Positions 1 to 46,732 of a DNA stretch of 46,732 bases are shown here, piece by piece (the stretch's first letter is position 1; each line of letters starts with the position of its first letter). A model generated the notes under the pieces. It was not told where the DNA came from, did no database searches, and worked only from the letters and a program-made list of their open reading frames with translations. The stretch is from Candidatus Tayloriibacteriota bacterium (GTDB taxonomy: Bacteria; Patescibacteriota; Minisyncoccia; Phycocordibacterales; CAIZLB01). The position numbers and the translations under genes are program-made. The stretch lies in contig VEQN01000006.1 in NCBI GenBank assembly GCA_018883165.1, forward strand, positions 1 to 46,732, read 5' to 3'.

Positions 1-159
1 CGTACTTCCAGCATTCTCCTGAAACTCACTTGGAAGTAGCCCAAACACTGAGAGGATTATTGCTGTGCCTAAGAAAAATACAGAGAACCACACGATATAG
101 CTTGATTCTTTTTGTGTGAATATGGAATCAAAATTTTTCCAAAGTGGTTTTTTAGGCAT
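1..159 (-). CDS. partial N-terminus of a membrane protein (possibly sortase-like), runs off window start
   Basis: Manual reverse-strand translation: MPKKPLWKNFDSIFTQKESSYIVWFSVFFLGTAIILSVFGLLPSEFQENAGST..., basic N-terminus plus one TM helix; no ORF-track entry because truncated. Confidence 0.5.
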   Translation of the reverse strand, partial: MPKKPLWKNFDSIFTQKESSYIVWFSVFFLGTAIILSVFGLLPSEFQENAGST

Positions 160-197
160 ATATGATATGTCGATATTATAGCGTATAATCAGAGGAT

Positions 198-1115
198 ATG
201 ACATGGGTACCACTCGCATTAATTGCATCTGTTTTTAAATCACTGGCCACTATTTCTGAGAAAGAAATACTTACAAAAGAAAGTACTGCAAATTACATAG
301 CGGGCGTAAGCTTCATCATTGCAATTTGCTCCCTCCCCCTTCTATATTTCACAGAGTACACACATATATCCGCACACTCATTCTGGCTCATCTACATATT
401 CTCGATTTTCTCAGTCGTCAGCGCATTATCCATGGCATTTGTAGTGAAGCATTTAGATATCAGTGAATCGAGTGCACTCTTTGCAACAACACCAATTGCG
501 GTTGGAATCTTCGGGACCATATTCATAGGTGAAATCCTTACAGCAACACAAGTTGCAGGTATCATCGTGTCATCTCTTGGTCTTTTCATACTTGAATTTA
601 GACATAAAAACAGACACGGTGTTGATATAAATAAAAAGGAACATGATGATGACCATCCAATATATGGTCGGAAGAAACTATACACCATCCTCATCATCGG
701 TCTTGTAGCATTTGGTCTAAGCTCAATTGGAGACAGATATTTAATCTTCTACAAAGGAGTTGATCCGATGTTGTTTCTGGTAATCATCCAACTATGTATT
801 AGTTTAAATATGTTTGCATATGAGATAGTTAAGAATGCATTCATGAAACCAACCGAAACTAGACTAAAACTCATTGACCCCGAGCTTTTACTTCAAAAAT
901 CATTCTGGGGCAATGTCATATTCATCATCTCTCACAGGGTAACTCATATGTTTGCAATTAATCTCGTTGCAGCTGGTGTTCTTAATGCAGCAAAGCAAAT
1001 TAATGCTGTATTTACCACAATATTAGGAGGAAAACTCTTTCATGAAGAAGATCTACTCCGAAGGACCATTGCCTGTCTGGTCATCATTTCAGGGGCTGTT
1101 TTGGTCATTCTCTAG
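198..1115 (+). CDS. EamA/DMT-family transporter
   Basis: About 10 hydrophobic segments, duplicated EamA-like halves (ALFATTPIAVGIFGTIFIGEILTATQVAGIIVSSLGLFILE). Confidence 0.8.
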   Translation: MTWVPLALIASVFKSLATISEKEILTKESTANYIAGVSFIIAICSLPLLYFTEYTHISAHSFWLIYIFSIFSVVSALSMAFVVKHLDISESSALFATTPIAVGIFGTIFIGEILTATQVAGIIVSSLGLFILEFRHKNRHGVDINKKEHDDDHPIYGRKKLYTILIIGLVAFGLSSIGDRYLIFYKGVDPMLFLVIIQLCISLNMFAYEIVKNAFMKPTETRLKLIDPELLLQKSFWGNVIFIISHRVTHMFAINLVAAGVLNAAKQINAVFTTILGGKLFHEEDLLRRTIACLVIISGAVLVIL

Positions 1116-1118
1116 TAT

Positions 1119-1148
1119 TTGACAGATATCAATATAGTGTGATATAAT
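1119..1148 (+). promoter_or_regulatory. sigma70-like promoter for the CARDB gene
   Basis: TTGACA (1119-1124), 18 nt spacer, TATAAT (1143-1148). Confidence 0.6.
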
Positions 1149-1157
1149 AGTAACACT

Positions 1158-2336
1158 ATGAAAACATTCCTAAGAGTCCTCATCATCGGTGCGATTCTTT
1201 TAATTCTCGTACTTCTCAGTGTGGGAATTGTTCGAATTGTCCCAAAAGCACTTTCATCACTTGCATCTGCAACAGTATCAATTAACTCCCTGTTTACAGG
1301 CAATGATTCAACTGCTTCAACAACAAAACCTGCTCCATCAGGGACAGGGTTTGTTACAGTTGCCACTTCAACACAAAACGCAACATCTTCAATTCTTGAT
1401 ATCTTGAAACCAAACTTTAATAAGTACGGACCAAACAACTACGTCCCTACCCCTGGTACAAACTCAAATACATACAATCGTGTTAATGGCACAGCAAACG
1501 GAAGAGGTGTCTCAACAAACACAGTTACAACTACATGTGCTGCAAATGGTTCACCCGATCTTGCAGTATCAATCATCGGAAAAGGTGTAATCTCAAAGAC
1601 AACAGGTCAATATGTTGAGACTAATAACTTCACAACTGGTGATATGGTTTCAATAAAATTCAAAATTGAGAACCGTGGTACATGTCCAACAGGAACATGG
1701 AACCTGAACACCACACTCCCTTCACAAAACTCAGCTGACCGAACACGAAATGTTACAAATGTTGCATCACTTCCTGCAGGTAGTGCAGTAACTGGTCAGG
1801 CAAACTTTGATATGCCTCAACCGGGAAATGTTTCTGTAACGCTTGTTGCAACAGATGGTTCAGGAAAAGATACTGACGCATCAAACAACACCGCGTCACA
1901 AGCGCTTTCTGTAGTTAATACCGGAACAACTGGTGGCACAAATGTAACTGTTATTGGGAACGGTCAGCCAGATTTGATTGTCCGAGTACTACAGACAGGT
2001 ATCCTCACATACAACAACCAATTCATCCCAACAGGAAACACATTCCGAGCCAGTGATCGAGTTGCAGTAAAGTTTGAGGTTGTAAACCAAGGTCAAACAA
2101 CCACAGGACCATGGAACTTCAGAGCAGAGCTTTCTGACTTCCCTAACCGAGTGTATAACAACAATCAGTATGAAGCGGGAATCCCATCAGCAGGAAAAGC
2201 TGTATATACAATCGCATTCGACAACGTGAGACCAGGAAGCAATACAATCACTCTGTTTGTAGACTCAATGAATCAGGTAAATGAATTCAACGAATCAAAT
2301 AATACAAGTGCTGTAAGTTTCAATGTAAACTACTAA
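1158..2336 (+). CDS. secreted/membrane-anchored protein with two CARDB-like domains
   Basis: N-terminal TM; two repeats 'PDLxVxIxxxGxI...F..GD.V.IKFxVxNxG...TGxWNxxxxLP' and 'NxFNESNNTSAVSFNV'. Confidence 0.8.
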   Translation: MKTFLRVLIIGAILLILVLLSVGIVRIVPKALSSLASATVSINSLFTGNDSTASTTKPAPSGTGFVTVATSTQNATSSILDILKPNFNKYGPNNYVPTPGTNSNTYNRVNGTANGRGVSTNTVTTTCAANGSPDLAVSIIGKGVISKTTGQYVETNNFTTGDMVSIKFKIENRGTCPTGTWNLNTTLPSQNSADRTRNVTNVASLPAGSAVTGQANFDMPQPGNVSVTLVATDGSGKDTDASNNTASQALSVVNTGTTGGTNVTVIGNGQPDLIVRVLQTGILTYNNQFIPTGNTFRASDRVAVKFEVVNQGQTTTGPWNFRAELSDFPNRVYNNNQYEAGIPSAGKAVYTIAFDNVRPGSNTITLFVDSMNQVNEFNESNNTSAVSFNVNY

Positions 2337-2351
2337 TACACAAATTGAAAA

Positions 2352-2383
2352 CAACCCAACCAAAAATCGGGTTGCTTTCTTTT
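2352..2383 (+). terminator. intrinsic terminator after CARDB gene
   Basis: CAACCC...GGGTTG followed by CTTTCTTTT. Confidence 0.6.
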
Positions 2384-2498
2384 ACTTGACTATTCAAATA
2401 TATATTGTATAGTAACACACAGAACCACACCGTCTATGTGATTCCTCGCAGTGTAGAAAAGTCTGTACTGCCTGGAAGAGGTAGTATGAATATTTCTC

Positions 2499-3302
2499 GT
2501 GCACACACCGAGCTCACTGGCTCAACTGCGAAAAAGAGACATACCACCCGAACATACCGTGAACCCGCACAATAACAAAAATATCGATAACGCCGAACTC
2601 GGAAAGAATGCAGACCGACTCCTGTGGCACATCCTCGGGATGTGTTTCGGAAAATATGCCAAACATTTGCCAACACCTTGCTCAGCAACAGACACAAATC
2701 TCGATGCTGAGACTGCGGCCAGGTCTCTCCTGCTGTTTCTAACAGTCAGGGTGACTATCCTTGTCTCTGGACTCTCCGGACTTGCCGTCTTTGGGAGTGC
2801 GATGGCGATTGACTACAGCAAGCACGAGGACTGGGCCATAGGCCTTGGAATCATTGGAGTGGCTTTCATGGCGTATGCAGCCATTCTCACTTTTTATCAT
2901 TGGAATGAAAAAATGTGGGATAATCTCCTACTCACCAATCGCCAGAAAGCACTCGGCTACCGTTGGCTCAAAGTCCGGTGGTTACTTAGGCTGGCCCAAC
3001 TTGATGTATGTGTAATCCACCCATTCATACGTGGTGGTGCTATTGTGTATCAAGACCTTGAAGCAGCCTCGGGCTGGGAACTCCATAGCTTCGAAGAGGA
3101 AATCTGGAAGAGCATCCGAATTCGCCTCTACGAGCTAGGGTTCCTCCTGGTCGTTTCAGAAAGCAAAGGAATGTGGCCACACTGGATAGTTATGCGGACA
3201 CTGTATCGCTGGCAATTCAAAGCGGTGTATCGTCTTTACATCCATGGCGACTACTCAAGCGGCAATGACGTACGTCACTTCTTAACCCTGAGGGAAGGTT
3301 AA
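2499..3302 (+). CDS. orphan protein with two predicted TM helices
   Basis: 267 aa ORF (GTG start as given; exact start uncertain); hydrophobic LLLFLTVRVTILVSGLSGLAVFGSAMAI and AIGLGIIGVAFMAYAAILTFYHW; followed by terminator. Confidence 0.65.
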   Translation: MHTPSSLAQLRKRDIPPEHTVNPHNNKNIDNAELGKNADRLLWHILGMCFGKYAKHLPTPCSATDTNLDAETAARSLLLFLTVRVTILVSGLSGLAVFGSAMAIDYSKHEDWAIGLGIIGVAFMAYAAILTFYHWNEKMWDNLLLTNRQKALGYRWLKVRWLLRLAQLDVCVIHPFIRGGAIVYQDLEAASGWELHSFEEEIWKSIRIRLYELGFLLVVSESKGMWPHWIVMRTLYRWQFKAVYRLYIHGDYSSGNDVRHFLTLREG

Positions 3303-3323
3303 GATTTCAAACCATTTCCCCTA

Positions 3324-3346
3324 CCCCAGAGGATCATCCTCTGGGG
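3324..3346 (+). terminator. intrinsic terminator
   Basis: CCCCAGAGGA-TCA-TCCTCTGGGG then TTTCGTC. Confidence 0.75.
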
Positions 3347-3351
3347 TTTCG

Positions 3352-6263
<2,912 letters not shown>

Positions 6264-6315
6264 TTACGAAAATAATATGGATAAATTATACCAAAAAACG
6301 ACACTATACCTTATA

Positions 6316-6343
6316 TTGACTATATTTAATGATGTGTTATTAT
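6316..6343 (+). promoter_or_regulatory. promoter-like element upstream of 6414 orphan gene
   Basis: TTGACT (6316-6321), 16 nt spacer, TATTAT (6338-6343). Confidence 0.45.
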
Positions 6344-6413
6344 ACCACTGAGCGAGGGCTCTTTTTTTATTTGTCCCGAAGCTCTTTGACAACCAAACCC
6401 AGCAACCCAACCC

Positions 6414-6923
6414 ATGAAGAAGATAATTATCATTGGAGCAGAACCAGATCCACACAAGATCAAACCTGAAAACTCAGACTCATTTTGGAGGAGACTTGCA
6501 CGTCGAGCAGAGGAAATGCTCAAAATGCTTTCCCCTCACCTGGTGAGCCAAAAGCCAATCTCGATTGTCCGTGAACAGTGTTCACAGTGCCAGACTACGT
6601 CTGCAAGAATCGAAACAAAGGTGTTGTCTGATGGAAAACACACAACCAGAAACCTAGTCCGGTACGAAGACATACCGGAGACTGTGGCAACAACTGATGC
6701 TGACATCATATGCATCACCACTGCCGCAGCAACACTCAGGGATTTGGTGGAGACTATCGCACAGGAACATGCGGCCAGTTACACCTGGCCACAAGATCGA
6801 TACCTGATGGCAGTTGTCATTGATGGCGACAAAGTCACTTTTTGTACTCCAAACCAATCAATACCACTGTTCAAACAGGGCCATCTCATTGAGTATCATG
6901 TACCTGTTGCTGTAGCTGCATAG
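6414..6923 (+). CDS. orphan; putative catalytically degenerate histidine-phosphatase (SixA-like) fold protein
   Basis: 169 aa; IIIIGAEP at the RHGE position, 'REQCSQCQTTSARI' resembling 'SSPxxRARQTAExI', late 'DADIICITTAAATLRDL' at the 'VGHNPxxxxL' position. Confidence 0.7.
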   Translation: MKKIIIIGAEPDPHKIKPENSDSFWRRLARRAEEMLKMLSPHLVSQKPISIVREQCSQCQTTSARIETKVLSDGKHTTRNLVRYEDIPETVATTDADIICITTAAATLRDLVETIAQEHAASYTWPQDRYLMAVVIDGDKVTFCTPNQSIPLFKQGHLIEYHVPVAVAA

Positions 6924-6947
6924 GGAGTTAAATCTCTCGTAGCTTCC

Positions 6948-6979
6948 AAAGGAGCAACCTGCCAAGGTTGCTCCTTTTT
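6948..6979 (+). terminator. intrinsic terminator
   Basis: AAAGGAGCAACC-TGCCA-AGGTTGCTCCTTTTT. Confidence 0.85.
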
Positions 6980-6982
6980 GTA

Positions 6983-7010
6983 TTGACCTGATCGTATATC
7001 TTCGTATATA
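6983..7010 (+). promoter_or_regulatory. promoter-like element upstream of second orphan gene
   Basis: TTGACC (6983-6988), 16 nt spacer, TATATA (7005-7010). Confidence 0.5.
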
Positions 7011-7101
7011 TTGTTGCCGTAATTCGGGGCATAGAAATATGCCCCCCCTTCCTTGAAAATTAAACTCAACACTCATGCTGTTCCAATTCCTACCCAAACT
7101 C

Positions 7102-7587
7102 ATGCACGTGGTCATCATCATCGGTCGACCAAGTACACACACCGTCAGCAACCCAGACACACATTTCGGTATACAAGGGAGAAATCTACTCTTGCAACTG
7201 AAGAAAGCCGTAAGGCTTGATGACTTCCAGAAGGCGAAGAAATTCTGTCTCTGCGGAAATAGTGCCGTAACAATTCCATCCTATAAAGACATGTTTTGTA
7301 ACGGTGCTCCAACAGGACAGATCGGTTTTTGCTCGTTCACACCGAGTATGACCAGAACGGAAACCAGACAAAGCATTCTAAGTCAATGTGCAGAGAAGAA
7401 AATGCATGACTTGGAACTACTTTTCATATTCGCTGATACAGATCCTTATTACTACGTCACAGTCGTTGGTGAGGATTTCGTAACTGCAAAATTACCTGAC
7501 TCAATTAATCCATTTCATGCACTCATCTTTACAAAAGGTGAACTTGAGGTGGAGCTTATCGAGCCTAAAAACCCCTCGGGTACATGA
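7102..7587 (+). CDS. orphan; putative degenerate histidine-phosphatase-like protein
   Basis: MHVVIIIGRPSTHT..., G-R-centred helix 'HFGIQGRNLLLQLKKAV', late strand 'LELLFIFADTDP'; ORF track starts at 7075, but the ATG at 7102 directly precedes the fold's first strand and is preceded by a C-rich leader. Confidence 0.6.
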   Translation: MHVVIIIGRPSTHTVSNPDTHFGIQGRNLLLQLKKAVRLDDFQKAKKFCLCGNSAVTIPSYKDMFCNGAPTGQIGFCSFTPSMTRTETRQSILSQCAEKKMHDLELLFIFADTDPYYYVTVVGEDFVTAKLPDSINPFHALIFTKGELEVELIEPKNPSGT

Positions 7588-7590
7588 GAA

Positions 7591-7629
7591 AAAACGCCTT
7601 GATAGCACTAGCTGCAATCAAGGCGTTTT
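7591..7629 (+). terminator. intrinsic terminator
   Basis: AAAACGCCTTGAT...ATCAAGGCGTTTT. Confidence 0.85.
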
Positions 7630-7632
7630 CAT

Positions 7633-7788
7633 TTACAGTGTATCTTTATTAGGATCGGTTACCTTCAGACTTTTCATCTCTTCACCATCGCTCACAGTAT
7701 CAACAACACTTCTCATAATTGAAAAGAAAAAGAATATAAGAATAGCGAAAAGTATTGCCAATGTTGTTTTTAGAAATCCCTTGTTCAT
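7633..7788 (-). CDS. 51-aa single-TM protein, missed by ORF track
   Basis: MNKGFLKTTLAILFAILIFFFFSIMRSVVDTVSDGEEMKSLKVTDPNKDTL*; start overlaps stop of upstream gene as ATGA. Confidence 0.55.
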   Translation of the reverse strand: MNKGFLKTTLAILFAILIFFFFSIMRSVVDTVSDGEEMKSLKVTDPNKDTL

Positions 7789-8891
7789 GGGTGTAGTATA
7801 ACACTTCCATTTTTCATATTTACTGTAACTGTGGAATTGTCTACCACTACATCAAGCAGTCTTTTAATACCCATCACTGTTGGTATATTCCGAACCAACC
7901 CCTCTTGTACAATTACTGAAGTATGACTTGCAGAACCACCTTCTTCTGAAAGTACTGCTCCCGCTTTGGATATTAACGGAATATATGCAGGATTCGAATT
8001 CATGGTTACTAATATATCACCATCATTAAAAGTGATATTTGATATATCACTTCCTGTCAAAACTCTTGCGACTCCTGTCACAATTTCTCTTGTACCAAAT
8101 GAAACTGGTATACCGACTAATTCTGTTACATCACCCATATATTCCCCTATTCTCCTTACTGATTCTTCTCGTGATACAAACTCAAGCGAAGCCACACCAT
8201 CTATTACCAAATACATGAAGTCTTTACCAGAAATACTGTTCCGTCTTTTCAGAATCGCTTCCTCAAATACCTCACGCCCCGATTGATCCAGTGCCCTGAT
8301 CTCATTGAATGTAAACAAATTCAAGTCTTCTCTTGCAATTCCTGTTCTACCCTCAAGGTAAGGGAGCAATACTTTGTGAAAAAATGATGGATATAAGGTA
8401 TCAGCTCTCAATTTCCGACAAAGTTCTTGTATCCTTGACTCAGGTGCAGTTTCATCAAACCAAAAGTATGGAAGGATTGCAGTATACACTGCAATTGAGA
8501 CAAACGTGTCGCACACCTCTTCAATACTGTGATATTCAAATTGCAGATTCTTACGGAGAACTTTCTGATCTTCCGGCTGTTTCCTTTGCATCGAGCGCTC
8601 AGCGGTATACATATTAAATGCGCTCTCGAGCACACGTAATGCAAGATCTGGCTTTGTTTCAATAATTTTATGAAAAGAATCCTTCATTCGTTTCAAATCA
8701 CTTTCACTACGAAAACACCTGACCATATATTCATGAGGATACCCACCAATCGCTGGTGTACCAAAAAACACACCTTGAGTGAAATTAAAACCGGAAATTT
8801 CTTGAAACTGTTTAGACCTATACCAATATTCCCAAAGAGAAGTACCGAGTATTGAAAAACTTCTTGTTAAATATATCGTTAAATCATTCAT
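7785..8891 (-). CDS. protein with C-terminal PEP-utilising enzyme mobile (swivelling His) domain
   Basis: C-term 'GDILVTMNSNPAYIPLISKAGAVLSEEGGSASHTSVIVQEGLVRNIPTVMGIKRLLDVVVDNSTVTVNMKNGSVIL' is typical of the PEP-utilizers mobile domain (G-G-x-x-S-H). Confidence 0.8.
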   Translation of the reverse strand: MNDLTIYLTRSFSILGTSLWEYWYRSKQFQEISGFNFTQGVFFGTPAIGGYPHEYMVRCFRSESDLKRMKDSFHKIIETKPDLALRVLESAFNMYTAERSMQRKQPEDQKVLRKNLQFEYHSIEEVCDTFVSIAVYTAILPYFWFDETAPESRIQELCRKLRADTLYPSFFHKVLLPYLEGRTGIAREDLNLFTFNEIRALDQSGREVFEEAILKRRNSISGKDFMYLVIDGVASLEFVSREESVRRIGEYMGDVTELVGIPVSFGTREIVTGVARVLTGSDISNITFNDGDILVTMNSNPAYIPLISKAGAVLSEEGGSASHTSVIVQEGLVRNIPTVMGIKRLLDVVVDNSTVTVNMKNGSVILHP

Positions 8892-9003
8892 ACCCTTGTG
8901 GACATAATCTCAAAAAACCATTATATACTCATATTGATAAATATCTATACTGTGGTATAAATTGATCAGATTTGAAAACCAAACAACCAACCGGAGAAAC
9001 ACC

Positions 9004-9687
9004 ATGTCAGACGATCCTACCGCAACCCACTTCCTTGAACTAGCAGTCTATGTAACAATCTTCCCAAGAGTTGTTACACTCAACAAAATGAAAAATCTGC
9101 TTACTGAGAAATTCGGCAAGTCAAACCCGACCATCAACAAACTGCTCGATCCAAAAACCGGCTTTGATGCACACTCTGAAATAAGCCTCAAAGCATATAC
9201 CGCATCAGTGCTCAAATCGAAAGGAGTCCTCAGGTTTGATGCATTCAAGCAAGAGCTACATAAAGCATTTGAAGAGGCAAACATCGACATTAACCAAAAG
9301 AGATCATCACTAGCATACCTAGGCACACCAGAAGAAATATTTAATGGTCATGCGATGAAACAATTCGAGTTATTCGAGATGTTCAAAGATTGTTTGATTC
9401 CACTCATGCGATCTATTGCCACCGTACAGATGCAACATGCCGAGAAGATAACGAAGGTAAATTTACCAGAACACCTTGGTGCAATTCTCCGTGAAGCTAA
9501 TCTGCATTACGAAAACACCACGGTTACACTGATTGAATCTGCAATGCCACTAGCATTCGCTTTACCCGCTGGCTTTCTCGCACTTACCATGACTGCGAGA
9601 ATAGATTTGGGAGACTTCGACACGACATCCTTTGTTACAAATGTTGCAAGGGAGGTCAGAGAAGAACTCCAACGGTTGATTACGTGA
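9004..9687 (+). CDS. orphan helical protein
   Basis: ORF with ATG at 9004 (MSDDPTATHFLELAVY...), leader AAAACCAAACAACCAACCGGAGAAACACC; own terminator. Confidence 0.65.
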   Translation: MSDDPTATHFLELAVYVTIFPRVVTLNKMKNLLTEKFGKSNPTINKLLDPKTGFDAHSEISLKAYTASVLKSKGVLRFDAFKQELHKAFEEANIDINQKRSSLAYLGTPEEIFNGHAMKQFELFEMFKDCLIPLMRSIATVQMQHAEKITKVNLPEHLGAILREANLHYENTTVTLIESAMPLAFALPAGFLALTMTARIDLGDFDTTSFVTNVAREVREELQRLIT

Positions 9688-9693
9688 CCACCC

Positions 9694-9738
9694 ACACAAA
9701 ACCACCTCACTTGAGCTGGAGTGTGGGTGGTTTTGTGT
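9694..9738 (+). terminator. intrinsic terminator
   Basis: ACACAAAACCACC...GGTGGTTTTGTGT. Confidence 0.7.
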
Positions 9739-10646
9739 TATCCTAACAAACTTGCCTCAATACACATGAACAAAGGAATTTCTTTTCGAGCAGTATCCTC
9801 AGCACTTGCTCTTGGACCTTTTTCACTTGTTTTATGTGATGCCCATTCTTCAATTCGAGTGATTGCAAAACCATGTTTTGCAAGCCACTTTGTAAATACC
9901 TGCAAAGGCCTGTGATATGAGACGGTATACACCTTATCTCGTGATCTTTCCTTTGGCATTCCAGGGTTCATATCAATTGTTATCTTACCTTCACTGAGAT
10001 ATTGATATACAACTCTACCCTGCTTTCCCTGATGTGGATTTTCTGCCTTGTCTTCATAGTGCCAATCTGAACCACGTGGAATCCTAAATGATGGATGATT
10101 TAAGACAAGTATTAATCTTCCACCTTTGAAACTTGGCATATCTTTGTAATTACCCTTTTGATGAATTGCCATTCGTACCCGGTCTTGTGCCTTTGATCTC
10201 TTCAACACTCGTGCAGCTTCAGAGAACATAGCATCGAGTTCCTGAATATTCTGTGCCGCAAGTACACATATCGCATTATCAATACTCGAATTCGGTATTG
10301 ACGACATATCATCTGCTTTGCCTACAAACACCCTCGCATTCTCCACATTGTCATATTTTAGTTTAGCCTCTGCTTTTTTAATGAGTTCGGGAGATATATC
10401 AAAACCAACAACATCGGCACCTCGTTCTGCAATTGCCTCTGTGAAGTAACCTTGCCCACACGCAATATCCAAAATCATTTCTCTTGGTTTGGGGTCAAGC
10501 ACTCTCATTAAATTAGGGAGGATTACCTGTTTTTGATACGAGTCATCATCTTGAAGGTATTCATCATACCAATCTGCAACCTTACCCCATGAAGTCTTCG
10601 AACCCTTCTTTGCCTCACCCCCTTTATTAACATAGTGTTTTTTCAT
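9738..10646 (-). CDS. class I SAM-dependent methyltransferase
   Basis: MILDIACGQGYFTEAIAERGADVVGFDISPELIKKAEAKL motif I/II. Confidence 0.85.
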   Translation of the reverse strand: MKKHYVNKGGEAKKGSKTSWGKVADWYDEYLQDDDSYQKQVILPNLMRVLDPKPREMILDIACGQGYFTEAIAERGADVVGFDISPELIKKAEAKLKYDNVENARVFVGKADDMSSIPNSSIDNAICVLAAQNIQELDAMFSEAARVLKRSKAQDRVRMAIHQKGNYKDMPSFKGGRLILVLNHPSFRIPRGSDWHYEDKAENPHQGKQGRVVYQYLSEGKITIDMNPGMPKERSRDKVYTVSYHRPLQVFTKWLAKHGFAITRIEEWASHKTSEKGPRASAEDTARKEIPLFMCIEASLLG

Positions 10647-10820
10647 ACGGCTACTATATCACAAACATGGAATATGTCTGTACCTTGTTGATTTTAGGGC
10701 GTAAATGAGGTAGTCTTTCCGCCAGATATGAACCTTCACATGTCGCAGGAAGCTGTGAGTTTTTATGCGAGAATTCACAACTTTCTGTGACACAGCAACC
10801 CGTCACGGAATGCACCCAAA

Positions 10821-11300
10821 ATGACAACAGCAAAAGTAATAATCGCAGGTACGATTTTAATCTGCCTGCAAATCGTGTGGTTCCTGCAGGAGCTGCAACA
10901 TCATGTAACGACGAATGCCATCCTTGAATTATCCGGATTCATGGGGAAACCAATGATTGGACAAACCATTGCTCCATTCTTCAAGGTGGTCTGTTTCATT
11001 ACCATCCCCTACAGCATCTGGAGAATCTCACAGGTGCTGATGCTTGAAAAAGATGAACCTGAACACACGGCAAATTCATTCTTCTTCGAACTTGCTGCGG
11101 TGTTTCTGTTTTTTCTTGCCATGCATGATCTTTGCTACGGCTTCAGTGGCAAGGTGTTCACTCCTCTGACATTTGGCCCAGCAAGGCTCATACTCACCCT
11201 CATTGTGTGGGTGGTTGCCTATAGGCTACTGGAAGAATCGCAACAAGAGATGGGGAGAAGCATCCAGAAAAGGATTGATCGAACACGGATGGTGTTCTGA
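10821..11300 (+). CDS. orphan multi-TM protein
   Basis: 159 aa, about 4 hydrophobic helices; G-poor C-rich leader (CAGCAACCCGTCACGGAATGCACCCAAA); own terminator. Confidence 0.65.
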   Translation: MTTAKVIIAGTILICLQIVWFLQELQHHVTTNAILELSGFMGKPMIGQTIAPFFKVVCFITIPYSIWRISQVLMLEKDEPEHTANSFFFELAAVFLFFLAMHDLCYGFSGKVFTPLTFGPARLILTLIVWVVAYRLLEESQQEMGRSIQKRIDRTRMVF

Positions 11301-11302
11301 AA

Positions 11303-11335
11303 AAAGGTCGACGAGAATTCCACTCGTCGACCTTT
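11303..11335 (+). terminator. intrinsic terminator
   Basis: AAAGGTCGACGAG-AATTCCA-CTCGTCGACCTTT, 13-bp perfect stem. Confidence 0.85.
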
Positions 11336-11358
11336 CATCTTTATTGTATTTCCCGATA

Positions 11359-11826
11359 TTACTTACTCACTGCATCCTTTGCCTCTTTTGCAACTTTCAC
11401 TGCAACTTTACTTACTTTCTTCACCGTTTTCTTTGCAGCTGAAGTACCAGCTTTAAGCTCTCTCTGAATATTCTTCCAGTGACTTCGAAGTTCTTTGGCA
11501 ACAGCCTCAACATCTTTAGTATCAATACTTTTAATGTTGTTGTATTTCTTCATCACTGTATCAATCACGGTATGATATGCATTCTCATCAACCTGCTTCA
11601 GTTTTTCAATCTTCTCAAGCGCTTCTGCTTTCGCCTTAAGAGCCCAACCTTTAACCTTACTTGTGATCTGTCCCTTTACCTTCTTAATATTCTTCTGTGC
11701 ATCTTTGTTTCCATAGACAAAGTATGCACCCGCGGCTGCCGCTGCTGCAAGACCACCAAGTATTGCGATGCCAGCTGCCTTATTTGATCCATTTGCTTTA
11801 CTGTTTTTTGAACTATTCTGTGTCAT
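11359..11826 (-). CDS. YtxH-like / single-TM helical protein
   Basis: AGIAILGGLAAAAAAGAYFVYGNKDAQKNIKKVKGQ followed by Lys/Ala-rich helix. Confidence 0.5.
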   Translation of the reverse strand: MTQNSSKNSKANGSNKAAGIAILGGLAAAAAAGAYFVYGNKDAQKNIKKVKGQITSKVKGWALKAKAEALEKIEKLKQVDENAYHTVIDTVMKKYNNIKSIDTKDVEAVAKELRSHWKNIQRELKAGTSAAKKTVKKVSKVAVKVAKEAKDAVSK

Positions 11827-11870
11827 ATATATTTTTAAATTTATAAGTATATATAAAGTATATCACCTAT

Positions 11871-12224
11871 TTACTGAGATTCACCATCATCTTCAGTTTT
11901 CGCTTTTTTTGTCGTCTTCTTTGTTTTTCCAGAGAAGATTCCAGCTGCAGCTTTTCCAAAGAGCATAGTCAGAATCCACTTACTCATTCCTGTGAGTTGT
12001 GATCCACCATCTTTAATCTTTTCTCGTAGGTCAGACAAGTCATCAATGACCTGATCACTCTCTGTTTTAATCTTCTCTACCATCTGAGATATTGTTTTCA
12101 CAGCTCGTGCGATATAGAACAAAATCACAATGAGGATTATGGTCAAAAGCACTACTGATATTGCTGTAATGAAGAAAAAAATATCTGCGTGTATGAGGTT
12201 ACTTGTATTCATGATATTAATCAT
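11871..12224 (-). CDS. single-TM hypothetical protein
   Basis: ISVVLLTIILIVILFYIARAVKTISQMVEKIK, then Lys-rich tail. Confidence 0.5.
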   Translation of the reverse strand: MINIMNTSNLIHADIFFFITAISVVLLTIILIVILFYIARAVKTISQMVEKIKTESDQVIDDLSDLREKIKDGGSQLTGMSKWILTMLFGKAAAGIFSGKTKKTTKKAKTEDDGESQ

Positions 12225-12717
12225 TAAATCTAATTGGCATATCTAGAGAGTCAGCATTCTCACCTGACGGATCATCTTTTGAAAGTCTTAGCATACCCAC
12301 ACTAGAAGCCGGTGTTTGTGACAAAGAAATTTCTACAGTAAACGGAACAAAATTCTCAGTCATCCAATCCCCTTCAGCCTTGGCTACACCCTGACCGACA
12401 ACTGCTCCCGTAGCATCAATGACAGAAACTGGAAAGGATGCTTCAAAAAACCAAAACCCTCTCGCCATACCTTGAACTGTAAAAGTATTTGCCACAATAT
12501 CATTCTTTTTTGGACTTGTTACAAATATTTTTCCTTCTGGATGTACATATGCGCCCTCAGGAAGTCCAGGAATCTTTTCTACAAGTGTTTTTGGTTTTTC
12601 TCCAGCGGACCCCTCTTCATTATTCTGATCACCAAGGAGGACAAAGAATGCGAAGCAAATGACAAAAAGCACTATGATGCTAGCTACTGTAATTGTAAGT
12701 ATTTTTTTCTCTGGCAT
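12217..12717 (-). CDS. membrane-anchored Gmad2-type immunoglobulin-like domain protein
   Basis: N-term TM; IFVTSPKKNDIVANTFTVQGMARGFWFFEASFPVSVIDATGAVVGQGVAKAEGDWMTENFVPFTVEISL. Confidence 0.75.
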   Translation of the reverse strand: MPEKKILTITVASIIVLFVICFAFFVLLGDQNNEEGSAGEKPKTLVEKIPGLPEGAYVHPEGKIFVTSPKKNDIVANTFTVQGMARGFWFFEASFPVSVIDATGAVVGQGVAKAEGDWMTENFVPFTVEISLSQTPASSVGMLRLSKDDPSGENADSLDMPIRFND

Positions 12718-12751
12718 ACAAGTCTATGTTATGTATAACAAAGATATTGTA

Positions 12752-13570
12752 TCACACATTAAATATTCGTTTGAAGAATGATCCCTTACTATCAGGTAGT
12801 GGACCATATTGATTGTCACCCGGAGCACCTTTCTTCGCCAAAAGGAGCATGAATAAGATACCTAATGCAATGTACACAAACCACATTCCATAAAACATAC
12901 TGATATCGATTGGAATAAAAAGTACCAAAAATAGCCAACTGAGGGTTCCGGGAAGTTCTAAGTTATGAAGCCTTCTGGTAATCAGTGAGAGCATCATTAC
13001 AGTTATCGGTGCAAGTATTACAGGTATAGTAAGAAGGAGTGCCCCATTCTTATCACTCTCAATAAGTGACAGAACCATAGACCACAGTTCAGGTGATATT
13101 AATGAAATAAGTACCGCAGCAAGTGCCAAAGTTACATACCCAACCGCGAAGAAGAACAAGAAACCAAGGGTGAAATCTTTTCTCCTCAACCTACCCTGGA
13201 ACAAACCTTTATGTATTTTAAAATGACGGTCGAGGTGCTCAGCTGCAGTACGTTTTACCACCCCTGCACTCTTTTGAATATGCTCCGAAATATCTTTTTT
13301 TAGATCTTTCTTCGGACTTGCCACGAGTTTTTTTGTTTCCAAAGAAACAACCTTTACACCAGGTTTATGTATTTCAGGAAGAAAATCATTCGCTGCAACA
13401 ATTTCTTGTAATATTTCCGGATATGTATCTTTTACAAATCTAAACGCTAGATCAACATGTTCCTCAGCGAATCCAGCTCGCATGAGTGTTCTTTTGGTTT
13501 CTTCAGGAGATACTCCTGAAGAGATTTTCATCTTAATGAAAGAAACAATACCTTTCTGTGGCACGTGCAT
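12752..13570 (-). CDS. DUF805-family membrane protein with N-terminal helical extension
   Basis: RLRRKDFTLGFLFFFAVGYVTLALAA...ITRRLHNLELPGTLSWLFLVLFIPI...KKGAPGDNQYGPLP. Confidence 0.75.
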   Translation of the reverse strand: MHVPQKGIVSFIKMKISSGVSPEETKRTLMRAGFAEEHVDLAFRFVKDTYPEILQEIVAANDFLPEIHKPGVKVVSLETKKLVASPKKDLKKDISEHIQKSAGVVKRTAAEHLDRHFKIHKGLFQGRLRRKDFTLGFLFFFAVGYVTLALAAVLISLISPELWSMVLSLIESDKNGALLLTIPVILAPITVMMLSLITRRLHNLELPGTLSWLFLVLFIPIDISMFYGMWFVYIALGILFMLLLAKKGAPGDNQYGPLPDSKGSFFKRIFNV

Positions 13571-13591
13571 ATATACACATTATACATGATT

Positions 13592-14125
13592 CTATGCGCC
13601 GCAACGTATACTATTCCACAAACCAAGTTCAGAATCTCTTGCTTCACGCTCTGCTTGCTTAAATCTCAACTGATATTTGTACGATGTATCATATGTATAT
13701 TCATGTGCAAATCCATTTTTTATCAACTCTTCATTGACAGATATTGTAGAAGTTGAAAGAAACACATATCGTAGTAATCGATTATATTTATCATATTCAC
13801 CTTGTGACTCATCCTTCTCTAAATACACATACGCATCAGAGAGCATGTTCTTTATGTATTCGGAAGATTCTTTACCCATGCATTCAACTTTACGACGTGG
13901 ATCAACTGATTCAGGTGCATTTACACCAATCATTCTCACTTTCACATCCGCCATACCCTTCGCAACAACTATCGTATCTCCATCAACAACACGAACAACT
14001 TTTACATATTCAAGATCAGTATTAGGAATATGTTGTACAGGACTATTTTCGGGTACTTTGTGTATGATGTATGCAAAAAGAAGCACAACAGAGGTAATAA
14101 GTATGCGTATTTTACGTTGAGACAT
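13592..14125 (-). CDS. thermonuclease (SNase) family protein
   Basis: VKVVRVVDGDTIVV...VRMIGVNAPESVDPRRKVECMGKESSEYIKNML...YDKYNRLLRYVFL. Confidence 0.92.
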   Translation of the reverse strand: MSQRKIRILITSVVLLFAYIIHKVPENSPVQHIPNTDLEYVKVVRVVDGDTIVVAKGMADVKVRMIGVNAPESVDPRRKVECMGKESSEYIKNMLSDAYVYLEKDESQGEYDKYNRLLRYVFLSTSTISVNEELIKNGFAHEYTYDTSYKYQLRFKQAEREARDSELGLWNSIRCGA

Positions 14126-14126
14126 A

Positions 14127-14618
14127 TTACTTTGTTGCTATTTTTTCAATGTATAAAAACTCTTGCTTAGTGACTGGTTGAATCGAGAGTCTACTGCCCT
14201 TCTGACAAACTACCATATCTTTCAACACCGGGTCATTCTTTAATTCATGAAGTGACACCATCCTTGGATATTTCTTAACAAATTCAAAATCTACAAGCAT
14301 CCATACTGGTACAAATTCTGTCTTATTCTTTCTTGCTTCTTCATATAGTTTGTATGACCGAGGGTCATAGTGTTCGTCATTCTTGTCTCTAGCAGTCACA
14401 TCTTCGTAAGGAGTGCTACAGACTCTTGCAACACCAACAACACCACTTGGGCTTGCATTTGAATGATAGAACAATGCGAGATCACCAACAGACATGGCGT
14501 CTCTCATAAAATTTCGAGCCTGAAAGTTTCTCACACCACTCCATGGTGTTTTTCTATCTTTTTTAAGCTGGTCGATACTATAACAATCGCCTTCGGACTT
14601 AATCAACCAATATCTCAT
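14127..14618 (-). CDS. EVE domain-containing protein
   Basis: MRYWLIKSEGDCYSIDQLKKDRKTPWSGVRNFQARNFMRDAMSVGDLALFYHSNASPSGVVGVARV. Confidence 0.95.
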   Translation of the reverse strand: MRYWLIKSEGDCYSIDQLKKDRKTPWSGVRNFQARNFMRDAMSVGDLALFYHSNASPSGVVGVARVCSTPYEDVTARDKNDEHYDPRSYKLYEEARKNKTEFVPVWMLVDFEFVKKYPRMVSLHELKNDPVLKDMVVCQKGSRLSIQPVTKQEFLYIEKIATK

Positions 14619-14619
14619 T

Positions 14620-15672
14620 TTATTTCTCTAAAATGTTGAATGAAGTGACACGTACTGAACCTTTTGAATCGACTGTAAAGTTTGCAACAGCTGCAATGTG
14701 CATACTACCGTCGCTATATGATACCAGTGCTCTATTCGTACCATCGAATCGTACATCCTCCACTGCATACCCTGTCGCTGACTTAACAGGAGAAAGTTTG
14801 TTTATATTCATATTTATATATGAACTTACTAGTTCTTTTTCAGCATCACCAAACATAGGTTTCTTGGCAGTTGCTGTTGGCTTCGCAACAGGTGCTGACT
14901 CCTCTGGGGCGAAAGCCGAATCAAGAGCTTGCGTAGGTCGTGTAGTGGTTCCTTGTCGAACTACAGCTGGGAATTCGCTTTGTGGCACAACAGGTGCAGC
15001 TGGTTTTGCTTGTGTCGGAGTCTTTACAGTATTAACAGGTGAAGGGGCGGATTTGTTAATCATATCTTTACCTCCCATGTATGCGTACCAGTAATACACC
15101 CCACCACCAATGAGTCCAAGAATGAGTAGTATAGAAAAATACAAAATAAATGAATGTGCTCTGCCACCATCTTTCTTCTGTGGAGCACCAGTATCATTGA
15201 TTGATTCATCGAAGATGACGTCATTACTTCCAAGCTTATGTGCTGCGGATGATGCTTGTTGAGCCTGAGCTCTCGCGGTATTCATACCAGTAAATGGATT
15301 ATTCAATGGCTCAGTAGACTCGGCATGAGTTAATGGTGCAGACTTATGCTCAAATACGGGCGCAGTCTGAGGAAGTGGTTTACTCACAGGTTGCACAGGT
15401 GTTGTTGAAAGGGTTGGAGACATCTTCTCAACTGTTGCTTGGAGTGATGCAACGCTCTTTGCCTGTTCCGCTTTCATTCGTTCTGCAAAAACAGCAGATG
15501 CATCTTCAACTGCTTTTGGAAGTGGCTTCGACACAGGAACTTCACCAGTCATTGGTTTTGGAATTAAGGGATCATTATGAAATGATGTTCCTGTATTTAA
15601 ATCTGCTTGAGCACTTAGCAAAGAGTGCTTTGTATTTGAATTAGATTGACCTGTAGATGTATTGTTTTCCAT
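14620..15672 (-). CDS. hypothetical membrane-anchored protein with Pro/Thr-rich linkers
   Basis: central TM SFILYFSILLILGLIGGGVYYWYAYM; disordered N-term. Confidence 0.6.
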   Translation of the reverse strand: MENNTSTGQSNSNTKHSLLSAQADLNTGTSFHNDPLIPKPMTGEVPVSKPLPKAVEDASAVFAERMKAEQAKSVASLQATVEKMSPTLSTTPVQPVSKPLPQTAPVFEHKSAPLTHAESTEPLNNPFTGMNTARAQAQQASSAAHKLGSNDVIFDESINDTGAPQKKDGGRAHSFILYFSILLILGLIGGGVYYWYAYMGGKDMINKSAPSPVNTVKTPTQAKPAAPVVPQSEFPAVVRQGTTTRPTQALDSAFAPEESAPVAKPTATAKKPMFGDAEKELVSSYINMNINKLSPVKSATGYAVEDVRFDGTNRALVSYSDGSMHIAAVANFTVDSKGSVRVTSFNILEK

Positions 15673-15693
15673 ATACTAGTAAGTATATCACTA

Positions 15694-16278
15694 TTATAGT
15701 TTTCGTATAACAGCTTTAACAACAGCTGCGATTCTTAAATCAAATTCTGGGTAAATAGCTTTATAACTACTGTTTGCAGGCTCAAGATAAGGCCTACCCT
15801 TCTTGTCGATTCTAAAATATTTCATAGTCCAACCGCCATCAACCTCAGCGATGACAATCTCGCCAGGCTTTGCAATATTCTTCCGTTCCACTAGCACCAT
15901 ATCACCTTCAGCAATAAACGCCTCAATCATGGAATCACCTTTAACTTCTAACATAAATGTATTACCACTTGATGGATCAGAATCTCCCAAGAGAAAATCT
16001 TCAATAGTCGTTGAATCTAGCATTTCTTGTTCTATTGAAGTTGGAATACCGGCTTCAACAAGCCCAAGTACAGGTACCTCATGTGTAAGTCTCTTCGGTA
16101 TTAACTTACCTTGTGAGTCCTTATCAAAAATACCTTCATCAACTAATTTGTTTAACAATTTATATACTGCATTCTTAGATTTGAAACCAACCAAAGACAT
16201 AATTTCATTGTAACCAGGTACACGTTTATACTCTTTGTAAAATCTTAATATTTTGTTTTTGTAATCTTCGTATGACAT
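15694..16278 (-). CDS. lexA: LexA-like SOS repressor (S24 peptidase family)
   Basis: N-term wHTH (PGYNEIMSLVGFKSKNAVYKLLNKL); VPVLGLVEAGIPTS with Ala-Gly cleavage-like site; VKGDSMIEAFIAEGDMVLVERK; WTMKYFR. Confidence 0.85.
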   Translation of the reverse strand: MSYEDYKNKILRFYKEYKRVPGYNEIMSLVGFKSKNAVYKLLNKLVDEGIFDKDSQGKLIPKRLTHEVPVLGLVEAGIPTSIEQEMLDSTTIEDFLLGDSDPSSGNTFMLEVKGDSMIEAFIAEGDMVLVERKNIAKPGEIVIAEVDGGWTMKYFRIDKKGRPYLEPANSSYKAIYPEFDLRIAAVVKAVIRKL

Positions 16279-16305
16279 GTTGTATCTTCTATATCTGGAA
16301 TCAGA

Positions 16306-16503
16306 TTAGAAAAGAAATGATGCAAGAGACAAAGTACGCGCAAGTGACGCCTCGCTCTCTAGCTTTCTCAATTGTAGCACCAAATCCTTATGTCGCTGAG
16401 CCTCTCGGTCATATGATTCACCTTTGATAATCTTTCTATCAATTCGCTCATTAAGCTTTTTGATTTCCTTTCGGATTGAAAACATAAATGTCATTCTTCG
16501 CAT
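16306..16503 (-). CDS. 65-aa helical protein upstream of lexA
   Basis: MRRMTFMFSIRKEIKKLNERIDRKIIKGESYDREAQRHKDLVLQLRKLESEASLARTLSLASFLF; 27-nt gap to lexA start. Confidence 0.5.
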   Translation of the reverse strand: MRRMTFMFSIRKEIKKLNERIDRKIIKGESYDREAQRHKDLVLQLRKLESEASLARTLSLASFLF

Positions 16504-16533
16504 ATTTTTTTGGTTATTCCCTAATATGTTTCA

Positions 16534-16562
16534 AGTATAGTGAACCATGGTTCACCTGTCAA
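16534..16562 (-). promoter_or_regulatory. promoter with embedded LexA-box-like palindrome (putative SOS operator)
   Basis: Minus strand: TTGACA(16562-16557)-G-GTGAACCATGGTTCAC(16555-16540)-TATACT(16539-16534); 17-nt spacer. Confidence 0.75.
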
Positions 16563-16580
16563 AATATATCTGTGGAAAAC

Positions 16581-17804
16581 CTACTTTCTCGTAAACTCAT
16601 AGAGTATGTCTGCAGCAGTTCTAAGTACCAGAATGTCTTGATCTACCACTTCATATTTCACACCATCCTTTAGTGAAAGTACAATCTCCCCTTCTGCTAA
16701 AACCCTTGCAGCGTTAGTACACAGACGAAGTTCACTATTTGTTACATTCAATTTTATTACATTATGTGCACCAACCAACTTGCCTGTTACCTTACCACAT
16801 CCACTTACAGTAAGCATTCTCGATACTTCATCAAAACTAATCTGTACATCCTCACCTGAAACTGTTGACTGTGTGACACCTCTAAATTTTTTGAGTTGCC
16901 ATGAGCCAAAAAGCCCTGAGTCACTGAGAGGTATGCCTGACTCCAGTATCGCCCTGTACTCATCCATATTCTGAGACACACTCATGTTTGATGGTGTAAA
17001 TGAATATACATACGTCTGTATTGTTGTAGGGATTACAGAGGTTGAAGAAGTTGTAGTTGCCACTTCTACATCCTTAGGTACATATACTGGTTTTTTGAAT
17101 GCCACATCTCCTAATTTTGTCTGCACAAGATAGACGCCCGATATAATTTTAGGCGCATTCTTAAATACAGTAATAGTCTTCATTACACCAATAGAAGGTG
17201 GTACATACATTGTGAACATCTTTGTCTTAGTTAAATTTAGGCACTTTGATTTCGAAGTAGTGCAGAATAACTGACCAAATACACTTGTGTATCCCTTCGA
17301 ATTTAGATCTGCGACCACAGCTTGAACAGGTGCAGTCTTTGCTAATTTCACATCAAGTTGATCTGGCCTGTAATGTACAAAGCATGTACCTTTTTCAAAA
17401 AACATTTTATTTAAAAGAACTCTTGTAGCATTATCAACTACGCCACTTTGATTTAAGTTATTCGCTTTCTGAAACTTAGCCAATCCTGCAGCGGTTACCG
17501 GGCTGAATGTTCCCGGTGCAGTCGAACTTGATATGACCATATAGCCACCACGAGATAGAAATTCCTGAAGTGAAGATACATCTAGACCACTAACACCATT
17601 TGTAATAGTTCTCGTAAACACTGTTCCTACCGGACAGTTTGAATGTACATTAAGGCATACCCCATCACCACATCTTGCATTTTTATTTACAAACCGAGCC
17701 ATAGCAGTCATTTCCAAGTCTTCAGTAACAGAAAAAGTCGCTGCGTCAAGCTTTGTAGCAAAAAACACTGAAAGTATTAAAAGAATACACGATACGGATC
17801 TCAT
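16581..17804 (-). CDS. secreted protein: peptidoglycan-binding-like domain plus META/HslJ-like domain
   Basis: signal peptide; 'GLDVSSLQEFLSRGGYMVI...GTFSPVTAAGLAKFQKANNLNQSGVVDNATRVLLNK'; C-term 'LFGSWQLKKFRG...VQISFDEVSRMLTVSGCGKVTGKL...'. Confidence 0.75.
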   Translation of the reverse strand: MRSVSCILLILSVFFATKLDAATFSVTEDLEMTAMARFVNKNARCGDGVCLNVHSNCPVGTVFTRTITNGVSGLDVSSLQEFLSRGGYMVISSSTAPGTFSPVTAAGLAKFQKANNLNQSGVVDNATRVLLNKMFFEKGTCFVHYRPDQLDVKLAKTAPVQAVVADLNSKGYTSVFGQLFCTTSKSKCLNLTKTKMFTMYVPPSIGVMKTITVFKNAPKIISGVYLVQTKLGDVAFKKPVYVPKDVEVATTTSSTSVIPTTIQTYVYSFTPSNMSVSQNMDEYRAILESGIPLSDSGLFGSWQLKKFRGVTQSTVSGEDVQISFDEVSRMLTVSGCGKVTGKLVGAHNVIKLNVTNSELRLCTNAARVLAEGEIVLSLKDGVKYEVVDQDILVLRTAADILYEFTRK

Positions 17805-17817
17805 GCATACAAGTATA

Positions 17818-19152
17818 CTATAGTCCCTGACTGACGAGGAAATCTTTTACACGTTGATCGATTTGGATATCTTTCAGAGACAATGGTGTTTTCAATGTAA
17901 TCCCCTCAAGACTTCGCACACGCGAAAGTGCCACATATGCTTGGCCGTGAGCGAATGCACCTTTACCAAAATCAATTACAGCAGTATCAAAAGTTTTTCC
18001 CTGACTCTTATGAATCGTTACAGCCCACGCAAGCTTTAATGGTATTTGTGTGAATGTACCCGTAACCTCTGACTCGATATGATCAGAATCCTCATCATAT
18101 TGATACTGATGCATTTCCCAAGTCTCTCTTTCAAGATCATACACTTTACCATTCTCAAAACGAACTTTTACAGAATCAGGTGAAAGCCCGATAACAAAAC
18201 CCATATCGCCATTTACCCATTTACCTTCCATGTTGTTTCGAATAGCCATAACTTGAGCACCAATACGAAGTGGTAATTCAGGAAATGTCGGAGCATTCTT
18301 TACATCAAACCTACCAGCAGTTGTTGCCTTGTACACTCTCTGCTCAGTCTTAAGATTACTTAATTCCCGCATATTCATACTGTCTGTCATCGCATTTGTG
18401 GTAACTAAATGCACAGATACCTCACCTTTTTTTCTAGCATTCTTCTTCCTTTTTTGTGGAACATCATACGAGATCGTCACCTCTTCAAATTCTATACCTG
18501 TCTCGGGCTTTTCTCTAGGTCCAGTAAAACATCGTGCGTTTATATATTCTACATGATCAAAATCAGCGTCACCTGTTCTAATCTTGTCGAGCACTGAAAT
18601 GAAATCTTCATCTTGCTGTCTATATACTTTTGTAAGTTCAATCACCTCAAAAGAGCCTGCGTAAAATGATTTAGCATCAAAAAAATATGGGCTTTGATAT
18701 CGAGTTGAAAATATATGGTATTCATCCCGAGTCACTACCGGTGGAAGTTGCAACAAATCTCCAAATAATATTATCTGCACCCCTCCAAAATATTCACCTT
18801 CTTTCTTTCCATTTAGGCGCATAAACTTCTCCATGCAATCAAAAAGATCCGCACGCACCATCGAGATTTCATCTATAATTATAGTATCAACCTTTTGATA
18901 CAATTTCGCTAGCTTTTCTTCAGATATTTTCTTTACGTCAACAAGTGTGACTCCAGGCTTAAACTTGAAGAAACTATGTATAGTCTGACCGCCCACATTT
19001 AACGCCGCCACTCCTGTAGGTGCCAGAACAATGACGTTCTTTTCGGTATGCTCCATAAACTTTCTCAACAATGTGGACTTACCCGTACCAGCTCTTCCTG
19101 TTACAAATACATTTTTCCCAGCATTTTTTAATACATCTAGAACTTCCTGCAT
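17818..19152 (-). CDS. Pif1-like SF1 helicase / AAA ATPase
   Basis: VFVTGRAGTGKSTLLRKFM, VLAPTGVAALNVGGQTIHSFF, IIIDEISMVRADLFDCM, LFGDLLQLPPV, AVTIHKSQGKTFDTAVIDFG...AYVALSRVRSLEGITL; start chosen at MQEVLDVLKN inside the longer ORF (19242). Confidence 0.93.
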   Translation of the reverse strand: MQEVLDVLKNAGKNVFVTGRAGTGKSTLLRKFMEHTEKNVIVLAPTGVAALNVGGQTIHSFFKFKPGVTLVDVKKISEEKLAKLYQKVDTIIIDEISMVRADLFDCMEKFMRLNGKKEGEYFGGVQIILFGDLLQLPPVVTRDEYHIFSTRYQSPYFFDAKSFYAGSFEVIELTKVYRQQDEDFISVLDKIRTGDADFDHVEYINARCFTGPREKPETGIEFEEVTISYDVPQKRKKNARKKGEVSVHLVTTNAMTDSMNMRELSNLKTEQRVYKATTAGRFDVKNAPTFPELPLRIGAQVMAIRNNMEGKWVNGDMGFVIGLSPDSVKVRFENGKVYDLERETWEMHQYQYDEDSDHIESEVTGTFTQIPLKLAWAVTIHKSQGKTFDTAVIDFGKGAFAHGQAYVALSRVRSLEGITLKTPLSLKDIQIDQRVKDFLVSQGL

Positions 19153-19172
19153 ACATACATGATACCTTAAAC

Positions 19173-19203
19173 AAAACAACCTGCCATATTGGCAGGTTGT
19201 TTT
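19173..19203 (-). terminator. intrinsic terminator for DoxX gene
   Basis: AAAACAACCTGCCA-TAT-TGGCAGGTTGTTTT, 14-bp stem. Confidence 0.85.
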
Positions 19204-19222
19204 AGTATGTGTTCCTAATCGA

Positions 19223-19645
19223 TTACGCCTTAGGGTTTTCAACTACACATGTACCTTCCTTTACAGGACAACCACATTTCGCACCAAGTGCATACTTCCC
19301 TGATCCGGCAAAGAAAATTGCTAGGTTAGCTGCCATGAGTGTAAGTACGAATTCTGAGTTATTGAATCCTTTAGGACCATGAACTTTAATGATCGCCACG
19401 AGCATAGTGAACGCAAGAAGCGCTGATGAAATCTTTGATCCATATCCGATTACAAGTGAAATACCACCGAGTAGTTCAACATATGCAACTACATATGCTA
19501 GAACAGCTGGAAATCCAAGCATTCCAAAGAATCCAATTGTCTGATCAATACCAGTCACTTTTCCATATCCGTGCACGATGAATACGAGACCAACTACGAT
19601 TCGTAGGATAAGGAGACCAATATCCGTATTGTGTATAGCTTTCAT
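19223..19645 (-). CDS. DoxX family membrane protein
   Basis: LLILRIVVGLVFIVHGYGKVTGIDQTIGFFGMLGFPAVLAYVVAYVELLGGISLVIGYGSKISSALLA. Confidence 0.9.
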   Translation of the reverse strand: MKAIHNTDIGLLILRIVVGLVFIVHGYGKVTGIDQTIGFFGMLGFPAVLAYVVAYVELLGGISLVIGYGSKISSALLAFTMLVAIIKVHGPKGFNNSEFVLTLMAANLAIFFAGSGKYALGAKCGCPVKEGTCVVENPKA

Positions 19646-19741
19646 AATTTCAGTTAAATTTAAATATTTGATAAATGATAACCAATGTCATCATCTATAT
19701 ATAAGTATACCTAACCAAAACCTCTTTTGGGTGTGTATAAA

Positions 19742-21067
19742 CTAGAAGCCTTTTTTCTTCATCTGAGAAAGCTTGAACTGAAGAGCCTTATCTGATGATA
19801 CGGTTGTCTTAACAAGAACCTCCGGGTACTTTCTGTATACAATATATGCACCAAACGCACTCCAAAGTAGAAGACCGAGTGTAAAGAGTGTCACCTTAAG
19901 ACCAAATGAAATACCTGTTGCTGGAACCTGATTTAGGAATACCCCTGAAACCGGCGTACCTGTTTGCGCTGAACTATATGAATATGTCGGCTGTGTGTAA
20001 TATGTTGTAGGTTGAGTATACGTCGTGTATGTCGTTGGATATGTGTATGAGTACGGATAGGTGTTGTATGTTGAATTTGAGAATCCGTAGTTATATGGAT
20101 ACGTATTGTTGTACGTATAGTAATTGTACGGATACGTATTATTGTATGAATACGGATTGTAGTATGTTGAAACATTCACATACACTGCTGCACATGAATA
20201 TGTTCCTGATCCTGAACATATACTATATGAGACACTTCCAGGGTTTACACCGTAAATTACCAATTGGTTACCATTAATTGATGCGGTTGCAATATTTGTG
20301 TTTGGATTGTTTGTGATGTAGTAACTTCCACCACCGTTGATTGTTACAACCTGTGATTGACCCTGATTCAGATACACACTACTTTGACTAAGTGTTACCG
20401 ATCCTGAACCATAGTATGTTCCCGTAACTGTTACTTGGAAAGATGCACAATTAGAAGTTGAACCGGAAGCACAGATGTTTACAGTGGTAACACCCTGAGT
20501 TACACCGTACACCTGAAGTATATTTCCGTTTATTGTTATTGAAGCAATACTAGGGTTTGAGTTTGATTGAATCGTATATGAACCAGTGCCACCGTAGATA
20601 TTTACAGTACTTGTTTGAGCAACAGAGACTGTCACACTTGGTTGTGAGATATATACATTACTGCCAGTACTGAATGTATTTGGCCATACAGCGTTTGGCG
20701 ACTGTTGACCATTAACCACTACATATGCAGTAGCACCGCCTGGAATACCGTATGTACCCTGAGAGACTGAAGTACTGAAGTATCCGGAGCTATTTGTTGT
20801 ACCAACATTGATTGGATTACTAAGGAGATTCGAACCAAGTTGATAGTAATACAAATTAATCGCTGCATTAGGGTCACCTTGTACATTCATTTGTACAATA
20901 CCGTTACTTGTACTATATGCAGAGAAAGATGGAGTAACCGCTTCGGCTTTTCCTGGTACCAAGACAGCTACCATTAAGGCAAGGGATAGGGTTAGAGCAC
21001 CAATCTGTGGCTTAGATAAAAGGTTTTTAATTGTATTAATAAGGCTTTGGTTCTTCATAGTGACCAC
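19742..21067 (-). CDS. secreted repeat protein: two Big2-like domains, Tyr/Thr/Asn-rich tract, C-terminal TM anchor
   Basis: repeats 'VTVSVAQTSTVNIYGGTGSYTIQSNSNPSIASITINGNILQVYGV' and 'VTLSQSSVYLNQGQSQVVTINGGGSYYITNNPNTNIATASINGNQLVIYGV'; YNPYSYNNTYPYNYYTYNNTYPYNYGFS tract. Confidence 0.8.
   Translation of the reverse strand: MVTMKNQSLINTIKNLLSKPQIGALTLSLALMVAVLVPGKAEAVTPSFSAYSTSNGIVQMNVQGDPNAAINLYYYQLGSNLLSNPINVGTTNSSGYFSTSVSQGTYGIPGGATAYVVVNGQQSPNAVWPNTFSTGSNVYISQPSVTVSVAQTSTVNIYGGTGSYTIQSNSNPSIASITINGNILQVYGVTQGVTTVNICASGSTSNCASFQVTVTGTYYGSGSVTLSQSSVYLNQGQSQVVTINGGGSYYITNNPNTNIATASINGNQLVIYGVNPGSVSYSICSGSGTYSCAAVYVNVSTYYNPYSYNNTYPYNYYTYNNTYPYNYGFSNSTYNTYPYSYTYPTTYTTYTQPTTYYTQPTYSYSSAQTGTPVSGVFLNQVPATGISFGLKVTLFTLGLLLWSAFGAYIVYRKYPEVLVKTTVSSDKALQFKLSQMKKKGF
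19975..20165. repeat. degenerate tandem DNA repeat encoding Tyr-rich tract
   Basis: repeated 'tgtacggatacgtattattgta'/'tatggatacgtattgttgtacgt' and 'ttgtgtaatatgttgtaggttg' units. Confidence 0.7.
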
Positions 21068-21111
21068 ATACTACTACTTAGACCACAAAAAATCAAGTAC
21101 GTGAAGAATGC

Positions 21112-21627
21112 CTAGATTCTCTTGAAAGATATTGATTTTTCACCTTCAGTCCCAATGGATGTAATCTTCAATTCGGTCGGAGTTACAGTATCAATTTGAT
21201 AATATGTAACACCTTCTGTAGTAGTTCCGTTCTCGTCAGTTACTGTTGCTTTATCATCAATAATTTTCATGTATGACCTACCTGGCTGCATAGTAAATGA
21301 GACCTTCTCATCTGATTGTATGTTGAATAGCGTCAAGCTTCCTGAAAATATTTTCTTGTTCGCATATCTATCTGTAACAGTACTTGATGCGGTGAATTCT
21401 CGGACCAACTTTTTATCCGCCACACTTTGCCAATTACCTGTAACTGCACGGAGCATATTGCTCAGATTCGGACCAGTTTCGATCGGTTTCTTTTCTGTAA
21501 TTTTAGCAGATGGGGTTTTTAGACCTTGTGTATGTGCAGTATCAAACCCTATATTGTATCCATAAGTGTACCCAGCCGCTCCCGCAGCAATTGCTAATGC
21601 AAATAATGTAATTGTTCGTTTAAACAT
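21112..21627 (-). CDS. secreted/membrane-anchored hypothetical protein
   Basis: N-term TM; 171 aa. Confidence 0.6.
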   Translation of the reverse strand: MFKRTITLFALAIAAGAAGYTYGYNIGFDTAHTQGLKTPSAKITEKKPIETGPNLSNMLRAVTGNWQSVADKKLVREFTASSTVTDRYANKKIFSGSLTLFNIQSDEKVSFTMQPGRSYMKIIDDKATVTDENGTTTEGVTYYQIDTVTPTELKITSIGTEGEKSISFKRI

Positions 21628-21646
21628 ACTACAAGTATATCATGAT

Positions 21647-22891
21647 TTATTTTAGGTTGTTGATGAGTGATTCAACAGCTTCAATGTCATCGAAGTCATA
21701 CACGAACACAAATGAAGTATTAGATCTTGAAAGTACATATACATACTCTCGGACATTTTCTCTACCCTCTTCTGTCGATCTTTCATATGAATATATATTT
21801 TTACCGAGTACAGCTCTTGGGGCTTGATATGTTGTTCTCTCGGTATGCACCAACACACCCTTAAATATTTCCTTTTGTCTATTTTGAAGTGCATTCAATA
21901 AAAGTTGTATATCTTTGTTCTTTACAACAAACATGTGTACACTCTCAACCAATCGAGTATTTCCTTTAGGCCCTTTCGTTGGTATTGAAAACAGTCTGAA
22001 TTTTTCGATTGGTAGCCATGTTGATATACCAAGATTATTTGATTCCGTATTATCTGCGACCTGTATCTCTGATCCAAAGTATGCAGTTTCAAGATTAAGT
22101 GTCACATCAGCATCTGCAATCTTTACATACTCTACTCTATTTTGCCTATCAACATTTGTAGTTCTCCAAGCCACAAATCCTTTTGGAATTCCTGAATCGA
22201 ACACAGGCTTTGAATCACATGATCCTCCAACTTGTTCAGCTACACGATGTATATCAGCAGTCTTTTGTCCCACAACTTCAACCACGGTCGAACCACTCTT
22301 ATATACATACTTCTCTTTATCTTTTAACCCAGACACTTTCATTAGTTTAGATTCAATATCTTTAGATTGATCGAGATCAAACACTTTACCAAGTTCTGTA
22401 TACAAATCTGAATCTGTCTTATACCTAAACACTCGAGCAGTAATATTTGTTGGTTTAACTTTATCTTTAGTATTGTATACCGTTGGTATATATTCCAATT
22501 CAATACGTTCATTAGGATGAATAGAAATCAGTTTTTTTGCCACAGCGTCGTAATATGATGTATGACCCTCTTCAGATGCAGTATTAGTGATCTTCTTAGT
22601 AAATAATTCATATGTCGAAGCTTTCCTTGGGAATGGTGAACACAGAGTCACCTCTTTTTCTTGCGGAATATCCTTAATATATTCTGGTGACTTATCTTTC
22701 AATGAAAGCACAGTAATGGAATCAGAGGCTGATGCCTTGTTACTATTAGGTAATTGTTTTAAATACCCCTCTGTTGTCTTGCTGCCCAATGGTGTTACTA
22801 GTACGTAGAATGCAAGGTACGCAGAAACACCAAACACACCAATGAGTAAAAACGAAAGGAGAGTTTGTCGTGTGTGACTCTTCAATACCAT
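21647..22891 (-). CDS. single-TM extracellular hypothetical protein
   Basis: 414 aa; N-term TM TLLSFLLIGVFGVSAYLAFYVLV. Confidence 0.65.
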   Translation of the reverse strand: MVLKSHTRQTLLSFLLIGVFGVSAYLAFYVLVTPLGSKTTEGYLKQLPNSNKASASDSITVLSLKDKSPEYIKDIPQEKEVTLCSPFPRKASTYELFTKKITNTASEEGHTSYYDAVAKKLISIHPNERIELEYIPTVYNTKDKVKPTNITARVFRYKTDSDLYTELGKVFDLDQSKDIESKLMKVSGLKDKEKYVYKSGSTVVEVVGQKTADIHRVAEQVGGSCDSKPVFDSGIPKGFVAWRTTNVDRQNRVEYVKIADADVTLNLETAYFGSEIQVADNTESNNLGISTWLPIEKFRLFSIPTKGPKGNTRLVESVHMFVVKNKDIQLLLNALQNRQKEIFKGVLVHTERTTYQAPRAVLGKNIYSYERSTEEGRENVREYVYVLSRSNTSFVFVYDFDDIEAVESLINNLK

Positions 22892-22948
22892 ATGTATTCA
22901 TATTATACACATACAATCTTACTTTACTTAATATTTCATGTGTAAAAC

Positions 22949-22981
22949 AAAAGAGGCCTGCGCACGTTCGCGCAGACCTCT
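22949..22981 (-). terminator. intrinsic terminator
   Basis: minus: AGAGGTCTGCGC-GAACGT-GCGCAGGCCTCTTTTGTTTT. Confidence 0.8.
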
Positions 22982-22996
22982 GGATGTTGACCGATA

Positions 22997-23341
22997 TTAC
23001 TTCTGGCCAGCAACAGGGAGCTCGCCTCCCCACTTGACCAGATAACCTTGGGCTTGCCACCGCCGGATATCGGCAGTTGTCACTGCCCTCCATTGGTTCT
23101 GGGTATCCACCACCCAGTAGTAATAGAATGGAGGCGGCCAATACGTCGTCCTTTGACGATGGACAAGAATCATCAGCCTGTTGCTTGAAGACACCGCAGT
23201 CCTGACGGTGTAACTCGCATACTGTTGTGATGTTTGTGCACCACAACCAGGAGGCTCTGATCCATTGTAGTCAGAGCACGAAGTACTCATGAGTGAGAAC
23301 CCAAGTGCAAGAAGCACGAGGATTGTTTTTTTCAGGTTCAT
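22997..23341 (-). CDS. orphan small lipoprotein
   Basis: MNLKKTILVLLALGFSLMSTSCSDYNGSEPPGCG: signal peptide with a Cys in lipobox-like position; ORF track start (23401) is probably too early. Confidence 0.65.
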   Translation of the reverse strand: MNLKKTILVLLALGFSLMSTSCSDYNGSEPPGCGAQTSQQYASYTVRTAVSSSNRLMILVHRQRTTYWPPPFYYYWVVDTQNQWRAVTTADIRRWQAQGYLVKWGGELPVAGQK

Positions 23342-23613
23342 TAGCAGAATGACCCCAATGCTGCTGCACCGGGGATTTGGTTTGTTTAACAGACGTTGCA
23401 ATACAACATGAACAAGACCCCACTTCTGGTGAGAACAAAGATCATGGTTGCGTAAGACGCCTACTAAACGATGATATTACATTACACTTATCCATCTTGT
23501 CAATATCTATATTTGACAAACACTTTATATATATGTTATTTAAAAATATGGGCTTTTGGTTTCGAGTGAAATCTTTTCCGCCCCCCTCAGTTAAACCCCT
23601 AAGAAAATTGTAC

Positions 23614-23769
23614 ATGGAAAAAATATTCGTCATCATCATTCTGGCAATGGCACTTGCATTAGTGTCGCACATGAAGAATGTTAAGAAAGACATTCCGATT
23701 CACGATTCGACGCAAGAGGTCCACCCAATGAAACCCTTCTCAATATATCACTTACCCTATGGTGAATGA
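23614..23769 (+). CDS. 51-aa single-TM orphan peptide
   Basis: MEKIFVIIILAMALALVSHMKNVKKDIPIHDSTQEVHPMKPFSIYHLPYGE*; followed by strong terminator. Confidence 0.55.
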   Translation: MEKIFVIIILAMALALVSHMKNVKKDIPIHDSTQEVHPMKPFSIYHLPYGE

Positions 23770-23783
23770 TCGATCGAGACCGC

Positions 23784-23832
23784 ACCGGTACAGGCTACTC
23801 AACACGATGTTGGGCGACCTGTACCGGTTTTC
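23784..23832 (+). terminator. intrinsic terminator
   Basis: ACCGGTACAGG...CCTGTACCGGTTTTCTTC. Confidence 0.75.
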
Positions 23833-23834
23833 TT

Positions 23835-24128
23835 CTACAAAATTTTAAAAACCAAACATACAGTATCACCATCCTGAACACCACACTGTCTCCGTATACT
23901 TTTTTTAATCGGGACAATATATGTTTTTGTCCGTGAGTTAAAAAACAATGCAGTGTGCCATACAACTTTGCCAATCCTTGCTTCAATTTTTACCACCCCA
24001 AATGATTTTGGTTTCACTTTTCCAACCCGAATCTGCTCAGAGATCTCTTTCGGTATTTCAACAAAATACCACGATGTAGTTTCTGAAGGATATATCCAAA
24101 CTGTAGATGTACATGTGTATGTCTTCAT
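23835..24128 (-). CDS. DUF1905-like domain protein
   Basis: TSTVWIYPSETTSWYFVEIPKEISEQIR...GVVKIEARIGKVVWHTALFFNSRTKTYIVPIKKSIRRQCGVQDGDTV. Confidence 0.75.
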   Translation of the reverse strand: MKTYTCTSTVWIYPSETTSWYFVEIPKEISEQIRVGKVKPKSFGVVKIEARIGKVVWHTALFFNSRTKTYIVPIKKSIRRQCGVQDGDTVCLVFKIL

Positions 24129-24133
24129 GTGTA

Positions 24134-24691
24134 TTAAAATATTCCTTTTAATTTTTTTCTTCTGTCTACATAGTCAGGAATGGTCTTGGAAACTAATTTC
24201 CAGAATCTATCTGAATGATTAAACTCACAGAGGTGACAAAGCTCGTGCACTACTAAATAATCTGCGAGATCATCTGGAAGAAGTGCAATCTTGTAACTAA
24301 ACTGTAGATTTCCTTTCCGTGAACAACTTCCCCATCTTGTCTCAGACTTTCTAATTGATATCTTTTTGTACACAAAACCATATATCGAATTCCAATATGT
24401 CACTTTTTTCAAAGCAATATCTTTCGCCTTCTCTTTATACACCCGATATTCATTCGATACTACATTACCTCTTTCAACGCGAGTCTTTGGAAGTATGTTT
24501 CTCTTGGAAAACCAAGAATATATCCAGGTAGCTTGTCTCCTTACAAAATCAGAAATGACTTCATCAGAAACATTCTTCCTTGTTGAAACAGATACAACAC
24601 CTCCAGAACTAATCCTTAATCGAATAGTCTTCTGATGACTTCTTCTTGTGATAGTGTATGGAATTTTCATACCTTTAATATCAATCTCCAT
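24134..24691 (-). CDS. YgjP-like (DUF45) zinc metallopeptidase
   Basis: IRKSETRWGSCSRKGNLQFSYKIALLPDDLADYLVVHELCHLCEFNHSDRFWKLV; HExxH-type HELCH. Confidence 0.92.
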   Translation of the reverse strand: MEIDIKGMKIPYTITRRSHQKTIRLRISSGGVVSVSTRKNVSDEVISDFVRRQATWIYSWFSKRNILPKTRVERGNVVSNEYRVYKEKAKDIALKKVTYWNSIYGFVYKKISIRKSETRWGSCSRKGNLQFSYKIALLPDDLADYLVVHELCHLCEFNHSDRFWKLVSKTIPDYVDRRKKLKGIF

Positions 24692-24757
24692 ATATGTAGT
24701 ATATCTAAAAATCAAAAACCCACCCGAAGACCGGAATGGATCTTTGAGTGGGACAGA

Positions 24758-25405
24758 TCAGAGAAGCTGTTTTTCTTGAGAGCGCATGAGTTGTATCCCC
24801 GAACCCTCTTCAATACTCCAACCCCAATCAACCGTCGGATCTTTCGGTATGAGGTACTTGTACTTCCCATTAAGCCATTCGACCATGAGCCTTGGTGGTG
24901 AGTTTTGATCAATCCAAACTCTCACCACACCACGTTCAATGTAACGGATGACCTGACGCGCCCATCGTGCTGGAACATACATCGCACCCATGTATCCCGG
25001 GATTGAATCATGCTGCAGAGCCAATTTTAACCCAGATCCCGTGTCGAGACAAAACGTGGCACCCACAGATATTCTTTGGTGACCAGACATCAGATGCCTG
25101 AAGGCAATGAAGAGACCCACCATGTTGCTGTATCGTCCCTTCAAAGTCTCGCAAGGAGCATGACTCACTGCCAGGTTAATGACACGAGACATTTGTACCC
25201 ATCCATCACTGATCAAGTACCGAGCTGACGGTGCAAGATCAATGCCTGTAAGGTCAATATCGAAAAGATCCAAAGAAAGCCCCACTGTTCTCCATTGAAA
25301 ACCAGGTGAGCACATCCTTGCGGGCGGGCACTTCTCTACTTTTTGCGGATAAATAATGTATGGCGTATCCTGGCGCCTTATATCGACGGTTAGTTTTGTT
25401 TCCAT
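24758..25405 (-). CDS. orphan protein of unknown function
   Basis: METKLTVDIRRQDTPYIIYPQK...; leader contains AAACCCAGCA 4 nt before ATG. Confidence 0.6.
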   Translation of the reverse strand: METKLTVDIRRQDTPYIIYPQKVEKCPPARMCSPGFQWRTVGLSLDLFDIDLTGIDLAPSARYLISDGWVQMSRVINLAVSHAPCETLKGRYSNMVGLFIAFRHLMSGHQRISVGATFCLDTGSGLKLALQHDSIPGYMGAMYVPARWARQVIRYIERGVVRVWIDQNSPPRLMVEWLNGKYKYLIPKDPTVDWGWSIEEGSGIQLMRSQEKQLL

Positions 25406-25499
25406 TTTCTGCTGGGTTTGAGGTGAAAGGATCGTTTGCAGTACTACCACAAATTACATCCGCGTACACTATGCCACAAACATGAGAATATGCAAACAC

Positions 25500-25871
25500 C
25501 TACATCATATCCAACTCATCTTCTGTTCCAACATGCGCAAGAAAATATTCTCTCATTTCAGTAAATATATCTTGGAAGCCACCACTTAGCGCACCATTAA
25601 GTGCCTGCGCGAGTGCATCCTTACCCTCTTCTACAAAACCAGCCTCAAGATATATCTTTGCCAGTTCGTATGTGAATTCGACTCTTCTAAATTCACCCTC
25701 TAGGGCATCCTCATATTGATCTATCTTATTCTCGTGAAATTGTATATATGCACGAAGTGATACCATTTCAGGAGTATTTTTTCTTTCTTCAGGCGAAAGG
25801 TTCTTTTCGTGTAAGCTACACAAATTGGCTACAACCTCATTTCTGTCTGGTATATGTTCATGTGATTCCAT
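25500..25871 (-). CDS. hypothetical helical (TPR-like) protein
   Basis: 123 aa, 'YELAKIYLEAGFVEEGKDALAQALNGA' TPR-like. Confidence 0.55.
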   Translation of the reverse strand: MESHEHIPDRNEVVANLCSLHEKNLSPEERKNTPEMVSLRAYIQFHENKIDQYEDALEGEFRRVEFTYELAKIYLEAGFVEEGKDALAQALNGALSGGFQDIFTEMREYFLAHVGTEDELDMM

Positions 25872-25891
25872 GCTACAAATATACCACGAAC

Positions 25892-27460
25892 CTACTTCCC
25901 CTCCACAACCTCTTTGTCACCTCCCATCTCAGCAAGAAGTTCCCCTAAATCTCTCCATCTTGGTGTCACAGTTTGATTACCAATTACCCAAAACAGACCC
26001 GGTTTGAATTCTTGTATAAATTCATAATCATGACTAACCAGCAATATTGTACTTTTCGACAACTTACACGCAGACAACAATACTTCCCATGTCACTTCAT
26101 CGATATGGTTTGTGGGCTCATCAAGAATCAAAAAATCTGGTTTCTTTCCGAAGACAATAGCAAAACGCAATCTCATTCTCTCACCACCAGAAAGTCTTCC
26201 GATTGGTGTTTGCTGTCTTGTTAGATCGAACCGCATAGCACCTAATGCTGCACGTGCTTCCATTTCAAAACAGTTCAGTTTTTCCATAACCACATCAACT
26301 GGTTTTCTTTCAGGATCAAAAGACATATGCTGATCAAAGTATGCAAACGTGACAGGTTTTTCTGGAATCTTTGCAGTAGGGTCATATGTGCTCGCCCAAG
26401 ATATCTCACCTTCGGTAAGTGGCAATTCTCCAGTCAGACATTTGAGAAATGTTGATTTCCCAGCACCATTTCTTCCAAGAAGCGCAATGTGAGTCCCAGT
26501 TCGCACTTCAAGTGATACATTCTTAAACATATACGCTTTACCGTCAGGATATTTAAATCCAATTTTTTCCATTCGTGCCAAGAGCTTTCCATCATGGAAA
26601 CCTGGACCACCTTGTGATATTTTAATCTTCGTCTTCTTCTCTTCTGGTCTACCACTCTCTTTGTGACTCTTCTTTAGCTCATTAAGTTCTGCAAGTTTTC
26701 TTTGATATGCAGATATTTCTTTACCTCTAATTGCTTTTTGTTTCAAAATGACAACGGTTTGCTCAAGTTGTTTGATTCGTTTTGTTTCTGCATCAAATGC
26801 ACGTTGCATACCACCAATACGTGCCATTTTGTCTTCGATATAATCATCATATGTACCCTCAGAGATGTGCACTTCTCCCTGTGCAAGTTCTGCAACCTTT
26901 GTTGCAATGGAATCAATCACTAATCTGTCATGTGAAATGAATACGATACCTCCTCGATATTCCTGAAGCATTCGAATGAGGATCATTCGACTCACAATAT
27001 CCAGGTGGTTTTCAGGTTCATCTAAAAGCAAAAAATCCGGATTTGTTGCAAGTGCAACACTCAGTGCCAGAATCTTTTGTTGCCCACCAGAAAAAGATTT
27101 ACACAAGGCTTTCGAATCAATTTTTGTAATATCAAAACCAAGCTCTTCAGCAATTCCTTCAACACGTTTAGTGAGTGAAACTCCAATCTTTGTATTAATA
27201 TATTCTGACACTGTAAGTTCTGATGCATCTTTAGGAAACTCTTGCTCTACGTATACAAAACGAACATGTCCTCCTTTTTCCACTGAACCAGCATCGGGCG
27301 TAATATCACCGCACAAAATCTTAAGAAGTGTGGACTTGCCAACACCGTTCTCTCCTAAAATACAGAGTCTCTCCTTTTCGGTACACGTAACAGAAACATT
27401 TGAGAAAATGTTTCTTTCGCCGTAACTGTATTGTACTTTCTTTAAGGTTATGGATTTCAT
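25892..27460 (-). CDS. ABC-F family ATP-binding protein
   Basis: two Walker A (GENGVGKSTLLK; GRNGAGKSTFLK), signatures (SFSGGQQK; LSGGERMRLRFA), DEPENHLD / DEPTNHID, no TMs. Confidence 0.95.
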   Translation of the reverse strand: MKSITLKKVQYSYGERNIFSNVSVTCTEKERLCILGENGVGKSTLLKILCGDITPDAGSVEKGGHVRFVYVEQEFPKDASELTVSEYINTKIGVSLTKRVEGIAEELGFDITKIDSKALCKSFSGGQQKILALSVALATNPDFLLLDEPENHLDIVSRMILIRMLQEYRGGIVFISHDRLVIDSIATKVAELAQGEVHISEGTYDDYIEDKMARIGGMQRAFDAETKRIKQLEQTVVILKQKAIRGKEISAYQRKLAELNELKKSHKESGRPEEKKTKIKISQGGPGFHDGKLLARMEKIGFKYPDGKAYMFKNVSLEVRTGTHIALLGRNGAGKSTFLKCLTGELPLTEGEISWASTYDPTAKIPEKPVTFAYFDQHMSFDPERKPVDVVMEKLNCFEMEARAALGAMRFDLTRQQTPIGRLSGGERMRLRFAIVFGKKPDFLILDEPTNHIDEVTWEVLLSACKLSKSTILLVSHDYEFIQEFKPGLFWVIGNQTVTPRWRDLGELLAEMGGDKEVVEGK

Positions 27461-27511
27461 GAATCACTCAATATATATCATGTATGTACGGAAACACCAA
27501 CAAAATGCAAA

Positions 27512-27540
27512 CCCCACGCTAACGCGAGGTTTACGTGGGG
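27512..27540 (-). terminator. intrinsic terminator
   Basis: minus: CCCCACG-TAAACCTCGCGTTAG-CGTGGGG then TTTGCATTTTG. Confidence 0.65.
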
Positions 27541-27542
27541 CC

Positions 27543-28013
27543 TTAAGAAGATTTACCGGTGAGTACGTTTACCCGACCACCGGTGATGTTCACTTCAAGC
27601 ATGGAACCATCTGGAAAACTTTGACTCATGAAGTTCGGATACGGAGGGATTCCGAATTGGTTACAAACATGACCCGAAAGTTTCTGGATTGATTCCTTTC
27701 TTGGATCAACAAAAATCACGATGGTGCAGTCTTCATCGATGGCTTTTGTCAGGACAGACAAGGATGTATCCCCGTTAATATATTGAGGATCGATCTTGAA
27801 TGCTTTTGACAAACTACCACACACCGACCGCGCTTCCTTCGAATCAATCGTGATGAGTTTAATCCTTACTTCCTCATTCGAAATTCTAGCACTGATGGCT
27901 TTGATCAGATTTCGCAATCGAAACTGTTTGTCAGGCGAAAGAACTTCGCCTTGACCAACTCGCTCGAATGGATTGGCGTGGATGAAATACACGTACATTA
28001 CTGACTGTTTCAT
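27543..28013 (-). CDS. orphan; putative degenerate histidine-phosphatase (SixA-like) fold protein
   Basis: MYVYFIHANPFERVGQGEVLSPDKQFRLRNLIKAI (RHG position -> IHA), 'TIDSKEARSVCGSLSKAF', 'TIVIFVDPRKESIQKLSGHV', 'PDGSMLEVNITGGRVNVL'. Confidence 0.7.
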   Translation of the reverse strand: MKQSVMYVYFIHANPFERVGQGEVLSPDKQFRLRNLIKAISARISNEEVRIKLITIDSKEARSVCGSLSKAFKIDPQYINGDTSLSVLTKAIDEDCTIVIFVDPRKESIQKLSGHVCNQFGIPPYPNFMSQSFPDGSMLEVNITGGRVNVLTGKSS

Positions 28014-28122
28014 AGTGGGACTGAGGTGCTGGGTTTCGAGCGTGTTACAAACGAGAACAGGGTGTTTCGAAGAACAAACTCATCCAAGATATTACTCCTC
28101 TCTTTCAGGATTGTAAACAAGT

Positions 28123-28365
28123 CTACAAAGCTCCAATTTCTTTAAGGTACGCTTCGAGTCGATCAGCGTCTCCGTCTGGTATCCAATGACCATCAATCTG
28201 TATCGTGGGGCACTTAGACTGACCAGTGAGTTTTTCACATTCATCCATATACTCAGGGTGTTCTGTCATATTCTTTTCCTCATATGGCAAGTCATACTTG
28301 TGCAAAAAATCAATAACATTCTTTCTCCAAGGGCACCCAGTTTTTGTATATACAACTATGTGCAT
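28123..28365 (-). CDS. glutaredoxin-family protein
   Basis: MHIVVYTKTGCPWRKNVIDFLHKYDLPYEEKNMTEHPEYMDECEKLTGQSKCPTIQIDGHWIPDGD (CPWR, cis-Pro CPTIQI). Confidence 0.9.
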   Translation of the reverse strand: MHIVVYTKTGCPWRKNVIDFLHKYDLPYEEKNMTEHPEYMDECEKLTGQSKCPTIQIDGHWIPDGDADRLEAYLKEIGAL

Positions 28366-28366
28366 G

Positions 28367-28783
28367 TTATTTCAAAAATGTTTTCATGAGGAACACTCCG
28401 ATAGTCGCGGTTGTTCCTGTTACAAACGCACCCCAAAGCATATCCATAACTGTTATGAACAGTGGCCAATCTTTAAGTGTTGCATGATTTGTTAAATCGT
28501 ACGCAGCGTATGCGACGAATCCAAGTACAAATGCTTGTGCAAATACCTTTCCAAGTGACAAGAGTTCAACCCCTCCAGCAATGTGAATGAGTGGTTTTAC
28601 AACTAGAAAATATATACCGAAGGCGTAAATTGGATAAAAGACGATAACCGGAATCATGTTAATTGGTGAAATAAACAAGTGACCAAGATACTTCTTGTAT
28701 ACACCCGCCATTGATGTGAGCCACAATGCGTCGATAACCGCTAATGGAATTAATATAAATATATATGAAAGTAATATGTGCAT
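28367..28783 (-). CDS. DUF2177 family membrane protein
   Basis: LIPLAVIDALWLTSMAGVYKKYLG...AYAAYDLTNHATLKDWPLFITVMDMLWGAFVTG. Confidence 0.9.
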   Translation of the reverse strand: MHILLSYIFILIPLAVIDALWLTSMAGVYKKYLGHLFISPINMIPVIVFYPIYAFGIYFLVVKPLIHIAGGVELLSLGKVFAQAFVLGFVAYAAYDLTNHATLKDWPLFITVMDMLWGAFVTGTTATIGVFLMKTFLK

Positions 28784-28786
28784 ATG

Positions 28787-29299
28787 TTATGTATTAAAAA
28801 TTTGTATTGTTTTTTGTACCTCATCCTGAATACCATCAATGCATTCATAGCGCATCACCTCTTCTTCATTTACCCAAGCGTAATCTGTAAAACTCCCCTC
28901 CTCAACCACAACCTCACCACTCTTGTACTTTGCAGCAAACTTCACAAGCACCACAGGTGTCTCATCAGGTCGTATGAACGCGACACTGTTTAGATATATA
29001 AAGGGCTGCTCCACATCTACACCAGATTCCTCTTTCGTCTCTCGTACAAGCAAATCTTCTACGGCATTCTCATAGTCTAGAATATCACCATTGACCCGTG
29101 TCGGCTTATCAATTGGCAAATCTTTCCATTCAAGCTTTCCACCAACCACACCATATTTACCAGGATGTGCTTTTTCTCTCATATCCCTTTTAAGAATGAG
29201 ACATCTCTTGTCACTTTCACGGTACACAACAACATTTGCTACGAAATAAAATAGCTTGTCTTGTTTAGCATTATCTATACTAATTTTTTGTGCTGGCAT
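28787..29299 (-). CDS. NUDIX hydrolase
   Basis: GVVGGKLEW...EDLLVRETKEESGVDV; start set at MPAQKIS to avoid overlap with msrB. Confidence 0.85.
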   Translation of the reverse strand: MPAQKISIDNAKQDKLFYFVANVVVYRESDKRCLILKRDMREKAHPGKYGVVGGKLEWKDLPIDKPTRVNGDILDYENAVEDLLVRETKEESGVDVEQPFIYLNSVAFIRPDETPVVLVKFAAKYKSGEVVVEEGSFTDYAWVNEEEVMRYECIDGIQDEVQKTIQIFNT

Positions 29300-29309
29300 A
29301 TACCCACCA

Positions 29310-29684
29310 TTATCCCAAACATATACCATTCATACAATATCGCCTGTGGGTCTCTGTTGGACCATCATCAAATACATGGCCTAAATGCGAGCCACACGAT
29401 GCACATAGCACCTCAGTCCTAATCATTCCACGACTTGTGTCAACAACCTCTTCTACCGATCCAGGTATTGCTTGGTCAAAACTTGGCCACCCTGTGCCAG
29501 AATCAAACTTAGCATCTTCTTTGAAGAGCGGGTTGCCACAGGCAACGCATGAATACACACCATTCTCAGCGGGTTTTAATTTTGAACTAAACGGAGCCTC
29601 AGTTCCCTTCTCCCGTAACACCTTGTACTCTTCTGGTGTGAGCATCTTTTTCCATTCTTCATCTGTGCGTGTGATGTGTTTCAT
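29310..29684 (-). CDS. msrB: peptide-methionine (R)-S-oxide reductase
   Basis: CVACGNPLF, GTGWPSFDQA, CASCGSHLGHVFDDGP, RYCMNGICL. Confidence 0.96.
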   Translation of the reverse strand: MKHITRTDEEWKKMLTPEEYKVLREKGTEAPFSSKLKPAENGVYSCVACGNPLFKEDAKFDSGTGWPSFDQAIPGSVEEVVDTSRGMIRTEVLCASCGSHLGHVFDDGPTETHRRYCMNGICLG

Positions 29685-29687
29685 TCT

Positions 29688-31139
29688 CTAATACGCTTTA
29701 GCAAACACCACTCTTTTCTTTGATGGCTTACCACTGTAAACACACACACCATCTTCATCAGGTTCAGCAAATGGAATACATCGTGTGGTTGCACCAGTTT
29801 CTTCTTTGATCTTGGCTTCAACTTCTGCATCTCCACACCAATGCGCAAGTGCAAAGTTTCCAGCTTCAATCTCTTTCTTAAATTCCTCGTACGAATCAAC
29901 TCGTTTGGTTCGTTCAACCAATCTGTTTTGAGCCACAGTGAACAAATCATTTTGAATTGCATCAAGTAATCGTACGGCTTCTACAGCAGCATCGGTTAAT
30001 GACACAATTGCTTTAACACCAGTATCTCTTCTTACAAACACTGTCTGGTTTTGTGCAATATCTTTTGGTCCGAGTTCAACTCGAACAGGTATACCTTTCT
30101 TCTCATGATCAAAGAATTTCTCACCTGGCCTAATATCCCGGTTATCAACTTCAACTCTAATACCACGTTCTTCAAATTCTTTCTTCAGTTCAAAAGCTCG
30201 CGCTTCAACCATTGGTTTTGAATCAACAGGACCAATTGTAGTGATGACTACTTGAGTACTTGCAACCTTAGGAGGAAGAACCAATCCTTTGTCATCAGAG
30301 TGACACATAATGAGTCCACCAATTGTTCGAGTACTTAATCCCCAACTTGTTTGCCATCCGTGTTGCATCTCACTGTTTTGATCTAAGAATTTAACATCAA
30401 AGGCTTTTGCGAAGTTTTGTCCCAAGTTATGTGATGTTGCAAACTGAAGTGCTTTCCCATCTTGCATCATTGCTTCAACAGTATATGTTCGAAGTGCACC
30501 TGCAAATTTTTCTGATTCAGACTTCTGTCCAGGTATTACGGGTATCGCGAGAAACTCTTCTGCAAATACTCGATATATCTCGAGCATCTGTCTCGCTCTC
30601 TCATCTGCCTCATCATGTGTTGCATGCACTGTGTGTCCTTCTTGCCACAAGAATTCAGTTGTACGCATAAAGAGACGTGTTCGCATTTCCCATCGAACCA
30701 CGTTTGTCCATTGGTTAATGAGAAGTGGTAAATCTCTGTATGACCGTATCCAACCTGAGAATATTTCATACATGATGGTCTCTGATGTAGGTCGAACAAC
30801 CAACGGCTCTTCGAGTTTCTTTCCACCAGCATGAGTTACAACTGCAACTTCAGGAGCAAATCCTTCTACATGATTCTCTTCTCTTTTGAGAAGCCTCTCA
30901 GGAATGAGCATTGGGAAATACGCATTTCGTACTCCTGTTTTTTTAAACTCTTTGTCTAGATATGTCTGTATAGATTCCCAGATAGCATACCCGTTCGGCT
31001 TAATTACCATACACCCTTTAACCGGTGCGTAGTCAGCAAGATCTGCCGCCTTAATTACATCTATATACCACTCTGCGTAGTCTACAGATCTTGGGGTAAT
31101 GCCTTTTTCAGTATTCTTCTGTGATTCTTCGCTTGTCAT
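29688..31139 (-). CDS. proS: prolyl-tRNA synthetase, archaeal/eukaryotic-like ProS type 3
   Basis: [77 protein letters not shown]-term ...KRVVFAKAY. Confidence 0.95.
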
Positions 31140-31185
31140 ATGTTGTAGATATTAGCACAAAAAAGACAAACATACAGATGAAGAG

Positions 31186-31210
31186 AGCACCCTGCATATT
31201 GCAGGGTGCT
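31186..31210 (-). terminator. intrinsic terminator
   Basis: AGCACCCTGCA-TAT-TGCAGGGTGCT. Confidence 0.75.
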
Positions 31211-31219
31211 TTGCGTGTA

Positions 31220-32365
31220 TCAGAGTGTAGAGAGCATGTAGTTTGAGTACATTGGGTCATCAGTCACTTCTGATGCGACTTTCACAAACGGTGGGATTAC
31301 AACAGGGGCACTCATATCACTCTTTTCAGGTCTTTCAACCTCAAGCAAGATGAGGTTCTTGTGTTTTTCAGGCTCCATGAAGAAATCAATCTCATAGAAG
31401 CCACCATTCCAATGAAATGATATGCGCTTCTTTCGCACAGGACTCCTTGTCTGATCTCGCAGAGCAAGAAATTCATCATATTCTCGACGAGATATTATCC
31501 TCTCATCTTCCAGTGACTCCCCTGATGATATATGTTTTTTGTGCGTATAGTAGTAGGAGATACCGAAAGAACTTTCTCTCCTTCTTACACGCACCACTTC
31601 ATCCGGAGCGTCAGTATGTAGATATGTTTGAGTAATATCCGCCACACTATGGAGCTCAGTGATTGAAGACAAATCAACCGAAGAGACCAAGAACTTTCTT
31701 TCTCGTTCAATCGGAACCGGGTCACCAATCTGCGCCGAAACCTCAACATAGAGCTTCCGAAGCTTGGTTTCAAAATCTGTATCATTCCCAAACAATCTAA
31801 AGTGCGGATGACTGTGCCACACCTCTTGAGTCCTACAATCTAGTAGTTGTGCACCTGCTACATCCTCAGTCCGAGACTCATTGTTTTTTGTGGTATACAA
31901 ATCAGGACGACCGACAGCAACGGACTGCAAAAAGTACACCCCATGATATCGATATTCAGAAAGTTCCACACGGGTATACCCAAAGCCATCCAAAACCTCA
32001 GTGAATTCATCGGAGCTCACATACGCTTCACCATCAAGAAGTCCCCGATCACAGAACACAACAACTTTCTTCCCCATGTCTCGATATTGCATAGCAGTCT
32101 GAAGAAACAATTCTTCTTGCATTAAGGCATACTGTAATATCAATTTCTGGAACTCTTTGGGTGGAAGGTGACTTTCTCCGTGAAAAACACCTGCACCAAT
32201 GATGTTCGTAGCAGCTTCAGGCACAATGAGTACCACATACCCTCGTGCTTCAAATTCTTTCTTCAAAAGCGCAAGGCCTGATGTTTTTCCTCCACATGGT
32301 CCACCAGTGATGGCGAACACATATATATCTTTACCAATTTGTGTAATATTTGTATTTGTTTTCAT
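31220..32365 (-). CDS. AAA_28/NadR-like P-loop NTPase fused to CYTH (triphosphate tunnel) domain
   Basis: ITGGPCGGKTSGLALLKKEFE (Walker A), FCDRGLLDGEAYV; C-term ERERKFLV ... VRVRRRES...YYYTHKKH...EIDFFMEPEKHKNLILLEVE (CYTH ExExK and alternating charged strands). Confidence 0.85.
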   Translation of the reverse strand: MKTNTNITQIGKDIYVFAITGGPCGGKTSGLALLKKEFEARGYVVLIVPEAATNIIGAGVFHGESHLPPKEFQKLILQYALMQEELFLQTAMQYRDMGKKVVVFCDRGLLDGEAYVSSDEFTEVLDGFGYTRVELSEYRYHGVYFLQSVAVGRPDLYTTKNNESRTEDVAGAQLLDCRTQEVWHSHPHFRLFGNDTDFETKLRKLYVEVSAQIGDPVPIERERKFLVSSVDLSSITELHSVADITQTYLHTDAPDEVVRVRRRESSFGISYYYTHKKHISSGESLEDERIISRREYDEFLALRDQTRSPVRKKRISFHWNGGFYEIDFFMEPEKHKNLILLEVERPEKSDMSAPVVIPPFVKVASEVTDDPMYSNYMLSTL

Positions 32366-32408
32366 GGTTCAATTTCGGGTTATGTTTCCGATCCACATAT
32401 AGTATGGA

Positions 32409-32427
32409 AGAAATATGACATATTTCT
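32409..32427. promoter_or_regulatory. 19-bp palindrome in divergent intergenic region
   Basis: AGAAATATG-A-CATATTTCT, 9-bp perfect arms. Confidence 0.6.
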
Positions 32428-32461
32428 AGTCTAACCCATTTGAGTCGAATATGTTAGACTA
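32427..32461. promoter_or_regulatory. 35-bp imperfect palindrome, putative operator
   Basis: TAGTCTAAC-CC-ATTTGAGTCGAAT-AT-GTTAGACTA; 9-bp perfect outer arms plus near-symmetrical core. Confidence 0.65.
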
Positions 32462-32470
32462 AACCACAAT

Positions 32471-33139
32471 ATGCACACCATCGAAGAACATGTTCTCAGA
32501 CACCTCACTCGATATTCAGAAGCCACATTTAGCCAGATGAAACCAAAGCTCATTGAGAGTAACGTATTTACATATCACCTCAAGAAACTCATTACTGCAG
32601 GGTATATAAAGAAAACAAAGCAGATATATTCCCTCAGTGCCAAAGGTAAGCAATTTGCAGATACCATCTCACATGAAAACTTTACCCCGAGGATCCAACC
32701 AAAGATTGTGACTCTCATCGTACTTGAATATCAAAACAAATATCTGTTGTACAAGAGAGACAAAGAGCCGTTTGTAGGGTATGTTGGTTTTCCGTATGGA
32801 AAGATTCATCTTGAAGAGCGTGTAGCAGAAGCTGCGAAGCGAGAACTCATTGAAAAAACTGGTTTCGAAACAGAACTCGTACACAAAGGTGATATGTATA
32901 TCACCGCACACAGTGAAGTTGAGCTCATCAGTCACATGCTTTGCCACATTTTCTACAAAAAAATATCCAAAGCTGAATATACAAAAAGTCTTTTGAAACT
33001 TCACAGCACCTCGTTCTGGTCTGAGATACAAAAGAATGGAGATACCAAATATATTCCAGGTGTCATGCAAATACTTAAGAACTTAGCTAAACACAAGGGT
33101 AAAAAGTTCTTTTTTGCTGAATACTTCCTTAATGTATAA
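32471..33139 (+). CDS. winged-helix + NUDIX-like domain protein (putative transcriptional regulator)
   Basis: N-term wHTH (LRHLTRYSEATFSQMKPKLIESNVFTYHLKKLITAGYIKKTKQIYSLSAKGK); NUDIX region GKIHLEERVAEAAKRELIEKTGFE. Confidence 0.8.
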   Translation: MHTIEEHVLRHLTRYSEATFSQMKPKLIESNVFTYHLKKLITAGYIKKTKQIYSLSAKGKQFADTISHENFTPRIQPKIVTLIVLEYQNKYLLYKRDKEPFVGYVGFPYGKIHLEERVAEAAKRELIEKTGFETELVHKGDMYITAHSEVELISHMLCHIFYKKISKAEYTKSLLKLHSTSFWSEIQKNGDTKYIPGVMQILKNLAKHKGKKFFFAEYFLNV

Positions 33140-33231
33140 CCAGCTACCAAGTAGCCCCAAACTTGATATAATTAACTAATCGGTTCATATACCATATATA
33201 TGACCGTATATGTATTAGTTAATATCGATAT

Positions 33232-34053
33232 ATGAAATCACAAACAACAACAATAGCAGTACTTGCTCTCCTTCTCTCTCTTGTGGCTTCTTCTGTATAT
33301 GCAGAAGAAACACAGAGACCGGGTCTACGGGAAGCAAATAGAGCTGAACGAAAAGAAATTAGACAAGAAGGTCGAGAAGATCGAAAAGGGATAGTTAAAG
33401 ATGCGATCGAAGACCGAAAAGAAGTTCGAGAAACTTTTAGATCAACAGTAAAAGATATTCGAAACAGCTCATCAACTCCAGAAGAACGAAAAGCTGAAAT
33501 GGAGAAGGCACGGGAAGAACGAAACAGAGACCTTAAAGGTATCGCAACTTCTACACGAGCTGCGCTTAAAGAAAATGCATCTTCTACACGAGCTGAAGTA
33601 AAGGCAAAGCGAGAGGCTCTTCAGAAAGAACTTAAAGCAAAGCTCAGTGAAAAGAAAAAGAAGCTTGAGACTAAAGCAAAAGAACGAGTTGAAAAGCGAG
33701 TAGCAAATATCTATGAAAATCTCGGTAAGAGAATCCAGAATCTTGTAGAAGTTGATACAAAAATTACAACAAGAATCAATCAACTTAACACGCAAGGAAC
33801 ATCGACAGCTGCAGTTTTAGCTCTTCAGAACACTGCCAAAGCACTTCTTGAAACTGCAAAAGTAGATGTTGAAGCAACTAAGTCAATCACGGCTGAACAA
33901 TTAAGTGCATCATCAACCTCTGGAGTAGGTTTGAAAGCTGTAATTACTAAAGCACAGACAAGTGTAAAGACTGCTGGCGAAGCGTACAAGAAAACTCTTG
34001 ATGCTCTCCGACCGTTCGGTAAAGGAACATCAACAAGTACTTCCTCTAATTAA
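33232..34053 (+). CDS. secreted charged coiled-coil protein
   Basis: signal peptide TIAVLALLLSLVASSVYA; Lys/Glu/Arg-rich heptads. Confidence 0.7.
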   Translation: MKSQTTTIAVLALLLSLVASSVYAEETQRPGLREANRAERKEIRQEGREDRKGIVKDAIEDRKEVRETFRSTVKDIRNSSSTPEERKAEMEKAREERNRDLKGIATSTRAALKENASSTRAEVKAKREALQKELKAKLSEKKKKLETKAKERVEKRVANIYENLGKRIQNLVEVDTKITTRINQLNTQGTSTAAVLALQNTAKALLETAKVDVEATKSITAEQLSASSTSGVGLKAVITKAQTSVKTAGEAYKKTLDALRPFGKGTSTSTSSN

Positions 34054-34070
34054 TTAGCTCACATACATAT

Positions 34071-34376
34071 ATGGCAATAAACAACTTTGAAATTAACTCA
34101 ACATACCCAAGCCAACAGCCTGAGAGTCACACAGGTAAGCTCATACTTGTGCTTGTAATACTCGCTCTTGCAGGATTCTTGTATTACACATTCAAGATGA
34201 ACAACAAGGAGGTTCCACCTGCTCCACAACCTGTTGTGGAAACACAGCAAGAAGTGGTTCCTGAACCTGCCCCTGTTCTAGAAGAAATCTCGATCGATGA
34301 TCTTAGCGCGAACATTAATGCAGCATTCGAAAGTGATGCATCTGACCTTAGTGCAATTGATGCTGAATTCAAGTAA
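34071..34376 (+). CDS. single-TM hypothetical protein
   Basis: TGKLILVLVILALAGFLYYTF then Pro/Glu-rich segment. Confidence 0.6.
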   Translation: MAINNFEINSTYPSQQPESHTGKLILVLVILALAGFLYYTFKMNNKEVPPAPQPVVETQQEVVPEPAPVLEEISIDDLSANINAAFESDASDLSAIDAEFK

Positions 34377-34394
34377 TTAAACACAGGAGTAAAG

Positions 34395-34424
34395 AAAAAT
34401 GCCACGAGCGATCGTGGCATTTTT
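34395..34424. terminator. bidirectional intrinsic terminator between convergent genes
   Basis: AAAAATGCCACGA-GCGA-TCGTGGCATTTTT. Confidence 0.85.
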
Positions 34425-34444
34425 CATATACACCACCCTCTGCG

Positions 34445-35344
34445 TCACCTTCTTTTCCCATTAATTGAGTCCACTGAAGGAATGATGACATCCTTCGCAA
34501 GACCCGCACGCTTCAATGCCCTGATCACCGCATAACTCAGATCGAGCCAGGGTGTATCAATACCATGAAGCGCTGACCGTGGAAATGCATGATGACCGTT
34601 ATGGAAACCCTCGCCGAAGGCAAGAATACCGAACACATAACTATCCGTCGAAAGATCTCCCGAACGAAATCTGCGTTTACCCCAGATGTGACAGTAGCTG
34701 TTGATGGCCCAGGTCACATGTTGAAGAAGAAAGAGTCTTGCACAACTCCCCCACAAGAATCCCTTGAGGAATCCGTGCTCTGGATCATAGAGGTGTCCAA
34801 GAACCGCTGGCAAGAAAGCACTCGTAAGCATCCAGAACCAGGTAGTACTATCCACCAACGAAACGATTGGATCCGAGATCAGACGTTTGTAGCATTTGTT
34901 TTCAGGTGGTTTTCCAACTTTAAGTAACCACATAAACTGTGCATGTAATACACCTTTAAGCAGGTTCCAAAAACTTACTCCATATTTCCATGGCGAATGC
35001 GGATCTCTCGGCTTGTCACTAGCCTGATGATGATCGGCGTGCCGAGTACACCAGTCAATGATACTTCCTTGAAACGCCATACTACCAAGGACTGCAAGCA
35101 GGAATCGAATTGAAGGATTAGCAACGAAAGATTCGTGAGTAAACAAACGATGGAATCCCACTGTGATACCAAGTCCAGTAAGGACATAGAAAACCAGAGC
35201 GAGGATGATGTAGAACCATTCAAGGTATCCATGCTGCCATAGAGTAAGGCAAGCATACAAGAAACCTACAAACGGAACGATGATAACAGCAAGCACCGCG
35301 AAGCGCTTAGGTGCGGATGGACCGCTTCGAGAATCAGAGTTCAT
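34445..35344 (-). CDS. acyl-CoA/acyl-lipid delta-9-type fatty acid desaturase
   Basis: three His boxes: HRLFTH, HADHH, HNGHH; 'GLGITVGFHRLFTHESF', 'EGFHNGHHAFPRSALHG'. Confidence 0.92.
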   Translation of the reverse strand: MNSDSRSGPSAPKRFAVLAVIIVPFVGFLYACLTLWQHGYLEWFYIILALVFYVLTGLGITVGFHRLFTHESFVANPSIRFLLAVLGSMAFQGSIIDWCTRHADHHQASDKPRDPHSPWKYGVSFWNLLKGVLHAQFMWLLKVGKPPENKCYKRLISDPIVSLVDSTTWFWMLTSAFLPAVLGHLYDPEHGFLKGFLWGSCARLFLLQHVTWAINSYCHIWGKRRFRSGDLSTDSYVFGILAFGEGFHNGHHAFPRSALHGIDTPWLDLSYAVIRALKRAGLAKDVIIPSVDSINGKRR

Positions 35345-35424
35345 AATTAAGTCTTGGGTTGAGGTCGTGTATATGAATATGAAATTTTCAACGACCGATG
35401 TTCTCTGGGATTATATCAAGAAAA

Positions 35425-36150
35425 CTATCGTAATTGCTCTAGGAGACTGTTCTCAATCATGATGCTATATATAAAACCAGACTGTAATATTGAAGTCTCT
35501 ACTTTCTTGTCTATCCCAAAAAATATTGATACACCCACAAGTACAAAGAATATTCCAAGCACCCTTCTAAACTTCATAGATTCGGAGAGAACGCCAAAGA
35601 AGTTCAATATCTTTCCACCTACATACACAATGAGAAGCAGTCCGATACTTAATCCAAGAGTAAATGAAAGTAGATACAACACACCAGTACCAAACGATGT
35701 TGGTAACACACTACCCAGTACAAAGAAAAATGTAGGACTGCAAGATGTAAACACAGGCCCGAGAGACGCACCGACAAGCACATCACCTAATGTACTCTTT
35801 TTCGCATCACCCTTACCTAAAAGTATATTTGATTTGGTTTGAAACTTTGCGAGAAAACCGTTTTTCCATGTACCAGGTGAGATATATGTAATACCCAGAA
35901 AACAAATCAATGCGCCAGAAACCCAACTCCATATATATGGTGGAATCTCGATGAGGATCGTGCTCGCTTTAAGTAACAGGGTGAAAACAATAATGGAAAC
36001 GGAGAGAGATAGAAGTACCACAAACACTCTTCTATGCTCTACTTTTCCATTTGAAAGTGACCCACCCACAATTACCGGAAGCATTGGAAGTACACAAGGT
36101 GCAATAACGGTGAGAATTCCAGCAATAAAGGAGATGATGAGTAATATCAT
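35425..36150 (-). CDS. CcdA/DsbD-like cytochrome c biogenesis/thiol-disulfide membrane protein
   Basis: SFIAGILTVIAPCVLPMLPVIVGGSL; 6-TM pattern; GASLGPVFTSCSPTFFFVLGSVLP. Confidence 0.9.
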   Translation of the reverse strand: MILLIISFIAGILTVIAPCVLPMLPVIVGGSLSNGKVEHRRVFVVLLSLSVSIIVFTLLLKASTILIEIPPYIWSWVSGALICFLGITYISPGTWKNGFLAKFQTKSNILLGKGDAKKSTLGDVLVGASLGPVFTSCSPTFFFVLGSVLPTSFGTGVLYLLSFTLGLSIGLLLIVYVGGKILNFFGVLSESMKFRRVLGIFFVLVGVSIFFGIDKKVETSILQSGFIYSIMIENSLLEQLR

Positions 36151-36151
36151 A

Positions 36152-36883
36152 TTATTTCACTAAACCTTTCTTTTGTACTTCAGATTTAGAAACCTCTGTC
36201 ATTTCACCCAAATCCACACTCTTGAAGTATGTATTTGTCACAGTAGTTGTCGCACCAGTATCGATATCGTACGCTGTCTTTGTATGTATATAATACATAG
36301 TAGCAGGACCCTCAGTTCGCATCACCTGTTCAAAATTAATCATGTCTTGTATTTCACTGCCTGTATATCTCCACTGACCATCTTTAAATGTGAAATATTG
36401 AACCGTAAACATATCCCCGAGTCCTCTACCCTTAAAGAAACTTCGTATAGTTTTCTGTTCCATATCGAAATCAACAGCACCAAGGACGATACCCTCACCT
36501 TCAACTCCTAAGAGTTTTTCAAACGGATTATATGGATTAAATTTCTTTGAAGATATATCATTCACCACAAATCGAGTTGAAAGATTGTATGCCCCTGCAC
36601 TTTCTACAATCATCAAATCATCTGCTCCGTCAAAGTTAATATCTACATGTTCAACTGACATTACAGGAAAATCTCCACCCAATGAAACTGTAGTTACTGC
36701 ATTTGTATCAAAAACTATCGCCACAGTATTTGTTTCAGGATTTAACTCTGCGGATTTAATTTTATGTCCCCAAGTCTCAGTAGCTTTCGGTATACTTTTT
36801 TGTGCTGAGAAATCATAGTTCAGTAATGCATATATACCCAAAAGAACAAAGAAACCAATGACCCATAGAAGTGTGTTTTTCAT
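36152..36883 (-). CDS. membrane-anchored hypothetical protein
   Basis: N-term TM LLWVIGFFVLLGIYALLNY; 'VEHVDINFDGADDLMIVESAGAYN' FG-GAP/VCBS-like. Confidence 0.6.
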   Translation of the reverse strand: MKNTLLWVIGFFVLLGIYALLNYDFSAQKSIPKATETWGHKIKSAELNPETNTVAIVFDTNAVTTVSLGGDFPVMSVEHVDINFDGADDLMIVESAGAYNLSTRFVVNDISSKKFNPYNPFEKLLGVEGEGIVLGAVDFDMEQKTIRSFFKGRGLGDMFTVQYFTFKDGQWRYTGSEIQDMINFEQVMRTEGPATMYYIHTKTAYDIDTGATTTVTNTYFKSVDLGEMTEVSKSEVQKKGLVK

Positions 36884-36920
36884 ATACGATAAGTATATAT
36901 CAACTCAGATATTGTGTGTA

Positions 36921-38099
36921 CTATACCCTCTTACCATCTGTGACACGAAGAAACGGATATTCAATATATCGATACGTCCAGGCTGATACCAAAACCGTGC
37001 ATATTCCCGAAAAAGCAATGAGTGACCAAAATGTATACGCATGGAGATTTTGAATCGGTACATACATATTAAATACGCCTAAAACTGCATACAGCATGAT
37101 ACCGTGAAGCAAATATACACTGTAACTAATGGTACCTAAAAATATTGCAGCTTTAGTTCGAAGTAACCCAAACAAACTGTTACCATATATAAAGCACAGT
37201 AGGATACACATGGTCACTGCGTACTGCGGTACAGAATATGGTTCATGTTGCATCAAATATACCAAAACAAGACCAATAATTGGCAAAACGGAATATCTCT
37301 TCTTCTTAAGAAAATCCATCCGGGGATACTTGCGTACAATATGTGCTGCTGTAATTCCAAAAAAGAATATTATCCAATACCCCCAGCCAGGAAGAATGAA
37401 TGCAAGTAGTGCAAATGGTATTGCAAGAAACCGGTACCACCCCGGACGAAGTGCAATGGCAAAGAATGGTAACAAGAGATAGAAGACCCACTCAAAGTGT
37501 AATGTCCAGTGAATACCGGCATTGATCGGTATAACACTCAGATCATTTACTGTTACCGTTGTCACAAGTCCAAGTGTGAGCCAAGACGCAATATCTCTAA
37601 AAAATGTATACCAAGAAGAAATATGGAAGTTTGAAATGATGAGGACAGAGATTGTTACAATACACGCAGAAACTAAATACATTGGTGCCAATCGATTAAA
37701 TCTGTTGATATACAATCTCTGCGCATTAATTCTCCCCTCTGAAGCAATAGCTTTCGACCAATATAAAAAGCTGGTAATCATAAAGAACAGAATGACCGCT
37801 TCTCCACCAGCATGTCTGTAAAATGCATACTCTGTAATTTTCCATACCCCTGTTTGATAGTAGGTATAGTTTGTGACAGCGTGTTGGAACAGAACTCCTA
37901 GTGCCAAAATACCACGTAAGCCATCAAGCACTTCATGTCTGCTCCTTCCTTTGTGATCCGAAGCCGATTTCGGTTCAGCACGAGTCATATCACTGTAAAA
38001 TGGAATTCTTTTGGCAACAATATCCGCACACACGAAGATTATCGCCATCACTATGAAATAGAAAAGACTACTGAATGGAGAGATATTCATTGGGTACAT
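36921..38099 (-). CDS. acyltransferase family 3 membrane protein
   Basis: RHEVLDGLRGILALGVLFQHAVTNY...YINRFNRLAPMYLVS...LHFEWVFYLLLPFFAI. Confidence 0.9.
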   Translation of the reverse strand: MYPMNISPFSSLFYFIVMAIIFVCADIVAKRIPFYSDMTRAEPKSASDHKGRSRHEVLDGLRGILALGVLFQHAVTNYTYYQTGVWKITEYAFYRHAGGEAVILFFMITSFLYWSKAIASEGRINAQRLYINRFNRLAPMYLVSACIVTISVLIISNFHISSWYTFFRDIASWLTLGLVTTVTVNDLSVIPINAGIHWTLHFEWVFYLLLPFFAIALRPGWYRFLAIPFALLAFILPGWGYWIIFFFGITAAHIVRKYPRMDFLKKKRYSVLPIIGLVLVYLMQHEPYSVPQYAVTMCILLCFIYGNSLFGLLRTKAAIFLGTISYSVYLLHGIMLYAVLGVFNMYVPIQNLHAYTFWSLIAFSGICTVLVSAWTYRYIEYPFLRVTDGKRV

Positions 38100-38125
38100 T
38101 GTACCATGACTGATATACTGTATCT

Positions 38126-38962
38126 ATGAAGAAATACGTACTGAAACCCATTCTGTACTTGTTATGTATAGCACTCATCAGTTACACTGCCATCCTCATG
38201 TTTTTAAAACCCTCAAATAACCGTAACTGGGAAAATGACCAAAAAATACTTCCTTCTGCAGAGATATCAGAGAATCTGGTGCATATTAAGCATATCCGAG
38301 ATTTTGAATACAGTAGCACTACATCATATGTACAAAAATGGTACGACAAGACATATAACCTAGACCACCTCAAAAGGGTTTGGTACATAGTCGAACCATT
38401 CTCTGGTATTCCCGGATCAGCACACACGTTTCTTTCCTTTGAATTTGAACTTGGAGAAATTCGAGAATTTGTATCAATTTCTGTTGAGATTCGTAAAGAG
38501 GTGGGTGAAAAATTTCACCCAATCAAAGGACTCTTTAATCAGTATGAAATCATGTACGTCATTGCGGATGAGAAAGATGCGGTGAAGCTAAGATCAAACT
38601 TTAGAAAAGATGATGTATATGTCTACCCAGTAAAAGCAAACCATGGGAAAGCAAAAGCACTATTTGTCGATATGATAAATAGGACAAACAAACTTCATGA
38701 CCACCCTGAGTTCTATAACACGCTCACAAATACCTGTACTACAAATATTGCAAGGCACATACGAAAGATATCACCGGGGAGAATTCCATACTTCGCCCAC
38801 GAGATACTATTCCCTGCTCTTTCTGACAAACTCGCATTCGAACTCAATCTCATTGATACCAACCTATCATTCGAAGAAGCTCGTAAGCGGTTTCATATAA
38901 ATGAAAAGGCGGAAAAATATGCACACGATTCAAACTTCTCAATTAAGATTAGAGAGGAATAA
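38126..38962 (+). CDS. DUF4105 domain protein (Lnb N-terminal periplasmic-like)
   Basis: SGIPGSAHTFLSFEFELGEIREFVSISVEIRKEVGEKFHPIKGLFNQYEIMYVIADEKDAV...YNTLTNTCTTNIARHI. Confidence 0.85.
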   Translation: MKKYVLKPILYLLCIALISYTAILMFLKPSNNRNWENDQKILPSAEISENLVHIKHIRDFEYSSTTSYVQKWYDKTYNLDHLKRVWYIVEPFSGIPGSAHTFLSFEFELGEIREFVSISVEIRKEVGEKFHPIKGLFNQYEIMYVIADEKDAVKLRSNFRKDDVYVYPVKANHGKAKALFVDMINRTNKLHDHPEFYNTLTNTCTTNIARHIRKISPGRIPYFAHEILFPALSDKLAFELNLIDTNLSFEEARKRFHINEKAEKYAHDSNFSIKIREE

Positions 38963-39193
38963 TTAGAAGAAGATATCAATAGTTCCCTCACCCTCGGTGT
39001 ATCGAATCTGCTTCTCACGTAAGTAACTACGTACAAAACTCGGAAGCACTGGTAAGAATTCGCTGTTTACTCCTTTTCCTACAATTAATCTAATATGCTT
39101 CCATTCAGGCATAATACATATCTCATCCAACACCTCTTTACACTCAGCACGCGTAAGTCCATGTAAATCTAAAATATGTTCTGGCTCTGTCAT
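38963..39193 (-). CDS. small Smr-domain protein
   Basis: MTEPEHILDLHGLTRAECKEVLDEI...IRLIVGKGVNSEFLPVLPSFVRSYLRE...TEGEGTIDIFF; ATG at 39193 is internal to the longer ORF-track entry. Confidence 0.8.
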   Translation of the reverse strand: MTEPEHILDLHGLTRAECKEVLDEICIMPEWKHIRLIVGKGVNSEFLPVLPSFVRSYLREKQIRYTEGEGTIDIFF

Positions 39194-39209
39194 ACCAGAT
39201 GAGTATATC

Positions 39210-39237
39210 AAAAAACACCAGAGTGCTGGTGTTTTTT
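39210..39237 (-). terminator. intrinsic terminator
   Basis: AAAAAACACCAG-AGTG-CTGGTGTTTTTT. Confidence 0.85.
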
Positions 39238-39245
39238 GTGTATAC

Positions 39246-39647
39246 CTATACTGTTGGTGTTTCTCTTGGAGGAAGAACAGTAGCCTCTTCGATTTTTGGA
39301 TCTGATCCGTAATCGTTCGGGCCAGCATCACCTTTACGTGCAAGCCACACGATAATGAGTATCCATCCAAGTATTGGAATGATACCGATGAGTAAAAACC
39401 ATCCACTCTTGTTAATATCATGCAGTCTTCTTGCTCCAGCAGCGAGTGATGGGAGTAATATAAGAAGATTGTATGCAAACCCTAGAGTACCTGTTCCGAA
39501 CTCTTGTGACACAGGATCTACAGACTCTAACAATCCAATAACGATTGAAATCAATGTACTGAAAAGTACAAAATACCAGTACTCAGCTCTTCGAGCTCTC
39601 CCTTCAAATACTGCATATTTCTTTAGACATGTTATGAAATAGTTCAT
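39246..39647 (-). CDS. DUF805 family membrane protein
   Basis: YAVFEGRARRAEYWYFVLFSTLISIVIGLLE...LPSLAAGARRLHDINKSGWFLLIGIIPILGWILIIVWLARKGDAGPNDYG. Confidence 0.94.
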   Translation of the reverse strand: MNYFITCLKKYAVFEGRARRAEYWYFVLFSTLISIVIGLLESVDPVSQEFGTGTLGFAYNLLILLPSLAAGARRLHDINKSGWFLLIGIIPILGWILIIVWLARKGDAGPNDYGSDPKIEEATVLPPRETPTV

Positions 39648-39659
39648 ATAGTAAGTATA

Positions 39660-40301
39660 TCAGAAATCTATAACACTACCTGGTATCATTGGTATAAACT
39701 CAATACCATGTCTTTTAAGAATGTTCTCTGGAACTTTATGAGAACCGCCAATACGCTCGGTGATGAGTTGCCCGTCATGTACAGGAAAAGCTTTTACGGG
39801 TTTTACAGTGAGTGCATATGTGATAGCAGATGAAACTTTACACCATGGTCCTGCAACAGGAAGAGCCAATATCTCGACAGGTTTTTCAGGTACAGAAAAT
39901 GCATCACCTGGATAGAATAGCCGATCATCAATGAAATACCCAGTATTTTGCACCTGACCAAACTCTTCATATATCTCCTCATGACGCGCATCATATGCCT
40001 CAACAGAAACATCTTGAAACACTTCTTTTGCACGTCCCTCAAGAACCTTGTATGTCATACCTTCTGTATCTAAGATCTTTCCGACACTTGTGTTTGTGAC
40101 CACCACCGCATTCGGATTATTCTTCAAGACTTCCTTCAATGACGATACATGCAGATGATCTCCATGCTCATGTGTAATGAGAACAATATCGATTCCTGTA
40201 ACTGTATTTTGATCAGTTGAGAAATTACCAGGATCTGTGAGGATGGTTAAGGTGTTTGTTCGTACAAGTAGGCAGCAATGTCCGATTTTTTGTATGTTCA
40301 T
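39660..40301 (-). CDS. MBL-fold metal-dependent hydrolase (UlaG-like)
   Basis: MNIQKIGHCCLLVRTNTLTILTDPG...DIVLITHEHGDHLH...FYPGDAF...FPVHDG. Confidence 0.93.
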   Translation of the reverse strand: MNIQKIGHCCLLVRTNTLTILTDPGNFSTDQNTVTGIDIVLITHEHGDHLHVSSLKEVLKNNPNAVVVTNTSVGKILDTEGMTYKVLEGRAKEVFQDVSVEAYDARHEEIYEEFGQVQNTGYFIDDRLFYPGDAFSVPEKPVEILALPVAGPWCKVSSAITYALTVKPVKAFPVHDGQLITERIGGSHKVPENILKRHGIEFIPMIPGSVIDF

Positions 40302-40302
40302 G

Positions 40303-40746
40303 TTATTTTCTATATATAACCCCCTCTTTGTAATTCTCTAATATCTCAGCACTAGGTGAGAATAGTGGGTCGGGTAAGTCATCTATTGAAAACCAATCCC
40401 ATTCTGTAATTTCATCTGGCTCCATAACAGAAGGAGTCCCCTCGAATGCAGTACATACCAGTCCGATGGTTACAAAATGCGCATCAGGAACTCGGTTATT
40501 CGCAAGACTAATTATTTCTAAATCATTAACCTGTGTAACAAGAGAAGTTTCTTCTTTTAATTCACGTATCGCACCTTCTTCAAATGTCTCCCCGAATTCT
40601 AATTTTCCTCCAGGCATAGTCCAAGTACCTTCACCATGAAGTTCACTGTCAGCTTTTGAAGGGTCAGTATGTCTTCTACCAAGAAGTATTTTTCCTTCTT
40701 TTAATACCAGAACACCGAAACCAACTCCTACTTTTTTAGTTTCCAT
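40303..40746 (-). CDS. NUDIX hydrolase
   Basis: GTWTMPGGKLEFGETFEEGAIRELKEETSLVT canonical NUDIX box. Confidence 0.95.
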   Translation of the reverse strand: METKKVGVGFGVLVLKEGKILLGRRHTDPSKADSELHGEGTWTMPGGKLEFGETFEEGAIRELKEETSLVTQVNDLEIISLANNRVPDAHFVTIGLVCTAFEGTPSVMEPDEITEWDWFSIDDLPDPLFSPSAEILENYKEGVIYRK

Positions 40747-40760
40747 ATGTATATACTGTA

Positions 40761-41048
40761 TTACTTTTTACCCCAACTCACAACCTTCGGCTCCACTTCA
40801 ATTAACTTCGATTTCTCCTCTATTTCTCTCTTTTGCTCTGGAGTGATTGATTTATCTCTCATTGCCAATATCTGAATCGCTTTACTGACCGCTCGTGAAT
40901 CAACTGGCGGCATGAACTTTGCAATCTCTTTTACTGGTGTATCAGGATGTGCTTTTATAAAATCATGGAGTTCAACCAAAGCTTCAGCTTCTTTCTGAAT
41001 CTTTTTTTCCTCCTCAATGTCTATAGCTTGTACAGGTATATATCTCAT
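40761..41048 (-). CDS. small helical hypothetical protein
   Basis: 95 aa ORF with helical E/K-rich content, in line with NUDIX gene. Confidence 0.5.
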   Translation of the reverse strand: MRYIPVQAIDIEEEKKIQKEAEALVELHDFIKAHPDTPVKEIAKFMPPVDSRAVSKAIQILAMRDKSITPEQKREIEEKSKLIEVEPKVVSWGKK

Positions 41049-41067
41049 GTAGTTACCGAAAACCTAC

Positions 41068-42900
41068 CTATTTAACAAGCGAATTAACTAAAGCACGAGT
41101 TGCTGGACCAAACGTACCGTTTGTAGGAACCACACCCTTCGCTTTTTGGAACTCTCGTACCGCATTTCTAGTCAAAGTACCGTACCATGTACTAGTTCCA
41201 TTTTGCTCTAATCTAGTAGCAGCAGGTCCAAGTTTCTGTTGCATCAGAAACTGCTGCAACTTAATAACATCAGCGCCAATTGAGCCATATCTCATATCCC
41301 GTGTGAAAACCTCAAGAACAGGTACTGTGGTTGTGGCTGGAGTATTCTTACTTACAACCGCATACTGACAAAGTGATTGAGTGTGCGTTACAAATTTTGA
41401 GAAATTGAGTGCCGCAGGATCAGTACAACCATATGACGCAACACTTGCAGCAGTTGCTGAACTTCTGCTTCGGTTTAATACAGATGATATTACGGAGCGT
41501 ATTTTTGAAATCGTATTTACACTTTCACCATCCGCATCACGTACCGCATTGTTTGCAAAATCAAGATTCTGTACTGTCACTTCTGTAATTCCAAGCGAAG
41601 CATAGTCAGAAAGCGCTGGTGCTGTTTGAGTATACCCAAAAGCATAATCATAGAACTTTCTTATAATATCTGCTTGTACTGCAGTTGGTGATCCATTAGT
41701 TACTGAAATAGATGCAGATGCTGTACTTGGTGACGGGTCAGTTAAATTAGTACCTGGCGTTGCACTTACTGATACATCCAAAGAATCAGTATCAATTGTT
41801 TCAGAGCCCACCATTGCTCTAACCGTAAAGGTTGCTGTATTTCCATTAGGAAGATTAAGTGGAATGTTTGACATATTACCGAACCCTCCAGCACCAGTAG
41901 CTCCAGTAGTTGATACATAACTCCATGTCATATTTGAGTATCTATTTGAAGCGATTGGAACAACATTGTTTACCACTGCAGCGGACGTGTCATTTGGTCC
42001 AGCGTTTGAAACCGTATATACATATGTCACCACATCTCCTCTATTGTATGACCCTGATGGGGATGTTGTTACTGTAACTCCAATATCTGCAGGTATTCTT
42101 ACACTCACATTGTCGATTGCATGCACGTTTGTACTACCACCTGTACTTGCAGTGAAACCGAGCTTCAAGTTTGTTGGAGGAAGAACTGTTGTATATGAAT
42201 AGTTATTTATCACTGTATTCCAAGTTGTACCACCATCAAAACTCATCTCAACTCGAATAGTTGCACCACTTAAATTCGGAAGTACTGTGACTCTTGCTCT
42301 TCTCCATCCTGTATCTGTCTCATATCCCAATGTAGCAGACACATCAGTAGAGGTAAGGTATGCATACCCAACAGATGTATTCCCCGCTCCTCGTAAAGCA
42401 ACACTGTTTGGTACTCTTCCAATACCTCCTGTTTTTCCACTTTCATTCGAAGTAAAGTTACCGAATTCATCAAAACCAACACCGAGGTATGCATGCGGTA
42501 TACCATTATGAGAACTTGATTGTGCATATCCAAGCGAACCTCCAGAGGCACCTATGGCAATATTACTCTCATCAACCTGATCACCATCAACAAGGAAGAA
42601 TACTATTCCATCTGCCCCGTCACCTTCGTTTGCATAGTAATCAAACTCAGCAACAATACCCAAAGAAGAAGAGAATGCTTGGTTATAGAATGCGAGGCCA
42701 CTACTGTCGTTTGCATTTGGAGTAAGGAGAAGTGTGGTTTGACCACCTGCAGTTGTACCCCAGATTGCATTTGATCTCAATTCCCAATCAGATGACTGCG
42801 CACCAGAAAAGTCTTCAGATATTGGGAGTGCAACTGCATATGCAGGTGTCGATCCTAGTAAGATTGTTAGACAAAGTATCAAATAAAATATATTTCTCAT
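41068..42900 (-). CDS. secreted L-type lectin-like + DUF11-like + peptidoglycan-binding domain surface protein
   Basis: signal peptide; 'NEGDGADGIVFFLVDGD...GGSLGYAQSSSHNGIPHAYLGVGFDEFGNF'; DUF11 'GVTVTTSPSGSYNRGDVVTYVYTVSNAGPNDT'; C-term PG-binding 'GTLTRNAVREFQKAKGVVPTNGTFGPATRALVNSL'. Confidence 0.85.
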   Translation of the reverse strand: MRNIFYLILCLTILLGSTPAYAVALPISEDFSGAQSSDWELRSNAIWGTTAGGQTTLLLTPNANDSSGLAFYNQAFSSSLGIVAEFDYYANEGDGADGIVFFLVDGDQVDESNIAIGASGGSLGYAQSSSHNGIPHAYLGVGFDEFGNFTSNESGKTGGIGRVPNSVALRGAGNTSVGYAYLTSTDVSATLGYETDTGWRRARVTVLPNLSGATIRVEMSFDGGTTWNTVINNYSYTTVLPPTNLKLGFTASTGGSTNVHAIDNVSVRIPADIGVTVTTSPSGSYNRGDVVTYVYTVSNAGPNDTSAAVVNNVVPIASNRYSNMTWSYVSTTGATGAGGFGNMSNIPLNLPNGNTATFTVRAMVGSETIDTDSLDVSVSATPGTNLTDPSPSTASASISVTNGSPTAVQADIIRKFYDYAFGYTQTAPALSDYASLGITEVTVQNLDFANNAVRDADGESVNTISKIRSVISSVLNRSRSSATAASVASYGCTDPAALNFSKFVTHTQSLCQYAVVSKNTPATTTVPVLEVFTRDMRYGSIGADVIKLQQFLMQQKLGPAATRLEQNGTSTWYGTLTRNAVREFQKAKGVVPTNGTFGPATRALVNSLVK

Positions 42901-43097
42901 TGGTATGTATTTTTAATTATAAAAATTATACCATGTACAAAAACTATTAATACAATGTAATGTGTACTACTTCAAATTTTACAATCTGCAATATTGTATA
43001 TTTTAATAAATAATATCAATACCTGTATTTACCTTCATCGATTCGGTGTTTTCTCTTGTACCACACACAAGTTTTCGCTGATGAATAATAAAAAGAG

Positions 43098-43132
43098 AAC
43101 CCGTTGCTTCCATAGAAGAGAAGCAACGGGTT
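43098..43132 (-). terminator. intrinsic terminator
   Basis: AACCCGTTGCTTC...GAAGCAACGGGTT then TCTCTTTTTATT on minus strand. Confidence 0.85.
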
Positions 43133-43136
43133 TCGA

Positions 43137-43811
43137 TCAGGCAGTGAGGAGTTCCCAGTTTGTTTCGGGACGCTTTGGTGAGATGGCCTCACTTCCATCT
43201 TTGCACAGCGGACACTCCTCTGGAGACCAGATGGGTCCGTGCTTGGTGATAAGTGCAAGAAGATTGAGATCTTCTCCAATCGAGTTCTCACCCGAGCGAT
43301 TCACAAGAGTAAGTACACGACTGAATGGGATACCACCAGCCTTGAGGACCGCATCATTCGCAAGGAGCACGCTTCCGCCAGTAGTGGTCACGTCCTCGCA
43401 AAGGAGAACGTGTTCACCAGGAAGAACCTTTCTTTCGGGATCGTCCCAAACCATGGTCTTCTTTTCTTGGTCCGTCCCCTTTGCAGGTGATGCCCACTTG
43501 CACAAAGTGCCGCGACGAACACCAATCGCTTTAGAGATTGCCTCCGCAAGCAATGTGGCACCAGTTTGTGGGCCGACCACACGATCAACCGTGGACAGGT
43601 CAAAACCGGTATGAAGGAGCAAATCGACGAGGTCGAGAGATGCTTCTTCACGGAGAGTGACGTCATCCACCACTGGTTTGGAGTAGAAAAACATAGAGGA
43701 GTGATTCCCCGATGTCATACGCGCATGAGGTTTCCTGGTGTCGCCACCGTGAAACCACAGTGCACCTTTTTCCTGATAGGCTTTAATCCAGCCGTCTGAG
43801 TTTCTGTGCAT
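43137..43811 (-). CDS. phosphoribosyltransferase (orotate PRTase-like, type I)
   Basis: HVLLCEDVTTTGGSVLLANDAVLKAGG PRPP-binding motif; GPQTGATLLAEAISKA; start likely MHRNSDG (43811). Confidence 0.82.
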   Translation of the reverse strand: MHRNSDGWIKAYQEKGALWFHGGDTRKPHARMTSGNHSSMFFYSKPVVDDVTLREEASLDLVDLLLHTGFDLSTVDRVVGPQTGATLLAEAISKAIGVRRGTLCKWASPAKGTDQEKKTMVWDDPERKVLPGEHVLLCEDVTTTGGSVLLANDAVLKAGGIPFSRVLTLVNRSGENSIGEDLNLLALITKHGPIWSPEECPLCKDGSEAISPKRPETNWELLTA

Positions 43812-43913
43812 TTGTAAGGATCTAACACCATGTTGTGAACCACATGGACAGGTATACAAAGAAATACCCTTGTACGGCACAAGAGTATTCTAAATACATA
43901 TTACTGTAAAGAG

Positions 43914-46016
43914 CTACCTTAGCGTACTCAATGCGACCCTTGTCTGCGGACCAACCAAACCATGTGCGGGTGTAATGTTTTGTGACAACTGAAACTCCCG
44001 TACCGCATTCCTTGTTAACACTCCGTACGTCCCAGTCGCTCCATATACTTTCAATGTTAATGCAGCAGGACCTATATTCTTTTTAATGAGTAACTCTTGT
44101 AGAGCCATCACATCTGCACCTTTAGATCCAATTCGAAGGTTCCGTGTAAAGGGTACGGTTGTGGTTGCAACTTTATCATATACACAGAGTGACTCTACAT
44201 GTTCTACAAATCTCTGATAGTTTTTTGCTTTCACATCAGTACACCCTTTTGGAGTAGCACCTCCTCCACCAGATGAGAATGAACCACTAGATGACTGTGG
44301 TGCTCCGCCAGAGCTTATAGTAAATGAGGTAATAGAAAGTGTGTTTACATTATACGAAGCATCACGCACTGTAATTACACAGTTACCATACACTCCAGGT
44401 GCAAGTTGTGTGAGGGTTATGGTATTTGTACCAAGAGTAGTTGTTCCAACTGAACTTGAACAATACCCAGAGTATGTCAGTGTACCTACCTCATCTGTTG
44501 TTAACACATAGTCTGGTGTTGTGTCAGTTGTGGTACCAATTGGAGTAACTTCAGTGAGAGAAGGAGCCTGGGTGTCTAATGTAAGTTTCAACAAGAAATG
44601 TCCAATCACAGAAGGTGTGACCGAGTACGTTCCACTTGTTGGATCAAAATCTGTAACTCCAGATATTGTACCGGATGTGTATATATATGTACCATCTATG
44701 AAAATATCATCAAAACTCTGGGAGTCTGGTCCGGAAATTTGTGCGTACCAAATATATTCTCCCGTTGAGTCGACACGAATAATAAAACCATCATAAGATG
44801 CTGTTGGGGTGAACAAATCAACACCGACACCAGGGTTTGCATCAAATGTTGTTTCAGAGCTACCAGAAATATATACATCATTCTGTGCATCAATTGCTAT
44901 CTGATCAAATTGAACAGTTCCATTTTCAGCTGACCACAAGTTACCCCACAGAAATGAACCCGTAGTGTCCAACTTAACAAGAACCCCACCTACATATGAT
45001 CCTGCCAAGGAACGAGTATCTGTTCCTTCACCAGGATTTAAATCCAAGGTGCCAGAAGTGGTGCTCATTGAGAAATACACATTTGATGCACTATCAACTA
45101 GTAAGTCTTTTCCTTCCTCAGTATTATCTCCTCCCCAAGTCTTTACCCAAGCGAATTGTCCATTACTTTGTAATTTTAAGAGAAAGATATCTTGTGATGA
45201 TCCTTGAGCTGCAACAGTAGTCGTACCTACACCTGGATCAAAATCAACCGAATTATGAAAATACCCTAGGAGATATACGTTATCAGATTGATCGATTGCT
45301 ATCTTTATTGGCCGATCATCACCAGTTCCTCCAATTAGATTACCCCACACATATTCACCTGCTGTATTTAACTTTACGGTAAAGGTGTCATATGATCCAA
45401 AATGTGAAGATGTTGTCGTGCCAGTACCTGGATCCAAGTCCATTGCACCTTGTGTGAATCCGCTCAAGACAACACCATCGGTCGTAAGACCTAGGCCAAA
45501 TCCAAGATTTCCAGCAGGTGTACCAAATATCTTTCCCCACTGTATAACACCGCTACTGTTTAATTTTACCAATACCACATCACCTCCACCTGGTGGAGTA
45601 ACTGTGACTGTACTACCTGTCGGGTCAATATCAACAGCAGAATTACCCACAAAATTCATGAGCACGTACACATTCCCTGACGCATCAACAACGATCTCTG
45701 TCGGTGACTCATCGCTTGCACCTCCTCCAACTGCCTTCGCCCAGATTAAATCACCTGCATTTGTGTACTTGGCAACAAAAACATCACCGAACCCACCACT
45801 TGAAGAAACTGTTGTTGTACCAGGTCCAAGATCTAAATCTATACTTCCATTCAATTGTGCTGTCACATACACATTTCCTGCACTATCATTTTCGATAATG
45901 GGTAAACTATTTGTATACGGTATGCTTTTAACCCAAACCAAATCAGTTACTGCTGCTTGTGTAATATATGGTACCCCAAAGAGTACGAGTGTGAGTGCGA
46001 ATAAAATGTGTTTCAT
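43914..46016 (-). CDS. secreted SBBP-type beta-propeller repeat protein with C-terminal peptidoglycan-binding domain
   Basis: signal peptide; about 7 repeats 'W...GG...D....I..D.SGNVY..G.F..S.D.DPG.GT'; C-term 'GVLTRNAVREFQLSQNITPAHGLVGPQTRVALSTL'; start at MKHILFALTL inside the longer ORF. Confidence 0.87.
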   Translation of the reverse strand: MKHILFALTLVLFGVPYITQAAVTDLVWVKSIPYTNSLPIIENDSAGNVYVTAQLNGSIDLDLGPGTTTVSSSGGFGDVFVAKYTNAGDLIWAKAVGGGASDESPTEIVVDASGNVYVLMNFVGNSAVDIDPTGSTVTVTPPGGGDVVLVKLNSSGVIQWGKIFGTPAGNLGFGLGLTTDGVVLSGFTQGAMDLDPGTGTTTSSHFGSYDTFTVKLNTAGEYVWGNLIGGTGDDRPIKIAIDQSDNVYLLGYFHNSVDFDPGVGTTTVAAQGSSQDIFLLKLQSNGQFAWVKTWGGDNTEEGKDLLVDSASNVYFSMSTTSGTLDLNPGEGTDTRSLAGSYVGGVLVKLDTTGSFLWGNLWSAENGTVQFDQIAIDAQNDVYISGSSETTFDANPGVGVDLFTPTASYDGFIIRVDSTGEYIWYAQISGPDSQSFDDIFIDGTYIYTSGTISGVTDFDPTSGTYSVTPSVIGHFLLKLTLDTQAPSLTEVTPIGTTTDTTPDYVLTTDEVGTLTYSGYCSSSVGTTTLGTNTITLTQLAPGVYGNCVITVRDASYNVNTLSITSFTISSGGAPQSSSGSFSSGGGGATPKGCTDVKAKNYQRFVEHVESLCVYDKVATTTVPFTRNLRIGSKGADVMALQELLIKKNIGPAALTLKVYGATGTYGVLTRNAVREFQLSQNITPAHGLVGPQTRVALSTLR

Positions 46017-46076
46017 GTTATGAGTAATTTTAACATGTACACCATGTATATGTTCAAACATAGTGTGTATAAGAAC

Positions 46077-46391
46077 TTACATCTTTCGAAGTGCCATGAG
46101 ACCACCTTCCACATTCGTAACGTTTGCATATCCTAAAGACTGGAGCTTAGTGCACGCCCTTGCACTTCTTCCACCACTTAGGCAATAGCAGATGATGGAA
46201 CAATCTGTTGTAATACCATGTGTTTCCATCATCTCTTTCGATATCTCATCAACTGGTATACACACTGCCCCTTGAAAGTGCCCCTCATTGAATTCCTCCA
46301 GTGTACGTACATCAATGAGTGTGACAGTGTCACCTTTCTTGAGAATTTCATCAAGCTTGAGTTTTGATACACTTAGCTTATTCATACCCAA
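46077..46391 (-). CDS. rhodanese-like domain protein
   Basis: VTLIDVRTLEEFNEGHFQGAVCIPVDEI...SIICYCLSGGRSARACTKLQSLGYANVTNVEGG; active-site loop CLSGGRS. Confidence 0.93.
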   Translation of the reverse strand: MGMNKLSVSKLKLDEILKKGDTVTLIDVRTLEEFNEGHFQGAVCIPVDEISKEMMETHGITTDCSIICYCLSGGRSARACTKLQSLGYANVTNVEGGLMALRKM

Positions 46392-46394
46392 ATT

Positions 46395-46660
46395 TTAAGA
46401 AAAATTTAAATCCATAGATGCTTCTAATATATATTTTCTGAGATTAAGGTCATGAACATATACATACGTACCGTAAATTCCACGAGTAAGTAAAGTCTTA
46501 TATATATTTAGTATATATGATTTCAATTCATCCGGACTAGACACGGATCTTTTACCGTTGATATCTTCGTATCGATCCTTATGAATGATAATCTCATGAT
46601 TCTCAGGATCATATGATATTTCTGGCCCAATTATGACACCGGTGTAATTTAAATCATATC
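46395..46660 (-). CDS. 3' fragment of DUF2075-like ATPase/helicase, interrupted by terminal inverted repeat
   Basis: Manual minus translation ...RYDLNYTGVIIGPEISYDPENHEIIIHKDRYEDINGKRSVSSPDELKSYILNIYKTLLTRGIYGTYVYVHDLNLRKYILEASMDLNFS*; matches C-terminal DUF2075 pattern (G.I.GPdl.Y.....LlrniYrVLLTRG.kGcyVY). Confidence 0.6.
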
Positions 46661-46732
46661 TAAATTACACCGGTGTCATAATTGGGCCAGAAATATCATA
46701 TGATCCTGAGAATCATGAGATTATCATTCATA
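46580..46732. repeat. perfect 72-bp inverted repeat with 9-nt loop at window end
   Basis: 46580-46651 is the exact reverse complement of 46661-46732; loop AATCATATC. Confidence 0.95.

Follow-up and report, generated by a model that had tools for sequence, protein, structure and literature searches.

C/A-rich, G-poor leaders on a class of orphan genes in a Tayloriibacteriota genome whose 16S rRNA lacks the anti-Shine-Dalgarno sequence

The 10-mer AAACCCAGCA that precedes three orphan genes in the window (the complete 46,732-nt stretch of DNA analysed here) is one word within a C/A-rich, G-poor stretch in the leaders of a class of orphan genes, which occurs genome-wide (G000) and again in a genome of the same genus (G011). 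The 16S rRNA of this organism has no CCUCC anti-Shine-Dalgarno (anti-SD) sequence, and we give about an even chance to a model in which the orphans were acquired and their translation is started through the unstructured C/A leader by ribosomes that lack an anti-SD. The original prediction, that a shared leader signal marks these orphans, thus holds for the C/A-rich leader class, in this genome and in G011, and fails for the exact 10-mer.

Results

Orphan genes and leader elements in the window

The window belongs to a Paceibacteria (CPR) genome whose gyrB is closest to Patescibacteria, first to Candidatus Paceibacterota and next to Taylorbacteria, Lloydbacteria and others. The three copies of AAACCCAGCA are exact and have no further counterpart in the window, and their distances of 9, 4 and 13 nt to the ATG are as first reported. 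The GTGAC-10 nt-GTCAC hairpin in the leader of orphan 10821 lies where it had been placed, the leaders of 9004 and of the desaturase starting at 35344 are C/A-rich as described, and ATG 23614 is present with TTAAACCCC upstream. The features are given below as coordinates, strand and description.

6316-6343, plus strand: promoter of orphan 6414 by consensus match only, TTGACT-16-TATTAT, the -10 box being preceded by TG
6383-6396, plus strand: boxA-like TCTTTGACAACCAA, running into the first letters of the 10-mer; 12.6 bits with a position weight matrix (PWM) derived from rrn boxA elements in related genomes
6395-6404, plus strand: first copy of AAACCCAGCA, in a C/A-rich stretch, 9 nt before ATG 6414
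6414-6923, plus strand: orphan 6414, 169 aa, GC3 0.44; no Pfam or PHROGs family above cut-off
6948-6977, plus strand: terminator of orphan 6414, 13-bp stem and T run
6983-7012: promoter-like TTGACC-18-TATATT upstream of 7075
7050-7063, plus strand: boxA-like TCCTTGAAAATTAA in the leader of orphan 7075; 10.1 bits
7075-7587, plus strand: orphan 7075, 170 aa, or 160 aa if ATG 7105 is the start
8969-8982, plus strand: weak boxA-like GATTTGAAAACCAA, followed by a C/A-rich stretch, in the leader of 9004; 7.1 bits
9004-9687, plus strand: orphan 9004, 227 aa, GC3 0.42
10787-10806, plus strand: GTGAC-N10-GTCAC inverted repeat in the leader of 10821, read from the sequence
10821-11300, plus strand: orphan 10821, 159 aa; terminator at 11303-11335
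24758-25405, minus strand: orphan 25405, 215 aa, GC3 0.47; terminator-like element at 24747-24712
25410-25419, minus strand: second copy of AAACCCAGCA, 4 nt before ATG 25405
27543-28013, minus strand: orphan 28013, 156 aa, GC3 0.46; terminator at 27534-27507
28027-28036, minus strand: third copy of AAACCCAGCA, 13 nt before ATG 28013
28089-28117, minus strand: weak promoter-like TTTACA-17-TAATAT of orphan 28013 (consensus match only)
34445-35344, minus strand: member of the outlier class encoding a fatty acid desaturase (PF00487, E=1.7e-14); GC3 0.44, with leader CTCAACCCAAG

A class of outlier genes with C/A-rich leaders

Genes were called in sampled genomes with a simple gene finder of our own that takes the first ATG as start; for the present genome the sample comprises 492 kb of 749 kb, supplemented by pattern searches over the whole genome. 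Outliers are genes with GC3 of at least 0.40 (the median of typical genes is 0.32), and with thresholds chosen in this way while viewing the data, the last 25 nt of the leader are C-rich and G-poor in 18 of 73 outliers, compared with 5 of 403 other genes (P=6e-12). The outliers that were examined are mostly orphans, solitary between conserved genes and apparently monocistronic, as the original prediction had it; its further proposal of a regulon is unsupported, there being no sign of a common regulator.

Sigma-70 promoters were found upstream of 10 of 41 outliers, compared with 2.0 in shuffles, with leaders mostly of 46-128 nt. As an enrichment at the level of the class, promoters typically lie 50-130 nt upstream; in G011 this enrichment is weak (3/31 compared with 1.1). 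A terminator is present within 110 nt for 21/41 outliers and for 88/367 typical genes (P=6e-4). The codon usage of the outliers is coherent over five genomes (r 0.83-0.95) and unlike that of the host, and G011 repeats the C/A leader pattern.

Despite their higher GC content, the start regions of outliers fold weakly, with -7.0 kcal/mol compared with -12.5 kcal/mol mid-gene. Shuffled outlier leaders fold as weakly (-6.4 kcal/mol), that is, the start regions are no less folded than their own composition predicts, and their openness is therefore attributed to composition alone. The start regions of typical genes are equally open.

Repeats were observed near some members of the class. A row of outlier genes at L011:5700-9500 includes several that lie behind a repeated block (GAGTCCACTCGATTTGACTA..TAATATACTGTTGTATTAT), and long inverted repeats are located within the leaders of, or just upstream of, the outlier genes L007:10144-10839, L020:9010-9813 and L034:11473-12126, and likewise for C2:6775 and C3:1216 of G011.

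Anti-SD loss and the starts of typical genes

At the position after helix 45 where other bacteria have TTGGATCACCTCC, the 16S rRNA of the present genome (locus L070, outside the window) reads GTGGAATCATTCAATTTG, with no CCUCC anti-SD. CCUCC is also absent from the 16S rRNA of 10 other members of the family and of 8 genomes representing other families in the order (loci L132-L149 and L151); in total, the anti-SD is missing in 19/19 genomes of the order with a readable 16S 3' end. SD sequences stand before 3/364 typical genes in G000, and their absence genome-wide is likely caused by the 16S 3' end without an anti-SD. The lack of an SD that had been pointed out in the orphan leaders is real, however, it is a property of the whole genome and not peculiar to them.

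In many typical genes a -10 box (TATAAT, TATACT and similar) peaks at -16 to -12 from the ATG, and other typical genes lie closely behind a neighbouring gene; judged from these positions in the sequence, many typical genes look leaderless or nearly so. A 2024 survey (PMC10783764) places Campbellbacteria and Wolfebacteria among the organisms without CCUCC, and its "SD-scarce" class iv comprises Flavobacteriia, Carsonella, Candidatus Campbellbacteria, Candidatus Wolfebacteria and others (see also PMC6107228); a literature search retrieved no paper describing anti-SD loss for the present order. The present genome is like these SD-scarce organisms in having a 16S rRNA without CCUCC and typical genes almost without SD, but differs from them in three respects: the loss is seen in all 19 genomes of one CPR order with a readable 16S 3' end, -10 boxes lie at the start codon, and a further set of genes carries long leaders of a distinct type.

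Proposed initiation inside the C/A leader

We infer that the orphans were acquired and that the C/A stretch drives their initiation. Orphan genes would be acquired and quickly turned over, each with its own promoter and terminator. For many of the lineage's own genes the start would be at or near the mRNA 5' end, or immediately after a preceding gene; an acquired gene would retain its full promoter and a leader of about 50-130 nt, and its start codon would therefore have to be located inside the RNA without SD pairing. The G-poor C/A stretch, expected to fold poorly, would leave the start region open, so that the small ribosomal subunit may land there.

Translational enhancers that are unstructured or C/A-rich are known, e.g., the (CAA)n region of the TMV omega leader. 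The orphan leaders are similar in that a C/A-rich, G-poor open stretch, which would work without SD pairing, lies before the ATG; they differ in belonging to chromosomal orphan genes, and the enhancer role is predicted. No site of pairing between the C/A leaders and the organism's own 16S rRNA was detected beyond what shuffles give.

SD-bearing outliers in related genomes

Outliers of the same kind carry AAAGGAGG-type SD sequences in G012, of the same genus (15/34 compared with 5/208 typical genes), and in G016, of another family (11/36 compared with 3/325), despite the absence of an anti-SD from the 16S rRNA of both genomes. Leader signals therefore need not suit the recipient, and we count this observation against the favoured initiation model. 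It also fits the main rival explanation, in which the C/A leaders are inherited from donors (other bacteria, plasmids or phages) and have no special role in the present genome, and which also draws on the foreign families among the G016 outliers (PEP-CTERM, carbonic anhydrase and citrate transporter). We regard this explanation as possible, albeit rather unlikely. Mixed donors predict a mixture of leader types, whereas the type is fairly uniform within each genome (SD in 2/49 outliers of G000 and 2/35 of G011), and outlier codon usage is similar in genomes with and without SD-bearing outliers, with r 0.91-0.94 for G012 compared with G000 or G011.

The G012 outliers are solitary between genes syntenic with this window; for instance, a pair occupies the interval from gyrB to the homolog of 9738, where the window has a PEP-domain gene and three different orphans. 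Together with the foreign families of G016, this synteny supports the view, which the favoured model shares, that the outliers were acquired from outside.

On contig C19 of G012, single SD-bearing orphans were seen amid syntenic host genes, e.g., at 67727-68284 and 68540-69202 (L071-L076). Contig C1 of G016 (L091-L110) harbors many genes with GC3 of 0.6-0.87, among them one for a PEP-CTERM protein and others for apparent lipoproteins, at a genome GC of 0.39; these high-GC3 genes are likely recent acquisitions.

boxA-like elements and leader composition

The boxA-like element in the 6414 leader (TCTTTGACAACCAAA / GCTCTTTGACAACCAAA) is a clear match, with one mismatch relative to TCTTTGACAACTAAA, the boxA of rrn operons in related genomes, and the leaders of 7075 and 9004 contain TTGAAAA forms, with a fair match in 7075 and a weak one in 9004. 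Over five genomes, PWM matches of at least 9 bits are present in 12/232 outlier leaders, compared with 19/1241 typical leaders (P=0.0015) and with 2/232 on the opposite strand of the outlier leaders. The genome encodes NusB (PF01029, E=9e-34). These data could be accounted for by antitermination: the predicted boxA would recruit NusB-NusE (S10), polymerase would read through the long leader and the gene, and the C/A stretch would represent the usual surroundings of a boxA. However, strong matches, while 3.5 times commoner in outlier leaders, are confined to about 5% of the outliers, and the 10-mer genes 25405 and 28013 score below 6.5 bits, making antitermination quite improbable as the explanation for the class. 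The resemblance to rrn leaders that act through NusB-NusE consists in the sequence match, seen for 6414, 7075 and a handful of further genes, and in the encoded NusB; unlike rrn boxA, the elements stand before single orphan protein genes, near the ATG, and only a minor fraction of the class has them. The boxA matches in outlier leaders are a lead, not a settled assignment.

Composition alone, whereby GC-richer genes have GC-richer leaders by chance and the C-rich ones are picked out, is very improbable as an explanation. The C content of leaders does climb with the GC3 of the gene (rho 0.28), however, the G content shows no parallel rise in G000 and G011 (the outliers have C 0.27 and G 0.14-0.15). 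Furthermore, the pooled outlier leaders of these two genomes contain a CAACYCAACC-like motif with a log-likelihood ratio (LLR) of 52.9, compared with at most 31.8 in shuffles of the same leaders, and CAACC[CA] occurs in 16/93 pooled leaders compared with 4.6.

The exact 10-mer in the genome

Within the window, AAACCCAGCA occurs three times, compared with a shuffle mean of 0.17, and 0/100 shuffles reached 3. The complete genome (748.6 kb, 30 contigs) contains 5 copies, where 1.6-2.2 are expected with Markov orders 1-5 (Poisson P 0.02-0.07 for 5); the fourth copy (locus L001) lies 54 nt before an ATG and the fifth (locus L002) within a coding sequence. The exact word is present in 3/53 outlier leaders (0.01 in shuffles), all three in the window; it is found in 0/44 outlier leaders outside the window in the 492-kb sample, and its exact count in the G011 sample is zero. 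With one mismatch it is present in 1/44 of the other outlier leaders (shuffle mean 0.10, maximum 2), and with two mismatches in 3/44 (mean 1.34, maximum 5). The probability that any 10-mer is common to at least 3 of the 53 leaders is 0.002 (shuffles) to 0.005 (Markov), which are post hoc values uncorrected for word length and for the choice of window.

The claim that the word is enriched upstream of starts genome-wide is not borne out, and the counts rule out the exact 10-mer as a signal across the genome. Because there are 5 copies where about 2 are expected, 0/44 outside the window and a P that is post hoc, AAACCCAGCA is rated a mild oddity and not a regulon signal. It is hardly credible that a protein or a GcvB-like small RNA binds AAACCCAGCA and so controls these genes jointly: the mismatch counts stay within the shuffle range, the leaders of 6414, 25405 and 28013 are alike only within the 10-mer and not past its edges, the window contains no known RNA family (Rfam), and an Hfq-dependent small RNA was discarded when a search of the genome with PF17209 found no Hfq. 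The small RNA GcvB has C/A-rich target elements, and C/A-rich words are likewise present here in the 5' leaders of several genes, but in contrast to the GcvB system no Hfq was found and the word does not recur across the genome.

Relatives of the orphans

No relative was found for orphan 6414 in 14 genomes of the family or in viral contigs, for orphan 25405 in 85,462 species genomes or in viral contigs, and no true one for orphan 28013 in 246 other genomes of the order or in viral contigs; an apparent relative of 28013 in G008 is spurious, being antisense to a glycosyltransferase-like gene. A donor is thus not traceable for any of the three in the family, order or species genomes and viral contigs as searched. 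A viral origin was considered and rejected, as the three orphans have no relatives in viral contigs and PHROGs gave matches for just 2 of the seven window genes searched, i.e., a weak one for 28013 (E=0.011) and one for the desaturase (E=2e-8).

By eye, 6414, 7075 and 28013 have a common strand-helix-...-strand-hairpin order that recalls SixA-like histidine phosphatases without the RHG motif. Kinship of the three was rejected when BLASTP gave no match. There is no Pfam match for 6414, 7075 and 28013 and no PDB sequence match for 7075 and 28013, and AlphaFold, run on the single sequences of 6414 and 28013, gave models too poor to use (pLDDT 35-41), which leaves the SixA-like reading unsupported.

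Discussion

Loss of the anti-SD was previously described from scattered organisms; here it is seen in each of the 19 genomes of a CPR order with a readable 16S 3' end, and is accompanied by -10 boxes at the starts and by a second gene class with a leader type of its own. The question of how ribosomes without an anti-SD locate starts inside long leaders is thereby made directly testable. Leader type, codon usage and terminator combine into a simple tag for probably acquired genes in CPR genomes, and gene finders built on an SD model or on a single codon model may overlook starts or entire genes in the genomes of this order.

A broader form of the favoured model, which appears improbable, assigns two coexisting initiation systems to the order: one for leaderless or coupled host genes, and one for an orphan pool, subject to turnover, that has a dedicated CAACYCAACC-like C/A start signal or, in other species, an SD that the 16S rRNA cannot pair with. 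If this were true, the orphan pool would be marked for another mode of initiation, or even for ribosomes that are not the cell's own.
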